A stretch of DNA of 64,000 bases from Chitinophagales bacterium (lineage in GTDB: Bacteria; Bacteroidota; Bacteroidia; Chitinophagales; UBA10324): the NCBI GenBank assembly GCA_025056305.1, contig JANWWJ010000044.1:1-64000 (forward strand), read 5' to 3'. Positions 1 through 64,000 of this stretch are shown here, in pieces (positions within the stretch are counted from its first letter, which is position 1; every line of letters begins with the position of its first letter). The translations under genes and the position numbers were made by a program. The notes beneath the pieces were generated by a model. That model saw nothing but the letters and a program-made list of their open reading frames with translations. It did no database searches and had not been told where the DNA came from.

Positions 1-1
1 T

Positions 2-3000
2 TCCTGGTCCAATGGAAGCACAAGCGATATAGCTACCATAACTTCTCCAGGAACCTACACCGTAACGGTGACGGGGCCGAATGGCTGCACAGCTACGGAT
101 GTGCACACTGTTGTTTGCGCCTGCGGGGCACCTTGCCCCACCTGTGTGGACGGCGGCCCTTGTGATACAAACGGCAATCTGCAAACTCCCGTCACGCTAA
201 ATGCTCCTGCTTCCGGTACTTCATATCTGTGGAATACGGGGGCAACAACGTCATCTATATCCGTAAGTCAACCGGGAATTTATACCGTAACCGTAACGAA
301 TAGCAATAATCAGGCATGCCAGAGTATTCCTTACGGATTTTATGTTCACTGCACCGCCGATGTTTGCCCATTCAGTTCTTCGGGCAGTACGTGCACAGCC
401 AATCCACCTACGGTAAGCCAAGGAGCGAATTGTAATCAGTTTACCTTCACGGCAAACACGGATTGCAGCGGCACTCCGGCCTGGGGTTTTGGTGACGGAC
501 AAGGCGCATCAGGCACCACGGTAACCCACACCTTTACGCAGGCAGGGGTGTACCAGGTATGTTATCAGTTGGGAGGAACCGGGCCATGCGATCCGCCCAC
601 CGGAGCCTGCACCACTGTAACTGTGCCGGTAGCCGCCGATTTTATTTCTTACGTGAACTGCAACACGGTTTCGTTTACTCAGTTGGCAACCGTGTTGTCG
701 CCGGCCACCATAAGTTCTTATTCCTGGAGTTTTGGAGACCCCAGTAACAGCACTTCCACTGCTCAAAATCCAACATTTACTTACCCGGGGGGCGGAACCT
801 ATAACGTTGCGCTTACCGTTACTACCAACTCGGGCTGCACAGCAACTGTCACGAAACCGGTAACCCTCGCTGGCCCGAACGTAACAGCCACTATAGCATC
901 CAGCGCCTGCAATCAGCCGGTGAACTTTTCTGCGTCGGCATCATCTAATGTGCCCATAACCGGCTGGCTTTGGAATTTCGGCGATAACCAGGGCTCCACG
1001 ATTCAGAATCCACAACATACCTATAATGTGCCAAGCTGCACCACCTTTAATGTTGCGGTTACTGCCACCGATGGCAATGGCTGCCAGGCTACAGCAACAG
1101 GTCAAATTACGGTTTGCCCGCCACCTCCGCAATTTAATTTGATTTACACATCCCCGGGATGTGGCAGCGTTCTGTTGGATGCTGGTTCAGGATACACTTC
1201 TTATCAATGGTATTTGAATGGCAATCCGATAAGCGGCGCGACATCGCAAACCTATACGGCCACCACCAGCGGCACCTATTCCTGCGAAGTAACCGATAAC
1301 AACGGATGCCTAATTGGGAGCAACCCGGCTAACATAGTGGTGAATCCGCTGCCGGCGTTGAACATTACCGTTTCACCTGTTCCGATCTGTGCTGGTCAGC
1401 CGCTTACTCTTTCCTCAGGGCTTGCTGCCTCTGCCGGTTATATCATTGATTGGTTTGATGCGTCCAACACTCTGATAGGGTCAGGTGCAACGTTGCCTCT
1501 TGGTCCACTGACAGGAGGAAGTTACACCTATTCAGCTACGGCCATTGATCCCGCAACCAATTGCACTACTCAGGCACCTAAAACGTTCACGGTTCATACG
1601 CCGCCAACGGTTTCGGTAACCAATTCACAGCCGCTGGGCATTTGCGCTCCGGCTACGGTTACCGTTACCGCTACGGCCAATCCTTCCAACGTAAGCTATT
1701 TGTGGAATACCGGCCAAGCCAGTTCATCCATAACCGTTGCCAGCGGAGGCGCCTACACGGTAACCGTGACGGATGCTAACGGCTGCACGGCCTCGGCTAC
1801 TGATGTAGTCGTCATTCATCCATTGCCTGACCTGAGCATGCTGCCCATTGGTTGTGCCAAAGGATGCCTGCCTGACACCATTCATGGCCCGCCGGGTATG
1901 GCCGTTTACGACTGGCAGATCAATCAGGTAAGCGTCAGCAATGCTCAGGACCTCATTCTGACACCGGCCCTGATGCCTACGCTGAACGTACCCTACATCA
2001 TCACATTGATTGCCACTACCACAAACGGCTGCACGGATTCCACTTCATTTGAATACACTCCGGAACCCTGCCCCGATTCGGTCAAATGCTTTACCATTGA
2101 AGATTCGTTGGTATGCAATCCCGACGGCAGCTATTCGCTGCAGCTTAATGTTACCAACAATCACTCATCGGCCTCGGCGGCTATCTACCTGCATGACTTC
2201 ACCCCAGGCTTTACCATCAACGGCCTGCCTTATTACGTTCAATTCCTGTACGTGCCTTCCGGAGGCAGCTCGGGCTGGTTCCCTGTTCCCGCTTTAACCC
2301 TTTCTCCGGGCCAGGCTGACACCTTCTGCTTCAAAGCCCTTATCATTTTTGGCGATACCTGCTGCTGCGACAGCATCTGCATTCCACTGCCCGACTGCAA
2401 TCCTTGCGAAAACGTCAGTGTGAGTGCAACTCCTGAGGCCGGCAATCAGCAAAACGCTGGCTGCTGCGCTCAGATTGATATTACCAATAATTTCATTCCC
2501 AACTACTTCACCGGCGTTCAGGTGGTGCCGGTTACGCCGGGAGCTTCCATCGGCAGCGTTTCGCTGGGCAGCGGGGGCACCGGCTGGTTTACCTCCGGCA
2601 CATCGGCCCAGATGTCGTTCTATCCGCCAACAGGCTTTATCCCCACAGGCACCATCAACGACCTGTTTACCCTGTGCCTGAACCTGCAGGTAAACACGCC
2701 GGCGCCGCAAATCGTGCTGTTTAACTGGCTGACCAATTCCTCCACCAATCAGGACAGCATCGTTTGCGTGGATACCCTCATCTTCGACTGCGATGCCCCG
2801 CAGCCCAATCCTTGTGGGGAAATTGAAGATACCATCATCTGCGAGCAGCCCGGCACCTATGTTTATACTTTCACCCTGACCAACAACAGCGCCTTTCCGG
2901 TTCATACCGCCATCATTGACTACCTGAACCCGGTCAGCATCGGAATGCCCATCATCTATTTCTTCAATCCGGCATTGCAGCCGGGACAGACGTCGGCACC

Positions 3001-4429
3001 CATTTCCGTCACCCTCAACACTTCGCTGCCGCCCGGCACACAGGTCTGCTACCACATGACCCTGCTGGACAGCATCGGCTGTTGCTGCCTGTCAATGGAT
3101 ACGGTATGCTTCACCCTGCCCGACTGCCCCGACTCATTATGTGCCTGCGGCGACTGGAATACCTGGCAGATTGCTCACAGTGGACTAATCGAGACGGTTA
3201 CCTGCGGTACGTTGCTGATGTTTAGCTCCGGCACTACGCTCAACTTCACTCCGGCAAATCCACCCTGCCAAGGTGGGGCTAATTGCCAGCCCACGGTGCA
3301 GTGGGAATTGTATTACGGCAATACGGTCACCACAGGCACCGGCTACCCGTCGTTCACCGTTACCGGGCAGGGCGTTTATACGCTGAATATCTACGGAAGC
3401 TGCAACGGACAGCCTTGTCCGCCCTGTGTGTTCGATATGGAGGTTACCGGCGACCCCTCCTGCGTGTGCGTAGGGTGGGAAGGGCCGCGATTCGTCAGCG
3501 TAGGCTCGACAACCTATGCTCTCAACAAGTGCGGCGCAACGCTTAACGGATATGTTGGCGATGTGGTTCAGGTTTCCGGATTTTTCCTCTGCCAGTCTAA
3601 TGCCGGGCCGTGCCTGGCGGATTACAACTGGCAGGTAACGGATGCTGCTGCAAACGTTATCTCCTCCGGCAGCGGCTTTCCGGCATTCTTCTCTCCGCCA
3701 CTGCCAGGCTTTTATACGTTCACGGTTATTCCGGTTTGCGGCACCACGGCTTGCGATACGTGTACCATCAACTTCAACATTTTCCTGCCGGTTGACTCCT
3801 GCACCTGCGGCCAATGGGGTGATTTCACCGTAACGACCAGTGAGGCATCGTACATCTATCAGGCTTGCGGCAGCAAATACTGGTCAGAAACAAAAGTTCC
3901 CATCACGCTTAGCGGAGATTACTATTGCCAGGGTGGAAGCTGCAGTGCTATGCTTTCATGGGTAGTCCGGCGTAACGGAGTGAATTACACCAGTGGCAGC
4001 GGCATGCCGATTTCGTTCACCCCTGTTATAGCCGGGAACTACACCGTGGGTATAATGGCAATGTGCAATGGCCAAATGTGTGGCAGATGCCGTTTCCAAT
4101 TTAAAGTTACCGATGGTTTTGCTCCGCAATGGCCTGAAACCGCCAAACCCGAAGTCAGCGAAACCGGCAGAGCGGCACTGTCCATGCGCCTGGAACCCAA
4201 TCCCGCTTTTGACCACGTAAAAGTGACGTTGGAATCGCCTGGCGATGATGCAGGACAGTTAATGCTCACCAATGAACTGGGTGTAGTTGTGCTTCGAACC
4301 GATCTGACGTTGCGGACTGGCATCAACGAGTATGAATTGAGACTGCCTGCCTTGGGTAGCGGCTGGTATGTCGTTCATTTCAACGGGCTGAATGGCCGCA
4401 CCTTCAAACAGCTGATCATAGCCAGGTAA
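2..4429 (+). CDS. Giant secreted Cys-rich PKD-domain protein with T9SS sorting domain (5' end outside window)
   Basis: The reading frame is open to the window edge, so the N-terminus and signal peptide are missing; about 1,475 residues are visible. The order is: several PKD or Ig-like beta-sandwich domains with the YxWxFGD and GxYxVxVT signatures (roughly the first 600 residues); three Cys-rich modules ending in CCC and LPDC patterns; three repeats beginning CxCGxW; and a C-terminal sorting domain of about 75 residues that starts LEPNPAFD and ends in a short basic tail. Such domains direct export by the type IX secretion system and attachment to the cell surface in Bacteroidota. The PKD and SprB-like architecture suggests an adhesin or surface-matrix protein, but no catalytic motif is seen and the ligand is unknown. 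A strong terminator follows. Confidence 0.9.
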   Translation, partial: SWSNGSTSDIATITSPGTYTVTVTGPNGCTATDVHTVVCACGAPCPTCVDGGPCDTNGNLQTPVTLNAPASGTSYLWNTGATTSSISVSQPGIYTVTVTNSNNQACQSIPYGFYVHCTADVCPFSSSGSTCTANPPTVSQGANCNQFTFTANTDCSGTPAWGFGDGQGASGTTVTHTFTQAGVYQVCYQLGGTGPCDPPTGACTTVTVPVAADFISYVNCNTVSFTQLATVLSPATISSYSWSFGDPSNSTSTAQNPTFTYPGGGTYNVALTVTTNSGCTATVTKPVTLAGPNVTATIASSACNQPVNFSASASSNVPITGWLWNFGDNQGSTIQNPQHTYNVPSCTTFNVAVTATDGNGCQATATGQITVCPPPPQFNLIYTSPGCGSVLLDAGSGYTSYQWYLNGNPISGATSQTYTATTSGTYSCEVTDNNGCLIGSNPANIVVNPLPALNITVSPVPICAGQPLTLSSGLAASAGYIIDWFDASNTLIGSGATLPLGPLTGGSYTYSATAIDPATNCTTQAPKTFTVHTPPTVSVTNSQPLGICAPATVTVTATANPSNVSYLWNTGQASSSITVASGGAYTVTVTDANGCTASATDVVVIHPLPDLSMLPIGCAKGCLPDTIHGPPGMAVYDWQINQVSVSNAQDLILTPALMPTLNVPYIITLIATTTNGCTDSTSFEYTPEPCPDSVKCFTIEDSLVCNPDGSYSLQLNVTNNHSSASAAIYLHDFTPGFTINGLPYYVQFLYVPSGGSSGWFPVPALTLSPGQADTFCFKALIIFGDTCCCDSICIPLPDCNPCENVSVSATPEAGNQQNAGCCAQIDITNNFIPNYFTGVQVVPVTPGASIGSVSLGSGGTGWFTSGTSAQMSFYPPTGFIPTGTINDLFTLCLNLQVNTPAPQIVLFNWLTNSSTNQDSIVCVDTLIFDCDAPQPNPCGEIEDTIICEQPGTYVYTFTLTNNSAFPVHTAIIDYLNPVSIGMPIIYFFNPALQPGQTSAPISVTLNTSLPPGTQVCYHMTLLDSIGCCCLSMDTVCFTLPDCPDSLCACGDWNTWQIAHSGLIETVTCGTLLMFSSGTTLNFTPANPPCQGGANCQPTVQWELYYGNTVTTGTGYPSFTVTGQGVYTLNIYGSCNGQPCPPCVFDMEVTGDPSCVCVGWEGPRFVSVGSTTYALNKCGATLNGYVGDVVQVSGFFLCQSNAGPCLADYNWQVTDAAANVISSGSGFPAFFSPPLPGFYTFTVIPVCGTTACDTCTINFNIFLPVDSCTCGQWGDFTVTTSEASYIYQACGSKYWSETKVPITLSGDYYCQGGSCSAMLSWVVRRNGVNYTSGSGMPISFTPVIAGNYTVGIMAMCNGQMCGRCRFQFKVTDGFAPQWPETAKPEVSETGRAALSMRLEPNPAFDHVKVTLESPGDDAGQLMLTNELGVVVLRTDLTLRTGINEYELRLPALGSGWYVVHFNGLNGRTFKQLIIAR
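2087..3127 (+). repeat. Protein-level repeat region: three Cys-rich TNN/CCC modules
   Basis: Inside the giant T9SS protein, three diverged modules begin near 2087, 2405 and 2813. The first and third share the plan: paired Cys near the start with an acidic ED, a TNN triplet, a PGQ motif, a CCC cluster and a closing LPDC. The middle one keeps the early Cys, CC and TNN features but is more diverged. These are amino-acid-level repeats; I did not see long identical DNA. Confidence 0.6.
3140..4117 (+). repeat. Protein-level tandem repeat: three CxCGxW modules of about 106-113 residues
   Basis: Units run about 3140-3460, 3461-3799 and 3800-4117. Each starts with CxC and a nearby Trp, then a CG or TCG step, a C..G..C segment, a single W, a G-x-G-x-P turn, a GxY strand and a closing C-N/G-G/T-x-x-C-x-x-C cluster. 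The repeated Cys spacing suggests disulfide-stabilised extracellular domains. I do not recognise a named family. Confidence 0.7.
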
Positions 4430-4453
4430 TCTGGTTGTTTCTTAGTGAATGAT

Positions 4454-4489
4454 GCGGGGGGCTCGCCTGCGGCGAGCCCCCCGCTTTTT
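4454..4489 (+). terminator. Rho-independent terminator after the T9SS protein
   Basis: A perfect 14-bp G+C-rich stem (4454-4467 with 4471-4484), a TGC loop and a run of five T on the plus strand. It lies 24 bases after the stop codon and just before the 3' end of the converging ferredoxin reductase-like gene. Confidence 0.92.
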
Positions 4490-4509
4490 AATCATTCCCA
4501 ATCCAACCC

Positions 4510-5232
4510 TCACCCATATAACTCCACATGAATCTGCCGAGGCGTGTAGCCCATCTGCAACAGGCGATGACGCGCTTCATCAATCATATTGCGCCAGCCG
4601 CACAGAAAAAAATGGGCCGGACGCAGGTCGGCAAACAGCTCTTCGTAAATGGCATGAACGTAGCCGCGCCGCCCAGTGTAATCGGGCGAGGATTCCCGCG
4701 ACAAGGTGTAGTGATACTCAAATCCCGGCAACTCCTGCTGCAGGCGCTCAAAATCATCGCGGTATAGCAATCCGCTTTTGTACCGCGTACCGAACACCAG
4801 GAAAATGTGCTTGTGGGGCCTGGGGCGCTTAGCCAAATCGAGCAACATACTGCGAAAAGGTGCTACACCGGTATTCGTGGCAATCAGGCACAGGTCAGTG
4901 ACAATTTCTGCTGGAAGTACAAAGGTGCCTTGTGGCCCTCTATACTGCACTACAGTGCCGGGTTCCACCTGTTCCCAAAAGTAGCGGGAAGCTGCTCCGC
5001 CCGGCACGTGTTTGATAACCAGTTCCATCGTGTTGCCGTTGGGAGCATTAGCTAAAGAGTAACTGCGCCATCGCCGAATTCGTTTTTCGTGAATCGGTAA
5101 ATCCAGTGTAATGAATTGACCGGGCTTGAATTCCACCGACCCGTCAATCGCTTCCAAAAAAAAGCGACGCGTGTCGTCGGTCAGATCTTCAAAACTGCTC
5201 ACTCGGGCCAACCGCCATTGCTCAATAGCCAT
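4510..5232 (-). CDS. Ferredoxin/flavodoxin--NADP+ reductase-like flavoprotein
   Basis: 240 residues, usual for a compact two-domain FNR. The N-terminal FAD-binding barrel carries the RxYSLA signature (about residues 56-61) that contacts the flavin, followed by a GGAASR segment. The NAD(P)-binding half has TNTGVAPFRSM (about 119-130) and a CGW motif near residue 211. The family moves electrons between NAD(P)H and ferredoxin, flavodoxin or another acceptor; the partner cannot be read from the sequence. It is monocistronic: about 100 bases separate it from the upstream ComB-like gene, and it converges on the T9SS gene. A phenol hydroxylase or nitric-oxide-dioxygenase type reductase lacking its iron-sulfur or globin domain is the main alternative. 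Confidence 0.85.
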   Translation of the reverse strand: MAIEQWRLARVSSFEDLTDDTRRFFLEAIDGSVEFKPGQFITLDLPIHEKRIRRWRSYSLANAPNGNTMELVIKHVPGGAASRYFWEQVEPGTVVQYRGPQGTFVLPAEIVTDLCLIATNTGVAPFRSMLLDLAKRPRPHKHIFLVFGTRYKSGLLYRDDFERLQQELPGFEYHYTLSRESSPDYTGRRGYVHAIYEELFADLRPAHFFLCGWRNMIDEARHRLLQMGYTPRQIHVELYG

Positions 5233-5337
5233 GAATGATGTTTTGGCTTTTCGGTGAATTACCCCAAAGTAACTACAGGAATGCAGCCTTGCCGTCAGAT
5301 CTCAATTTAATTGTGTCCAAAAAAGTATTGATGGATT

Positions 5338-6108
5338 TTATGGCCTGAGCGGTCCCAAGACGAAGAATTCGCCCTCCAAATCGCGACGAATGTCGGCTTT
5401 CATCAGTGCCCCATCTTTCAAAATAGGCACAACGTCGGTCAGGTCAGGTCGTAGGCAATACTTCACGTCGTTGACCACCCCTAAGTGAGCCAGCCGCCGG
5501 TAGTGAGAGGATTGCTTAACAAAATGCATCATATTTCGGCGAGAGTTCAAGTAAAGTTTTTCTGCAGCAAAGGCAGCGTCGGAATCTACCAGAAAATACT
5601 CTTTGGTGTGATGAATGACTGCTCCGGCAAAAATCGTATCCTCCAGATTAAACTTGTTTCGCCAACCAGAACACAGCAGCAGGGTATCACGTCCTTCGCT
5701 GATAAGCCATCGGGTTAATGCCGAAAAGTTGATAAATGCGCCGGCCACAACCTGATGGGCATCCTGTGCGAGCTTGATGGCCCGCGTGCCGTTGGTGGTG
5801 GTCAGCACCAGAATTTTGCCTTTAACCACCCCATTCATGAATTCAAAAGGTGAATTCCCGAAATCAAAGCCTTCCACCCGCCGCCCATTGCGTTCCCCTG
5901 CAAGAATGTGGTTTTCCTTTCCTCGATAGCGCATACATTCTTCAATAGTTTCTACCGGTATAACTTTCTCGGCTCCCTGGTCCAGGGCCACACACATGGT
6001 AGTGGTTGCCCGCAGTACATCCACCACCACCACAACTTTGTCGTCCACAGGGTACAGTGGCAGCAATGCGGGACTGAGGCAAACTTCCAAGATGGCTTTA
6101 TCGGGCAT
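5338..6108 (-). CDS. 2-phosphosulfolactate phosphatase family protein (ComB-like)
   Basis: 256 residues with ComB-family hallmarks: VVDVLRATTT (about 28-37), GERNG (71-75), GNSP (84-87) and a TTTNGTRA segment. The archetype removes phosphate from 2-phosphosulfolactate in archaeal coenzyme M synthesis. Bacterial homologues are common and their substrate is often unproven; no other coenzyme M gene is visible here. Its ATG lies 3 bases after the gcvT stop, so the two are probably co-transcribed from the gcvT promoter. Confidence 0.85.
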   Translation of the reverse strand: MPDKAILEVCLSPALLPLYPVDDKVVVVVDVLRATTTMCVALDQGAEKVIPVETIEECMRYRGKENHILAGERNGRRVEGFDFGNSPFEFMNGVVKGKILVLTTTNGTRAIKLAQDAHQVVAGAFINFSALTRWLISEGRDTLLLCSGWRNKFNLEDTIFAGAVIHHTKEYFLVDSDAAFAAEKLYLNSRRNMMHFVKQSSHYRRLAHLGVVNDVKYCLRPDLTDVVPILKDGALMKADIRRDLEGEFFVLGPLRP

Positions 6109-6111
6109 GAA

Positions 6112-7200
6112 TTACGTTTTGGGTTGAAGAAAGGGCATGCGGCTTATGCGGGCGGCTACTTTCTGCCCCCGAATCAACACATTAACCTGCCTGCCTTCCT
6201 GCGCAATATCTGTCGATACATATGCCATGCCGATGCCCTGCTGCAGGGTGGGAGAGTGGCATCCGCTGGTGACTTTACCGATGCGCTGTTCCTGCTCATC
6301 AACGATGTCGTAACCGGTGCGTGGAATCCCTTTTTCCAGCATGACAAACCCAACCAGCTTGCGCGTTAGGCCTTCACGTTTTTGTGCCATAAGAGCGTTA
6401 CGGCCAATGAATTCTTTATCCCAATAGATGAGCCAGCTTAAGCCAGCCTCCAGGGGTGTGGTGGTTTCATCGATGTCGTTGCCGTAAAGGCGGTAGCATA
6501 CCTCTTGTCGAAGCGTATCGCGTGCACCCAGACCTGCAGGTAACAAGCCGATTGCTTGCCCACTCTGCATTATTTGTTTCCATAAACTTTCTGCATGAAT
6601 ATTTTCGAAATATATCTCGAAGCCGCCGGCTCCGGTATAACCCGTGCGCGACACCAGAACGTTACGCACGCCGCCAAAGACGGTGCGCACAAATTTGTAG
6701 TAGGCAATTTGCGAAAGGTCTGTTTGAGTGAGCGGCTGAAGAATCGGCAAAGCCAAAGGCCCCTGTACAGCCAACAAACCCGCTTGATCGCTGATGTTGA
6801 TGAGCTCAGCTCCTTCTTCGTTGTGTGCGGTGATCCATGCCCAATCTTTTTCGATGTTTGCGGCATTGACCACCATCATGTAGGAATACTCCTGCAACCG
6901 GTACAACAACAAATCGTCGATCACCCCACCGTGCTCATTGGTCATACACGTGTATTGCACATCGCCAATGGCCAGGCGGGAAACGTTGTTGGTGGTGATT
7001 CGCTCCAGCAACATCAAAGCTTTTGGACCCCGGACGATGAATTCCCCCATGTGCGATACATCGAACATGCCAGCCCGCTGCCGCACTGCTTGGTGCTCTT
7101 CTGTAATGCTGGAATAATACACGGGCATAGCAAACCCGGCAAAATCGGTCATCCGTGCACCTGAGGCCACATGCACCTCATACAGTGTTGTTCTTTTCAT
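6112..7200 (-). CDS. gcvT: Glycine cleavage system aminomethyltransferase (T-protein)
   Basis: 362 residues, the normal length. T-protein takes the aminomethyl group from lipoylated H-protein and, with tetrahydrofolate, releases ammonia and methylene-THF. Visible marks are the N-terminal R-T-x-L-Y/H start, the DVSHMGE segment, a GxTGYTGAGGFEIY-like signature and a C-terminal GxVTSGxxSPTL-like segment. I chose the ATG at 7200 over one eight codons upstream because family members start at this point and a promoter-like TATATTTG lies at 7208-7215. The H- and P-protein genes are not next to it. comB-like follows after 3 bases. Confidence 0.95.
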   Translation of the reverse strand: MKRTTLYEVHVASGARMTDFAGFAMPVYYSSITEEHQAVRQRAGMFDVSHMGEFIVRGPKALMLLERITTNNVSRLAIGDVQYTCMTNEHGGVIDDLLLYRLQEYSYMMVVNAANIEKDWAWITAHNEEGAELINISDQAGLLAVQGPLALPILQPLTQTDLSQIAYYKFVRTVFGGVRNVLVSRTGYTGAGGFEIYFENIHAESLWKQIMQSGQAIGLLPAGLGARDTLRQEVCYRLYGNDIDETTTPLEAGLSWLIYWDKEFIGRNALMAQKREGLTRKLVGFVMLEKGIPRTGYDIVDEQEQRIGKVTSGCHSPTLQQGIGMAYVSTDIAQEGRQVNVLIRGQKVAARISRMPFLQPKT

Positions 7201-7207
7201 GCGCAGG

Positions 7208-7215
7208 CAAATATA
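7208..7215 (-). promoter_or_regulatory. Bacteroidota -7 promoter element for gcvT
   Basis: On the minus strand the sequence reads TATATTTG, a perfect match to the TAnnTTTG consensus, with only 7 bases before the gcvT ATG. No good -33 TTTG is seen at the usual spacing. The short distance implies a very short or absent 5' leader. Confidence 0.6.
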
Positions 7216-8019
7216 AAAGTCCAACCAGCCAAGGCGAGGTTTTGCTATGGTTCTTCAGTCGTTTCGTCAAAGCTGTTTTGTTCGTTGATGACATTCCTAA
7301 ATGGTCATGGCAGTTTGCAAGACAAAAACATGAGCGCCAGCAACCCCCATCGCAAACAAGGAAAAACAGCGGGGCATGCTTCAAAAAGATGCGGTCAAAT
7401 CGGCAATAAAGAGCTTTTTATATAATCAAAAAATCACCATACTTATACAATCGTCATGCGCACATAAGCCTGAATATTTGCGTCCCGTTCGTGAAATCAT
7501 TATGTTAGGCACTTCTTTTGACCAACAGAACTTTAAAGCGCTCTGTGAAGTTGGTTGACGGTGATGTGAAATACCCTGCCCCGATCTTATATACCGCCCG
7601 ATCTGTTTCTGGTTCTTGATTACATACCTTTTGAGCAGCAGTCAAGTGCACCAAAGCATCTGCACATAAACCCCTACACTGAATTAGAGCTCCGTAAATA
7701 AGAAAGGCTTAATTCTTGAACATAATTTCCTAAGCGTATAGGGTGAATTTTCTTTCGCAAATCCGAGTCCGCGAAGGGCCTTGTGGTCTTGCTTCTTACC
7801 TAAAAGTCTATATGCAGCCTGCAACAGTAGCAACTTTTATGCAATCAAAAAGCAGTGCCGATTACTCTTGTTCATAATTCCGCTGTATCAGGTGTTCTTT
7901 GTATACCTGCGACAAAACCCGTGCATCCTTGCTTTGTTGATTTGCCAGGCTAAATGGATAGATACTACTACAGCTAAGGGCTGGCTTCTGCCTATTTTCG
8001 TCCTACATAATTATTTCTG
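7216..8019. other. 0.8-kb intergenic region without recognisable gene
   Basis: Divergent spacer between gcvT and the lpxD-like gene. The open frames in it are 60-85 codons long, overlap one another and show no family motif or leader that I trust. I looked for tRNA, tmRNA, RNase P and SRP RNA signatures and saw none. It could hold an unknown small RNA or decayed sequence. The last bases before 8020 include TATTTTCG (7993-8000), one mismatch from the -7 consensus, and may be part of the lpxD-like promoter. Confidence 0.5.
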
Positions 8020-8973
8020 ATGGAACTGCACCCCCCTGTCCCCCTCCAGCAAGTGGCCCGCCTGATCAATGCAGAACTTATTGGTGATGCCTCTTTTCCC
8101 GTAACGGGAATTAACGAAATTCATATGGTTCGCCCTGGCGATGTGACCTTTGTGGATCACCCTAAATATTACAAGAAGGCATTTACCTCCGCGGCATCAG
8201 TTATCATCATCAATCACCGAAGCACACCGCCTGCCGGAAAACATTTACTGGTTTGTCCTGATCCATTTGAAGCCTACAATACGTTGGTGAATCACTATTG
8301 TCCGGAATTGCTTTTTCAGCCATCGCCTTCCCAAAGCATGGTTGATGCAACGGCCCAGATCGGAGAAGGCACTTTGATCATGCCGGGCACCTTCATCGGG
8401 CCTCAGGTGCGCATCGGTAAAAATTGCCGCATCCACAGCAACGTCAGCATTTATGCGCGTTGTGTGATCGGAGATCATGCCGTTATTCATTCAGGTACTG
8501 TTATTGGAGCCGATGCTTTTTACTTTAAAAAATACCCCGATGGCAGCTATCGCAAGATGCAATCCTGCGGCCGTGTCGTTATCGGCAGTCATGTAGAAAT
8601 TGGGGCCTGTTGCACCATTGATCGGGGTGTTTCAGCCGACACAATCATCAGCGACGGTTGCAAGCTGGACAACCATGTGCACATCGGTCACGACACATAC
8701 ATCGGACCTAACTGCCTGTTTGCTGCACATGTGGCTGTGGCAGGCGTAACGCGCATTGAAGAAGGGGTGACGCTGTGGGGGCAGGTGGGCGTCAACAAAG
8801 ATCTGGTTATTGGCCCGCGCGCTGTTGTGTATGCCCAGTCGGGGGTATCCGGCAGCCTAAAGGGCGGCAAGACCTATTTCGGCAGCCCGGCCATTCCTGC
8901 AGAAGAAAAACTTCATGAGCTGCGTTGGCTGCGACGTCAGGTTCAACAAAACAGTGTTAAAAAAAATAAATAA
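8020..8973 (+). CDS. LpxD-like UDP-3-O-acylglucosamine N-acyltransferase
   Basis: 317 residues. An N-terminal uridine-binding-like domain (about 1-100, with GINEI and RPGDVTFVDHPKY) is followed by a left-handed beta-helix of hexapeptide repeats (about 108-290) and a short helical tail. HIGHD (221-225) contains the His expected to act as base. LpxD adds a 3-hydroxyacyl chain to the 2-amino group of UDP-3-O-acylglucosamine in lipid A synthesis. It is somewhat shorter than usual LpxD (about 340) and lies away from lpxC, fabZ and lpxA, so it may be a second, diverged paralogue acting on lipid A or another amino sugar. The next gene starts 8 bases downstream. Confidence 0.8.
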   Translation: MELHPPVPLQQVARLINAELIGDASFPVTGINEIHMVRPGDVTFVDHPKYYKKAFTSAASVIIINHRSTPPAGKHLLVCPDPFEAYNTLVNHYCPELLFQPSPSQSMVDATAQIGEGTLIMPGTFIGPQVRIGKNCRIHSNVSIYARCVIGDHAVIHSGTVIGADAFYFKKYPDGSYRKMQSCGRVVIGSHVEIGACCTIDRGVSADTIISDGCKLDNHVHIGHDTYIGPNCLFAAHVAVAGVTRIEEGVTLWGQVGVNKDLVIGPRAVVYAQSGVSGSLKGGKTYFGSPAIPAEEKLHELRWLRRQVQQNSVKKNK

Positions 8974-8981
8974 GATATTTT

Positions 8982-10103
8982 ATGAATAAGAAAGTTGTGG
9001 TGTTGGGTGCGGGTAAGGTCGGACGGGCCATGGCTGTTGACCTGGCCGACCGATACGACGTGGCCGCCATAGATAATAATTCTGCCAATCTGGAAGTACT
9101 GCCGCTAACGGTCACTGCCCACCAAGCCGACGTAACTCAGCCCGACGTCCTGCGCCGGTTCGTAGATGCCGCCGACCTCATCGTTGGCGCCATGCCCGGT
9201 TTTCTGGGCTTTGCTACCCTCCGCCGTGTGCTGGAATGTGGTAAAAATATGGTTGACATCTCCTTTTTTGCCGAAGATGCTTTTGAATTGGACGAGCTGG
9301 CCCGACAGCAACAGGTTACCGCCGTGGTAGATTGTGGCGTGGCACCGGGCTTGTTTAATATCCTTGCGGGGTACCATCATGCCCGGATGCATATTGAGTC
9401 TTTTGTGGCCATGTGTGGGGGCCTACCCATGCGCCGAACCTTGCCGTTTCAGTATAAAGCTCCGTTTTCTCCAGTAGATGTTTTGGAAATCTATACACGT
9501 CCGGCACGTATTGTGGTGAATGGTGCCGTGCGAACCGTACCGCCGCTTTCTCAGATTGAATACGTGGATTTGGACCCGGTAGGAACCCTGGAGGCCTTTG
9601 CCACCGATGGCCTGCGCACCATGCTTCGAACGATGAAAATTCCTAATATGTGTGAAAAGACACTCCGCTATCCCGGCCACGCTGCTTTAATGAACACCTT
9701 GCGCGACGTCGGCTTGTTTTCTACTTCACCTGTTTCAATAAACGGCTGCAGCATCAGGCCCATCGACTTTATGGCAGCATTGTTTTTTCCTCAATGGCAG
9801 TTGGGACCGGACGAAGAAGAATTTACCCTGTTGCACGTTCTCATAGAGGGGTATCAACAACAGCAGCCTATACGTGTGCGCTACCATCTTTACGATCGCT
9901 ACGACAGCACCACCCACACCACTTCCATGGCCCGCACCACAGGCTACACCGCCACAGCCGTTGCTACAGCAATCCTGGAAGGGCTCTATTCCCATAAAGG
10001 CATTTCTCCTCCTGAATACCTCGGCGCTCAGGAACCCGTTTATTATTTTATCATGGACTACCTGTCCCAACGCCACATAAACCTCCAACTACTCACCGAT
10101 TAA
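8982..10103 (+). CDS. Saccharopine dehydrogenase family protein
   Basis: 373 residues. An N-terminal Rossmann fold has GAGKVG near residues 9-14, and the VDCGVAPGLFN segment around residue 110 matches the saccharopine dehydrogenase and lysine 6-dehydrogenase superfamily, followed by its C-terminal domain. These enzymes carry out NAD(P)-linked oxidation or reductive amination in lysine metabolism. The exact reaction (lysine 6-dehydrogenase, saccharopine reductase or carboxyspermidine dehydrogenase-like) cannot be fixed. It follows the LpxD-like gene by 8 bases, suggesting co-transcription without an obvious functional link. Confidence 0.8.
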   Translation: MNKKVVVLGAGKVGRAMAVDLADRYDVAAIDNNSANLEVLPLTVTAHQADVTQPDVLRRFVDAADLIVGAMPGFLGFATLRRVLECGKNMVDISFFAEDAFELDELARQQQVTAVVDCGVAPGLFNILAGYHHARMHIESFVAMCGGLPMRRTLPFQYKAPFSPVDVLEIYTRPARIVVNGAVRTVPPLSQIEYVDLDPVGTLEAFATDGLRTMLRTMKIPNMCEKTLRYPGHAALMNTLRDVGLFSTSPVSINGCSIRPIDFMAALFFPQWQLGPDEEEFTLLHVLIEGYQQQQPIRVRYHLYDRYDSTTHTTSMARTTGYTATAVATAILEGLYSHKGISPPEYLGAQEPVYYFIMDYLSQRHINLQLLTD

Positions 10104-10206
10104 ACTCGTATCGCTTTGGCCGCGCAGCCCGGTTTAACACTTTTAGATTTCGTTGCGTTATGTCCATGACCTTTTGAACTAATTTAGGCTTCTTCAACAC
10201 GCAGCT

Positions 10207-13200
10207 ATGAGTTCTGCTGCCAAAAACTATCGCCTGCTGATCAGTCGGTTGGATGCTTTTATCCGAAAATATTATCTCAACCAACTGATTCGCGGTACAC
10301 TTTTTTGGTGCGCTTTGTTACCGGCAATCTATTTACTGATTTCCCTGGCCGAATATCAGTTTTACCTTCCTCCGGCCGTACGCACAGTTTTGTTGTATTC
10401 TTTTTTGGTGCTGGCATTCGCCTCTTTTGCGTGGTGGATCCTTAAGCCAGCTCTTCAGTACCTGCGCTTAGGCCCGGTGCTTTCACACGAAGAAGCGGCC
10501 CGAATCATCGGCACTCATTTTGTTGAAGTGCGCGACCGGCTCCTCAACGTCCTGCAGCTACATCAGCTTGCCGACACAGCAGCCGACGCAGCCCTGATTG
10601 AAGCCAGCATCAATCAAAAGATTGCAGCTTTACGACCCATACCTTTTACCGCAGCAATAAATCTGAAAAAAAATCGCCGCTATTTACGCTATGCACTGCC
10701 GCCGCTTTTGCTGATTCTGGCCTTGTTGTTGGCCTCGCCGGCCATACTCACAGAAAGCGGTTACCGACTTCTTCATTACAAAAACGTTTTCGAAAAACCG
10801 GCTCCTTTCCGATTTATTGTCGAACCTCAACCTTTGAAAACCCTGCAGTTTGAAGACAAGACGATCAAGGTACGGATTGAAGGCGAAGTCGTTCCCCAAC
10901 AGGTTTCCCTATTTTATGAAGGAACTTCTTTCCCTCTGCAACAAGACCGAAACCTTCAGTACTCGTTCACTTTTGTGCGTCCTGAAAAAAACATCTCGTT
11001 TTACTTGGAAGGAGGCGGCTATCGTTCCAGACCTTATGAACTGCAGGTTTTGCCTCGACCTGTCATCCTGCGTTTTTCTACCGAGCTGAATTATCCGGCT
11101 TACACCGGCCGAAAACCGGAAACCCTCACCAACATTGGTGATCTTACCGTGCCGGAAGGAACCATGGTGACTTGGAAGCTGCAATCACAACATGTGGAAA
11201 CCTTGCATGCAAAGTTTAGCGATACGTTGATGACTGCCCAGTCCTCGGGCCAGGGTTTCATGTTCCGGCGTTCAGTGCGCACAAGCACGCCTTACACCCT
11301 CTATGTATCGGGTTCCGGACTATCGCATGTAGATTCCTTGAGTTTTACAATCAACGTTATCCCCGACCGCCATCCGGCAATCGATGTGGTTCAAATCATC
11401 GACAGCACCAACCGCAACTACATCTACTTCGCCGGAAACATTGCCGATGATTACGGCCTTTCCCGCCTGCTGTTTCGATACCATGTGGGCGATGCCCCGC
11501 ACGCAGAAACAAAAGATTTCACTGCTGTAAGCATTCCTTTCAGCGGCAACCGGTCAGCCGCTTTCACCTTCTTCTGGGACCTTGGCCAGCTCAGTCTTCA
11601 GCCCGGACAACAAGTGCGATATTTTTTTGAAGTATGGGACAACGACGCCGTGAACGGAAGCAAATCGTCGCGCACACCCCTGATGTATCTCCAGAAGCCT
11701 TCCGCCGAACAGTTGCTGCAGCAGGCAAGCGAACAAAGTCAACAGTTGAAATCAGAGTTCAAGGAACTGATTGCTGAAGCTCAGCAACTACGACAGGCAT
11801 TGGATAAGGCGCGCAACACCCTGCTGGGCAGCAAAAACTTGAGCTGGGAGGAAAAGAAAAAACTGGAAACGTTGCTACAACAACAACAGTCGCTGCTGCA
11901 GCGCATGCAACAGTTGCGCGATCGGTTTCAGCAAGCCATCGACCGGCAAAAGGAGTTCCGGCAATATAACGAGGAACTTCAGCAAAAAGCCGACCAGCTC
12001 CAAAAACTCATGGACGAGTTGCTCAGTGAAGAAATGCAGGAACTGCTGCGTCGGCTCAACGAATTACTCAGCCAACTCAATAAAGACCTGGGCCTGGAAC
12101 AGTTGGAACAACAAAAGCGTTCCAGCCAGCAATTGGAAAAACAACTGGAACGCCTGCTCTCCTTGTACAAGCGATTGGAGTTCGAAAAAAAGATGACCGA
12201 TATCAAGGATCAGTTGGATGAGTTGGCCCGCAAGCAAGAGGAATTGGCCGAGCAAACCCAGCAATCAGATCTGAAAAAATCCGAACAGCAGCAGCACTTA
12301 GAACAGCAACAACAGAAGTTGAGTAACGATTTGGAAAACCTCAGCAAGCAAATAGATGAATTACACCAACTCAACAAAGAGTTGGATCACCCAACCCAAC
12401 TGCCCGATACAGAAACAGAAGAACAGCAGGCCAAAGAACACATGCAACAAGCCCAGCAAAACCTGAAGAGTCAAGACAGCAAAAAGGCCAGCCAGAGCCA
12501 GCGCAACGCTGCTCAGAAAATGCGTCAGATGAGCGAAAAACTCGACCAGGCGCTCACTTCCATGCAAATGCAGCAAATGGAAATAGACCTGCAAGCCACG
12601 CGTCAGATCTTAGAGAACCTCATTAAAGCCTCTTTTGATCAGGAAGAACTCCTTAACCGAACCAAGCAGGCCAACATCTACAACCCGCAATATCTGCAAA
12701 CGATGCAGGCGCAAAAAATGTTGGATGACGATTTGCAGATGATCAAAGACAGCATTACGGCACTCAGCAAGCGGGTATTTCAGATCCAGAACTATGTACA
12801 GGAGCAGGTTGCTCATATCGACAAACACATGGCGCAGGCATTGGAGCAACTGCAGCAACGGCGCCCGGCGGTAGCTGCGGCCAGTCAGCAGCAAATCATG
12901 ATGTCACTCAACAACCTCGCCCTCATCTTCGATGAAGTGCTTCAACAGCTGCAGCAGCAAATGGCTGCCCAGATGGCCGGAGCCCAGATGTGTCAGCGCC
13001 CCGGAAGCCAGCAACAGGGGAAACCTTCATTGAGCGAACGACAGCAGCAACTGAACGACCGCATACAGCAGTTAGGTCAGAAGATGAGTCAGACCAACCC
13101 ACGCGATCGCCGCCAAGGCCTCTCTAAAGAAATTGCCGAACTGGCCCAAGAGCAGGCCCGCATTCGTGAAGCCCTACGGCAACTCAATGAGCAATTGAAT

Positions 13201-13548
13201 AAAGACGGTCGGAAAGCTCTAGGCGACCTGGAACAACTGCAGCGGGAGATGGAAAAAACCGAAACCGAGTTGCTGAACCGTCAGCTTTCGTCCGAAACAC
13301 TCAAGCGTCAAAAAGACATTTTTACCCGCCTGTTGGAAGCTGAAAATGCCGAACGTGAACGCGAAACAGATCCGCAGCGTCAGGCCCGCACAGCTACTCC
13401 CACCCCGCCACCCGTTCCTCCTGCATTAGCCGACTACCTAAAACGCAAACAAGCGGAGCTGGAATTGTTTAAAACTGTGCCTCCTGAACTGAAACCTTTT
13501 TACCGGGATTTGGTAGAACATTACTACAAGTCGCTCCAAAACCCTTAA
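10207..13548 (+). CDS. DUF4175-like membrane protein with long Gln-rich coiled coil
   Basis: 1,113 residues. The N-terminus has two hydrophobic helices (about 27-50 and 58-82) and a third near 158-178. A beta-rich region of about 300 residues follows, then from about residue 500 a very long heptad-rich segment dominated by Gln, Leu, Glu and Lys, with one stretch of repeated QQQ. The end is Pro-rich (about 1060-1075) before a final helix. The layout matches the DUF4175 proteins of Bacteroidota; function is unknown, but an inner-membrane-anchored scaffold reaching into the periplasm is plausible. It heads a tight group with the RsbW-like ATPase, ybeY and mnmG, with gaps of 8-20 bases. Confidence 0.8.
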   Translation: MSSAAKNYRLLISRLDAFIRKYYLNQLIRGTLFWCALLPAIYLLISLAEYQFYLPPAVRTVLLYSFLVLAFASFAWWILKPALQYLRLGPVLSHEEAARIIGTHFVEVRDRLLNVLQLHQLADTAADAALIEASINQKIAALRPIPFTAAINLKKNRRYLRYALPPLLLILALLLASPAILTESGYRLLHYKNVFEKPAPFRFIVEPQPLKTLQFEDKTIKVRIEGEVVPQQVSLFYEGTSFPLQQDRNLQYSFTFVRPEKNISFYLEGGGYRSRPYELQVLPRPVILRFSTELNYPAYTGRKPETLTNIGDLTVPEGTMVTWKLQSQHVETLHAKFSDTLMTAQSSGQGFMFRRSVRTSTPYTLYVSGSGLSHVDSLSFTINVIPDRHPAIDVVQIIDSTNRNYIYFAGNIADDYGLSRLLFRYHVGDAPHAETKDFTAVSIPFSGNRSAAFTFFWDLGQLSLQPGQQVRYFFEVWDNDAVNGSKSSRTPLMYLQKPSAEQLLQQASEQSQQLKSEFKELIAEAQQLRQALDKARNTLLGSKNLSWEEKKKLETLLQQQQSLLQRMQQLRDRFQQAIDRQKEFRQYNEELQQKADQLQKLMDELLSEEMQELLRRLNELLSQLNKDLGLEQLEQQKRSSQQLEKQLERLLSLYKRLEFEKKMTDIKDQLDELARKQEELAEQTQQSDLKKSEQQQHLEQQQQKLSNDLENLSKQIDELHQLNKELDHPTQLPDTETEEQQAKEHMQQAQQNLKSQDSKKASQSQRNAAQKMRQMSEKLDQALTSMQMQQMEIDLQATRQILENLIKASFDQEELLNRTKQANIYNPQYLQTMQAQKMLDDDLQMIKDSITALSKRVFQIQNYVQEQVAHIDKHMAQALEQLQQRRPAVAAASQQQIMMSLNNLALIFDEVLQQLQQQMAAQMAGAQMCQRPGSQQQGKPSLSERQQQLNDRIQQLGQKMSQTNPRDRRQGLSKEIAELAQEQARIREALRQLNEQLNKDGRKALGDLEQLQREMEKTETELLNRQLSSETLKRQKDIFTRLLEAENAERERETDPQRQARTATPTPPPVPPALADYLKRKQAELELFKTVPPELKPFYRDLVEHYYKSLQNP

Positions 13549-13562
13549 AAACACCTATACTC

Positions 13563-13973
13563 GTGGTCGATTCTTCCGTTTTGCGTGAAATCGTCCTGTG
13601 TTCACGGCTGGAAAGTCTCAATGAAATCGAATCCTTGACCCTAGAATTGAGGGAACAATTCGACCTCTCTGTCGAGCAGGAAGCCAATATTCTGGTCGTT
13701 CTTTCAGAGGCAGTTTCCAACGCTATCGTTCACGGCAATCGACTCAATCCAGACCGCAAGGTTACTGTTCAGTATTGGTACGAAGATGGAAAGTTAATGT
13801 TCCGCATTTCGGATGAAGGTCAGGGTTTTGACCCTTCAACCCTTGCCGATCCTACGGCACCCCAAAATCTGCTTAAGCCCACGGGTCGAGGCATTTTCCT
13901 GATGCGTCGGCTTGCCGATGCCGTGGATTTTTCCGACGGAGGCCGAACGGTCACGCTGACCTTTCGCCTCTGA
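13563..13973 (+). CDS. RsbW-like anti-sigma/serine kinase-type ATP-binding protein
   Basis: 136 residues forming one GHKL (HATPase_c_2) domain. The N-box is EAVSNAIVHGN (about 49-59), the G1 box DEGQGFD (84-90) and the G2 box GRGIFLM (about 108-114). Proteins of this size and type bind ATP and act as anti-sigma factors or phosphorylate anti-anti-sigma (STAS) proteins in partner-switching stress control. No STAS or sigma partner lies nearby. The start is GTG at 13563, 14 bases after the DUF4175 gene; no ATG fits the domain start. ybeY follows after 8 bases. Confidence 0.85.
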   Translation: MVDSSVLREIVLCSRLESLNEIESLTLELREQFDLSVEQEANILVVLSEAVSNAIVHGNRLNPDRKVTVQYWYEDGKLMFRISDEGQGFDPSTLADPTAPQNLLKPTGRGIFLMRRLADAVDFSDGGRTVTLTFRL

Positions 13974-13981
13974 AGCTACCG

Positions 13982-14413
13982 ATGGCGGTAACCTTCACCT
14001 CGCTGACTCGGCGCTTCCGGTTAAAACACCAAGGCCGCTTGCGCAGATGGCTGCAGCAGGTGGCCGAAGCGGAACGCACGCCCCTGCGACGGCTTCATGT
14101 GGTGCTCACTTCTGACAAACATTTGTATAAATTAAATAAGTATTTTTTAAATCATTCTTACTTTACCGATGTATTGACTTTTCAGTATTCGGCAGCCGAA
14201 CAACCTCTGGAAGCTGAAGTTTTTATCAGCGTACAGCGCGTGGCCGACAACGCGCGCCGGTTGCAACTGCCTATGGAACGCGAACTTCACCGCGTTATGG
14301 TGCACGGCCTTTTGCACTGCCTGGGTTACAGCGACAGTCGCCCTACGCTTGCTCGGCGCATGCGCAAAATGGAAGACCACTACCTGGAAGTATTATACCG
14401 CTCATTCCGATAA
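13982..14413 (+). CDS. ybeY: Endoribonuclease YbeY (rRNA maturation)
   Basis: 143 residues. The metal-binding HxxxH motif is [11 protein letters not shown] (His108, His112, with the downstream His replaced by Asp118 or the nearby polar residues). The family pattern is HGxLHLxGYDH, so the third ligand position differs from the E. coli form but matches many Bacteroidota members. YbeY is a zinc-dependent single-strand RNase needed for 16S rRNA 3'-end processing and ribosome quality control. It sits between the RsbW-like gene (8 bases upstream) and mnmG (20 bases downstream). Confidence 0.92.
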
Positions 14414-14433
14414 AGCCGGAATTTTGCCTTTTG

Positions 14434-16323
14434 ATGCTTAACCAATACGACATCATTGTAGTTGGTGCTGGTCATGCCGGATGCGAAGCTGCGGCTGCGG
14501 CCGCTACTATGGGGTCTCGTGTGTTGCTGATAACGATGAACTTACAGACCATTGCCCAAATGAGCTGTAATCCGGCCATGGGCGGTATTGCTAAAGGTCA
14601 GATTATCAGAGAAATAGATGCTCTCGGCGGCTTATCTGGTCTGGTTTCAGACATTAGTGCCGTTCAATTCCGCATGCTGAACCGATCTAAAGGGCCGGCC
14701 ATGTGGAGCCCCCGCTCTCAAAACGACCGTATGCTCTTCAGCCAGGCATGGCGCTTTTTGCTTGAAAAAAATAAAAACATTGACTTTTTACAAGATACCG
14801 TCAATGGCCTGCTTATTGAAGGCGATAAAGTCAAAGGAGTCACAACCTCTTTAGGACGAACCATCTGGGGTAAAGCCGTAGTGTTGACCAATGGAACTTT
14901 TTTGAATGGAATTATTCATATCGGAAAGAAAAATCATAGTGGCGGTCGCATCAGTGAGCGGGCTGCCACCGGACTAACGGAACAACTTCGCAGTATTGGC
15001 TTCGAAAGCGGCAGGCTCAAGACCGGCACACCCCCTCGCCTTGATGGCCGAACTATTGATTATTCGAAAATGGAAGAACAAAAGGGTGATGAACCTCCCG
15101 GAAGATTCTCTTATTTGAATGCCCTCGATTTTTTTAACAGTAAGTCCGAATACATCAATTGGAAAACCCCATATCCGGAAAAACAATTAAGCTGTTGGAT
15201 TACTTATACCAATGCCAACGTACATGAGGTGCTTAAAACTGGCTTTGATGAGTCGCCTATGTTTACAGGTCGGATTAAGGGCGTTGGACCGCGCTATTGC
15301 CCAAGTATTGAAGACAAAATCAGCCGTTTTGCCGATAAAGACCGACACCAACTCTTCGTGGAACCCGAAGGGTGGAACACTATCGAAACCTACCTAAATG
15401 GCTTTTCCACTTCTCTGCCAGAGGAAGTGCAATATCAGGCACTGAAGCTTATACCGGGATTAGAACATGCAAAAATGTTTCGACCAGGCTATGCTATTGA
15501 ATACGATTATTTTCCCCCGCATCAGCTTCAGTATAGTTTGGAAACGAAGCTTATCGAAAATCTTTTTTTTGCAGGCCAAATCAACGGCACTACTGGATAT
15601 GAAGAAGCTGCCTGCCAAGGATTGATAGCGGGTATAAATGCCCATCGAAAAATCAACGGATTGGCGCCGGTCATTTTAAAACGCAGCGAAGCCTACATCG
15701 GCGTTCTGATCGACGATCTGATTACCAAAGGCACCGATGAGCCCTACCGCATGTTTACTTCTCGGGCTGAATTCCGCATTTTGCTACGTCAAGACAATGC
15801 CGACATAAGGCTCACCCCTTTAGGAAAAGAAATCGGTCTGGCCTCCGATGAACGTATGTTTCACGTGAAACAGAAAATAGATCAAGGCCAGCAGCTTTTG
15901 AATTGGCTAAGTCAAACCCGTGTGGACCCTGCAGAGGTGAATGATCTATTGGTTTCACGTCAAACAAATCCAATTACCGAGAAAACCTCGCTTTATCAAC
16001 TATTACTCAGGCCGCAAATCAGTATTGAAGACCTTTTGCCTTTCGGCGCACCGCCCGCCAATGCTGATAGCCTGCAGCAAGCCGAAATCTCGGCCAAATA
16101 CGAAGGCTATATCGAAAAAGAAAAGCAACTGGTAGAAAAAATGAACCGCTTGGAAGATCTTACCATAGCTCCTGATTTTGATTTTTCGCGTATAAAAGCG
16201 CTTTCGACCGAGGCGCGCCAAAAACTCTCAAAATATCGGCCTCAAACCATTGGTCAGGCCAGCAGAATAAGCGGGGTCAATCCCAGCGACATCAGTGCTT
16301 TACTGGTTTATTTAAAAAGATAG
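14434..16323 (+). CDS. mnmG: tRNA uridine-5-carboxymethylaminomethyl modification enzyme MnmG
   Basis: 629 residues, normal length. Visible are the N-terminal FAD-binding GAGHAG motif, the [11 protein letters not shown] segment, [12 protein letters not shown], and [16 protein letters not shown], all diagnostic of MnmG (GidA). With MnmE it makes the cmnm5 modification of wobble uridine, using methylene-THF and FADH2. I use the ATG at 14434; a TTG one codon upstream is in frame but unneeded. It is the last gene of the DUF4175-rsbW-ybeY-mnmG group. About 110 bases without a clear hairpin separate it from the glycan locus. Confidence 0.97.
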
Positions 16324-16434
16324 ATTGTTATCAATCAATTGAAATTCAGTACGTTATAATAATTAATAACCATTCCCCTGTATTCTTTGACCTACTTAAA
16401 AATGCCTTAGGTATATTTCGTTTCGTTCAGCCGC

Positions 16435-17499
16435 ATGCTCCGCGCACTAAAAAACAAAATTGACCGTTTTCGCCTTCGTCAGTCTATTCGCATAGATGAC
16501 TTGCTCAAAGAAGTCGAAGAAATCAGAAAACGCTCCGACATTATCGCCATAACCGGAAAACCATATCACCACTCCTGGCGTGGCGTTTTCAATGGTGCAT
16601 GCGGAATGTTTCCAGGTCATCTGATGGCCCTTCCACACCATTATTCCAGGCCCATTTTAACTGACAAACAATACCAACACTTGGCCGATGTACTCAAACA
16701 GCTTCGGTTTTCAAAAATCGTGTTTACGGGCTTCAGCGAACATCTGGAATCATTGTTGGTAAAACTTTGTAACCCTCAAACAGGGCAACCTTGCTATCTG
16801 ATCTACCACAGCAGCTTTTCACAGTTTCATCAGGAAAGTCGGGATCTATATTTTCTGAAACGCATCTTTTATTGGATGGATAAAGGGTATGTACGACGGA
16901 TCGCCTTTATGAAAAAGGGACTTGCCGAGACCTTTGCGCGCTTGCGTGCCTTGCCTTCTTTTCGGGTATTAACCATGATCCCGCTACCAACCCAGCAACC
17001 GCAACCATTGCAGGGCCTCCATATAGGAGTTTTTAGTCACGAATCATTTCGGAAAAATCACCATAACCAAGTTGCCGCCGCCTTGCTTTTTCCTGAAGCC
17101 TCTGTTCATGTTGCCACAGATACCGATTATAGTTACTTTGGAAATGTAAACCGACTTGTACGCCATAGTTTCACTGAAAATCATCAGGAATTTCTGGATG
17201 TTTTAGGAAGTATGACCTTGAACTTTTACACGACTTTCAGCGAATGCTACGGGATGATCATTGCTGAGAGCTTGGCTCGAGGCGTACCTTGTGTGTCTTC
17301 AAACAGCAGTGGTTTTTTCGATTGGGATCCAGAGTTGGGTCGTCGGTTGGTGGCAGCTGACATAGATAATCCCTGGGCTTTATGGCAAAAGGCAGAAGAG
17401 GTGTTGAACAACCGTGATGAGCTATCGCGCTGGGGCCGAGATTATGTTGTTCGATTAAATGCCATAGGCTGGAGGCTGCTTCATGATTTTTTAAGCTGA
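16435..17499 (+). CDS. Glycosyltransferase-like protein (GT-B type)
   Basis: 354 residues. The C-terminal half has the sugar-nucleotide-binding pattern of GT-B enzymes: TTFSECYGMIIAESLARGVPCV with Glu residues spaced as in the E-x7-E motif, then a conserved GFFDWD loop. The N-terminal half is not clearly assignable and contains many His and aromatic residues. It probably transfers a sugar during synthesis of the glycan made by this locus; donor and acceptor are unknown. Its last 9 bases overlap the 3' end of the next, convergent glycosyltransferase gene. Upstream, TATATTTC lies near the expected -7 position with one mismatch to the consensus. Confidence 0.7.
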   Translation: MLRALKNKIDRFRLRQSIRIDDLLKEVEEIRKRSDIIAITGKPYHHSWRGVFNGACGMFPGHLMALPHHYSRPILTDKQYQHLADVLKQLRFSKIVFTGFSEHLESLLVKLCNPQTGQPCYLIYHSSFSQFHQESRDLYFLKRIFYWMDKGYVRRIAFMKKGLAETFARLRALPSFRVLTMIPLPTQQPQPLQGLHIGVFSHESFRKNHHNQVAAALLFPEASVHVATDTDYSYFGNVNRLVRHSFTENHQEFLDVLGSMTLNFYTTFSECYGMIIAESLARGVPCVSSNSSGFFDWDPELGRRLVAADIDNPWALWQKAEEVLNNRDELSRWGRDYVVRLNAIGWRLLHDFLS

Positions 17500-18633
17500 G
17501 TTATTGCTCATTTCTTCTAAGGCCTTTTGGTAAACCGTTTCCAATTGCACGATATAAGACGCGATATCGTATTTTTCAGCTGCTGCGCGGGCCCCTGCCG
17601 AACACAAAGCATAAAGCTCATTATCATCAGCTACCTGCTTTATGGCCCCTGCAAACAAAGCCACATCACGCTGCGGAATGATCCAACCGTTTTGACCGGG
17701 ACGAATCAACTCGCTGATTCCTCCGCCATCTAAAACTAATGCCGGCAATCCACAAGCCATGGCCTCTAAAAGGGCCAAACCCAAAGGCTCAGGCTGTGCA
17801 GCATGTACATAAAGATCTGCCTGATCGAGATAATGTTCCACATTCCCCACCGTGCCCGTTATGCGAACACAATCCTGAAGGCCATATTGAGCTATTTGCT
17901 GCTGCAACGCTTCACCCAAAGGTCCTCCTCCCACAATGGTCAGATGGGCGGAAAATCCCTGCTGCTTTAAATGATAAACGACATCAATTAAAAAACGATG
18001 CTGCTTTCGCGGAATCAAATTTCCTACCGTAATCAAGCGAACAGGAGAGCCACATGCCCAACGTTGACGAAAGGGAAAGCGACGCAATTCGATAGGATTG
18101 TACAGCACATATATACGCTGGCCTTCATCCACACGAAGCTGTTTCAGAATATAGTCCCTCATTGCTCGCGAAATGGCGATAAACCTTACCTGCTTATGTT
18201 TATAGCGTTGCTTCATGATGTGAAGCTCTACCCTTCGAACCAGGCATTCCTTCCAGCTTACGGGCGGAGGAATAGGACCATGAACATGACAACAATAAAG
18301 CGTCTTGTTTCTGATGTACGATAATGCTAAGCCGTCGGCTTCGTATAAGTGGCTGTGCACGACATCTGGCTGGATTCGCTCCAACTCATCTTTCCACGTC
18401 TTTACTCTGCCCATTCGAAGGGGATTGATACACCAGCGCGCTTGGGTAACGGCTATGTTTAACTTTTCTTGTATTTCTTTTTGGTACGAAGTACGAAAAA
18501 ACGACGCCTCAGGCTCTGTCAAGGTAAATACATAGACCTGATGACCCCTTTTTTGTTGCCACAAGGCAATTAACCCGCTTAGCAACTCCGCCCCACCACA
18601 GCTAAACTGAGGCAGCAGATGAACAATACGCAT
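17491..18633 (-). CDS. Glycosyltransferase family 4 protein
   Basis: 380 residues with the GT-B fold. The N-terminus has the GGAE loop (HLLPQFSCGGAE) and the C-terminus the EPLGLALLEAMACGLP signature binding the nucleotide-sugar. I start it at the ATG 18633 because MRIVHLLPQF matches family N-termini; upstream in-frame sequence would run through the spacer to the divergent gene. A TACTTTTG promoter element lies 14 bases upstream. It is divergent from the FemAB-like gene (53 bases apart) and overlaps the preceding glycosyltransferase tail to tail. Confidence 0.88.
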   Translation of the reverse strand: MRIVHLLPQFSCGGAELLSGLIALWQQKRGHQVYVFTLTEPEASFFRTSYQKEIQEKLNIAVTQARWCINPLRMGRVKTWKDELERIQPDVVHSHLYEADGLALSYIRNKTLYCCHVHGPIPPPVSWKECLVRRVELHIMKQRYKHKQVRFIAISRAMRDYILKQLRVDEGQRIYVLYNPIELRRFPFRQRWACGSPVRLITVGNLIPRKQHRFLIDVVYHLKQQGFSAHLTIVGGGPLGEALQQQIAQYGLQDCVRITGTVGNVEHYLDQADLYVHAAQPEPLGLALLEAMACGLPALVLDGGGISELIRPGQNGWIIPQRDVALFAGAIKQVADDNELYALCSAGARAAAEKYDIASYIVQLETVYQKALEEMSNNSA

Positions 18634-18647
18634 GCCTTGCCGTTGCT

Positions 18648-18655
18648 CAAAAGTA
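18648..18655 (-). promoter_or_regulatory. Bacteroidota -7 promoter element for a glycosyltransferase gene
   Basis: Minus-strand TACTTTTG matches TAnnTTTG exactly and ends 14 bases before the ATG at 18633. A matching -33 element is not evident. Confidence 0.45.
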
Positions 18656-18686
18656 CAGCTGTGAAAATTTTGTAGATATTTCCCCT

Positions 18687-19673
18687 GTGAATCAACTCGA
18701 AACGCTTCGCGGTCCGGCAGCAAAACAACATTTTGCCAGTCTCTTGCCAACTGATGCTCCCGTTTTTCATCAACCCTGGTGGCTGCAGACTTGTTGTGGC
18801 GATGCTTGGGACGTCATCATTCTCTTGAAAAATCAAAAGCTTCAAGCCTATTTCGTTTATGCTTTCCGACCGACACTCTGGGGGCGCAGCATCATCATGC
18901 CTTCACTAACTCCCTATCTTGGCCCTTATCTGGTGCTGGAATCCAAAGATTCCCGAATCCGCCAACAAGAAGAGCTCATGCTGCTCGAACAGCTGGTAAA
19001 ATGCCTTCCTTCCTTTGTTCGATTTGAATCGAGGTGGTACCCACGATATCTAAACTGGCTTCCGTTTTATTGGAAAAAATTTCTCCAACAAACGCGTTAT
19101 ACCCATATCATCAACATTCCCTCCGATGCAAATCAGCTGCGTCAGACTTTTAGTGAAAAGATTAATCGCGAAATCAATAAAGGTGAAAAAAAATACCGGG
19201 TAGTAGAGGCCAGCCATACAGAAAATCTTTATGGATTTACCAAAGCAACCTTTGACCAAAAAGGCATCAACCTCAATTTCACCGCCCCATACGTGGAGCG
19301 CCTTTACCAGAGCTGCATGCAGCACCGTGCCGGCAGACTTTGGCACGCTGTTGACGACCACGGCCGCGTAGGGGCAGCTCTTTTCGTCGTTTGGGATACC
19401 ACCACGGCTTACTACCTGCTGGGTGCTCGTGCGCCCGAAACCGGAAATACTGGCGCTTTAACGTTTCTATTCTGGCATTGCTTTAAACAACTACAAGGCC
19501 AGGTATCGGTGTTTGACTTTGAAGGTTCCATGGTTCCTGGCATAGGAAGATATTTTCGCTCTTTCGGAGCCCATTACGTTCCATACGTCAGCATCCGAAA
19601 GACCAGCTCATGGCCGCTTCGCCTCTACGACGCCCTGCGCTATCTACTCAAGGGAAAACTATTTGACTTTTGA
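18687..19673 (+). CDS. FemAB-like GNAT acyltransferase
   Basis: 328 residues. It resembles the GNAT/FemAB (PF13480-type) proteins found in polysaccharide loci: a basic N-R-E-I-x-K helix near residue 160, a GxxxAALFVVWD beta-strand segment and a C-terminal FDFEGSMVPGIGRYFRSFGA block typical of the family. FemAB enzymes transfer amino acids from aminoacyl-tRNA or other acyl groups to cell-wall or glycan amines; here a glycan substrate is inferred from the neighbours. The start is GTG at 18687. Its 3' end overlaps the following convergent gene by 15 bases. Confidence 0.75.
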   Translation: MNQLETLRGPAAKQHFASLLPTDAPVFHQPWWLQTCCGDAWDVIILLKNQKLQAYFVYAFRPTLWGRSIIMPSLTPYLGPYLVLESKDSRIRQQEELMLLEQLVKCLPSFVRFESRWYPRYLNWLPFYWKKFLQQTRYTHIINIPSDANQLRQTFSEKINREINKGEKKYRVVEASHTENLYGFTKATFDQKGINLNFTAPYVERLYQSCMQHRAGRLWHAVDDHGRVGAALFVVWDTTTAYYLLGARAPETGNTGALTFLFWHCFKQLQGQVSVFDFEGSMVPGIGRYFRSFGAHYVPYVSIRKTSSWPLRLYDALRYLLKGKLFDF

Positions 19674-20963
19674 GGGCATAACCTTCGTCGCTAAAGCCAA
19701 AAGCGCCTGGGCGAACCGGCGATGATTGTCCTCGGCCTGAAAATAGCTTTGCCAATGCGCCACTGCTTTTTGCCGCATGGCTTGCTGCTGCTCATTGCTA
19801 AGCATAAAGAATTTTTCGATACAACGAGCCACTTCTGCCGGCGAAGGATTCGGCGCCAACAAAAAGCCATTTTCGCCATCGCGAATCAGCTCGGGCATGC
19901 CCCCCACGTTTGTGGCAATAACGGGTATGCCCGCTGCCAAGCACTCCATGACGCTGACCGGAATACCTTCGGTGGCACTTAAATGAAGCATGAGGTCAAA
20001 TGGTTCCGTGCGCAGCAGTTGGATGAACTGCGCTCTGGGTAGCCAGCCTAAAAAGTTTAAGGAAATATCAGGGCGTTCGCTGCTGAGCTGATCAACAATT
20101 TTCTTAAGCTTTGGACGCTCGGAGGGCAGATCACCCAAGCACCAATACTCCACATCCTGTAGCGAAACCCGTGCCAGCGCTTCAAGGGCTAAATCATTTC
20201 TTTTTATCGTTGCGTTTTTCCCAACACTGATGAGCCGTCTTTTTCGGCCATGCCCCGCATACTCAGGAGATTGTTTTGCGTCCGGCTTTAATTCAGGACT
20301 ACCTAATCGCGCCACTACATACTTGCCGTCGTCTGTTAGTCCATAGCGATTCAAGCAGTAATTTTTTCCATATTCCGAAATGAAATAAACCGCATCGAGG
20401 GTCGAGAATTTAAACTTTTGAAAAGGGAGATAATGATACCGATGTCGTTCCACATAAATGTCGTAGGCATGAGCCCTGGAAACGCAAAGGGCGGTCTTGT
20501 CGCGTTTGCGTAACAAGGCCAGCGACAATGCCTTGTGGTCAAACCAATAGGAATAATAAATGCGTACAGGTGAATTTGGGAATGCTGCCTTCAGTTCAGA
20601 TAGTTTCTCTAAAACCTGCATGGCCCTTCCCAGGGTTCCTACTGCAATTCGCATGCGCTGCAACAGGAACGAAAAGTTTTTGCTTCGCAAGAGCTGCAAG
20701 AACTCTGTCAGCAGCAATCGTAGGGGTAAGGGTTTGAAGATGCTGGACCAACGCCACGGAAGCATTTCCAAAAAACAAGGCACGACCGTGCAGTTGGTCG
20801 GAACGTTTCTTGTTTGTTCTCTACCTTTGCCTAAAGGTATAACACTTACCTGCTCAAACGCCGAACACAGGAAAGGAAGTTCTTCCTCAAAGTGCTCTTC
20901 GCCCTGATCATAAGGAAAAGTGGTGGTCAGAACAATAAGTACACTGTGTGGTGGCGCGCTCAT
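19659..20963 (-). CDS. Glycosyltransferase family 4 protein
   Basis: 434 residues. GT-B signatures are the C-terminal ATEGIPVSVMECLAAGIPVIATNVGG block and a preceding SVGKNATIKRND-like segment at the start of the second domain. I use the ATG at 20963, where the Rossmann strand (VLIVLTTTFPYDQGEE) begins 8 residues later; the frame is open further upstream but that part would overlap the divergent gene's leader. The convergent overlap with the FemAB-like gene is 15 bases. Its donor and acceptor sugars are unknown. Confidence 0.87.
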   Translation of the reverse strand: MSAPPHSVLIVLTTTFPYDQGEEHFEEELPFLCSAFEQVSVIPLGKGREQTRNVPTNCTVVPCFLEMLPWRWSSIFKPLPLRLLLTEFLQLLRSKNFSFLLQRMRIAVGTLGRAMQVLEKLSELKAAFPNSPVRIYYSYWFDHKALSLALLRKRDKTALCVSRAHAYDIYVERHRYHYLPFQKFKFSTLDAVYFISEYGKNYCLNRYGLTDDGKYVVARLGSPELKPDAKQSPEYAGHGRKRRLISVGKNATIKRNDLALEALARVSLQDVEYWCLGDLPSERPKLKKIVDQLSSERPDISLNFLGWLPRAQFIQLLRTEPFDLMLHLSATEGIPVSVMECLAAGIPVIATNVGGMPELIRDGENGFLLAPNPSPAEVARCIEKFFMLSNEQQQAMRQKAVAHWQSYFQAEDNHRRFAQALLALATKVMPSKVK

Positions 20964-21013
20964 GTCTTGAAGCCAACTAGGAGCAAGCCCTCCATGGCCC
21001 TCAACGGTTGACC

Positions 21014-22336
21014 ATGACAAAGGTCCTAATTCTGAGCTACTTCTTTCCGCCGGCAAATTTGGCAGCCTCCAAGCGACCTGCTTCATGGGCGAAATACCTT
21101 GCTCAATACGGCTTCTATCCCATTTTCGTCACCCGCAGTTGGAATCAATCCTTTTCCAACGCCTATGAACTTTTGCGGCCGGATACAGATGAAATACATC
21201 ATGAAAAAACCGATACTTACGAAGTGTACTACATGCCCTACAAAGGCAACCTTCGGGACCGCCTGCTGACTCGATTCGGGCCCAACCGATTCGTCCTGTT
21301 GCGTCGCTCACTTACGTACCTTGAACACCTATTTCAAAATTTCACCTTAAAACATCTACCGTATTACAACATTTATCAACAAGCTGAGCGTCTGCTTCGC
21401 AACGATCCTTCTATCCGCATTCTGGTAGCCTCGGCCATGCCTTTTTCTTTGTTCGGCATGTGTTATCGCTTACATAAAAAATTCGGCATTCCGTGGATTG
21501 CCGATTACCGGGATGATTGGAATACCACTTCCTGGAAAACGAACTACAATGAAAACAGCATTTTGAGCGGTCGGCTTTCGCTTCCGGTCTATATCTTGAA
21601 ACTCCTGGAAAGTAAAACCGAAAAGCGATGGCTTAGGAGCGCAGCTTTGTTCACGACTGTCTCAAAATATTACGCTTGGAAAATCTCAAATTTCATTTTG
21701 AAGCCTGGTAAAGTCATTTACAACGGTTATGAGGCTGAGCAGTTCCACCCCATACTGGCACCTTTTAACGGTGAGTTAAAAATTACCTATGCAGGAAACT
21801 TATATTTTACTCAGGACGTCAGCATATTAGCGTTGGCGCTCCAAAAAGTCGGCCGTGAGCATCCCGACATTAAGCTCTCCGTTCGGTTTATCGGAACTGG
21901 CTACGACCCAAAGCAAGTGCAGCGATTGCATCAGCTTTTTAAAGAGGTACCGGCACATCTGCTCCTTACCGATTGGCTCAGCCCTTCTGAAGTCGAGCAA
22001 TATCTGGCAGAGTCTCATGTGTTTTTGGCGGTGGCCAACAAAGGCATCAAGGGAGCGTTGTCCAGCAAAATTTTTGTATACATGTCGTATAAAAAGCCCA
22101 TACTGTTATGCCCGCCCGATAACGACGAGCAGGAACAAATTCTGATCGATTCCGGCTTAGGCCTCAGGGCAGCAAACGCAGAAGAAGCAGCAAGGCAACT
22201 TTCAAAGCTGATTTTCGAATTGAAGCAAAACCCTGCCATACAGTTGCCGTACAACGAAGAAGTCATTTGCGCCTATAGCCGGCGACAGCAGGCTTTCCGT
22301 TTTGCTCAGGTCCTGCATTCCGTTCTTCAATCATGA
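21014..22336 (+). CDS. Glycosyltransferase (GT-B, GT4-like)
   Basis: 440 residues. The N-terminus LILSYFFPPANLAASKR matches the Pro-rich donor/acceptor loop of GT4-like enzymes, and the second domain shows ITYAGNLYFTQDVS and a late GALSSKIFVYMSYKKPILLCPP block. A TTG two codons upstream of the chosen ATG (21014) is unlikely to be the start. This gene opens an eight-gene co-directional series running to 29335. Its TGA overlaps the next gene's ATG by 4 bases, so translation is probably coupled. Confidence 0.82.
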   Translation: MTKVLILSYFFPPANLAASKRPASWAKYLAQYGFYPIFVTRSWNQSFSNAYELLRPDTDEIHHEKTDTYEVYYMPYKGNLRDRLLTRFGPNRFVLLRRSLTYLEHLFQNFTLKHLPYYNIYQQAERLLRNDPSIRILVASAMPFSLFGMCYRLHKKFGIPWIADYRDDWNTTSWKTNYNENSILSGRLSLPVYILKLLESKTEKRWLRSAALFTTVSKYYAWKISNFILKPGKVIYNGYEAEQFHPILAPFNGELKITYAGNLYFTQDVSILALALQKVGREHPDIKLSVRFIGTGYDPKQVQRLHQLFKEVPAHLLLTDWLSPSEVEQYLAESHVFLAVANKGIKGALSSKIFVYMSYKKPILLCPPDNDEQEQILIDSGLGLRAANAEEAARQLSKLIFELKQNPAIQLPYNEEVICAYSRRQQAFRFAQVLHSVLQS

Positions 22337-23325
22337 TGACTCGCGTCCTGCGACCAATGGTTGCTGGAGCCTTCTATCGGCTCGGCGTTGCTACGCTCTT
22401 GCGCCTGCAACGAAAAAATACGATCACCCTCCTTTGCTTCCACCGAGTTAATGAAGAAAAGAATTGGGTGTGGCCCGGCTGGTCGTGGAAGCGATTTGAG
22501 CAACTTATTTGCATCCTGCGCAAGAAATATCAGGTGTGCGCGCTGGGCCCCGAATTGTGCCTGGGAAATGGTAATAAGCTGGTCTTAACTTTTGATGATG
22601 GCTATTACGACTTTATCGAATTTGTGTTGCCGGTGCTTAAGAAATATCGCCTGCCTGCCGTTCATCACGTAACCGTGGATTCGGTACTAACGGGCTTGCC
22701 CAATTGGACCTATATGCTGAATCTGGTCGTAGATGACCATCTAAAATCGAAGAGGCGACTGGAAATTGAAGAATTAAAATATTCTTCATTTATTACACCA
22801 AAAAACGCCGAACGAGAAAGCTTGCGCATCTTTCACGGCTTAAAAAAGTTGCCTTATACATCTATTCGGCACATTTTAGAACGACTCATGCACCGCTGCG
22901 TGGGCGACTTGTATTTACCGCGCATGATGCGCCCGAACGATTTGCAAGAGTGCCTTTCCAATGGGGTGGCGATTGGATCCCATGGTTACGACCACCTGGT
23001 GTTGCACGATCAGTTGCCTGCCGATGCTCTGCATCGGGAAATCGTCCAGTCCAAACAAAAACTAGAACAATTAACCGGAACGGTGGTTGAATCGTTTGCT
23101 TTTGTTAACGGCGAATTTTTTCCTCAAGCCATCAAACAATGTCGAGAAGCAGGGTATCAATACCTGTTGACCACGCTTTACGGCTTTGCTCGTTGTTCAT
23201 CGCCAGCAAAGACCCTTCCTGAGCTGTTGCCGCGCCTGCAAGTGCCCCCCTACAGCATCGCCGAAACCCTCTTATACATCGAGGGTTTTCATCAACTTGT
23301 GTCCAGATATGTCCGAGCCCGTTAA
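22333..23325 (+). CDS. Polysaccharide deacetylase (NodB/CE4 family)
   Basis: 330 residues. The NodB domain begins with a FHRV segment; TFDDG (about 86-90) holds the two Asp of motif 1 and SHGYDH (about 216-221) the metal-binding His of motif 2. CE4 enzymes remove N- or O-acetyl groups from glycans such as poly-N-acetylglucosamine. No clear signal peptide is seen, so it may act on lipid-linked or cytoplasmic intermediates. It overlaps the preceding gene by 4 bases and the following methyltransferase by 17. Confidence 0.88.
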   Translation: MMTRVLRPMVAGAFYRLGVATLLRLQRKNTITLLCFHRVNEEKNWVWPGWSWKRFEQLICILRKKYQVCALGPELCLGNGNKLVLTFDDGYYDFIEFVLPVLKKYRLPAVHHVTVDSVLTGLPNWTYMLNLVVDDHLKSKRRLEIEELKYSSFITPKNAERESLRIFHGLKKLPYTSIRHILERLMHRCVGDLYLPRMMRPNDLQECLSNGVAIGSHGYDHLVLHDQLPADALHREIVQSKQKLEQLTGTVVESFAFVNGEFFPQAIKQCREAGYQYLLTTLYGFARCSSPAKTLPELLPRLQVPPYSIAETLLYIEGFHQLVSRYVRAR

Positions 23326-24073
23326 TCCCTACCAAAAGCCTGAAGTGGTCCGCCACTATGGTAAACTGCGGCATTTGTTTGCCGCCGAACGCCATTTTCT
23401 TGAGCGCCACAAGGATCGTCTTGAAAAATTCATGCTGCTGGACGTGGGCATTGGAGCGGGGCGCACCACACGCCATTTTGCTCCCCTCGTCCGGCACTAT
23501 GTAGGCATAGACTATGCCAAGCCCATGATTCAATGGTGTCAAAATCATTTACCCCAATGGGACCATGTCACTCTTCAGGTGATGGATGCCCGACAGCTCC
23601 AGTTTGCCGACGCTGCTTTTGATGTGGTCCTGTTTAGCTTCAACGGCATCGATTGCGTCTCTTATCAAGATCGCGAGAAGATACTCAAGGAATTTTATCG
23701 TGTTTTGAAGCCCGGCGGTATGCTTCTTTTCTCCTTTCACAACGCAAACAGCATTCAACGACTTTATGCCTTGCAATGGCCACGCAATCCCTTCAAGTGG
23801 TGCTGGGAGCTACGCCGGCGCAGACAACTGTATCAGCGAAACGGACCGTGGCAACACTATGTAGATAAACAATTTTTTCATATTTACGATGGCTCGGATG
23901 ATTTTGCAACGTTGGTTTGTTACGTCAAGCCGGAGGTGCAATGGGCCGATTTGCGCAAAATCGGATTCACGGCCCTTCGCGCATATAATTTGGAAACCGG
24001 CCAACCTATAGCTGAGGAGGCGCTTCCCACGGCTTCGGATCAGTGGATTTTTGTTGTTGCACAGAAGCCATGA
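23309..24073 (+). CDS. Class I SAM-dependent methyltransferase
   Basis: 254 residues when started at the ATG 23309 (MSEPVNPYQKP), which is where homologues of this type begin; the frame stays open further upstream inside the deacetylase gene. Motif I is LLDVGIGAGRTT (about 43-54), followed by a GIDYAKPMI acidic loop and a VVLFSFNGIDC motif. It would methylate a sugar or lipid intermediate of the glycan locus, but the acceptor is not deducible. Its stop overlaps the next start by 4 bases. Confidence 0.87.
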   Translation: MSEPVNPYQKPEVVRHYGKLRHLFAAERHFLERHKDRLEKFMLLDVGIGAGRTTRHFAPLVRHYVGIDYAKPMIQWCQNHLPQWDHVTLQVMDARQLQFADAAFDVVLFSFNGIDCVSYQDREKILKEFYRVLKPGGMLLFSFHNANSIQRLYALQWPRNPFKWCWELRRRRQLYQRNGPWQHYVDKQFFHIYDGSDDFATLVCYVKPEVQWADLRKIGFTALRAYNLETGQPIAEEALPTASDQWIFVVAQKP

Positions 24074-25104
24074 GCCGGTTTCAGGTTCTGCCGGATCCCC
24101 CATTAAATCTTTTGCTCGATTGCTATGACCAACATCCTGATGCTTATCTGCATCAATGGCCTTTATTGCCGGCCGACTCTGCCCGTCGTGCTTATGCTTT
24201 TCTGGACACCGACAACCAGCTTATGGGTTATGTGCTGGCCGATGCGAAACCGCTGCGAGCGCTGCATGTGGCTTTTGGACCCGTCGGCATTCCGCCAAAC
24301 CAATATGAAGAGTTCTTTCATGCCTGGCTTCCTGTTCTGCAACGCCAGCGGTGGTGGCGGCTTTCGGTGCAATTGCCGCTGGTTTTAGAGGGAGCTGGGC
24401 TTCCTCAACCGACGTTCTGCTTTTCCGGCGTTCCTTGCCGGACCTCCGACCGAGTGCTTAATTGGGCCACCTGGGTTGTCTCCTTACATAACGACGAAAA
24501 CAGAATGTTACATGCCTATTCAGCACATCATCGGCGCAACATCCGCAAAGCATGGCAGCTGGGATTATACACCCAAACCCTGACCAATCAACAACAGATA
24601 CTGCAGTTGGTTAAATTATATAAAAAGCTATACAAATGGCGCCGATTGCAGACAAAAGAACAGTTGGTTTGCCGACAACTGCTCGCTATTCATGACTACT
24701 TTTTTGCCACAGCCAAGGGGTTTATTCTCGGTATTTTTCATCAAGAACAACTTTTGGGTGGCGTGGTTGTTGCCTTACGGGCTCAATCGGCATTTTATCA
24801 CTTCGGCGTCACTGACCCTGAGATGCGGCCATGGCCATTGGCTCATTTGTTATTCCACCACGCATTTTTAAAAGCTGCATCTATGGGCTTGCAAACGTTT
24901 GACTTTGGGGGCTATGATCAGCAGGCCAGACCGGGCAGCCAAACCTTTGCCATCAACCGGTTCAAAGAAGGTTTTGGAGGTAGCTTAGTGACGTATGTAC
25001 CCCAGCTAATTTTTGACTTAAGTCATTTCGGATCGTACCTTACCGATGCGGCGTTACTGCTGCGCCACTGGCTTCGCCAGGCGATTGCCGTACCATCTTT
25101 TTAA
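24070..25104 (+). CDS. FemAB-like GNAT acyltransferase (second copy)
   Basis: 344 residues from the ATG at 24070. The HHRRNIRKAWQLGL segment is the FemAB-type signature (NIRKAxKxGL), and GGVVVALR plus FDFGGYD form the C-terminal acyl-CoA or tRNA-binding half. It is only distantly similar to the gene at 18687, so the two are not a recent duplication. Members of this group in polysaccharide loci are thought to acylate or aminoacylate sugars. It starts within the previous stop (ATGA) and is followed by 93 bases before asnB. Confidence 0.78.
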   Translation: MSRFQVLPDPPLNLLLDCYDQHPDAYLHQWPLLPADSARRAYAFLDTDNQLMGYVLADAKPLRALHVAFGPVGIPPNQYEEFFHAWLPVLQRQRWWRLSVQLPLVLEGAGLPQPTFCFSGVPCRTSDRVLNWATWVVSLHNDENRMLHAYSAHHRRNIRKAWQLGLYTQTLTNQQQILQLVKLYKKLYKWRRLQTKEQLVCRQLLAIHDYFFATAKGFILGIFHQEQLLGGVVVALRAQSAFYHFGVTDPEMRPWPLAHLLFHHAFLKAASMGLQTFDFGGYDQQARPGSQTFAINRFKEGFGGSLVTYVPQLIFDLSHFGSYLTDAALLLRHWLRQAIAVPSF

Positions 25105-25197
25105 ATCAGGAATTTGAATGGATGGATGCGGCCTTTTTCAGGATTGCCGCTGGCTGAATGGGAGCCAAGTAAACCCTTACATTAGCCAGACACGAGT

Positions 25198-27036
25198 ATG
25201 TGCGGCATTGCCGGCTATTATGGCTTGGATGGGTCGGCTTCACGTTGGCTGCCCGAAATGGCTCGCGTGCTGGCTCACCGCGGGCCCGACGCCGAGGGAT
25301 TTTTTCATACCGACTGTGCAGGGTTTGCCCACCGCCGGCTTTCCATCATTGATTTGTCGGAACGCGCCAACCAACCGATGCATTCGGCCGATGGGCGCTG
25401 GACGGTCATGTTCAATGGCGAGCTTTTTAACTTCCGCGATGTTGCCTCCGAACTGCGGATCAAACTAAAGACTTCCAGCGATACGGAAGTGCTGGCCGAA
25501 AGCTTTGCCCGTGAAGGGATCGATGCAATCCATCGCTTCAACGGCATGTTTGCCATTGCCGCATTCGACCATCATACGAAAAAACTATATCTGATCCGCG
25601 ATCGCTTGGGTGTAAAACCCTTGTTTTATTGCCACATTCCTCCCGCCTGGTTTTTTGCCAGTGAAATCAAGGCGCTCATACATGTCGCCCCTATTCGCAG
25701 GCAGCTCGAGTTAGATCCCATCGCTCTGTCCTTCTACCTGCGTTTGGGCTACATACCGGCACCATATACCATCTGGAAATGCATACGCAAGTTTCCCGCC
25801 GGCCATTACTTGGAACTGGACGGATCACAACACCGTTGGAAGTGTTATTGGGAAGCCGCCGACCAGATCAGAAACCCAACTTCCGAACCGCAGGCAGTTC
25901 TTGTGGACCAGTTGGACGCACTGCTAAACAGTTCGGTTCAGTACCGCATGATCAGTGATGTGCCCTATGGCATTTTTTTCAGCGGCGGTATCGATTCTAC
26001 GTTGATTGCAGCCATAGCCCAGAAGCATGCCTCAGCACCTATTAAAACATTTACTATAGGTTTTGATGCCGCAACACACAATGAAGCCAAATATGCCGAG
26101 CATGTGGCCCGCTATTTAGGTACCGACCACCATAGCGAATATCTGACCGAAGCACAGGCCCGGCAACTTTTTCCCGAAGTTCTGGATTTGTTCGACGAAC
26201 CTTTTGCCGACTCTTCAGCCTTGCCCACCTATCTGGTAGCCCGGCTTGCGCGCCGACATGTTAAAATGGTGCTCAGCGGCGATGGAGGCGATGAACTGTT
26301 TCTGGGTTATGGCATGTACCGCTGGGTCAAGCGCCTCCATCATCCCCTGATTCGCGCCTTAAGACAGCCGCTGGCTGCGGTGCTCCCTTTACTGGGCGAT
26401 CGCTATCGGCGCGCCGCTCACTTGTTTGCCGATACCCGCCATCTGCATGAACATATTTTTTCTCAGGAACAATATTTTTTCACCGAACACGAGGCCGCTC
26501 AACTTTTGGGGCCGCTCTATGTAGATCACCATCTTCCATTGCCGCGTGCGGCGGCGCGAAAACTTTCTGCCGTCGAACATCAGGCATTGTTTGATTTAAC
26601 TTATTACCTGCGCGATGATTTATTGGTTAAAGTTGACCGCACCACTATGGCTGTAGGCCTGGAATGCCGCACGCCTTTTCTGGATTACCGACTGGCGACC
26701 TTTGCGCTCAACCTGCCTGAATCGCTTCGAATGAGAAATGGTAATCTAAAAGTTATATTAAGACATCTGTTAAAAAAATATGTTCCGCCTTCATTGACCG
26801 AACGTCCGAAGCAGGGCTTTAGCGTGCCGTTATTGTCCTGGCTGCGCAACGGACTGGCGGATCTGGTGCAACTTTATCTGTCGCCCGACGCCATCCAAAA
26901 AGGGGGGGTGTTAGAAAATGCCTATGTGGCCGATTTATTGAAGCGCTTTGAGCAGGGGCATTTCTACCTTCACCAGCGCCTATGGAACCTTGCGGTGTTG
27001 CAGCGGTGGCTCCTGAAGAGCCAAAAAAAATTATGA
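25198..27036 (+). CDS. asnB: Asparagine synthase (glutamine-hydrolysing) family amidotransferase
   Basis: 612 residues. Cys2 (MCGIAGYYG) is the glutaminase nucleophile after removal of Met; the synthase domain has the PP-loop FSGGIDST (about 261-268), a SGDGGDELFLGY segment and the LVKVDRTTM block. True AsnB makes asparagine from aspartate, ATP and glutamine. Inside polysaccharide loci, members of this family often amidate uronic acids or other sugar carboxylates, and that role is equally likely here. It overlaps the following glycosyltransferase by 4 bases (ATGA). Confidence 0.88.
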   Translation: MCGIAGYYGLDGSASRWLPEMARVLAHRGPDAEGFFHTDCAGFAHRRLSIIDLSERANQPMHSADGRWTVMFNGELFNFRDVASELRIKLKTSSDTEVLAESFAREGIDAIHRFNGMFAIAAFDHHTKKLYLIRDRLGVKPLFYCHIPPAWFFASEIKALIHVAPIRRQLELDPIALSFYLRLGYIPAPYTIWKCIRKFPAGHYLELDGSQHRWKCYWEAADQIRNPTSEPQAVLVDQLDALLNSSVQYRMISDVPYGIFFSGGIDSTLIAAIAQKHASAPIKTFTIGFDAATHNEAKYAEHVARYLGTDHHSEYLTEAQARQLFPEVLDLFDEPFADSSALPTYLVARLARRHVKMVLSGDGGDELFLGYGMYRWVKRLHHPLIRALRQPLAAVLPLLGDRYRRAAHLFADTRHLHEHIFSQEQYFFTEHEAAQLLGPLYVDHHLPLPRAAARKLSAVEHQALFDLTYYLRDDLLVKVDRTTMAVGLECRTPFLDYRLATFALNLPESLRMRNGNLKVILRHLLKKYVPPSLTERPKQGFSVPLLSWLRNGLADLVQLYLSPDAIQKGGVLENAYVADLLKRFEQGHFYLHQRLWNLAVLQRWLLKSQKKL

Positions 27037-28250
27037 AAAAAATTCTTTATCTATCTTACGATGGGCTTACCGACCCCCTGGGCCGCTCCCAAATCATTCC
27101 CTGCTTAACAGGGCTGGCACAACGGGGTTATGACATAACCATCATCAGTGCGGAAAAGCCTTCGTCTTATGCTGTATATCAGGATCGTGTTCAGAACCTG
27201 CTTGCGCAGCACGCCGTTCGGTGGGTGCCCTTGTTTTACCAAAATAAGCCTAAAGGCTTGGCCAGTCTGGCCACTCTCTACATGCTTTACAAAGCTGCCC
27301 GCAGGGTCTGTGTCACCTCTCGCCCCAACATCATACATGGCCGCAGCTATCCTGCGACCTATGTCGGCATGCTGTTGAAAAAACAGTTCCGCATGCCCCT
27401 TGTTTTTGATATGAAAGGATTCTGGGTTGATGAACGTGTCGATGGAAACATTTGGGACTTACGCTGGCCTCATTACCGTTGGGCATACGCCTGGGGTAAA
27501 CGCCAAGAGCGCGCCATGCTCTCCCAAGCTGATGCGGTGGTAAGCGTTTCGCAAAAGGCCATACCCGTGCTTCTGTCGTGGCGGATCCCAGGCCTAACGG
27601 AGGACAAAATTTTTGTCGTTTGTTCTACGGCTGATTTCAATCATTTTAAACCCGTTTATAATGCCCAAACTGTGCATCAACGAAAACACGAGTTAAACAT
27701 TCCCGCGCAGCATAAGATCGTGATCTACGTCGGTTCGCTTTCCACATGGTATCTTCCCGAACAGATGCTGCTTTTTTTCAAAATTCTATTGCAGCATCAG
27801 CCCGATTGGACGTTTCTCTTTGTAACCCAAGAACCACCGTCGTTGATCATGCACCATGCTGCACGTTTGAATATCGAGCCCTCTCGCCTAAAAATCATTT
27901 CTGCTTCTTACGATGAGGTGCCCTGCTGGTTCAACATCGCCGATCTGTCCCTGTTTTTCATCAAGCCGTCTTTTTCTAAAATCGCTTCTGCGCCCACCAA
28001 GCTGGCGGAATCGCTCAGCATGGGGCTGCCGGTAATCTGCAACGATATCGGTGACGTTCGGCAAATCGTGGAATCATGGGGCGTAGGTTACGTATTCAAG
28101 GAACTCTCGGAATCCACTTTTCGCTCTGCCGTACAGCAGATTGACCGGTTACTCTCCTTGGACCACGACTATATCCGCCAACGTGCCTTCAATACCATGC
28201 ATGTAAGCGCAGCCGTTGCACATTATCACCACATTTATCAAAAATTATGA
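27033..28250 (+). CDS. Glycosyltransferase family 4 protein
   Basis: 405 residues from the ATG at 27033. The N-terminal LYLSYDGLTDPLGRSQ loop and a second domain beginning IVIYVGSLSTWY, with APTKLAESLSMGLPVICND near the C-terminus, are typical of GT4 enzymes. Upstream in-frame codons lie inside asnB, so the ATGA overlap start is preferred. Sugar specificity is unknown. Confidence 0.87.
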   Translation: MKKILYLSYDGLTDPLGRSQIIPCLTGLAQRGYDITIISAEKPSSYAVYQDRVQNLLAQHAVRWVPLFYQNKPKGLASLATLYMLYKAARRVCVTSRPNIIHGRSYPATYVGMLLKKQFRMPLVFDMKGFWVDERVDGNIWDLRWPHYRWAYAWGKRQERAMLSQADAVVSVSQKAIPVLLSWRIPGLTEDKIFVVCSTADFNHFKPVYNAQTVHQRKHELNIPAQHKIVIYVGSLSTWYLPEQMLLFFKILLQHQPDWTFLFVTQEPPSLIMHHAARLNIEPSRLKIISASYDEVPCWFNIADLSLFFIKPSFSKIASAPTKLAESLSMGLPVICNDIGDVRQIVESWGVGYVFKELSESTFRSAVQQIDRLLSLDHDYIRQRAFNTMHVSAAVAHYHHIYQKL

Positions 28251-29335
28251 GGGCAGTGGTTCGGCGTATTTTATTTATAGGCCCCCATCGCCCCGACCGC
28301 AATCCAAGCCAGCGGTTTCGCATGGAACAATTTTTCCCATATTTGAACCAGGCCGGTATCGCCTACGATTATTCATGGTATTTGTCGGCTGCCGACGACA
28401 CGGTGTGGTATCAGCCTGGTCAGTGGTTGCAGAAGGCGCGGATTGTTGCCAAAGCCTTTCTAACACGGCTTAAGGATGTTTGGCGCAAAAACCATTACGA
28501 TGTGGTTTTCGTGCAACGTGAGGCCTTTATGCTGGGAACAGCATGGTTTGAGCGGCATCTCAAAAGCCGCCGCACCCGACTGATCTATGATTTTGATGAC
28601 GCCCTTTGGCTTGGAGACACTTCTAATGCTAATGCGCGCTTCGCCTGGCTGAAGCGTCCCACCAAGATCAACCGCATCCTCAAAACAGCCGATTTGGTCA
28701 TCGCAGGAAATGACTATCTGGCTGCTTATGCCCAAAAGTTTAATTCCCAAGTTATCGTGATCCCTTCTGTAGTAGATACCGAGCGTTTCAGGCCCAAACA
28801 ACCTGATTCGGAAAAACAACGCTTGTGCATTGGCTGGTCGGGATCACACACCACCTATCGCCACTTCCAGCTGGTGCTTCCAGCCCTAACAACCATTCAT
28901 GAAAAGTTTAAAGACCAGATTCAAATCACGGTGTTGGGCAACATGCCGCCGGGCGAAAGAGCGCTTCCCATCAGGTGGGAAAAATGGACGCCTGAAACCG
29001 AGCACGAACAGCTGAGCAATTTTGATATTGGACTGATGCCATTGCCTGAAGAAGAATGGTCGAAAGGAAAGTGTGGTTTCAAAGCCCTCTTATACATGGC
29101 CGTCGGGGCCGTGCCTGTTGTATCACCGGTAGGGGTTAATTCGAAGATCGTACAGCATGGAAACACCGGCTTTCATGCCACGACCAATGAAGAATGGATT
29201 TCTGTGCTTTCGCAACTGATCACGGACGCCGGCCTCAGACAAAAAGTTGGTGGACAGGCACGTCGATTTGTAGAGCAACATTTTTCGTTACAGGCCCTGG
29301 CAGAACGGTGGGTAAACGTGTTGCTCAGTGTCTAA
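28247..29335 (+). CDS. Glycosyltransferase (GT4-like)
   Basis: 362 residues. The start RRILFIGPHRPDRNPSQRFR shows a basic acceptor loop; IYDFDDALW and the later GLMPLPEEEWSKGKCGFKALLYMAVGAVPVV block are characteristic of a Bacteroidota GT4-like group. It starts inside the preceding stop (ATGA) and ends the eight-gene series. Its last 11 bases overlap the 3' end of the convergent membrane protein gene. Confidence 0.85.
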   Translation: MRAVVRRILFIGPHRPDRNPSQRFRMEQFFPYLNQAGIAYDYSWYLSAADDTVWYQPGQWLQKARIVAKAFLTRLKDVWRKNHYDVVFVQREAFMLGTAWFERHLKSRRTRLIYDFDDALWLGDTSNANARFAWLKRPTKINRILKTADLVIAGNDYLAAYAQKFNSQVIVIPSVVDTERFRPKQPDSEKQRLCIGWSGSHTTYRHFQLVLPALTTIHEKFKDQIQITVLGNMPPGERALPIRWEKWTPETEHEQLSNFDIGLMPLPEEEWSKGKCGFKALLYMAVGAVPVVSPVGVNSKIVQHGNTGFHATTNEEWISVLSQLITDAGLRQKVGGQARRFVEQHFSLQALAERWVNVLLSV

Positions 29336-30773
29336 AGGAAGAAAGCTCTGCAGGGTTCAACACGGAACGTACCCTTCCCTGGCCACGCTTGGCATAAGCC
29401 ATCCGCATCTTTTGTGTATAACTCTGCTCGCGTTGCCTTGCTGCTTCGTAATTGGTGAGAACAAGACCCAACAGAAAAAATGGAATACATGGAATCTTAT
29501 ATCTTACCAAGGCGCCGAAATTGTAGCTGGTAAAACCTACGGCAAAGGCAAACACCAACGCAAAAATCATACAGAACATGATCGTAGGGTTTGAAAACAT
29601 AACCGTGAAGGTGTTCTTGATACCATTTCTGTAAAATACGCTAATCGTAAATATTAAAATCACCAAACTTTCCAACGCCGAAAAAATCATCACCACGCTT
29701 TTTGCCTCCCAGAGGTAAGGTCGGAACAACGTCACATTGATCGATGCCGGAAGCTTGCTGATCACACTTTGCCACGACCCATCCACCTCTCCCAATGAGT
29801 AACCGGAAGCCTGCTCTGCCTCCGAAAGGTAGCCGTGCCATTTGTGGAACGTCTGTGCCGTGGTAAGCACATTGCGTAAAGAAAACTGCGTGAACTCCTC
29901 GCCCAACTGCTTCACCAGAAAGTAGCCGAAAACCAACGATACAGCAACGACGACCGGCCCCGAAAGAACACGGATAAATTTCATTTTGATCAGGGACCGA
30001 TAAGTCAAAAACAACCAGAACAACAGGGCAGGAAGAAAACTGATGATGATGTACGCTTTAATGTTCAGGGCCAGATATCCGGTAATTAAAAGAATGATAA
30101 TATTTCTAATGATTTTTCTTCCTTTGAAAAAAATCTGGTGACTGGTGTAAACCACCCAACCCAAGCTGGCCAGCGTTATGCTATCTTTCAGAATGCCTGA
30201 GCCCCAGAAAAACACGGAAGGCACAAACAAAATGCAGTAGGCAAATGGGCGATGTAGCGCAGGGTATATATTAACAAAGGTGATATACATGGCCCATACC
30301 CCCGTAAACGACAGGAAAGCGATGAGCACACTCATCACGGGGTACGAATGAAATCCTACGACACTTAATATGCCATAAACCTTGTCTGCCGTCCAGGTCG
30401 AGGTATCGCGGAAAAAGGTAAGCCAGCGGGTGCTTTCATAGGTGGCTAACGTGTATTTACCGGCAGGAAGCAATAAAAGCTCAAAAAACAATCCCAGCGA
30501 CTGGCCTATGGCGTTGTTAAACGTTCTTGAATCATAGTAATAATAAAATGTATCTCCTCCTTTGTAATAAAAACCATAGATGGCGCCCAACAGCAGCGCT
30601 CCGAAAATTTTTACCAGCAAGCCCGGCATGAAGTATTGCTTGACGGGTGTGTTTCGGTACTTGATGTTTCGGTATAATACCGCAAACAGGAGTAAGAAAA
30701 ACAGGTAAATAGGGAGGAGTATAAAATCCACTTCCCGAAGAAATACGATCGTGCCGTCTTCAGCCTTGAACAC
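29325..30773 (-). CDS. Polytopic membrane protein, candidate glycan polymerase
   Basis: 482 residues with about ten to twelve hydrophobic helices spread over residues 14-430 and a basic C-terminal tail. Between helices there are aromatic-rich loops (for example YYKGGDTFYYYYDSR near residue 75) and a long central loop. The topology, size and place next to glycosyltransferases suit a Wzy-like or EpsG-like polymerase, but no signature proves it. It is read opposite to the glycosyltransferase series and is 45 bases from the upstream metallo-hydrolase gene, so it may share transcription with the minus-strand block. Confidence 0.55.
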   Translation of the reverse strand: MFKAEDGTIVFLREVDFILLPIYLFFLLLFAVLYRNIKYRNTPVKQYFMPGLLVKIFGALLLGAIYGFYYKGGDTFYYYYDSRTFNNAIGQSLGLFFELLLLPAGKYTLATYESTRWLTFFRDTSTWTADKVYGILSVVGFHSYPVMSVLIAFLSFTGVWAMYITFVNIYPALHRPFAYCILFVPSVFFWGSGILKDSITLASLGWVVYTSHQIFFKGRKIIRNIIILLITGYLALNIKAYIIISFLPALLFWLFLTYRSLIKMKFIRVLSGPVVVAVSLVFGYFLVKQLGEEFTQFSLRNVLTTAQTFHKWHGYLSEAEQASGYSLGEVDGSWQSVISKLPASINVTLFRPYLWEAKSVVMIFSALESLVILIFTISVFYRNGIKNTFTVMFSNPTIMFCMIFALVFAFAVGFTSYNFGALVRYKIPCIPFFLLGLVLTNYEAARQREQSYTQKMRMAYAKRGQGRVRSVLNPAELSSFRH

Positions 30774-30818
30774 GAGCGGAAGTTACAAAATCAGGGGGCT
30801 CGCCGGACGTTGTGCGCC

Positions 30819-31622
30819 CTAAGTTGAAGAGGAAGCTGTAAAACCCGTAGCTATCCGATGTGCTTTCAGACGGATGCCAGAACCGACCCAGGCAAATTCG
30901 GCTACCGCTCTTTGGGCATCATGAAAGAACAAAAACTGCCAGCCTTCAGCAGCTCCTTGCTGCGCCCACTGCTGCCTCAATGTCTTACTGCAAACAGGGT
31001 GGGCATCGTATTTGGCCAGAAAGCGCCGAAGCAACTGATGCGCGTGTGGGGCTACGTCGCCGCCGAAAAAGTAATGCCCATGGGCAAGGAAAAAATGAAA
31101 ACATTGATGTCCTGGCGTGTGTCCGTTGCATGCCTCGACATGAATTTGGCTATTGATGCGTGCCGCTCCTTTCAAACGAGTTAACTGAGGATGATTGAAA
31201 AGAAATTCTAATGCATCCCATCGATAAGATGGACTATGTTTTTTTTCGGATGCATAAACAACTTCCTTCTCCTGTACGTAGACAACTGCTCGAGGAAAAG
31301 TCAACTGCCATTGTTTTCCGTCAAACCAGGTGGCTCCTCCTGCATGATCTTTATGAAAGTGGCTTAAAAGAACATATCTGACGTCTAAGGGGGAAAAGCC
31401 ACATTTTTGAATTGCCACGTGAATCCATGGCTGCTGATTGCCGGTGCCCAGACCCGGATCCACCACCGCCAGGCCGTCGTCGGTAACGATCAAGAAGGGC
31501 ACCACATCTACCAACAATGACCCTTGCGAACGTTCTTGCAGGTTGTCGTTGTGCGGGTCGAATGGAAGAAATTTTTTGGTTTGATCGACAGTAAATGTGC
31601 CTTCATAAAGTGGAAACACCAT
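30819..31622 (-). CDS. Metallo-beta-lactamase-fold hydrolase
   Basis: 267 residues. The metal-binding signature HFHKDH is at about 88-93, followed by GHTPGHQ (third His) and GGDVAPH (Asp and spacing before the last His). The layout resembles lactonase-like and glyoxalase II-like members of the superfamily; no signal peptide is evident, so it is probably cytoplasmic. The substrate is unknown. It starts 20 bases after the DUF5777 gene stop, suggesting co-transcription. Confidence 0.85.
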   Translation of the reverse strand: MVFPLYEGTFTVDQTKKFLPFDPHNDNLQERSQGSLLVDVVPFLIVTDDGLAVVDPGLGTGNQQPWIHVAIQKCGFSPLDVRYVLLSHFHKDHAGGATWFDGKQWQLTFPRAVVYVQEKEVVYASEKKHSPSYRWDALEFLFNHPQLTRLKGAARINSQIHVEACNGHTPGHQCFHFFLAHGHYFFGGDVAPHAHQLLRRFLAKYDAHPVCSKTLRQQWAQQGAAEGWQFLFFHDAQRAVAEFAWVGSGIRLKAHRIATGFTASSST

Positions 31623-31642
31623 GGAATGGGCCCTTCACCGCC

Positions 31643-32581
31643 TCACCATCCTTTCTGCCCCAAGACAAAATTGCGCGTAAGGTTAAAGCCCCAGCGGAAT
31701 TCACCGTCTAACCAATTGCTTTTGGTGGCAGGTAAAAACGAATTTTCCAGAATACCCGCTGCATTGGTGAACGTAAGCCCAAACACATGACCTCCTGTTT
31801 CAATCTCTACGCCGATGCTCAGGGGGTTGTAAAAAAGTTTTTTGCCGCTTTCATCGGTTTCATAGCGCCGGTAGTCGCTGAAATTATAGAAGTAATCGGC
31901 CACCAGTGCCGTGCGCTTGGTAAGCTTGATCCGGCCTCCGATGCCAAGGGAAAACAGGTCGTTTTGGTCTTTGTAATATACATAATTGCGATGTGTCCAG
32001 GTGGGCAACAACATAAGCGAAACATCAGCAGAGAATTTGCGGGCTATGATGATTTGGGTTACATAAGACCAGCGATGGGCAAAATTGTCCTGATAGTAGG
32101 CATCGGAAGTCGAGTCTGACGATGACTTTCGTGTGGTGACCGCTGCCACACCGTAAAAGGTTACGCTCAGCGGAATGCGGTTATCGGTTGTTTGCCACAA
32201 CAACCGGTACTTGACATTGCCGTCATAAAGCTCGGTGTAGGGCTCTAACCCCTTGGAACGACCCACTCCTATCTGCAATCGGTCCGTAAAGCCATAATCA
32301 AAAGAAAACCTTATGTCGGGCGCTTGATCCAAACCGAAAAAGCTGTGCAGGTTGAGTTTCTGTTCGGTGAATACTGTACCAAACCGGTGTGCAATGTTGA
32401 AGTGAAGATTGTGCGCCTTAGCCGTTTCGTTGGTTTGTGCGTTGATGAGTCGAAAGGCCTTGAAGGTAGCCAGGACCGGCTCAGCTTCCGTTTCGTCAAG
32501 TTGATCGGCCAGCACCGAAAGCTCATCTTGAGCATACAGGGCGCCCCAGGAAAAAATCAGAAGCACGAAGGTTTTTTTCAT
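31643..32581 (-). CDS. DUF5777 family outer-membrane beta-barrel protein
   Basis: 312 residues. A signal peptide ends near ALYAQ (about 17-18). The rest alternates short amphipathic strands with turns (for example FSFDYGFTDRLQIGVG and FSLGIGGRIKLTKRT), as expected for a beta-barrel, and matches the DUF5777 family in pattern and length. Function is unknown. Next to YceI and haem-motif proteins, it may serve as an outer-membrane component of an electron-transfer or lipid-linked process. Confidence 0.75.
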   Translation of the reverse strand: MKKTFVLLIFSWGALYAQDELSVLADQLDETEAEPVLATFKAFRLINAQTNETAKAHNLHFNIAHRFGTVFTEQKLNLHSFFGLDQAPDIRFSFDYGFTDRLQIGVGRSKGLEPYTELYDGNVKYRLLWQTTDNRIPLSVTFYGVAAVTTRKSSSDSTSDAYYQDNFAHRWSYVTQIIIARKFSADVSLMLLPTWTHRNYVYYKDQNDLFSLGIGGRIKLTKRTALVADYFYNFSDYRRYETDESGKKLFYNPLSIGVEIETGGHVFGLTFTNAAGILENSFLPATKSNWLDGEFRWGFNLTRNFVLGQKGW

Positions 32582-32649
32582 GCATGCGGGTTTGAATCCG
32601 TTTTTAAAATTACCTCAATGAGAAATTTTTTCTGTACGCCATCCAAACA

Positions 32650-33195
32650 TCAGGGAGCAGGGGTAAGCGTGCTGCTTACTTTCACCTGAACGACTTCTGC
32701 AATGTTTTTGACGACGATGGTTGGGATCTTGATGTTGTGATCGGCCACCCGCACATCAAACTCAGAGTTGACCTGCAGGGTATTGTCCTTCAATGTGAGA
32801 GTACCTGGGATCTGACGCTTTTGCGCAACCCCATGAATGGTGAGTTCGCCCTCCACAGTAACGTCATAGCTTCCGTCTTGAAGTGGATCGGGAAGGTTTA
32901 AAATTTTTCCTTTGAAAGTGGCATATGGATACTTATCGCTTTCCATATAGTTTTCATTAAAATGTTCCTGCATCAAGGCTTTTTTAAACTTAAAGGTCTT
33001 TATAGGCACCTTGAAAAAAACGGCCCCTGTAGCCAGGTCAATAACCCCCACTGCGCTTTGGGTGTGGGCATCAATATTTTCCAGTGGCGCCTCGGAGAAA
33101 AACGATATACTGACCTGCTTGTCCAAAAACGTTTTTTGGGCCCCTGCTTCCACACCCGCAGTGATGATCCACAACACACAGAACCATTTGTTCAT
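32650..33195 (-). CDS. YceI family periplasmic protein
   Basis: 181 residues with a signal peptide (cleavage near EAGAQ). The body has the YceI lipocalin-like pattern: FKVPIKTFKFKKALMQEHFNE, the ESDKYPYATFKGKI strand and an EGELTIHGVAQKR segment close to the end. The family binds isoprenoid-like or amide lipids in the periplasm. The gene lies between the DUF5777 gene and the haem-motif lipoprotein gene on the same strand. Confidence 0.88.
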   Translation of the reverse strand: MNKWFCVLWIITAGVEAGAQKTFLDKQVSISFFSEAPLENIDAHTQSAVGVIDLATGAVFFKVPIKTFKFKKALMQEHFNENYMESDKYPYATFKGKILNLPDPLQDGSYDVTVEGELTIHGVAQKRQIPGTLTLKDNTLQVNSEFDVRVADHNIKIPTIVVKNIAEVVQVKVSSTLTPAP

Positions 33196-33241
33196 AACGG
33201 AAATTTTTACTCACTGAAACAACTTACGTACCAACTAAAAC

Positions 33242-33631
33242 TTAGTTGTTCAGGTAGCCCTGCTCAATCCACCGTTTCAGCACTTCCTCATCGCACCGCT
33301 CCAAAGTGGTAGGGCAACCGTTGCAGAACGAGGGAGGCATGCGCTGGCCTGTAGCGAATGGACCAAAGACGCGGTCTTGGAATATGCCGGCTTCAATGAG
33401 CCGTTGGAGTTCGTCGTAAACTGTTAAATCAGGGTTGTTCGCCCCCGGATGATGACAGTCCCCAAACTGAGGATTGGAACAATAGGTATTGATGATGGGC
33501 ACAACATCGGCACTGTAAGAGATGACTCGTCCGCTGTCAACACAAGGTTGCTGAGGTGGTTCGGGAGTGACGTCGCTGGTGCACGAATTCAAAAAAAGCA
33601 AAATGCTTCCGTAAAATAAGATGTGGCGCAT
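33242..33631 (-). CDS. Small lipoprotein with cytochrome c-like features
   Basis: 129 residues. An N-terminal lipobox (FLNSC, Cys near residue 17) predicts a membrane-anchored lipoprotein. It contains YCSNPQFGDCHHPG, in which the two Cys are seven residues apart before His (CX7CH), and ends with the RMPP...CP..LERCDEEVLKRWIEQGYLNN-like tail typical of planctomycete-type c cytochromes, where a Met-Pro supplies the distal ligand. A covalently bound haem is possible but the linker is longer than the canonical CXXCH. The T9SS gene ends 9 bases upstream. Confidence 0.6.
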   Translation of the reverse strand: MRHILFYGSILLFLNSCTSDVTPEPPQQPCVDSGRVISYSADVVPIINTYCSNPQFGDCHHPGANNPDLTVYDELQRLIEAGIFQDRVFGPFATGQRMPPSFCNGCPTTLERCDEEVLKRWIEQGYLNN

Positions 33632-33640
33632 GTCTGCACG

Positions 33641-34495
33641 TTAAGGCCGATAGTAAAATTTTACCGAATGCTGCTGTGCATCAGTGGAGAACTGCAATAA
33701 ATATAGGCCTTCAGCCAAACCCGCCGGCAAGAGCAACTGACGCCGATGATTTCCGGCCTGTTCTTGCTGATCGGAAAACACCTGTAACATGCGTCCCGAA
33801 AGGTCATACAATACCCACCGCACGGCAGTGGGCTGAGCTAAAAAGTACGACACGTCAATCTGTCGGAACCGAATGCCCTCAATTTGGAATGACAGAGGCA
33901 TAGAAGGATATGCCGTCAGACCGACACTGGATTCCGGCTCAATGCACAACGAGGCCGTGTAAATATTATCTCCGCTGGTATTTCCGCTGTTGTTGGAAGC
34001 ATTGCCGGCAGCGTAAAAGCAGATTTTTCCAACGTCGGTTGCCGGCGCAACCCAGTTGATAACCCATTGGCTGGTTGACGTATTAGCATCGCGATGAGCC
34101 ACATATTTCCGCTTGGGTAAGGAAGAGATAGGACTCGGATAAGAGACCAGAATTCCGGTGGCTTCGTTAAGAAACTTTCCCGGCGTGGAGTCGTTGGTAG
34201 CATTGAGGGCCGTCAGCTCGAAGCCCCACTTGGTTTTGGTGGGGTCTGAAACCTTCACGGTGATTTGAAACGTGTCGCCCGGAATATACTTCAGGGCTGG
34301 GTTGCTAAACGTTAAAGTAATACTGCCCTGACCACTATTGACCGTACCGGCATGACAGTTAGAGGTAGCACAGGTGTTTTCGCTGGGTGCCCCGGTGCGG
34401 CTGCCCGGAGGCTGCAGATCGTTGGTGTAGGAAGTGGTGCCCACCACAGCAAACCCCGCTAACGCCACAACAGCAGCAAGTATGGCTTTTTTCAT
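33641..34495 (-). CDS. T9SS-targeted 'choice-of-anchor V'-type secreted protein with CX4CH motif
   Basis: 284 residues from the ATG at 34495 (MKKAILAAVV; earlier in-frame codons lie upstream of a normal signal peptide). After the signal peptide comes a short segment with TGAPSENTCATSNCHAG, which in related proteins carries the TGAPG...CxxCH pattern; here the spacing is CX4CH. A beta-sandwich Reeler-like domain follows, and the C-terminus (about 215-284) is a type IX sorting domain. I infer a surface-exposed or secreted protein that may bind haem or metal. It is the first gene of the group with the haem-motif lipoprotein, YceI and DUF5777. Confidence 0.7.
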   Translation of the reverse strand: MKKAILAAVVALAGFAVVGTTSYTNDLQPPGSRTGAPSENTCATSNCHAGTVNSGQGSITLTFSNPALKYIPGDTFQITVKVSDPTKTKWGFELTALNATNDSTPGKFLNEATGILVSYPSPISSLPKRKYVAHRDANTSTSQWVINWVAPATDVGKICFYAAGNASNNSGNTSGDNIYTASLCIEPESSVGLTAYPSMPLSFQIEGIRFRQIDVSYFLAQPTAVRWVLYDLSGRMLQVFSDQQEQAGNHRRQLLLPAGLAEGLYLLQFSTDAQQHSVKFYYRP

Positions 34496-34557
34496 AACAA
34501 AGTTGGTTTGAGCCCAAGGTAGAAACAAAAATCAAATCCGAAAAGTTGAAGGCCATG

Positions 34558-35013
34558 CTATGCTTCCGATTCTAAAATTTGAGCGGCATGTTCCTTTGCT
34601 TTAACCTTAGATATAATTTTTTCTATTCTTCCGTTTTCATCTATCACAAAAGTGGTACGGAACACCCCCATATAGCGGCGTCCGTACAACGATTTTTCCC
34701 CCCAAACGCCGTATTTTTTAATTATGGTCTGATCCGGATCTGCCAACAAGATGAAAGGTAACTGATGCCGCTCTGCAAACTTTTGATGCGACGCTACGTC
34801 TTGCGGGCTGACCCCAATTACCACGTATCCTTTTTTGCTTAAGGTCTGGTAATGGTCGCGCAGGTTGCAAGCTTGCGTAGTGCATGTGGGAGTAAAATCT
34901 TGAGGGTAGAAATACAGCACTACTTTCTTTCCCCTGAAATCTTTAAGCCGAACGGAGCGCCCATGCTGATCCTTGGCGCTGAAATCGGGAGCAAGAGAGC
35001 CTACCTGAAGCAT
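34558..35013 (-). CDS. bcp: Peroxiredoxin of the Bcp/PrxQ type
   Basis: 151 residues. DFTPTCTTQAC places the peroxidatic Cys at 44 and a second Cys five residues later at 49, the PrxQ arrangement. It reduces hydroperoxides at the expense of thioredoxin; no signal peptide, so cytoplasmic. Its start is 8 bases after the M23 peptidase stop, so it is the last gene of a symporter-peptidase-bcp run. Confidence 0.95.
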   Translation of the reverse strand: MLQVGSLAPDFSAKDQHGRSVRLKDFRGKKVVLYFYPQDFTPTCTTQACNLRDHYQTLSKKGYVVIGVSPQDVASHQKFAERHQLPFILLADPDQTIIKKYGVWGEKSLYGRRYMGVFRTTFVIDENGRIEKIISKVKAKEHAAQILESEA

Positions 35014-35021
35014 AGCACAAC

Positions 35022-36692
35022 CTATTTTAGAAAGGCAAGTTCGTAAATCGTTTGATTGCCTACCGCATCGGCAACCTGAACGCGCAGCCGATGGGGTCCT
35101 TCGGGCAGCATTTGATCTATAACGACGGTGAACCGGTCAATTTTGGGATCATATTCCATGAGAATCCATTCGTCATTCAAATACGCTGCGTAACTGCTGA
35201 TTCCTGTCAGGTCATCGATTCCTTCCAGATGTATGTACCTGCCGGTAAGTCTTTGATAAGGTCTAACGTTGAGCGGAACAATACGAGGCGCAGAGGTATC
35301 GGCAAGGATCACGAAGGTACCAAACGAACGGCTTGAAGCTTTCAACCATTGATCCTGCTTTTGAGTGGGTAAAGCACGCTTCTGACCATTGTTTAGCCGA
35401 ACGATCACCATTTTTTCCCACTGCGTCGGCAGGATACGGGATGGCAAGATCGCTATGTCCATTTCGCGGTGCAATGGCACTTCAGCAAGTCCGATTTGAT
35501 AATAAGCACTGAAGGCACTGCGCCTCGGCTGTTTAACCGTCCTGAAGATGCTGTTTCGGTACACAGCACCTGATGGAATAAGGATGCGCAGGCTGTCGTC
35601 GTTGTAGCTGAATGGCGCGTCGTGGCGAAGACAACTGTTGTTTTCCGCAGCGGGTGAGCTGGTCCCCGAGTATCGAAGATGAAACGCCAGCACAGCTTCG
35701 TTGCCCGCCGCATCGGCAGCGCGCACCACTACTCGATGCCATTGCTGGTCGCCGAGATCCAAATAACCGTCATCAACCAATTGGGTGTAGATGGTATTGT
35801 GATCACCAGGTTCCCGGTACAATTTATGGATGACCTGACCATCGTTACTGAACGCTGCATAGTCGATATGGGCATTGACATAACGTCCGTTGCCGAAGAC
35901 AAGCCTATCGAATCTGAGCTCAAACACGACCCGGTCATCCATCTCTGCGGTCAGGCGGTAAATGCCCTGGTCGGCCTGCATTCCATTAAAAAAATCCTTA
36001 ACTTGAATACCCAGTCCGATTACTGGATCGTTGCTCACTACGGAATCCGGGATCGTCTGCCAATTCCCGTGGCGCTTACGAAGAGGCACCGGTGTACTCT
36101 TCGCCTGAGCGCAACCTTGGCGCTGCGGGTAGAGAATCAGCTTACTCAAAACAGGGGTCACTGTATCAGGGACCGGAAGAAAAGGATAGGGATTGAGGGG
36201 AAAACTTTCGCCCGAAGCATCTCGAATTTCAAAATGCAAGTGCGGCCCAGATGAACTGCCTGAGTTGCCGCTGTACCCTATGGTTTGGCCTTGCCGCACA
36301 TAGAAGCGGTTCGGCTCGGGAAACAATTCTATTTCAAAAGACTGCCGCCGGTACTGTTCGGCGCGTACGTAAGCGCCTAATGCCGAATTAAAACTATCCA
36401 GATGAGCATACACCGTCATGAAATTGCCGGGATGGATCAAGTAAACCACCTTGCCGTATCCGGTGGCCGAAACTTTGATGCGTGACACATATCCGTCAGC
36501 GGCGGCATATACCGGCAATCCTCTTTTACCATTGGTACGATAATCATAGCCGGTATGGAAATGATCGGTGCGGACTTCACCAAAATTGGAAGAAAGTTGA
36601 ACCGGTGTATCCAGGGGGTTACGAAACACTGGAACTTGTGCCCAAGAGCTACAAGCCGCCCCGATCAAAAAGATGCCCAGCAGGCACTTCAT
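35022..36692 (-). CDS. M23 family metallopeptidase (LytM-like)
   Basis: 556 residues. A signal peptide of about 19 residues is followed at once by the M23 domain: HTGYD (46-50, zinc His and Asp), YAHL (95-98) and HLHFE (151-155). About 380 residues of beta-rich C-terminal sequence follow with no other recognised domain. M23 enzymes cut peptidoglycan cross-bridges or act as activators of amidases; here all metal ligands are present. It overlaps the symporter gene by 4 bases, indicating coupled translation. Confidence 0.92.
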   Translation of the reverse strand: MKCLLGIFLIGAACSSWAQVPVFRNPLDTPVQLSSNFGEVRTDHFHTGYDYRTNGKRGLPVYAAADGYVSRIKVSATGYGKVVYLIHPGNFMTVYAHLDSFNSALGAYVRAEQYRRQSFEIELFPEPNRFYVRQGQTIGYSGNSGSSSGPHLHFEIRDASGESFPLNPYPFLPVPDTVTPVLSKLILYPQRQGCAQAKSTPVPLRKRHGNWQTIPDSVVSNDPVIGLGIQVKDFFNGMQADQGIYRLTAEMDDRVVFELRFDRLVFGNGRYVNAHIDYAAFSNDGQVIHKLYREPGDHNTIYTQLVDDGYLDLGDQQWHRVVVRAADAAGNEAVLAFHLRYSGTSSPAAENNSCLRHDAPFSYNDDSLRILIPSGAVYRNSIFRTVKQPRRSAFSAYYQIGLAEVPLHREMDIAILPSRILPTQWEKMVIVRLNNGQKRALPTQKQDQWLKASSRSFGTFVILADTSAPRIVPLNVRPYQRLTGRYIHLEGIDDLTGISSYAAYLNDEWILMEYDPKIDRFTVVIDQMLPEGPHRLRVQVADAVGNQTIYELAFLK

Positions 36693-38167
36693 GACTCAGC
36701 CACGACTTTAGCAGAGTTCAGATTTTTTCGGGAAATAAGCCACAGACCGAGAAAAGTTAGCAACGCATTTACAAGCAAAAGCTCAAAGCCGAGCTGATAG
36801 CCAAAAAACCATTTTTCTGAATTCAGGCTGATCCCATGGCTAATGAGCGGCGCCAGCACACACACAAGCCAACTTTTCCGGTCGGCGATGGTGCTCCGCG
36901 TCAGCAAGCCAAAGGCATACAAACCCAGCAAGGGCCCGTAAGTATAACCGGCTATGGTAAGCACCGTAGTGATGATGGCGGTCTTGTTGGCCAACCGAAA
37001 TACGAGAAGGCAAAGTAGAAATATGACGGCAAAACCTATATGAACCAGGTAACGAATGCGCGTGCGCTCAACTTCGGAAAGGTTTTGACGCTGCGGTAAT
37101 CCTAAAATATCGATACAAAAAGCACTGGTCAATGCTGTAAGGGCCCCGTCGGCAGAGGGATACAGGGCCGAGATAAGCCCCACCAGAAATATCAGTGCTG
37201 CTATCTGCCCTAAATGCTGCAGGGCCAACATCGGAAATACATCATCGGATCGCGCCGGAGCAGCGATCCCTGTCTCAAACATGTAAGCGTACAACGTAGC
37301 ACCTAAAAACAAAAACAACAGATTAACTACGACCAGTACCACACTGAACGTAAACATATTCTTTTGCGCATCGCTCAGATTACGACAGCTCAGGTTTTTC
37401 TGCATCATTTCCTGATCCAAGCCGGTCATGGCAATGGTGATAAACATGCCGCTGAGAAACTGCTTGACGAAAAAATTCCGATCACGCCACTCCCAAAAGA
37501 ACGTTTTTGTCAGTTCATATTGTGAAATGGTGTGCATCAACCCGGAAAGACTAAGCTGGAGCTTTTCGGCAATGAGCCATATGCTGAGCACCAGCGAGGC
37601 GAGCATGCAGGTGGTTTGGATTAGATCAGTCCAAACAATGGTTTTAACTCCCCCACGTAAGGTGTATAGCAGAATAAACAATACGATGACCGCAGCAGTA
37701 ACCATGAAAGGGATGCCAAGAGGATCCAATACAAATACCTGCAACATGTTCACCACAAGAAAAATGCGTGCGGTAGCTCCGAGCGTGCGCGAGATGATAA
37801 AGAAGGCTGAACCGGTGCGATACGTTACTGAGCCAAAACGCTCAAGCAGATAACTATAAATAGAGGTTACTTGAAGTCGATAGTACAAGGGTAGCAAAAC
37901 CAAGGCTATTACGATGTATCCGGCCCAATAACCCAAAACAATTTGCAGGTATGCCCATTGTTTTATTCCCACCTCGCCGGGAACGCTGACAAACGTGACG
38001 CCGCTGAGCGAAGTGCCTATCATCCCGTAGGCCACTACGTACCAGCGCGACTGCCGACCACCGATGTAAAAAGCATGAGCATCGGCACCGCGGGAGGTAA
38101 CCCGTGCCACCCACAGCAACGACAAAAAATAGGTTAAAACCAAAATGAGAATCAGTATCGGACTCAT
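36689..38167 (-). CDS. Sodium:solute symporter family transporter
   Basis: 492 residues with about thirteen hydrophobic helices. SSS-family marks are the GMIGTSLSGVTFVSVPGE segment in the second helix and the LVGLISALYPSADGALTALTSAF sequence in the later unwound helix, which holds the second sodium site. The substrate is unknown. It is the first gene of the run with the M23 peptidase and bcp. A divergent 109-base spacer separates it from the binding-lipoprotein gene. Confidence 0.93.
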   Translation of the reverse strand: MSPILILILVLTYFLSLLWVARVTSRGADAHAFYIGGRQSRWYVVAYGMIGTSLSGVTFVSVPGEVGIKQWAYLQIVLGYWAGYIVIALVLLPLYYRLQVTSIYSYLLERFGSVTYRTGSAFFIISRTLGATARIFLVVNMLQVFVLDPLGIPFMVTAAVIVLFILLYTLRGGVKTIVWTDLIQTTCMLASLVLSIWLIAEKLQLSLSGLMHTISQYELTKTFFWEWRDRNFFVKQFLSGMFITIAMTGLDQEMMQKNLSCRNLSDAQKNMFTFSVVLVVVNLLFLFLGATLYAYMFETGIAAPARSDDVFPMLALQHLGQIAALIFLVGLISALYPSADGALTALTSAFCIDILGLPQRQNLSEVERTRIRYLVHIGFAVIFLLCLLVFRLANKTAIITTVLTIAGYTYGPLLGLYAFGLLTRSTIADRKSWLVCVLAPLISHGISLNSEKWFFGYQLGFELLLVNALLTFLGLWLISRKNLNSAKVVAES

Positions 38168-38276
38168 GTCAAAGGCCGTTAAGCTAAGTCTGAACTGATT
38201 TTATCTCGTGCAAACTTTTAAACCACCCTTCAAGCTCAGACTGAAAATCTCATAATGTTGCCTTAAATTTCGATTG

Positions 38277-40100
38277 ATGAGGCTTTTAGGGACATTGCTG
38301 GCGCTGCATATGCTGGTAGTTGCTTGCCGGCAGCCGCAAACGCAGCGCGCCACCCCTCTTATAACTCAAAATGCACTAATTCTACCCGATGCTCCAAACT
38401 GGATGCCCACATGGAATTCTCAAAACGTGCTTTTTGTGCATCTACTGTCCGACCCTGTTACGCTTCACCCGGCAATGTTGACCAATCAGGCCGCCCTGCT
38501 TATTGGTCAACTCCTGTATGGCTACCTCCTCTACTTTAACCCCTCAACCCTGAAGCTGGAGCCAGGCCTCTGCACTGCTTTACCCGAAATCAGTGATGAT
38601 GGACTTCGCTATACCTACGAGCTTCGACAAGGCCTAAGCTGGGACGACGGCAAACCCATCACCGTCGAAGATGTGATATTCTCGTTCAAAGCCTACAAAT
38701 GCCCGCTGACCCAGAATCCTTCGCATAAACCATATTTAGAAAATCTGGCTGACATCGTTGTTGACCAACGCTTTCCCTGGCGCTTTACCATAGTCGCCAA
38801 AGACCGATACGTACACAACGAAAGCTTTGTAACGGAATTCCCCATTTTGGCCCGACATGTTTATGACAGTGCCAATGTGCTTTCCCGCTTTACCTATCGC
38901 CAGTTTGATGATCCCTCTTTTCGGCCAGAAGAACACAGCGACCTGGTTACCTGGAGCAAATCATTTAACCATTCCCGTTTCGGCACCGATCCTAAATTCA
39001 TCAACGGATTAGGCCCTTATCAATTGCAACAATGGCAATCCGGTCAAATTTTGGTGCTAAGCCGTAAAGAAAAGCATTGGAGTAAAAAACTGGACCCTGT
39101 TCCCCTAATGCTGCAAGCCAATCCGCAACAAATCGTTTTTCGAATTATCCGCGATGAAACGCCGCTTAAACTGGAATTTCTTAATCAGCGCATGGATGCC
39201 TCCTACCTCATTTCTACGCGTGGGTTGTTGGAGCTGATGCAAGACAGCAACTTTTTGCGCAACTACAACTACGCCTTCATGGAAAACTATGCTTCCAACC
39301 GTATTTATCTCAACTGTCGTCCTGACGGACAGCTTCGGCCCCCCTATTTCGAAGATGTGCGCGTACGGCAGGCTATGGCTCGCCTGATTCCCGTAGATCG
39401 CATGATCGAAGTATTGGCGCACGGTCACGCAACTCGTTGGGTGACGTTTCTGCCCCCTTTCCGCACTGATGAAGTAGATGGTTCACTCAAACCAATTCCC
39501 TATGATCCTGCTGGTGCCGCTCGCTTGCTCGAACTTGCTGGTTGGCACGACACCGACAACGACGGGATTCGGGACAAGTTGATCAACGGCAGGCGGGTGG
39601 CACTTGAACCAGAGCTCTCATTGGCCGCACAGGGATCCGTTTCCCGCGATGCAGCCACCATGATTGCCGAAGCAGCCCGTTCGGCTGGCGTCCGCATACG
39701 GATTAGAGAATTGGAAACTGGTACCTTAATGCAAAAAGCACGCGAACATGACTTCGATATGCTGCTTACCGGCGGCGTCCTGGGCGCATTGGCTAAAGAT
39801 TATACCCAGATCTGGCACACCCGCTCCTGGGAGCAAAACGGCAGCAACTACTCTGGCTTCGGCAATGCGCATACCGATGCACTGTTAGACAGCATCCGTC
39901 GCGAGCTGAACGATTCGGTACGCACGCAATTGTCTAAACGCCTGCAGCGGATCATCTACGAACAACAGCCAGTTATTTTTACCTATTCCCCTCATAGGAA
40001 AATAATCATTCACAAACGCTGGGGAAACCAAATTTTTACAAAAGAAAAACCAGGGTTCATCCCGAATGCCCTACGCCTTTTAGCACCGTCAGTATCCTGA
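38277..40100 (+). CDS. Family 5 (peptide-type) extracellular solute-binding lipoprotein
   Basis: 607 residues. The signal peptide ends in a lipobox (LVVAC, Cys about residue 17). The SBP_bac_5 fold is shown by GLSWDDGKPITVEDVIFSFKA (about 120-140) and the long RQAMARLIPVDRMIE region near residue 365. Such proteins bind peptides, nickel or oligosaccharides for ABC importers. No permease or ATPase genes are adjacent, so the partner must lie elsewhere. The start is ATG 38277; a TTG one codon earlier is also in frame. Confidence 0.88.
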   Translation: MRLLGTLLALHMLVVACRQPQTQRATPLITQNALILPDAPNWMPTWNSQNVLFVHLLSDPVTLHPAMLTNQAALLIGQLLYGYLLYFNPSTLKLEPGLCTALPEISDDGLRYTYELRQGLSWDDGKPITVEDVIFSFKAYKCPLTQNPSHKPYLENLADIVVDQRFPWRFTIVAKDRYVHNESFVTEFPILARHVYDSANVLSRFTYRQFDDPSFRPEEHSDLVTWSKSFNHSRFGTDPKFINGLGPYQLQQWQSGQILVLSRKEKHWSKKLDPVPLMLQANPQQIVFRIIRDETPLKLEFLNQRMDASYLISTRGLLELMQDSNFLRNYNYAFMENYASNRIYLNCRPDGQLRPPYFEDVRVRQAMARLIPVDRMIEVLAHGHATRWVTFLPPFRTDEVDGSLKPIPYDPAGAARLLELAGWHDTDNDGIRDKLINGRRVALEPELSLAAQGSVSRDAATMIAEAARSAGVRIRIRELETGTLMQKAREHDFDMLLTGGVLGALAKDYTQIWHTRSWEQNGSNYSGFGNAHTDALLDSIRRELNDSVRTQLSKRLQRIIYEQQPVIFTYSPHRKIIIHKRWGNQIFTKEKPGFIPNALRLLAPSVS

Positions 40101-40216
40101 GCCGTTTGTTTTCCACATATCCTCGTGTTTGACCCCTACGCTAAACAGGGTGGGGTAAAATGTGAAAAACATTTCACATATATTTCATCTTGTTTTTCCC
40201 GATTCAATCAATCTTT

Positions 40217-42535
40217 ATGCGGTCAATCTTCAAGCTTTCAAATTACATGCTGCGCCTGCCCCCGTTTTTGCTTTGTGTCTTATTTATGAGTTTGACCCTC
40301 CATGCCCAGAATTACTTAGGTATTCGAAACAGCAATTATGCAGGCATGTTGGGGGCCATGTTTAACCCCAGTGTTATGGCCGATAGTCGCCTGCCCTGGG
40401 ATATTCATCTGGGATCGTTTACCATATCCGGCGACAATAATTTTTTGTACATCCCCAGAGACTCATTGAAGTTTCTCGGGTTTGGTCGTATCGTTGACCT
40501 GGTCAAACAAAAGCATTTTTATACCCGATTTGAATTCGACAAACGGTTAAAGACCTACGACATGTCTGTAGCAGCCGAAGGCATGGGCCCTTCCGGCTAC
40601 TTCACTTTTGGCAAACGACGACATGCCCTGGGTCTTCATTCGGCCGGACGATTCTATTTAGTCATCAACGACGCGCCGGGTCACCAAGGCCAGCAGGCAT
40701 ATTATGAAAACCGCGATTCTTCTCTTTACGGTTTGCGTCTGCCCGATGACGATACTAAAGCCAATACCCTTGGATGGTTTGAATACGGCTTAAGCTATGC
40801 CCAAGTCCTTTACCAAAAAAACGGCCATAGCTTCAAAGGAGGATTGGGCCTGAAATACCTTCAGGGTGTCGGCGGAGCTTATATCAAAAACGTAACAGGT
40901 TCATACAACATCTATGATAAAATGAACCTTTTTTATTACGACGGCTTCGTTGAGTACGGCGGCATTAACTATGCAAGCTATGAATACATAAAAAAATACA
41001 ATGACTTGATCCATGGCGATGGGTGGGGCGGATCTATCGGATTCACCTATGAACGCAAACGCGATTCATCCGAATTCACTTACGAAATGGATTGTAAAAA
41101 ACTCGTGGATCCCAACGCCAGTCAGTATAAATACCGCATTGGACTGTCGCTTACCGATGTGGGCATCGTCAAATTCGAACGCAGCGCTACCACCTACCTG
41201 CTTTCTTTAGACTCGGCTAATTGGTACAACTGGCGGGCCGTCAAATTCCGAAGTCATGACCACTTCAACCGCTGGGTCAGTTACGTGCTTATGGGTGATT
41301 CGTTGGCTTCCTATCAAGGCGACAAATTCACCATGGCATTGCCCGCAGCTATCCACCTCAACGCCGACTACAACGTGCATAAAAATTGGTACATAAACGC
41401 TACCATCGTCAAAGGGTTGACGCACCGAAGTGGACAAGGGGCCGTGCACCCCGACATCTACTCCGTAATCCCCCGCTATGAAACGCAGACCATTGAGGTA
41501 TCTATGCCCATATCGTTGCTTTCCTATCATAACCTTCGACCGCGTATAGGCTTTTGTGCTCGCCTGGGTTATTTCTTCATTGGAGGCGATGCCTGGGGCG
41601 GCATTCTTAAGCTAAAAGATTTTGAGGGCGCCGACATCTACGCAGGCCTTCACGTCTTCTTCAACGGCCGCCGCCTCAGAGACGATGATGGCGACAAAGT
41701 TTCCAACAAGAACGACTCGTGTCTGACACAGCTTGGGCCATGCGAAACCCATGGCTGTCCGGACCGCGATAAAGACGGCGTGGTTGACGTCAAGGATGAA
41801 TGTCCGGACCAGCCCGGGCCTATTGTGCACCGCGGCTGTCCCGACCGCGACGGTGACGGCGTTATTGACAAACGTGACGAATGTCCAGATGAACCAGGAC
41901 TCAAGGAACTGGCGGGCTGTCCGGACCGCGATGGCGATGGCATTGCCGATAAAAACGACGAATGTCCCGACCAGCCCGGCTTGGCCCGCTTTGGTGGTTG
42001 TCCCGATCGCGACAACGATGGCCTGCCCGACTTACGCGATCAGTGCCCGGATGAGCCCGGCCCAATCGCCTTGCTGGGCTGCCCCGACCGTGATGGTGAT
42101 GGCCTCATAGATAAAGAGGACAAATGCCCGGATGAACCTGGCCCGCGCGAAAATGCCGGGTGTCCTAAGCGCATCACAGACGAAGAACTCAGTGCCATTC
42201 GCTTGGCTTCTCAATCAGTCCTCTTCAGGACAGGCAGTGCCATCATTGAACCCAACGTCTTCAGCGTGTTGGATGTCGTGGCCGAAATCATGAAAAAGCA
42301 TCCAGGACTGCGTTGGAGCATAGAAGGCCATACCGACGACGTGGGTAGCGACGCATACAACCTTGACCTGAGCAACCGGCGTGCGGCCAGCGTAAAAGAG
42401 TATCTGGTTCGAAAGGGAGTTGCTCCAGAGCAGCTGTCCACAATCGGCTACGGCGAAACACGACCGGCGGTGCCGAATACGTCAGCTGCCAACAGAGCAA
42501 AGAACAGAAGGGTTGAAATAAAACTTGTGGAATAA
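40217..42535 (+). CDS. OmpA-family outer-membrane protein with DUF5723-like barrel and TSP3 repeats
   Basis: 772 residues from the ATG at 40217; the signal peptide ends near LTLHAQ. Residues from about 32 to 490 form a DUF5723-like region of strands and turns with the GAMFNPSVMADSRL segment near its start. Then come Ca-binding thrombospondin type 3 repeats (513-647) and an OmpA domain (about 660-772) with SIEGHTDDVGSDAYNLDLSNRRA, which binds peptidoglycan. It should link the outer membrane to the wall. Monocistronic; a terminator follows. Confidence 0.88.
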   Translation: MRSIFKLSNYMLRLPPFLLCVLFMSLTLHAQNYLGIRNSNYAGMLGAMFNPSVMADSRLPWDIHLGSFTISGDNNFLYIPRDSLKFLGFGRIVDLVKQKHFYTRFEFDKRLKTYDMSVAAEGMGPSGYFTFGKRRHALGLHSAGRFYLVINDAPGHQGQQAYYENRDSSLYGLRLPDDDTKANTLGWFEYGLSYAQVLYQKNGHSFKGGLGLKYLQGVGGAYIKNVTGSYNIYDKMNLFYYDGFVEYGGINYASYEYIKKYNDLIHGDGWGGSIGFTYERKRDSSEFTYEMDCKKLVDPNASQYKYRIGLSLTDVGIVKFERSATTYLLSLDSANWYNWRAVKFRSHDHFNRWVSYVLMGDSLASYQGDKFTMALPAAIHLNADYNVHKNWYINATIVKGLTHRSGQGAVHPDIYSVIPRYETQTIEVSMPISLLSYHNLRPRIGFCARLGYFFIGGDAWGGILKLKDFEGADIYAGLHVFFNGRRLRDDDGDKVSNKNDSCLTQLGPCETHGCPDRDKDGVVDVKDECPDQPGPIVHRGCPDRDGDGVIDKRDECPDEPGLKELAGCPDRDGDGIADKNDECPDQPGLARFGGCPDRDNDGLPDLRDQCPDEPGPIALLGCPDRDGDGLIDKEDKCPDEPGPRENAGCPKRITDEELSAIRLASQSVLFRTGSAIIEPNVFSVLDVVAEIMKKHPGLRWSIEGHTDDVGSDAYNLDLSNRRAASVKEYLVRKGVAPEQLSTIGYGETRPAVPNTSAANRAKNRRVEIKLVE
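41753..42157 (+). repeat. Five tandem 81-bp thrombospondin type 3 repeats
   Basis: Five in-frame units of 27 codons, each starting GCPDRD and containing DxDGxxD and a C-P-D-E/Q-P-G end. A diverged unit precedes them. The Asp-rich loops are the Ca-binding type. Confidence 0.9.
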
Positions 42536-42586
42536 ACGTTAAGCCCTTTAGGAGCATCTTCAGCATCATGGGGGTGGGCTGAAGAG

Positions 42587-42642
42587 AGAAACCCTCGCTC
42601 CAGCAATGGATCAAAGCGGGGGTTTCTATTTTTTATTTTTAG
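42587..42642 (+). terminator. Rho-independent terminator after the OmpA gene
   Basis: A 13-bp stem (42587-42599 with 42615-42627, one mismatch) with a 15-base loop followed by a T-rich tail. It overlaps the last codons of the convergent NDH-2 gene. Confidence 0.75.
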
Positions 42643-43903
42643 CAGTATTCCCATTTCGGCTCATCGGCTCAAAAATCAGTCGCAGCGTAGAGTCGTTGGT
42701 GAAGTACGCAATCACCCAGTTGATAAACACGAAAAGTCTGTTTTTCATACCCATCAATGAAATCAAATGCACGGCCATCCAGATGAACCATGCCAATCCC
42801 CCTCGTAAGCTGAACCACGGCAGGTCAACTACGGCCTTATGCTTTCCGATTGTCGCCATTACCCCTTTGTTTTTATAAACAAAAGGTTTGGGGGATTTGC
42901 CTTTTTGGTGACGTAAAAGATTGGAGGCCACAAGCCGGGCCTGAGCAATAGCTACCGGTGCCATTTGCGGATGGCCTTTGGGATAGTCTGGAGCTTCCAG
43001 ATAAGCCAAGTCCCCGATAACAAAAATGTGCTCTTCTCCAATCATGCGGCAGTAGCGGTCAACGCAGATCCTATTGCCGGGAACTTTCACTGCTGATCCT
43101 ATTCCTTCGGGAACACTGGCTACAATACCTGCCGTCCAGATCAACGTGCGACTCGCTATGCGGTTGCCGTTGCTTAATTCAACAAACCGGCCGTCGTAAT
43201 CCATCACACGCGTTTGGGTGAGCACCTCGACCCCCATTTGTGTCAGGTATGAACGGGCTGCTTCCGACGAGGTATCCCGCATAGCGGCCAACAGCCTATC
43301 GCCGGCTTCCACAAGAATAATACGCATTGAAGAGGCCTGAAGCTCCGGATAGTCCCTCCACAATACGTGTTTGCGCAGTTCAGCCAATGCACCAGCCAGT
43401 TCAACCCCGGTGGGACCTCCCCCCGCTACAACTATGGTCAACAGACCAGGTAATTCCGATTCCGGCGCACCATCGGCCTCTTCCAACATTAACAGCAGAT
43501 GCTGTCGCAAGGAAATGGCATCCTTAGTGCTCTTTAAGCTCCAGGCATTTTGCTGCAACCGTTGGTGACCGAAAAAGTTGGTAGTAGCCCCGGTGGCAAG
43601 AACGAGGTAATCATAATCAAAAATCCCATCAGTAGTTACGATCTGACGTTGCAGCGGCCGTATCTCTAACACTTCTGCCATGCGAACCCGCACATTTTTT
43701 GAACCCTGAAACAAGGCGCGCAGAGGAAAAGACACACTGGAAGGTTCCAACCCTGCCAAGGCCACTTGATATAGCAAAGGTTGAAACTGATGATGATTAA
43801 ACCGGTCTATGAGCAAGACGTGATAGTCGCTGCCGTTAAGCATTCGCGCTACCGTTAGCCCCCCAAAGCCTCCACCAACGATAACTACTTTTTCAGCTTT
43901 CAT
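42626..43903 (-). CDS. ndh: Type II NADH dehydrogenase (NDH-2)
   Basis: 425 residues from the ATG at 43903. Two dinucleotide folds are visible: VVIVGGGFGGLTVA (FAD) at the N-terminus and VVAGGGPTGVELAGAL (NADH) near residue 155. The C-terminus has a hydrophobic, aromatic segment that would anchor the enzyme to the inner membrane. NDH-2 passes electrons from NADH to quinone without pumping protons. It is divergent from the ATP synthase genes, with 114 bases between them, and converges on the OmpA gene. Confidence 0.93.
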   Translation of the reverse strand: MKAEKVVIVGGGFGGLTVARMLNGSDYHVLLIDRFNHHQFQPLLYQVALAGLEPSSVSFPLRALFQGSKNVRVRMAEVLEIRPLQRQIVTTDGIFDYDYLVLATGATTNFFGHQRLQQNAWSLKSTKDAISLRQHLLLMLEEADGAPESELPGLLTIVVAGGGPTGVELAGALAELRKHVLWRDYPELQASSMRIILVEAGDRLLAAMRDTSSEAARSYLTQMGVEVLTQTRVMDYDGRFVELSNGNRIASRTLIWTAGIVASVPEGIGSAVKVPGNRICVDRYCRMIGEEHIFVIGDLAYLEAPDYPKGHPQMAPVAIAQARLVASNLLRHQKGKSPKPFVYKNKGVMATIGKHKAVVDLPWFSLRGGLAWFIWMAVHLISLMGMKNRLFVFINWVIAYFTNDSTLRLIFEPMSRNGNTAKNKK

Positions 43904-43962
43904 TGGGCGACAAAATAAGGCTACCCTTAAGGCCTGCAATCGTTCCTTATACAGCCCAACAG

Positions 43963-43994
43963 TTTAGAATTTCTGACCCCGGCGCATATCTTTG
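43963..43994 (+). promoter_or_regulatory. Bacteroidota promoter for the ATP synthase genes
   Basis: TTTA at 43963-43966, 20 bases of spacer, and TATCTTTG at 43987-43994, close to the TTTG-N19-TAnnTTTG consensus. The last G is 23 bases before the atpB ATG. Confidence 0.75.
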
Positions 43995-44017
43995 CGGCCG
44001 CTTTTACCAGAAGCATT

Positions 44018-45136
44018 ATGGCCGGCCAACTTTTCTGCCTGATGTGCAAATGTGCGTTGGTCGTGCTGCTTTTTCCGCTGCTGAGTTTAGGAGCTGGGGG
44101 CAATGCAGCACCTGTCAGCTCAGATCAGGCTGCCCCTGCCGGCAAAGACAAAAAATTTAACGCCGGCGACATGATCATGCACCACATCACGGACAGCCAC
44201 GAGTGGCATTTCCTGACTATTAAGAAAAAAGACGGCTCCGAATGGCACGCTACGATCTACTTGCCGGTTATTCTTTATACCCCAGGTGAGGGCTGGAGTG
44301 CCTTCTCTTATCATAAGTTACACAAAGCAGGTTCGTACAAGGGATATGCGCTTGATAGCCATCATAAAATCATCCGAACCGACGGCAAGCATTTTTACGA
44401 TTTCTCCCTAACGAAAAATGTAGCTCAGCTTCTGCTGAGCATGGTGTTGATGATTGCCCTGTTTGTGTCCGTAGCGCGTCGCTATCAGCGACAGGGCATA
44501 GCTGCCCCCCGTGGCCTGCAGGCAGCGGTAGAGGTGATCATTGTCTTCATCCGCGACCAGGTAGCTCGTCCCCTGTTAGGCCACAGAGCGGATCGCTACT
44601 TGCCCTACCTGCTTACCTTATTTTTTTTCATTTGGATCAACAACCTGTTGGGCTTGCTGCCGGGAGCCGCAAACGTTACCGGCAACATCTCAGTTACAGC
44701 CACGCTGGCTTTGCTCACCTTTATCTTAATGATGACAGGCAGCAAGCGCGATTTCTGGTTGCACATGTTCTCGCCACCTGGGGTACCGGCGGCTGTGTTG
44801 CCCATCCTGGTGCCTATTGAGTTTCTCAGCAACGTGGTGCTGAAACCTTTTGCCCTGCTCATCCGACTTTTTGCCAACATGTTGGCCGGTCACCTGATCA
44901 TCTTGTCATTTATGTCCATTATCTTTCTGTTTGCAGCCATGAGCTTGGCTGCCGGCATCGGAGCCAGCATTTTCAGTGTGGCCTTCTCTGTCTTCGTTTA
45001 CTTGCTGGAATTGCTGGTCGCAGTGCTGCAAGCCTACATTTTCACCATTCTATCCGCACTGTTTATCAGTGAAACCGGCGCCACACACAGCCACGATCAC
45101 GAACACGTGCCCGCAACCGTGGAAACCAAACATTAA
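44018..45136 (+). CDS. atpB: ATP synthase F0 subunit a
   Basis: 372 residues, longer than the E. coli protein because of an N-terminal secretory-type leader and an approximately 110-residue hydrophilic segment (GDMIMHHITDSHEW), which is usual in Bacteroidota. The last third has the conserved LLIRLFANMLAGH helix with the Arg that faces the c-ring. It forms the proton channel with subunit c. It is the first gene of atpB-E-F-H-A-G; no atpI or atpZ gene precedes it. Confidence 0.95.
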   Translation: MAGQLFCLMCKCALVVLLFPLLSLGAGGNAAPVSSDQAAPAGKDKKFNAGDMIMHHITDSHEWHFLTIKKKDGSEWHATIYLPVILYTPGEGWSAFSYHKLHKAGSYKGYALDSHHKIIRTDGKHFYDFSLTKNVAQLLLSMVLMIALFVSVARRYQRQGIAAPRGLQAAVEVIIVFIRDQVARPLLGHRADRYLPYLLTLFFFIWINNLLGLLPGAANVTGNISVTATLALLTFILMMTGSKRDFWLHMFSPPGVPAAVLPILVPIEFLSNVVLKPFALLIRLFANMLAGHLIILSFMSIIFLFAAMSLAAGIGASIFSVAFSVFVYLLELLVAVLQAYIFTILSALFISETGATHSHDHEHVPATVETKH

Positions 45137-45178
45137 AAAATAAATTCATTTGTTAAAGTCACCTAAAAACAATCAGCC

Positions 45179-45433
45179 ATGATGGAATTGCTCAGCATCT
45201 TGTTTCTGGCTATTGACGGAACGGCCCAAATGGGTGCCGGCATCGGTGCAGGTCTTTCAGCCATAGGCGCCGGCATCGGTGTAGGCATCATCGGAAACGG
45301 AGCCTTGCACAGCATTGCCCGCCAGCCTGAAGCCACAGCCGACATCCGAACCAACATGTTTATCACAGCCGCCCTGGTAGAAGGCGTTGCCCTGTTCGGC
45401 ATTGTCGTTTGTGTCCTCATCCTGTTTCTTTAA
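45179..45433 (+). CDS. atpE: ATP synthase F0 subunit c
   Basis: 84 residues in two helices separated by the RQPE loop, with GxGxGxG packing motifs and the ion-binding Glu in ALVEGVALFG. The Glu is followed by Gly rather than Ser or Thr, and I do not see the Gln expected in sodium-binding c subunits, which favours protons. The first ATG is followed by a second ATG codon; either is possible. Two small hairpins lie before atpF. Confidence 0.96.
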   Translation: MMELLSILFLAIDGTAQMGAGIGAGLSAIGAGIGVGIIGNGALHSIARQPEATADIRTNMFITAALVEGVALFGIVVCVLILFL

Positions 45434-45434
45434 A

Positions 45435-45483
45435 CTGCCTGACCGTTGGCAGCCGGTAATCCCTTCCGGGATAAAGCTTTTTT
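45435..45483 (+). terminator. Tandem small hairpins with T-tract between atpE and atpF
   Basis: Hairpin one is CTGCC/GGCAG (45435-45439 with 45448-45452). Hairpin two is ATCCC/GGGAT (45459-45463 with 45468-45472), followed at 45478-45483 by six T. The stems are short, so this could be a partial terminator that raises atpE over the distal genes, or an RNA processing site. Confidence 0.35.
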
Positions 45484-45504
45484 AAACCATAAATAAGAAG
45501 CTGC

Positions 45505-45999
45505 ATGCAACTGCTTCAGCCGGGACTGGGCCTGATGTTCTGGACGCTGGTCGTCTTTCTTATTGTCTTATTCATCTTGCGGCGTTATGCCTGGCGACCC
45601 ATTCTGCAGGCCTTAGACCAGCGGCAAGCTGCTATCGATGAGGCATTGAAAGCAGCAGAACGCACCCGACAGGAAATGGCAAACCTCAAAAGTGAACACG
45701 AAGCCTTGCTGCAACAAGCACGTCAGGAGCGCATCGCTATCTTAGGCGAAGCCAACCGGGCAAAAGAACGCATCATTGCCGAGGCTCGTGAAAAAGCTGC
45801 TGCCGAAGCCGCCCGCCTCATGGAAGAAGCCCGCCGCGACATCGAAAACCGAAAGATGGAAGCTTTAGTGGACCTCAAAAACCAGATCGGCAACATGGTC
45901 GTTGATGTCGCCGAAAAAGTCCTGCGTCACCAACTGGCCAACCGCGAAGAACAGGAAGAGCTGATCCGTAAACTCACAGCTGAACTCACCCGCAACTGA
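45505..45999 (+). CDS. atpF: ATP synthase F0 subunit b
   Basis: 164 residues: one N-terminal membrane helix (about 10-27) then a continuous charged coiled-coil (RQERIAILGEANRAKERIIAEARE region) that forms the peripheral stalk. Its N-terminal start agrees with family members. Spacing to atpE is 71 bases (with hairpins) and to atpH 6 bases. Confidence 0.95.
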   Translation: MQLLQPGLGLMFWTLVVFLIVLFILRRYAWRPILQALDQRQAAIDEALKAAERTRQEMANLKSEHEALLQQARQERIAILGEANRAKERIIAEAREKAAAEAARLMEEARRDIENRKMEALVDLKNQIGNMVVDVAEKVLRHQLANREEQEELIRKLTAELTRN

Positions 46000-46005
46000 C
46001 GAACC

Positions 46006-46566
46006 ATGCGCAACACCAAGGTCGGTTACCGCTATGCCAAAGCCCTCATCGAATTAGCGCAACAGATGGGCGCTGTGGATGCTGTAAAGACCGATCTGGA
46101 TTTTTTGCGCAACCTGCGGAATAAAGACCTCGAAGCCTTGATTGCCTCTCCGGTCATTCAAGGAGAACGTAAAGCCAAAATTTTCCGTTCCATCTTCTCT
46201 GACAAGCTGCACCCCTTAACACTTAACTTTTTTGACCTCGTATTCCGAAAAGGACGCGAGTTTGCCTTACACGATATCACGCAAGCTTTTGACCTGCGTT
46301 ATTATCAAATTAAAAATATCGCTAAAGCAAAAGTGATCACGGCTGTGCCGCTAAGCGATGTATTATTTCAGGAAATACACCAAGCGGTAGCTTCCCTCCC
46401 TGAGGTGCAGGGTAAAAATCTGGAATTGGAAACCGAAGTCAATCCGGCAATCATTGGCGGCTTCATCCTTCAGCTCGAAGACAAAAAATACGACGCTTCA
46501 GTGCGTCGGCAACTGCAGGTCATCAAACAGGATTTCATTGAAAACCTTTACAAACTCAGATACTAA
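46006..46566 (+). CDS. atpH: ATP synthase F1 subunit delta
   Basis: 186 residues. The N-terminal [11 protein letters not shown] helix and the C-terminal [25 protein letters not shown] block are characteristic. Delta joins the peripheral stalk to the top of F1. It lies between atpF and atpA with short gaps. Confidence 0.95.
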
Positions 46567-46580
46567 ACACTTTTACGCTT

Positions 46581-48176
46581 ATGACTACCACGGACATTCG
46601 CCCCGAGGAAATTTCAGCCATCCTGCGCCAGCAGCTCAGCGGCTACACCACCGCGGCTGAATTGGAAGAAGTAGGTGTGGTCTTGCAAGTAGGCGATGGT
46701 ATTGCCCGCATCTATGGGCTCACCAATGCACAGGCTGGTGAGCTCGTTGAGTTTGAAGAAGGCACGCAAGCCATCGTCCTCAATCTCGAAGAAGACAACG
46801 TGGGGGTAGTGCTCATGGGCGAAGGCTCCAAAATTAAAGAAGGGGATACCGTGCGCCGAACCGGCCGCATTGCTTCCATCCTCGTTGGGGAAGGCATGTT
46901 GGGCCGCGTCGTCAACACCCTCGGCGAACCTATCGACGGCAAAGGCCCTCTGACCGGCCAGCTCTACGAAATGCCTTTGGAGCGAAAAGCTCCCGGAGTG
47001 ATTTACCGTCAGCCTGTCAAAGAACCGCTGCAAACCGGCATTAAGGCCATCGATGCCATGATCCCCATAGGGCGTGGCCAGCGTGAGCTCATCATCGGTG
47101 ACCGACAGACCGGCAAAACAGCCATCGCCTTAGACACCATCATCAACCAACGTGAGTTTTATGAACGAGGCGAACCGGTGTATTGCATTTATGTAGGCTG
47201 TGGTCAAAAAGCCTCTACCATTGCCATGGTCGCCAAAACCTTGGAAGAATACGGGGCCATGCCTTACACTATCATTGTGGCGGCCTCAGCCAGCGATCCC
47301 GCCCCGCTGCAATTCTACGCACCTTTTGCTGGCTGCGCTATCGGTGAATACTTCCGCGACACCGGCCGCCCGGCGCTTATCGTTTACGATGATCTGTCGA
47401 AGCAGGCCGTAGCTTATCGTGAAGTGTCGCTTTTACTGAGGCGCCCGCCCGGCCGCGAAGCTTATCCCGGCGACATTTTTTACTTGCATTCCCGCTTGCT
47501 GGAACGTGCCGCCAAAATCAATGAAACCGACAGCGTAGCCCGGCAAATGAATGACCTTCCTGAATCCATCCGTCATCTGGTCAAAGGCGGTGGTTCCCTC
47601 ACTGCTCTGCCCATCATCGAGACTCAGGCAGGCGACGTATCGGCATACATTCCCACCAATGTCATCTCTATAACCGACGGTCAAATTTTTTTAGATGCCA
47701 ACCTTTTTAATGCGGGCATCCGACCAGCCATCAACGTAGGAATCTCCGTAAGCCGCGTAGGAGGAAATGCACAGATTAAAAGCATGAAAAAAGTGGCGGG
47801 CACGCTTAAACTCGACCAGGCTCAATATAGGGAACTGGAGGCTTTTGCCAAGTTCGGCTCCGACCTGGATGCCGCCACCAAGGCCGTTCTGGAAAAAGGG
47901 GCCCGCAACGTGGAAATCCTAAAGCAGCGACAGTTCGCACCCATGCCCGTAGAAAAACAAATAGCCATCATTTACCTGGGCACTCAGGGCCTGCTGATGA
48001 ATATTCCGGTTAACCGCATTAAAGAATTCGAGGAAGATTTCTTACATGTCATGGAAGCTCACCACAAAGACGTGTTGGAAGAACTGCGCAAAGGCGGCTT
48101 GAGTGATGAAGCCTTAGCCCGCATCCGCCAGGTGGCTAAGGAGGTAGAAGCCAAATATGTAAAGAAAGCTTCGTGA
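46581..48176 (+). CDS. atpA: ATP synthase F1 subunit alpha
   Basis: 531 residues with the N-terminal barrel ([13 protein letters not shown]), the P-loop GDRQTGKTA near residue 172 and the [28 protein letters not shown] stretch. It is the regulatory nucleotide-binding subunit of F1. Its partner beta (atpD) is not in this window, which is common in Bacteroidota where atpD-atpC form a separate locus. Confidence 0.97.
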
Positions 48177-48202
48177 CTAGAGCATTTCAATTCAAGTAAG
48201 CT

Positions 48203-49075
48203 ATGCCGGGGCAGCTTAAAGAAGTACGCAACCGCATCAAAAGCGTACAGAACACGCAGCAGATCACCAAAGCCATGAAAATGGTGGCTGCGGCCAAACT
48301 GCGTCGTGCTACAGAGCGCATTATCCAAATCCGGCCCTATGCAGCCAAGCTGACAGACATCATGAGCAATTTGGTGGGCGATTCAGGTGTCACCAGCCCT
48401 TACGCACGACGCACGGAGCCGCCCCGTAAGGTGCTTGTGGTAGTCGTAACTTCTGACCGTGGATTGGCCGGGGCCTTCAATGCAAACATCATCCGCCTGG
48501 CCAGGCAGCACGTTCAAGAACACTACAGCAGGCAGCTCCAAGCAGGCCAGCTTATGGTCATGCCCGTTGGTCGCAAGGCCTACGACGCCTTTCGGCGCCT
48601 CGCATGGCCCCTACAAACCGATTTTGTCAACCTGTTCCATAGGCTCTCCTTTGAGCATAGTCAACAAGCTTCTCAATGGTTGATGGACGCTTTTCGCCAA
48701 GAACAGTTTGATGCCATTGACCTGGTATATGCCCAGTTCAAAAATGCCGCTACACAGATTTTCACCGTAGAACCCTATTTGCCGGTCGTAAAAAGTCAAG
48801 GAGGCAAAACAGCTACAAATTATCTTTTCGAGCCTGATCAGGAACAGTTGTTAAATAAGTTGATTCCTCAGATCCTCAATACCCGATTCTTCCGTGTCTT
48901 GTTGGACAGCAATGCCAGTGAGCACGGTGCCCGTATGACTGCTATGGATAAGGCTACCGAAAACGCTCAAGAATTATTACGAGAACTTTCTATAAAATAC
49001 AACCGCGCCCGGCAGGCGGCCATCACGACTGAAATTACCGAGATTGTCTCGGGAGCTGCTGCCTTGCGGGGCTGA
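48203..49075 (+). CDS. atpG: ATP synthase F1 subunit gamma
   Basis: 290 residues. The N-terminal [27 protein letters not shown] helix and the C-terminal [17 protein letters not shown] segment are the two halves of the central shaft. It ends the operon, 26 bases after atpA; the rpmB promoter begins just after its stop. Confidence 0.97.
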
Positions 49076-49079
49076 GCAG

Positions 49080-49109
49080 TTGCCCGTACGTCAGCTTCCT
49101 TTATCTTTG
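49080..49109 (+). promoter_or_regulatory. Bacteroidota promoter for rpmB-rpmG-DUF4295
   Basis: TTG at 49080-49082, 19 bases of spacer and TATCTTTG at 49102-49109, an almost ideal Bacteroidota vegetative promoter. It begins 4 bases after the atpG stop, and its last base is 19 bases before the rpmB ATG. Confidence 0.8.
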
Positions 49110-49128
49110 CAGCCCTCAAACATCAGTC

Positions 49129-49365
49129 ATGGCTCGTGTCTGCGCTCTTACGGGAAAAAAGACCTTGTTTGGCCATAAGGTTTCGCATTCAAACCGAAAA
49201 ACCAAACGCAGGTTCCAGCCCAACCTGCAGCGCAAGCGGTTTTTCATTCCCGAAGAAAACCGGTGGATTGAACTGAAAGTATCTACCAGCGCTTTGCGCA
49301 CGATTAACAAAAAAGGCATTAGTGCCGTGTTGCGCGAAGCCCGAGAAAAAGGAATTTTGGTTTAA
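49129..49365 (+). CDS. rpmB: 50S ribosomal protein L28
   Basis: 78 residues. It starts with [10 protein letters not shown] and carries the [19 protein letters not shown] basic segment of bL28, and ends in a [13 protein letters not shown] helix. Only one Cys is present near the start, so no zinc ribbon is expected. There is no Shine-Dalgarno sequence upstream, as usual for this phylum. rpmG follows after 18 bases. Confidence 0.97.
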
Positions 49366-49383
49366 CAATGAACATGGTCGGCA

Positions 49384-49566
49384 ATGGCTAAAAAAGAAAA
49401 CCGCATACAAGTAATTCTGGAATGTACCGAACACAAAAACTCAGGACTTCCAGGCACCAGCCGGTACATCACCACCAAAAACAAAAAAAACACCCCTAAT
49501 CGCCTTGAACTTCGGAAATACAACCCCATTTTGCGCCGCATGACGCTGCACAGAGAAATCAAATAA
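49384..49566 (+). CDS. rpmG: 50S ribosomal protein L33
   Basis: 60 residues with [23 protein letters not shown] and [17 protein letters not shown], the bL33 signature. It keeps one Cys where zinc-binding forms have CxxC, and none in the second pair, so it is a zinc-free (C-minus) type. It lies between rpmB and DUF4295. Confidence 0.97.
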
Positions 49567-49596
49567 ATTTTTCATGAACTAAAAAACTTCACTGTT

Positions 49597-49788
49597 ATGG
49601 CAAAAGACGCAGGAAAAAAATCCAAGAACGCAAAGGTTGTAAAAGATCCGGCCATGTCGGCCGCTTCAAAATCGTACGTGCGCGTTATCGTCAGCGAACG
49701 AAATGAAAAAACGGGGTCATACGTTTTTAAGGAAAAAATCATTCACAAAGACTTGGTCAAAGACTTTCTGGCCACACAGGGCAAATAA
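49597..49788 (+). CDS. DUF4295 family small basic protein, likely ribosomal
   Basis: 63 residues, Lys-rich at both ends, with SAASKSYVRVIVSERNEKTGSYVFKEKI as its core. It matches DUF4295 by position after rpmG and by sequence type; the family is essentially restricted to Bacteroidota. From memory, a small extra large-subunit protein called bL38 seen in a Flavobacterium ribosome structure may be this family; I am not certain of that link. A strong hairpin follows. Confidence 0.85.
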   Translation: MAKDAGKKSKNAKVVKDPAMSAASKSYVRVIVSERNEKTGSYVFKEKIIHKDLVKDFLATQGK

Positions 49789-49805
49789 ACGGGCTTCTCG
49801 AGTAC

Positions 49806-49842
49806 AAAACAGCTTCTCTGCCGCTTCCAGAGAAGCTGTTTT
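49806..49842 (+). terminator. Hairpin terminator after DUF4295
   Basis: A perfect 15-bp stem (49806-49820 with 49828-49842), 7-base loop, with A-rich left arm and T-rich right arm, so it could stop transcription in either direction. It separates the ribosomal genes from ftsY. Confidence 0.85.
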
Positions 49843-49868
49843 GTTTGTGGCACCTTAGCTTTTTACCC

Positions 49869-50822
49869 ATGTCATGGTTTCGCTTTCTGACCAAAGAAAA
49901 AAAAGAAGACCTCAGCAAAGGCCTGGAAAAGACGCGGCGTAGCTTTTGGTCGCGCCTTGCCGGACTGTTGGGCAGCAAACCTCGATTGGATGCCTCAGAC
50001 CTGGAAGCCGTTGAAGAAGCTCTGATCAGTGCTGATGTCGGGCTGGAAACCACCGCTAAGCTTATCGGCCGGTTAGAACAGCGGCTATCGAAAGGCAATC
50101 AGGCCAATGCCTCTGCGCTTCACGCGCTGTTGGCCGAAGAAACTGTGCGCTTGTTTCCCCGGCTTGAGCAACAAACACCTTTTACGTTACCTGAAGGCAT
50201 CAGGCCATATGTCATTCTGGTGGTTGGAGTGAACGGCGTGGGAAAAACTACGACCGTAGGTAAGCTGGCCTATCAGTATAAACAGCAGGGCTACAGCGTT
50301 CTCCTGGGAGCTGCCGACACCTTTCGGGCTGCTGCCATTGATCAGTTGGTGATATGGAGCCAGCGGGTTGATGTCCCCCTCATCCGCCGCGAGCAGGGGA
50401 GTGATCCGGCTTCCGTAGCCTACGATACCGTGAACGCCGCCGTAGCCCGCAAAGCTGACGTCGTGCTCATCGACACGGCAGGCCGCTTACACAATAAAGT
50501 CAATCTAATGAATGAATTATCCAAAATCCGACGCGTCATTCAAAAGGTGATAGCCGAAGCACCGCATGAGGTGTTGCTGGTGCTGGATGCCACCACCGGC
50601 CAAAACGCCGTGGAACAAGCACGCCAATTCTCCGAGGCAACTTCAGTCACTGGCCTTGTACTCACCAAACTGGACGGCACAGCCAAAGGAGGTGTGGTGC
50701 TGGCTATTGCCGACCGTTTCGGCATTCCCGTACGCTATGTGGGGGTCGGGGAGAAAGTGGAACACCTGCAGCCATTTGACAGCGAGGCTTTCGCCCAAGC
50801 CATGTTTGCGCAGCAAGTATAA
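49869..50822 (+). CDS. ftsY: Signal recognition particle receptor FtsY
   Basis: 317 residues from the ATG at 49869 (a TTG eight codons upstream is also in frame). A short basic N-terminal segment is followed by the NG domain: GVNGVGKTTTVGKLA (P-loop), DTFRAAAIDQL, DTAGRLHNKVNLM and TKLDGTAKGG. It lacks the long acidic A domain of the E. coli protein, as in many Bacteroidota. It receives ribosome-SRP complexes at the inner membrane. Confidence 0.96.
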   Translation: MSWFRFLTKEKKEDLSKGLEKTRRSFWSRLAGLLGSKPRLDASDLEAVEEALISADVGLETTAKLIGRLEQRLSKGNQANASALHALLAEETVRLFPRLEQQTPFTLPEGIRPYVILVVGVNGVGKTTTVGKLAYQYKQQGYSVLLGAADTFRAAAIDQLVIWSQRVDVPLIRREQGSDPASVAYDTVNAAVARKADVVLIDTAGRLHNKVNLMNELSKIRRVIQKVIAEAPHEVLLVLDATTGQNAVEQARQFSEATSVTGLVLTKLDGTAKGGVVLAIADRFGIPVRYVGVGEKVEHLQPFDSEAFAQAMFAQQV

Positions 50823-50830
50823 AAAATCTA

Positions 50831-50861
50831 TTTGGTTAGAATTTCAAACTTATTACTTTTG
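50831..50861 (+). promoter_or_regulatory. Bacteroidota promoter for the P460-like lipoprotein gene
   Basis: TTTG at 50831-50834, 19 bases of spacer, then TACTTTTG at 50854-50861: an exact match to the consensus. About 50 bases lie between the -7 element and the ATG. Confidence 0.8.
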
Positions 50862-50911
50862 CTGCACTGCTTTCGCTTACAGTGTTTTCTCAAATCAAAA
50901 ACCCTCTTACC

Positions 50912-51424
50912 ATGAAACCGTTGTCTTTAGTAATGATGGCTTGCTGCCTTTGGCTGGTAGGTTGCAAAACCGACAAGAAAACAGATTCGGCTGCTGCCGA
51001 AGAAAAAACGCTGCCTGCGGAAGTTTTTTACCCCACTGATTACCGCAACTGGACGCACGTCAAATCCATGGTGCTGGAGCCGGGCCATCCCTTGTACGAA
51101 TCGTTTGGAGGCATTCACCACATCTACGCCAACGCAGAAGCCATGCAGGGTTACCGCAGCGGCATGTTTCCCGACGGTTCCGTCATCGTCTTTGACCTGC
51201 TGGAAGCTGTGCGCAAGGACAGCGCCGTCAGCGAAGGCAACCGCAAGGTCATTGGCGTCATGTATAAAAACAGCAAGGTGTTTACCGAAACCGGTGGCTG
51301 GGGCTTTGGTGGCTTCAGTGACCAGCAGGGAACCCGCGTTCAGCTGGACCCCAAATCGGCCTGTTTCAACTGCCATGCCGGCCGCAAGGATTTTGACTAT
51401 GTGTTCAGCAGCTACCGGCCCTGA
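50912..51424 (+). CDS. Cytochrome P460-like lipoprotein
   Basis: 170 residues from the ATG at 50912. The lipobox is WLVGC (Cys18). A canonical haem site CFNCHAG is at about 151-155 near the C-terminus, as in the P460 family, whose members have haem covalently bound and cross-linked to a Lys. The pattern YPTDYRNWTHVKSMVLEPGHPLY and GGWGFGGF also fits that family. P460 proteins oxidise hydroxylamine or similar small molecules in some bacteria; the role here is not clear. It would sit on the periplasmic side of a membrane. Confidence 0.78.
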   Translation: MKPLSLVMMACCLWLVGCKTDKKTDSAAAEEKTLPAEVFYPTDYRNWTHVKSMVLEPGHPLYESFGGIHHIYANAEAMQGYRSGMFPDGSVIVFDLLEAVRKDSAVSEGNRKVIGVMYKNSKVFTETGGWGFGGFSDQQGTRVQLDPKSACFNCHAGRKDFDYVFSSYRP

Positions 51425-51482
51425 CTGCCTCGTAAACCCAATTGGCCTGATTATTGCCCGGCGGTAAAAAAAGCTTAACGCA

Positions 51483-51896
51483 ATGAACCGATTGCTTGCG
51501 GTACTAATGGTTGCCGCTTTTTTGGGCGCCTGCAAAAAAGATGACGATGGCTCGGCCAGCGAAGTTTCCCAGACCGTTCAAAACGGCCAATGGCGTATAA
51601 CGAAATTCATCGAAGATTCTGTGGACCACACGAGCGATTTCAGCGGCTATGTGTTTACATTCAATGCCAACGGTACGGTAACAGCCACCAATGGCAGCAA
51701 TACCGTTTCGGGCACCTGGGGCACTCGCAACGACTCGGGTAAAACCAAATTTGATCTGTATTTCAGCTCGCCATACGAGTTTGAGGAAATCAGCGAAGAC
51801 TGGGTTGTGCTTTCCTTCACCTCCACGCTGATTGACCTGGAACACATCAGCGGTGGCGACGGCAGTGTAGACCATCTTACATTTGAAAAAATTTAA
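51483..51896 (+). CDS. Lipocalin-like small lipoprotein, function unknown
   Basis: 137 residues. Lipobox FLGAC (Cys17) followed by a KKDDD linker. The rest shows alternating beta strands with VFTFNANGTVTATNG and SGTWGTRND, the pattern of lipocalin-like lipoproteins that are common in Bacteroidota. It follows the P460-like gene by 58 bases and precedes a strong terminator, so the two may share a transcript. Confidence 0.75.
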   Translation: MNRLLAVLMVAAFLGACKKDDDGSASEVSQTVQNGQWRITKFIEDSVDHTSDFSGYVFTFNANGTVTATNGSNTVSGTWGTRNDSGKTKFDLYFSSPYEFEEISEDWVVLSFTSTLIDLEHISGGDGSVDHLTFEKI

Positions 51897-51916
51897 TTAT
51901 TCATAAAACGCTATTC

Positions 51917-51950
51917 AGCAAAAAGCCCTCCTTGAGGAGGGCTTTTTGCT
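51917..51950 (+). terminator. Rho-independent terminator after the lipoprotein genes
   Basis: A perfect 15-bp stem (51917-51931 with 51936-51950), TTGA loop, A-rich left and T-rich right arms. Either strand could use it. About 190 bases without visible features follow before the oxidase gene. Confidence 0.9.
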
Positions 51951-52139
51951 TGACCGGCATCAAAGTATTTGGGGGCCTATTCAAAAAACCGAATTCCTCC
52001 GGAATGGTCTTTTGATATCGCTCGTCGGTTCCTGGTTTTACCACTCATCGGTTCCACAATAAAGGGAAGATTTTTGTAATATGTTTCTGGGATCACCGCC
52101 CTATCAGAAGAGGCCGGAGGGAAGAAATAAATCGATTTT

Positions 52140-53069
52140 TTACCATTCTTCTGCCAGCCTTACCACTTCACGCGCACAGCCCCAGGCCAAGGTAAAGCCG
52201 CTGCCGCCATGGCCGTAATTATGAATCAGGTTGCCGCTCCGCTCTACCCGAACGTGTGGGCGCCACGGCCTGAGCCCTGCCCATTGGGTCAGGCGACGCG
52301 CCTGCATCACCTGCGGTTGCAGCACTGCAGCGCGCCGCAAGATATCTTGCAGCGCAGGTTCATCAGTGGTTTCGGTATAAACGCCCTCTTCCCGTGTGCC
52401 ACCTACCAACAGGCCGTCGCTGCGTTGCACCAGATAGGTGGGCTCCTGTTCGTCCAGCAGAATAGGCAGAGGTAGCTGCATATCCAACATGACGATCTGA
52501 CCTTTGACCGGCTTGACCAACTCATCGTCAGCCAGTTGACGGGCTGCCAGTCCACTGCAGTTGACTACCAGGTCGCCATCATTCTGCAGAGAATTCAGCT
52601 GCTCAATCCTACGCACTTCTATGGTTCCGCCCAAACCGAGAAACTGCTCCATGAGGTAGGGCATGAACAGCTGCGTTTCAATCAGCGGAACCGTAAGCGC
52701 CCAGCCGAAATCATAGGCACAGGGCAGATCCCGTTCGGAAAGGGGGCGCATGATGCCTTCGGGAATCGCCCGAAACCAGGCTGCATGCCCGAAGTCATCG
52801 CCGCGTCCGAAACGATGCAGCTCAGTCAAGCGAACTCCCGACCTACGATCGTATGCCCATTTTTTATATTCATAATAGCTTTCTATTGCCCAGCCGGCAG
52901 CCCGATCGTCATTGATGTAATACGGCGACCAGAACGCTGCAGCCTTGTCCGAAGTGGTCTGCGGCGGCAACCGCTCTGCCACGATATGAACCTGATGGCC
53001 CTGCCGGCGCAGCAGTATCGCCGACGACAGGCCGGAAATGCCGCAACCGATGACGATAATTTTTTTCAT
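52140..53069 (-). CDS. D-amino-acid oxidase-like FAD-dependent oxidoreductase
   Basis: 309 residues. VIGCGISGLSSA (about 6-17) is the FAD-binding beta-alpha-beta; GLRPWRPHVRVE (about 265-276) and HNYGHGGSGFTLAWG (about 283-297) closely resemble the DAAO signatures, including the Arg that binds the substrate carboxylate. DAAO oxidises D-amino acids to 2-oxo acids with release of ammonia and hydrogen peroxide. Glycine oxidase and related flavoproteins are the alternative, but the C-terminal signature favours DAAO. It is monocistronic and divergent from the cyanophycinase-like gene. Confidence 0.85.
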   Translation of the reverse strand: MKKIIVIGCGISGLSSAILLRRQGHQVHIVAERLPPQTTSDKAAAFWSPYYINDDRAAGWAIESYYEYKKWAYDRRSGVRLTELHRFGRGDDFGHAAWFRAIPEGIMRPLSERDLPCAYDFGWALTVPLIETQLFMPYLMEQFLGLGGTIEVRRIEQLNSLQNDGDLVVNCSGLAARQLADDELVKPVKGQIVMLDMQLPLPILLDEQEPTYLVQRSDGLLVGGTREEGVYTETTDEPALQDILRRAAVLQPQVMQARRLTQWAGLRPWRPHVRVERSGNLIHNYGHGGSGFTLAWGCAREVVRLAEEW

Positions 53070-53153
53070 GGGATGCAGCGTCTAATATAAGCGGCGCGGC
53101 AGGCAACGCCACATCTCGGCCGGCTTCTTCCGGTAGACCTGTGTATCTTGCTC

Positions 53154-54065
53154 ATGCTACTTGCCATGAACACTACAGGTTCCTCCATTTCCGATATCGT
53201 AAACAATCTTTTCTCTCTGCTGTTAGGCCTTGGATTATCAGTCGGAACAGTGCTGCAACCTGGCTGCACGCCACCCGCAGACCAGCCGGAAGCCGTTCCA
53301 CCATACGGCACCCTGTTCATCATCGGCGGCGGTGAACGTGAAGACTCCCTGATGCAGCGCATGGTGAATGCCACCCGTTGGAGCAACGGTGACTTTGTAA
53401 CGGTGGTCACACTGCCCAGCCAGTGGGACAGTACGTTCTTTTACATCAGCAGTCAGTTGCAGCGCCTCACCGGTAAACGCTGTGTGTTGTTTGATTCGGC
53501 TGCCGTCCGCAATGAGCGCAAGCTCGATACGCTGGCCCGATCCGGCATCATCTTTATCAGTGGCGGCGACCAAAGCCGCATGATGGACCTGATTGCAGGC
53601 ACGCCGGTGCGCAACCTCATCGCAAATGCCTATCGCAATGGTGCAACAGTAGGTGGGACCAGCGCCGGGGCTTCGGTGATGAGCCGCATCATGATTACCG
53701 GTAACCAGCTTCTGGACACTTTTTACCGCCCTACGTTTCCGGTGCTGAAATCAAACAACCTCGAAACCCGTGAAGGCCTCGGCTTGCTGGATTCTGTAAT
53801 TGTTGATCAACACTTCATTGTGCGCAGCCGCTACAACCGCATGCTAACCGCCGTGATGGAATTTCCAACCTACCAGTGTATCGGTATTGACGAAAACACG
53901 GCCCTGCTCGTTCGGGGCAGAACAGCAACGGTGATAGGTGAGGCACAGGTTGTGGTGCTCCAGCAGCCGGTCAGGGTACGTCAGAATTCCAAAGGATTTC
54001 TCGCATTAGACGACGTAAAATTTTCCGTATACCTCAGCGGCGAATCCTTCTTCATAAAGCAATAA
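53154..54065 (+). CDS. Cyanophycinase-like serine peptidase (family S51)
   Basis: 303 residues from the ATG at 53154; an ATG at 53166 is equally plausible. GTLFIIGGGERED near the N-terminus, FISGGDQSRM, the nucleophile motif GGTSAGAS (Ser170), and DQHFIVRSRYNR match the S51 family. Cyanophycinase cuts cyanophycin (poly-Asp with Arg side chains) to beta-Asp-Arg; relatives cleave other Asp-linked peptides. No cyanophycin synthetase is seen. A hydrophobic stretch before a PGC sequence at the N-terminus may be a signal or anchor. Confidence 0.8.
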   Translation: MLLAMNTTGSSISDIVNNLFSLLLGLGLSVGTVLQPGCTPPADQPEAVPPYGTLFIIGGGEREDSLMQRMVNATRWSNGDFVTVVTLPSQWDSTFFYISSQLQRLTGKRCVLFDSAAVRNERKLDTLARSGIIFISGGDQSRMMDLIAGTPVRNLIANAYRNGATVGGTSAGASVMSRIMITGNQLLDTFYRPTFPVLKSNNLETREGLGLLDSVIVDQHFIVRSRYNRMLTAVMEFPTYQCIGIDENTALLVRGRTATVIGEAQVVVLQQPVRVRQNSKGFLALDDVKFSVYLSGESFFIKQ

Positions 54066-54213
54066 ACATTAAATATAAAAATACAATATATGAAAAACCA
54101 GTACAAATTTTAACGTCACATTTGTTTTATGGCAAAAGCAACCTCCTGTACTTCCACATTGAACCCCTGGTGCGAGTAAAACCATTTAAATCGACGCACA
54201 GAAGTTTCTCTCG
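54066..54213. other. A+T-rich spacer between convergent genes
   Basis: 148 bases between the cyanophycinase-like and radical SAM genes. I see no hairpin with a T-tract and no credible gene. Confidence 0.4.
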
Positions 54214-55215
54214 CTATGGCCTAATCCATACCTTGGCGCCCTCAGAACAATTCGAGCAAATATCTATGTTAGATCTGCCGGTCAGAATTTTATGTCGAAA
54301 TTGCCGGTAAGGTTCCCCAAACCAAATTTCTTGCAGAGAGTTATTGTTCAGATCACCCATCACATAACGCGCATCCTTGTCAAAGCAACACGGCACCACC
54401 TTACCATCCCACGTAACGACGCAGCCATACCACATGCGCCAGCAGCTGTTCCTCAACCTTCCTTTTAACATCAGTCCATTTTCATTTCTGATATATCTCG
54501 CCAATCTGTCGTCTTCCGGAAGAAACTGCTTTACGCCCTCCTCGTCATAGAGTTGCATGGTTTTGAACACCGCCTGGTCAACCTTCAAAGCTTTCGCCAT
54601 GCTGCGCATGCCACTTAATTCCTTTTCATTATGTTTCCCGATCAGGAACTGAACAACGACCTGTGGGTGCGATTTCCTTAAAGATCGCTTAGCAGCAACA
54701 ACGTTGCGAATTGACTCCAATACACGATCTAACAATCCTCCTACCCGATACTGCTGATAGGATTCCTGCGTTACTCCATCAACCGAAAAAATCAAACGCC
54801 CCAGGCCACTAAGAATCAATTGCTCAGCTTTATACGGATCTATAAAGTGTCCATTGGTGGATGTGACGGTAAACAGTCTCCTCTGGGTGGCATATTGCAC
54901 CATTTCACAAAAGTGGCGATGAAGAAAAGGCTCACCCTGAAAATACAGAGTCAAATAAACTGCATGAGGGGCGACCTGGTCGACGAGGTGTTTGAAGAAA
55001 GTAATATCCATATTGCCTGTAGGTCTTGTAAACGACCTCTTCCCGCTCGGGCATTGCGGACAACGAAGGTTGCATAAGGTCGTTGGTTCGATCGCAACAG
55101 CAGCCGGTAACCCCCTTGTTAAAGGAATTTTTCGCAACCGCGACCAATAAAAAGAGAACCACAACAAAGCAATATTCACCAATCTTTCAGACGTCAACGC
55201 TTGGGTCCAATGCAT
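54214..55215 (-). CDS. Radical SAM/SPASM domain protein
   Basis: 333 residues. The radical SAM cluster is CNLRCPQC (Cys48, 52, 55: CX3CX2C) with the GEPFLHRHF block after it. The C-terminal SPASM part has GCVVTWDGKVVPCCFD, GDLNNNSLQEIW and CSNC, which would bind auxiliary iron-sulfur clusters. SPASM enzymes often modify peptides or carbohydrates by radical chemistry; no substrate or partner gene is evident. It is transcribed alone. Confidence 0.88.
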   Translation of the reverse strand: MHWTQALTSERLVNIALLWFSFYWSRLRKIPLTRGLPAAVAIEPTTLCNLRCPQCPSGKRSFTRPTGNMDITFFKHLVDQVAPHAVYLTLYFQGEPFLHRHFCEMVQYATQRRLFTVTSTNGHFIDPYKAEQLILSGLGRLIFSVDGVTQESYQQYRVGGLLDRVLESIRNVVAAKRSLRKSHPQVVVQFLIGKHNEKELSGMRSMAKALKVDQAVFKTMQLYDEEGVKQFLPEDDRLARYIRNENGLMLKGRLRNSCWRMWYGCVVTWDGKVVPCCFDKDARYVMGDLNNNSLQEIWFGEPYRQFRHKILTGRSNIDICSNCSEGAKVWIRP

Positions 55216-55703
55216 ATTCCTAAGTTAGAAACACTGTTTACAAAACCTGTGAATTGATATTGACAAATCCCCTTGTAGGTGAAAAACCCTGTAGGAATAA
55301 TGTCAATACCAAGGTTAAATCCATCCACATTCGGTGACTAATCAATGTTAAATCAAATAGGAAAAAATGTTTACAAACTATTTCGGGAAGGTTCAATAAC
55401 CATTAATACCATCTTTTCAAGAAAAGCAAAAGAAAAATCCACTCAAAAAGTTATTCATCCCTGCCTGCATCGTTGATAAAGTATCCTCAAGATTTTCCAC
55501 TCTGAAGGTTTTGCATCAGTTGTCAAAAAGTGAATTACACCTGCTGCATCAATACTCAAGGTTTTCTTAAACCAATGTGAAACGAATGTTATCAAAGTGT
55601 CGACAGGCAATTTTCAAAGCAATTTATCTGCTCAATTTCCACTTTTGCACAGCCCTAATAATGTTTAACGATAACTTTGCTTTAGCTTTTTAAAGGAATC
55701 AGG
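55216..55703. other. A+T-rich intergenic region with the nadA promoter
   Basis: A 488-base divergent spacer richer in A+T than its surroundings. It has no credible gene. The right end holds the TAACTTTG element listed separately. I found only DnaA-box-like words with two or more mismatches, so I do not call an origin. Confidence 0.4.
55672..55679 (+). promoter_or_regulatory. Bacteroidota -7 promoter element for nadA
   Basis: TAACTTTG matches TAnnTTTG exactly and ends 24 bases before the GTG start. A TTTTG lies about 24 bases upstream, slightly further than the usual -33 spacing. Confidence 0.55.
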
Positions 55704-56711
55704 GTGTTGGGACAAACAGAAGAGGCAGTCAGTACACTATTGAGCAAAGGATTTCTTGATCTGCCGGTAGATCCTACACTGGACTTGTTTGAAGAAATAG
55801 CTAAACTGAAAAAGGAAAAGAATGCGATCATTTTAGCCCATTATTATCAAGAGCCTGACATTCAGGACGTAGCAGATTACATCGGGGACAGCCTGGGTTT
55901 GTCGCAACAGGCTGCACGAACTGATGCAGATATGATTGTTTTTGCTGGGGTTCACTTCATGGCTGAGACGGCAAAAATTCTTTCTCCGGAAAAAAAAGTT
56001 GTCGTACCTGATTTGTTAGCGGGTTGCTCGCTGGCCGAGTCATGCCCGCCCGACAAGTTTGCAGAATTTCGGAAAAAGTATCCGGATCATGTGGTGATTA
56101 TGTACATCAATTGCTCGGCTGAGATCAAAGCCATGAGCGACATCATTTGCACTTCATCCAATGCTCAAATCATCATTGAGTCAGTTCCGAAAGAAAAGAA
56201 AATCATTTTTGGACCGGATAGAAATCTGGGAAGGTATCTGATCAGAAAAACCGGCCGCGACATGGTGCTCTGGGATGGTGTGTGTATCGTGCACGATATC
56301 TTTTCTGCAGAAAAAATAATCAGATTAAAAGAGCGACATCCGCATGCAAAAGTTATTGCACATCCCGAATGTGTTGATACAGTATTAGAAATGGCTGATT
56401 ATGTAGCTTCTACAACAGGTTTGCTCAAATACACACAGCGCGATGAAGCAACCACCTACATCGTAGCTACGGAACCCGGCATCTTGTATCAGATGCAGCA
56501 GGCATCACCTCATAAAACATTTATAGCTGCTCCGCCGGACAATACATGTGCATGCAATGAATGTCCATACATGAAACGCAATACCTTGGAAAAGTTGTGT
56601 TTATGTTTGAAATATGAGCAACCGGAAGTGACCGTACCTGAAGAGATTCGGATCAAAGCCAAGAGGGCAATAGACCGTATGTTGGAAATCAGCGCAACGG
56701 CCGGCTTGTAG
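55704..56711 (+). CDS. nadA: Quinolinate synthase
   Basis: 335 residues. AIILAHYYQ near residue 41, the [13 protein letters not shown] segment (Cys108), HPEC and [10 protein letters not shown] provide the conserved Cys that hold the [4Fe-4S] cluster. NadA joins iminoaspartate and dihydroxyacetone phosphate to quinolinate in NAD synthesis. nadB and nadC are not in the window. The start is GTG (55704), or possibly the TTG next to it; no ATG is near. Its 3' end is 15 bases from the convergent PspC gene. Confidence 0.96.
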
Positions 56712-56726
56712 CTGTTTTCCGGCTGT

Positions 56727-58271
56727 TTAAAAGCTGCAGTCTAAGCAATGAAGCCCGTATCCGCGCACCTGCCATGTGTGTCCTGCAAGGTCCTCTTTTT
56801 TGCCTGAAAGCCAAATGTCTGATTCTATCCAGAGATGTTCCACCGATGGATGAAATTTTATTGTCCAGCCATCAGGAACGCTCAGAGTTACGTTTATTCT
56901 TTGGCCGCGAAAAGGAGTTTTGGGGTTCAGGACAAAACCGTTTGGAAGAATCAATATGGAATCTCTGGTTTTATAGGAATAGGTAATGGCCCTCGCATAG
57001 TCGAAGGCATGCTGCAAACTTTTACCTTTTGATATTCGGGTTAGGTTCAGGTAGGCGGTATCGTTGTCGCTGCGGTTTAAGTAGACTTTTACCAAAGGAA
57101 TAATGTTCTCACCATAAGATCTAAAAGGAAACAGGTCGTATTTAATGATTTGTTCGTCTGAATGGGCTTGATCGAAATCTTTCCAAAGTTGTTCCACCTG
57201 AACGTATAAGGTGTTGTCGGGAGATGTAAGCGTGATTCTTTCGTGGTGTTCGGCTTGAAAACGCAATGAACGATATACTTCGCTGCTCAAATAAGCGGCC
57301 AGGCCTATGGCAAGTATCCACAAGACAAGACTAATGATCAATGCCCGATTTAAATTGATTTGTGTCTTGAATAGCAACTTCAAACTCAGCAGCAGTAAGA
57401 ACACCGCTGGCACGCCGATAACCAGGATAATCACCAATGCTAGTAGAAAAGAGTTTATTTCCGGCATCAGCAGCTCGGGGGTGTTGAAAGGCAAAATCAT
57501 GATGGCCTCCCCGAACATAGAGGCTATTAGTGCCATAAGCGTGGCAAGGGTAACCAGGGCCGCAAAAAGCAAAAAGATGCCCAGCAACACGGCCAAAACC
57601 CTGCCGAGGTTTCGGATCAGCTCGGAAAAAAACGAAAGCAACTGTGTTATTACAGATGAATCTCTTGTGCCTGAATGCTTCAATCGGTCCATCTGCGCAC
57701 GGCCGGATTTTTTCAAGGCTTCTAACTCTTCACGAATGTTTTTCTCAATACTGCTGACGGTGACCGGCTCACCGCGCATCAGTAGTTTGTCAGAGGCAGT
57801 GCGCGCTTCCGGTATGATTAACCATAAAATCAGATACAACAGTATGCCGCTACCAAAACCAATGACGGCAACAACGAAAGCAAGACGAAGCCAGATGGGA
57901 TCCCAACCGAAATAGGCCGAAATTCCCGAACAAACACCGCCGATGATGCGGTCGTCAGGGTTTCGAAATAATCGTCGCGGTGGCCGTGGCATTACCGGTT
58001 CTTTGGTGCTGTCATCCATCTGTTCGGGACGTCCCATGGTGGCCATTGCCTCATCTACATCCTTCAGCGTGATGACTTGGCGGCCTGACCCGAGTCGCTG
58101 GGAAAACATTTCAGCGAGGCGTGCTTCGATGTCGGTGATGATTTCTTCGCGCCCCACTTGGTTGCTGAAATGCGTTTGCAACGATGCCAGATAGTCTTGA
58201 AGCTTTTCATAGGCGTCTTCATCTGCGTGAAAGATCTGTCCGCTTAGGTTGATGTTTACAGTCTTTTTCAT
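56727..58271 (-). CDS. PspC-domain multi-pass membrane protein
   Basis: 514 residues. An N-terminal cytoplasmic region of about 95 residues (including a DIEARLAEMF helix) precedes a PspC domain (about 98-155: RNPDDRIIGGVCSGISAYFGWDP and its membrane helix). Three further helices lie near 220-330, and the last about 170 residues are an extracytoplasmic beta-rich domain with two paired Cys near the end. PspC proteins sense membrane stress. With the PadR regulator directly upstream (15 bases) it forms the PadR-PspC pair common in Bacteroidota. Confidence 0.88.
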   Translation of the reverse strand: MKKTVNINLSGQIFHADEDAYEKLQDYLASLQTHFSNQVGREEIITDIEARLAEMFSQRLGSGRQVITLKDVDEAMATMGRPEQMDDSTKEPVMPRPPRRLFRNPDDRIIGGVCSGISAYFGWDPIWLRLAFVVAVIGFGSGILLYLILWLIIPEARTASDKLLMRGEPVTVSSIEKNIREELEALKKSGRAQMDRLKHSGTRDSSVITQLLSFFSELIRNLGRVLAVLLGIFLLFAALVTLATLMALIASMFGEAIMILPFNTPELLMPEINSFLLALVIILVIGVPAVFLLLLSLKLLFKTQINLNRALIISLVLWILAIGLAAYLSSEVYRSLRFQAEHHERITLTSPDNTLYVQVEQLWKDFDQAHSDEQIIKYDLFPFRSYGENIIPLVKVYLNRSDNDTAYLNLTRISKGKSLQHAFDYARAITYSYKTRDSILILPNGFVLNPKTPFRGQRINVTLSVPDGWTIKFHPSVEHLWIESDIWLSGKKEDLAGHTWQVRGYGLHCLDCSF

Positions 58272-58286
58272 GGTATTATTGTTGAC

Positions 58287-58652
58287 TTAGCTTTTAGATT
58301 TAGAAAAAGTTGATTTATGATGAAGGGTATCGGTAACCATTGCTACGGAATGAACTAACTCGTTCCAACTGCGCGCTAGTTGCTGCAGAAAAGCTTTTCC
58401 GGTGTCGGTAAGCTGATAGTACTTGCGCGGTGGCCCGCTGCGTGACTCTTCCCATTCATAGCTGAGATATCCGTCGTTTTTAAGCCGCGTCAACAGCGGA
58501 TAGATTGTACCTTCTACTACCAGAAGGTCGGCATTTTTGAGTTGATCCAAAATCTGTGAAGCATAACAACGGCCTGCATTATTGATGATGCTCAGAATAC
58601 AGTATTCCAGCACGCCCTTGCGCATCTGTGCCTTTATGTTTTCCAGGTTCAT
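58287..58652 (-). CDS. PadR family transcriptional regulator
   Basis: 121 residues from the ATG at 58652, where family N-termini fall (MNLENIKAQMRKG). The winged helix shows MRKGVLEYCILSIINN, the recognition helix region VVEGTIYPLLTRLKNDGYL and the wing SRSGPPRKYYQLTDTGK. It probably represses its own operon with the PspC gene; an inverted repeat overlaps the -33 region of its promoter. Confidence 0.93.
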   Translation of the reverse strand: MNLENIKAQMRKGVLEYCILSIINNAGRCYASQILDQLKNADLLVVEGTIYPLLTRLKNDGYLSYEWEESRSGPPRKYYQLTDTGKAFLQQLARSWNELVHSVAMVTDTLHHKSTFSKSKS

Positions 58653-58682
58653 CGAAAGAGAAGTGCAGAATATTTTACGTTG

Positions 58683-58690
58683 CAAAGATA
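58683..58690 (-). promoter_or_regulatory. Bacteroidota -7 promoter element for padR-pspC
   Basis: Minus-strand TATCTTTG, an exact consensus match, ending 30 bases before the PadR ATG. Confidence 0.65.
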
Positions 58691-58700
58691 TATGCTTTGT

Positions 58701-58727
58701 ATACTACTTTGTATAATAAAGTACTAT
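58701..58727 (-). promoter_or_regulatory. Candidate PadR operator (inverted repeat)
   Basis: ATACTACTTT (58701-58710) and AAAGTACTAT (58718-58727) form an inverted repeat with 9 of 10 positions paired and a 7-base spacer. It covers the -33 zone of the padR-pspC promoter, where a repressor would block transcription. It also faces the divergent nrdJ gene. Confidence 0.5.
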
Positions 58728-58961
58728 CCAATGTAAATATTTTTGTAACTTATTGATTATTAGAAAGAAAAAATTTTATCAAAGACTTACCCAGGAGTAT
58801 GTCCGGTTTTGAGTTGGTACATGGATTAATTCACATCTACATATTCCGGTGAAAAGTGTCGTTGAAAGAATGTTTATAGCGTTTAGGCCTGGTGCCTACT
58901 TTCGTTCAAATCCAGCAGTCAGCAACGAGGTACCTAACTTTAAGAATAAGAAATAAGAACG
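58728..58961. other. Divergent spacer upstream of nrdJ
   Basis: A+T-rich in its first half. TTTA at 58873-58876, 20 bases, and TACTTTCG at 58897-58904 form a possible promoter with one mismatch in each element. I see no cobalamin riboswitch or NrdR box. Confidence 0.35.
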
Positions 58962-61511
58962 ATGGCTGAAGTTGCAGTTTCCACCTACACTTATGAAGAA
59001 GTATTGCAAGCGTGCTTGGAATACTTTGACGGAGACGAGTTAGCAGCTACCACATGGATGAACAAGTATGCCGTAAAGGATGCACAGGGCCGTTTTTACG
59101 AGCGAACCCCTGACGACATGCACTGGCGCATGGCGCGTGAATTCGCCCGTATGGAACTGTTGTTTGCCGAACGCAACAAACTCAACGGTGCATTTAAGAA
59201 TTTGTCGGCATACGGACAAAGACGTGAATTCCTCGGCGCTGAACGCATTTATAACTATTTCAAAAAATTTCGATATATCATTCCTCAGGGCAGTGTGATG
59301 AGTGTGTTGGGCAATCCCCACATCATCGCTTCCTTAAGCAATTGCGTGGTGCTGCCCGAGATTTATGATTCCTACGGAGGAATTTTTTTCACCGACCAGC
59401 AGTTGGCTCAGCTGTTTAAGCGGCGATGTGGGGTAGGTATTGACATCACCAGCATCCGTCCGGCAGGAGCACCGGTAGCCAATGCTGCCGGTACAACCAC
59501 GGGAGCCGTCTCCTTCATGGAGCGGTTTTCCAACACCACGCGAGAAGTGGCCCAACATGGCCGCCGTGGGGCGCTCATGATAACTATGGATGTATCGCAC
59601 CCCGACATCGAACAATTTGTCACCATCAAACAGGATTTGACCAAGGTCACGGGGGCTAATGTCAGCGTGCGCCTCAGTGATGAGTTCATGCAGGCCGTCG
59701 TTAACGATGACTACTACACCCACCGTTGGCCGGCCGATAATCCCGATCCCCGCTACAACAAGACCATTCGGGCCCGCGACCTATGGCAAACCATCATTCA
59801 ATGTGCCCACCGGACAGCCGAACCAGGTCTGATCTTCTGGGATCGTCAGCACCTCTATTCCACCTCTTCGATATATCCTGGTTTTCGTAATGTTTCTACA
59901 AACCCCTGCAGTGAAATAGCCATGCAGGGTGGCGACAGCTGCCGGCTTATTGCCATGAACCTCTATTCTTTCGTAGAGCACCCCTTCACGCCCAAGGCTC
60001 GTTTTGATCATGAAAAATTTTATGAGCTCGTTTACGAAGCCCAGCGATTGAGCGACGATCTGGTAGAACTGGAACTGGAATACATTGACCGCATCTTGGC
60101 CAAAGTGGCCTCTGATCCCGAGCCGGACTACATCAAAGATTGTGAAGTGCGTACCTGGAAGCTGCTGCAAGAGCAGGGGCGCAAGGGCCGGCGCACCGGT
60201 TTGGGCTTCACGGCCTTAGCCGACACCTTGGCGGCGCTCAATCTTAAGTATGATTCCGATGAGGCTTTGGTCGTCATAGAACAGATTCAAAGAACAAAAT
60301 GTCGTGCTGAGTTTGATGCTTCTATAGATATGGCTATTGAACGAGGCCCCTTTGAAGCGTTCAACCCCGAAATCGAACGCACATCCGAATTTGTTCAGAT
60401 GTTGGAAAGAGAGTTGCCCGACATATACGACCGAATGATGCGCTTTGGTCGGCGCAACATTTCCCTGAGCACCGTAGCCCCTACCGGTACGTTATCGATT
60501 TTGGCTCAGACGTCCTCAGGTATTGAGCCGGTGTATCTGCTCAGCTATAAGCGACGGCGCAAGGTAAACCCAACCGACCAATATCAGCGGATTGACTTTA
60601 CTGATGCCAAAGGCGATCATTGGCAGGAATTCGACGTTTATCATCCGAAGTTGAAAGAGTGGATGCGCATCACTGGAGAAAAAGACATTACGCAATCGCC
60701 CTATTACGGCAGCACGGCTCCCGAAATTGATTGGCTGCGTCGGATAGAAATCCAAGCAGTAGTGCAGAAATACGTCACGCACAGCATTTCATCCACCATA
60801 AACCTTCCTTCTGACGTTTCGGTAGAAAAAGTAGGTGAAATCTATTTGGAAGCCTGGCGACGGGGGCTGAAAGGCATTACGGTATATCGCGATGGCAGCC
60901 GCACCGGTGTTTTGGTGGCGAAGGACGATAAAAAGGAACTGCCGCAGGAAGTACGCGTGTCGCATGCACCCAAACGACCTGCCGTGCTGGAAGCAGAAGT
61001 GCTGCGATTCATGAACGGAAATGAAAAATGGATGGCCGTTGTAGGGTTACTCAAGGGCAAGCCGTATGAAATATTCACCGGCGTCATCAATGAAGACAGC
61101 ATTTATCTGCCCAGCTATGTAGAGCGCGGATGGGTGATTAAGACAAAACTTCCGGATAAAAGCACACGTTACGATTTCCAATATGTGGACAAAGCCGGCT
61201 ATAAGACCACCATCGAAGGCTTATCGCGTTCGTTCAATCCTGAGTTCTGGAACTACGCCAAACTCATCAGCGGCGTTTTACGTCATGGCATGCCGTTGCC
61301 CCATGTCATTGATCTGGTGGAAAACCTGGATTTGAAGAGCGACTCGCTCAACACCTGGAAAGCCGGTGTGGCGCGCGCCTTGAAGCGCTATGTTCCCGAC
61401 GGCACTCCAGCCGTAGACCGCCAGTGTCCCGACTGCGGCGATCGGGACGGACTGGTCTATCAGGAAGGATGCCTGGTCTGCAAAAGCTGCGGCCACAGCA
61501 GGTGCGGCTAG
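58962..61511 (+). CDS. nrdJ: Adenosylcobalamin-dependent (class II) ribonucleotide reductase
   Basis: 849 residues. The reductase core has SNCVVL (Cys128), VSTNPCSEI (radical Cys316) and the later APTGTLSILA loop that binds the substrate. The C-terminus has CPDCG ... CLVCKSCGHSRCG, a pair of CxxC clusters that resemble the zinc-ribbon tail of class II enzymes and may re-reduce the active site. It makes deoxyribonucleotides without oxygen need. No NrdA/B or NrdR gene is near; the decayed DUF4258 gene begins 13 bases downstream. Confidence 0.95.
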   Translation: MAEVAVSTYTYEEVLQACLEYFDGDELAATTWMNKYAVKDAQGRFYERTPDDMHWRMAREFARMELLFAERNKLNGAFKNLSAYGQRREFLGAERIYNYFKKFRYIIPQGSVMSVLGNPHIIASLSNCVVLPEIYDSYGGIFFTDQQLAQLFKRRCGVGIDITSIRPAGAPVANAAGTTTGAVSFMERFSNTTREVAQHGRRGALMITMDVSHPDIEQFVTIKQDLTKVTGANVSVRLSDEFMQAVVNDDYYTHRWPADNPDPRYNKTIRARDLWQTIIQCAHRTAEPGLIFWDRQHLYSTSSIYPGFRNVSTNPCSEIAMQGGDSCRLIAMNLYSFVEHPFTPKARFDHEKFYELVYEAQRLSDDLVELELEYIDRILAKVASDPEPDYIKDCEVRTWKLLQEQGRKGRRTGLGFTALADTLAALNLKYDSDEALVVIEQIQRTKCRAEFDASIDMAIERGPFEAFNPEIERTSEFVQMLERELPDIYDRMMRFGRRNISLSTVAPTGTLSILAQTSSGIEPVYLLSYKRRRKVNPTDQYQRIDFTDAKGDHWQEFDVYHPKLKEWMRITGEKDITQSPYYGSTAPEIDWLRRIEIQAVVQKYVTHSISSTINLPSDVSVEKVGEIYLEAWRRGLKGITVYRDGSRTGVLVAKDDKKELPQEVRVSHAPKRPAVLEAEVLRFMNGNEKWMAVVGLLKGKPYEIFTGVINEDSIYLPSYVERGWVIKTKLPDKSTRYDFQYVDKAGYKTTIEGLSRSFNPEFWNYAKLISGVLRHGMPLPHVIDLVENLDLKSDSLNTWKAGVARALKRYVPDGTPAVDRQCPDCGDRDGLVYQEGCLVCKSCGHSRCG

Positions 61512-61524
61512 AGGAAGGGCTTTC

Positions 61525-61784
61525 ATGGAGGTTTATTTTACTGATCATATTCTGAAACGGGCTGAAGAGCGCGGGGCAACTCGCAGGGAAATCGTGTAGT
61601 CAGATGCTCACAGAGTTCGTCACGAAGTGAAAAGGGGCCGAATTGATGCGATGAAAATTTTTGACTGCCAAAACACAAGAAAGGGAAAATTTTACGCGTA
61701 AAAAAAGTAGAGAATATGTTTACAGAAGAAAAACAAAAGCTCATTGCCATAACCGTTTACGTTTTTTCCGGTTCTTGGACTTAG
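61525..61784 (+). pseudogene. Decayed DUF4258-like toxin gene (internal stop and frameshift)
   Basis: The frame from the ATG at 61525 begins MEVYFTDHILKRAEERGATRREIV, a DUF4258-like start, but hits TAG at 61597. The same frame resumes with SDAHRVRHEVKRGR and FDCQNTRKGKFYA, both family-like, until TAA at 61699. The family pattern then continues in another frame from about 61698 as VKKVENMFTEEKQKLIAITVY and ends FSGSWT at the TAG 61782-61784. One nonsense change plus a one-base deletion near the A7 run explain all of it. DUF4258 proteins are often paired with DUF2283; a toxin role is inferred from that. Confidence 0.75.
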
Positions 61785-61789
61785 CTGAA

Positions 61790-61993
61790 ATGAAGGTCTA
61801 TTTTGACTCAAAGAATTACCTTTTATATCTCACGTTTGATGCTGAAAAACAAGCCGTAACCAACATGCGCTTAAATGAAGACATTGTGGTGGATTTTGGT
61901 GAAAACGAATAAATCGTTGGCATGGAAATCCTTAACACTTCCAGGCTGCTCAATTTAAAGGAATTGCTACCTGTTCTTTCGGAAGTAGTTTAG
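61790..61993 (+). pseudogene. Decayed DUF2283-like antitoxin gene (internal stop)
   Basis: Starts 5 bases after the previous stop: MKVYFDSKNYLLYLTFDAE, the usual DUF2283 opening, continuing to VVDFGENE at a TAA (61910-61912). In the same frame after that stop comes IVGMEILNTSRLLNLKELL until the TAG at 61991-61993, which is exactly the family's C-terminal pattern. A single C-to-T change in a Gln codon would give this TAA. The 40-residue upstream part could still be made, but full-length protein is not. Confidence 0.75.
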
Positions 61994-62065
61994 TTGATAA
62001 AGCCTGTTTTTTGCGGCGCTTGAGATTGGGTTGTACCCACATGCAGTGAAGGGAAGGAAGTTTTT

Positions 62066-62992
62066 ATGGCGCAAATCGTTCTTGCAGGCGGCAATGGCTT
62101 TTTAGGTAAGGCCCTGGCGGCTCATTTGGCAGCAAAAGGCTATGAGCCCGTTATCCTGACTCGAAAACCAAAAGCAGGCAGCACTTTCAAGCAGATTGTA
62201 TGGGACGGAGCCACTGTAGGCCCCTGGGCAAAAGCCCTCGAGGGAGCTTTTGCCGTCATTAACCTGGCGGGGGCCAGTGTGAGCAAAAGGCATACAAACA
62301 CATATCGGCAGCAAATTCTTTCTTCACGACTGTTGCCTACCCAGGCCCTGGGTAATGCCCTGACCCAAAGCCTCAATCCACCGCAGTGGTGGCTGAATGC
62401 CTCGGGCATCAACATTTACAGCTGCACGTCTTGCCGTATTAATGACGAACAGGCCCCAACCGATGGCACAGATTTCCTTGCCGAAGTCTGTCGCCAATGG
62501 GAATGGGCAGCCTCGTCCTTCAAATTACCTCACACCCGTCTAGTACTGTTGCGTACTGCTTTGGTATTTGGTCGGGACAGAAATTCCGTGCTTAGCCAGA
62601 CAGCCGCTTTGGCCCGCTGGGGGTTGGCAGGCACCATAGGAAAAGGCACTCAGCAAATGGCATGGATTCATGTGGCCGACTATGTTGCCGCTGTTGCTTT
62701 TATTCTTGAACAAACGCAGTGGGAAGGCCCCGTCAATGTAGTTGCGCCAGGAAAGCTGACAAATGCTGTTTTTTCGAGGGCGGTGCGTCGAGCGGTAGGC
62801 ATGCCTATAGGGCTACCGGCTTGGTCGTGGATGGTCCGGGTCGGTGGATGGATCTTGGACCGCGAAGCAGAACTCTTGCTTGCCAGTACGTGTGCAGTAC
62901 CGCGTCGCTTGCTGGATGCAGGCTTCGCCTTTCGCTTTTGCGATGTTGAGGCAGCTGTTGCCGACGTGCTGCAGAACCAAAGCTCCGTCTAG
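62066..62992 (+). CDS. TIGR01777 family NAD-dependent epimerase-like protein
   Basis: 308 residues. [12 protein letters not shown] (about 5-16) is the nucleotide-binding loop; VINLAGASV and [10 protein letters not shown] give the rest of the Rossmann fold, and the C-terminal half contains [14 protein letters not shown], which fits the DUF1731 extension of TIGR01777. The usual catalytic Tyr region is altered (INIYSCTS). Substrate and reaction are unknown for the family. It lies 73 bases after the decayed pair and 23 bases before cysS. Confidence 0.85.
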
Positions 62993-63000
62993 TCGGCTGT

Positions 63001-63008
63001 TATCTTTG
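63001..63008 (+). promoter_or_regulatory. Bacteroidota -7 promoter element for cysS
   Basis: TATCTTTG, an exact consensus match, with only 7 bases before the ATG at 63016. No -33 TTTG is found at the usual spacing. Confidence 0.6.
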
Positions 63009-63015
63009 CCGCCAC

Positions 63016-64000
63016 ATGGCGCAGTTAGTTATTTACAACAGTCTTTCTCGGCAGAAAGAGCCCTTTGTTCCCTTGCACCCTCCCTACGTGGGCATGTATG
63101 TATGTGGACCCACGGTGAGCGGAGAATCGCACCTAGGTCACGCCCGCCCCTATGTCTTTTTTGATGTGGTTTTCCGTTGGCTACGTCATTTAGGCTATCA
63201 GGTTCGTTATGTCCGCAACATTACCGACGCAGGTCATTTTGAAGAGGAAGACCGTCCGGCAGAAGACAAGGTGGTAGCCAAAGCTAAGCTGGAGCGGCTT
63301 GAACCCATGGAGCTGGTGCAGAAATACACAAACCTGTTTCACGATGCCATGGATCAGCTCAACAACCTGCGTCCGAGTATTGAACCTACGGCAACAGGCC
63401 ATATCATCGAACAGATTGCTATGATCGAAGAAATTTTGCGGCAGGGCTGGGCATATGAAGTGAACGGTTCAGTGTATTTCGATGTGGTGCGATATGCGCA
63501 GCAGTATGATTACGGGCGGCTGTCGGGCCGTCGCCTTGAAGAACTCTTAGCCGGCAGCCGTGAACTGGAGGGGCAGGAGGAGAAACGACATCCGGCCGAC
63601 TTCGCCTTATGGAAAAAAGCTCCACCCGAACATCTGATGCGCTGGCCCAGCCCGTGGGGGCAGGGCTTTCCCGGATGGCATATTGAATGCTCGGCCATGG
63701 CTACCAAATACCTTGGTGCCCCCTTTGACATTCATGGCGGAGGAATGGACTTGCAGTTTCCGCATCACGAAAGTGAAATCGCTCAAACGCGAATTGCTAC
63801 CGGCCACATCCCTGCCCGCTATTGGATGCACAACAACATGATTACCGTCAACGGGAGGAAGATGGGCAAGAGTTACAACAACACCATAACGCTGCGCGAA
63901 TTGTTTACCGGAACGCATCCGCTATTAGAACGGGCCTATGACCCAATGACCGTACGCTTTTTTATACTTCAGGCGCATTACCGCAGCACGCTGGACTTTA
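63016..64000 (+). CDS. cysS: Cysteine--tRNA ligase (3' end outside window)
   Basis: The first about 328 codons are visible and open to the window edge. The signatures are YVCGPTV (zinc Cys), HLGHA (HIGH motif), GWHIECSAM and HHESE (remaining zinc ligands) and KMGKS (the KMSKS motif with Gly in third place, as in many Bacteroidota). It charges tRNA-Cys. The start has no Shine-Dalgarno; a TATCTTTG element lies 7 bases upstream. Confidence 0.96.

Follow-up and report, generated by a model that had tools for sequence, protein, structure and literature searches.

Gene organization of the locus

We analyzed a 64,000-nucleotide stretch of DNA from a Chitinophagales bacterium, hereafter called the window. 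An ORF check located four genes, all on the minus strand, with the order, coordinates and CX4CH and CX7CH motifs that the initial annotation had assigned to them. They encode a T9SS protein with a choice-of-anchor V (Reeler-like) domain and a C-terminal T9SS sorting domain (33641-34495), a 129-aa lipoprotein predicted from its family profile and conserved residues to be a monohaem cytochrome c with a stretched motif (33242-33631), a YceI-like lipocalin (32650-33195), and a DUF5777 outer-membrane beta-barrel (31643-32581). The intergenic gaps among the four are 9-68 bp, and the same-strand run extends upstream to a gene for a PrxQ/BCP-type thiol peroxidase (34558-35013, minus strand; NF006960, 172 bits) and downstream to one for an MBL-fold hydrolase lying directly behind DUF5777 (30819-31622, minus strand; PF00753, 7.5e-19). 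Scans for promoters (6 found, 6.3 expected) and terminators (11 found, 7.5 expected, sd 3.3) were near background, so the operon claim rests on gene spacing and conservation. The MBL-fold protein bears a likeness to quorum-quenching lactonase models, far below their cut-offs, and its link to the other genes is at the family level. Further on, positions 29325-30773 encode a protein of 482 aa, for which Pfam gave nothing at E 0.001 and which by eye resembles a polytopic membrane protein.

The identities proposed earlier for the last two of the four proteins were borne out by Pfam. The YceI-like protein matched PF04264 with 53.6 bits (4.2e-14; cut-off 23.7) and, weakly, the YceI structure PDB 5ixg, while the DUF5777 protein matched PF19089 with 298 bits (cut-off 23.1). 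The AF2 model of the latter is a barrel of 12 predicted strands that resembles small porins and channels. Across 48 aligned DUF5777 rows, His65, His265, Lys182 and Arg303 are invariant and His197 is nearly so (at least 90%); these residues possibly form a cofactor or ligand site in the barrel. The name DUF5777 was not used in any paper of the literature searched.

The T9SS protein and its CX4CH motif

The T9SS protein starts with ATG at 34495, and the frame also stays open back to a TTG at 34528, an alternative start that would lengthen it. It matched NF041895 (choice_anch_V) with 88.3 bits (cut-off 42) and the sorting-domain model TIGR04183 with 28.2 bits (cut-off 23), and its score for the Pfam sorting-domain model PF18962 was 16.4, below the cut-off of 27. 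A homologue in locus L052 matched Pfam Reeler. The CX4CH motif, CATSNCH, is encoded at 34352-34372 on the minus strand. In 40 aligned rows (of 43; three were dropped because their start was not found by pattern), the motif residues Cys, Cys and His are kept in 40, 39 and 40 rows, respectively, and a second His in 37. This second His is His134 of the window protein (146 in ORF numbering; codon at 34094-34096, minus strand), a candidate distal ligand, and a bis-His haem in the T9SS protein is thus possible as judged from these residues. Against it stands one relative with the same gene order, in L053, in which the second Cys is missing.

Choice-of-anchor V domains were found in 189 of 296 class genomes. 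Among 62 rows, the spacing was CX2 in 27, CX3 in one, CX4 in 10 and CX5 in four, and 20 rows had no motif; these 20 include fragments and other T9SS proteins caught by the profile, three of them being CHRD or M1 peptidase proteins. The initial annotation had read the two non-canonical spacings in adjacent genes as a sign of a shared haem or metal function. Outside the window's family, neighbouring T9SS protein and cytochrome have spacings of 2/2 (loci L046, L190 and L191), 4/4 (L192), 2/4 (L189, L194 and L195) or 4/2 (L065 and L193), and CX4CH is common in both protein families. The two spacings therefore vary independently, two odd ones side by side are not a signal, and we rejected a coupled expansion of the motifs in neighbouring genes.

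Relationship of the lipoprotein to c-type cytochromes

The lipoprotein carries a predicted CX7CH haem motif, CSNPQFGDCH (33452-33481, minus strand), followed by an MPP sequence. Its residues of interest are the lipobox Cys17, the predicted haem-binding Cys51, Cys59 and His60, the predicted distal haem ligand Met98 (codon at 33338-33340, minus strand), and Cys30 and Cys113, which probably form a structural disulfide. Searched as a single sequence, it matched nothing in Pfam, NCBIfam or the PDB. We then relied on its relatives, whose profile was iterated on the same loci and 79 of which were fetched as single-domain ORFs of 100-175 residues; alignment A1 comprises the window protein and 69 of them, and counts over 80 rows refer to all 79 plus the window protein, with the qualification that loci L108 and L045 are apparently the same contig.

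The A1 family profile gave 58 matches in the PDB at E up to 5, of which 56 carry names of c-type cytochromes or haem-c enzymes, the exceptions being 3jd5_P and 9fct_B. The best were FoxE (1.7e-6) and cytochrome c6 (4.4e-5); in these alignments CH and MP fall on the haem ligands. Taken singly, 25 of the 70 members matched PF13442, the Pfam cbb3 cytochrome model, five matched PccH and four matched PSCyt1. All 80 rows have C51, C59, H60 and W121, 79 have M98 and 78 the lipobox Cys; the remainder of the sequence diverges. The 17 members with a spacer of at least five are 36% identical on average, and C51, C59, H60, M98, P99 and W121 are the sole residues that all of them share. The second Cys pair is present as a whole in 67 of the 80 rows, absent as a whole in 12 and reduced to a single Cys in one. 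Since its two members come and go together, that disulfide does not depend on the motif cysteines, and the separate pair fits a structural disulfide distinct from the haem site.

The AF2 model of the lipoprotein (pLDDT 87.6) has a helical fold. Its best structural match by VIA-align was PccH (4rlr; 2.5 A over 80 residues) at a Z of 7.6, which lies within the tool's chance range, and a Foldseek search with the model gave no match at E < 0.001. Viral contigs, when searched, yielded no relative. The earlier suggestion that this protein has a cytochrome-like tail gains from the family profile and the fixed residues, which support its membership of the c-type cytochrome family.

Spacer variation at the predicted haem motif

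A CXnCH motif is kept in 135 of 135 distinct relatives of the lipoprotein. Canonical CXXCH, absent from the window protein, occupies the homologous site in 81 of the 162 motifs found at these relatives, the others being CX4 (63), CX5 (1), CX6 (2), CX7 (14) and CX10 (1); as the relatives were partly picked as best matches to the window protein and to DUF5777, these frequencies are not population estimates. At the equivalent genomic place, many homologues have an ordinary CXXCH and a later MP. CX7CH also occurs outside the window's family, in families f9, f22 and f78. In 78 of 80 rows the first motif Cys lies at a distance of 5 from a conserved hydrophobic residue of the helix (position 46) regardless of the spacer, which places the extra residues between the two cysteines.

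We also considered a chance motif. Residue shuffling did not suffice to reject it, with CX2-12CH in three of 49 gene-like window ORFs against a mean of 1.02 and a maximum of 5 in 500 shuffles; the homologues, all of which retain CXnCH, did. Given the fixed haem residues, this universal retention and the insertion between the cysteines, CX7CH is best read as a stretched haem motif. All 15 CX7 and CX10 rows have a longer stretch after the Met, as do four of the 65 others. Shared ancestry may account for part of this association, because the tree is poorly resolved: 35 of its 77 inner branches are open forks, and three X7-bearing clades are drawn.

One relative (L187:3758-4810) has two motifs, of which the first is CX6CH (CAMPGQGCH) and the last CXXCH. 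CX7CH also marks a further group, CYGxGxQxCH (L058:7384-9267 and L113:3-1310), whose neighbours are T9SS proteins with CHRD domain repeats; here too a cytochrome with a stretched motif lies beside large secreted partners, of a different family.

Haem attachment machinery

The window genome has Ccm genes and canonical CXXCH cytochromes. PF01578 matched one protein of CcmF size and a smaller, CcmC-like one; the proteins that we take to be CcmF, CcmE, CcmB and CcmC were assigned from length, place and known motifs. Exactly one large PF01578 match was present in 15 of the 16 family genomes, and a second large one in none of the 16. A dedicated second lyase, the trait of MccA/SirA-like systems, was accordingly not found among the PF01578 matches. 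Dedicated synthases are described for CX15CH and CXXCK motifs (PMC6976685, PMC10663686), and the former paper also indicates that Shewanella may load CXXCK through an ordinary CcmF.

There are two options: the CcmF of this genome tolerates a spacer of seven, or the protein carries no covalent haem. Under the second option, members with stretched motifs would have lost covalent haem and would join C51 and C59 in a disulfide; what is left would be a cytochrome relic with a structural or thiol-redox role, in which His60 and Met98 might still coordinate a metal. This reading would agree with the single general CcmF, given that known long motifs are described as needing dedicated lyases (PMC10663686), with the failure of the lipoprotein alone to match any cytochrome model, and with the T9SS-family homologue in L053, which has the same gene order and has lost its second Cys (CGTSTSH). 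However, His60 and Met98 are invariant in 17 of 17 members with a spacer of at least five, which would be unexpected for a disulfide relic; stretched forms persist in several families of the class; and, as the window genome holds one DUF5777 module, loss of haem would leave it without the module's cytochrome. We regard this loss as rather unlikely, and the fixed His60 and Met98 make acceptance of seven spacers by CcmF the more likely option.

Two published surveys counted CXXCH, CX3CH and CX4CH only (PMC5566968, PMC10734462), so CX5 to CX10 cytochromes would be missed by counts of this kind. A literature search found no paper joining CX7CH with CXXCH and cytochrome, and among those retrieved with CX5CH, CX6CH, CX7CH, CX8CH or CX10CH, none concerned cytochromes judging by title and the opening of the abstract.

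Conservation of the cytochrome, YceI and DUF5777 module

DUF5777 is present in 339 of 396 class genomes and in all 16 family genomes. A class-wide search outside the window's family gave 46 DUF5777 loci; with partners counted within 3.5 kb on the same strand, 39 have the cytochrome, 35 have YceI and 31 have both. The initial annotation had asked whether these genes co-occur in Bacteroidota, and they do: the cytochrome, YceI and DUF5777 recur together as a module. The cytochrome is missing near seven of the 46 loci and YceI near 11.

Within the family, peroxidase, choice-of-anchor V protein, stretched cytochrome and YceI follow in that order in eight of the 16 genomes, the window's included, with a CX7CH spacer in seven and CX10CH in one. 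DUF5777 and the MBL protein belong to this stretch in six of them, again including the window, and the other two are cut by contig ends. In the rest of the family, CX2, CX4 or CX5 forms lie next to DUF5777; the exception is G014, where the locus runs into the contig edge. In genomes G004, G005 and G006 the module also exists with a canonical CX2CH, which makes the two types paralogues in these genomes. Loci L186 and L059 of G005 and L187 and L052 of G006 give each genome one canonical CX2CH module and one stretched module (CX10CH or CX7CH), a natural within-genome comparison of the two forms.

This linkage bears on the idea that the DUF5777 barrel acts as a plain channel for solutes or lipids, joined to the cytochrome and YceI only through shared stress regulation. 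The closest solved folds of the barrel (KdgM, FapF, NanC and COG4313 channels) speak for this idea, as do the 15 of the 46 loci that lack the cytochrome, YceI or both. Yet 31 of the 46 loci, spread over many families, link three unrelated folds, and the paralogous modules (L059/L186 and L052/L187) keep much the same partners, with the caveat that L187 has no YceI match. We consider a mere channel quite improbable.

Proposed function of the module

We favor, as the probable explanation, a monohaem cytochrome lipoprotein that acts with YceI and DUF5777 in outer-membrane electron transfer, likely in quenching lipid peroxides or radicals. Homology, the fixed haem residues, the position of the insertion and the gene linkage are the parts that our data show. 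The lipoprotein would be a c-type cytochrome resembling class I, with the lipid on Cys17 as its anchor, five extra residues between the haem cysteines, and proximal His60 and distal Met98 kept. We infer that the general Ccm system attaches its haem covalently. Together with the co-encoded YceI lipocalin, a putative isoprenoid or quinone carrier, and the outer-membrane barrel DUF5777, the cytochrome would shuttle electrons between the envelope and a lipid-soluble carrier. Isoprenoids or ubiquinone are ligands of YceI proteins, which in Burkholderia limit lipid peroxidation jointly with a cytochrome b561 (PMC9113575). By analogy with this proteobacterial YceI/cytochrome b561 pair, and in view of the adjoining PrxQ, the most likely task is perhaps an antioxidant one, the quenching of outer-membrane lipid peroxides or radicals. 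A Pfam scan of the six locus genes found no cytochrome b561 beside YceI. In the window's family, the module would be extended by PrxQ and by the secreted, Reeler-like T9SS protein.

In another proposal, the cytochrome and DUF5777 would carry electrons across the outer membrane in extracellular electron transfer or metal redox, and YceI would serve the quinone side. The best PDB profile match, FoxE, is an iron-oxidising cytochrome, and the DUF5777 histidines are conserved (H65 and H265 invariant, H197 at least 90%). Many canonical members also have an acidic run after the lipid Cys (CYYDNEEEL), like the surface-export signal described for Bacteroidetes lipoproteins (PMC5080379). The window member, however, is without a strong acidic run (TSDVTPEP), the proteins would have single or double haems only, the module has no multihaem conduit cytochrome, and the barrel looks like small porins and channels. 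We hold such a conduit to be unlikely, and prefer electron transfer at the outer membrane with a quenching role.

On a broader and more tentative view, to which we give somewhat less than even weight, the relatives would make up a large Bacteroidota family of outer-envelope cytochromes that carry covalent haem on CX2CH to CX10CH motifs by way of one ordinary CcmF, and that form with YceI and DUF5777 a previously undescribed electron-transfer module of the outer membrane. If so, System I would cope with spacers much longer than those known so far, and a scan that looks only for CXXCH, CX3CH and CX4CH would overlook these cytochromes. If haem is bound, the family would also offer a natural spacer series (2, 4, 5, 6, 7 and 10) at one site of one protein family, which would directly test how haem lyases read their substrates. 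The module further gives the widespread DUF5777 a testable role.

Comparison with known systems

The lipoprotein shares with class I monohaem cytochromes c (c6, PccH, CcoP-type, PF13442) a proximal His after the second Cys, a distal Met about 32-40 residues further on in most rows, a predicted helical fold and the profile match. It differs from them in having CX7CH instead of CXXCH, a lipidated N-terminus, an extra Cys pair and a longer stretch after the distal Met. With other choice-of-anchor V T9SS proteins (NF041895), the window T9SS protein has in common the domain, an N-terminal CXnCH and a sorting tail; its CX4CH departs from the commoner CXXCH, but is itself frequent (10 of 62 rows).

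A long spacer between the haem cysteines is also a feature of the MccA/SirA type (CX15CH, CX12NKGCH; PMC6976685). Those proteins are octahaem sulfite reductases with dedicated lyases, whereas the protein here is predicted to be monohaem and its genome has one match of CcmF size. In the lipid peroxyl radical detoxification by BcnA/LcoA (PMC9113575), a YceI lipocalin is likewise encoded beside a haem redox partner; in the window module, a predicted c-type lipoprotein and an outer-membrane barrel would take the place of cytochrome b561.
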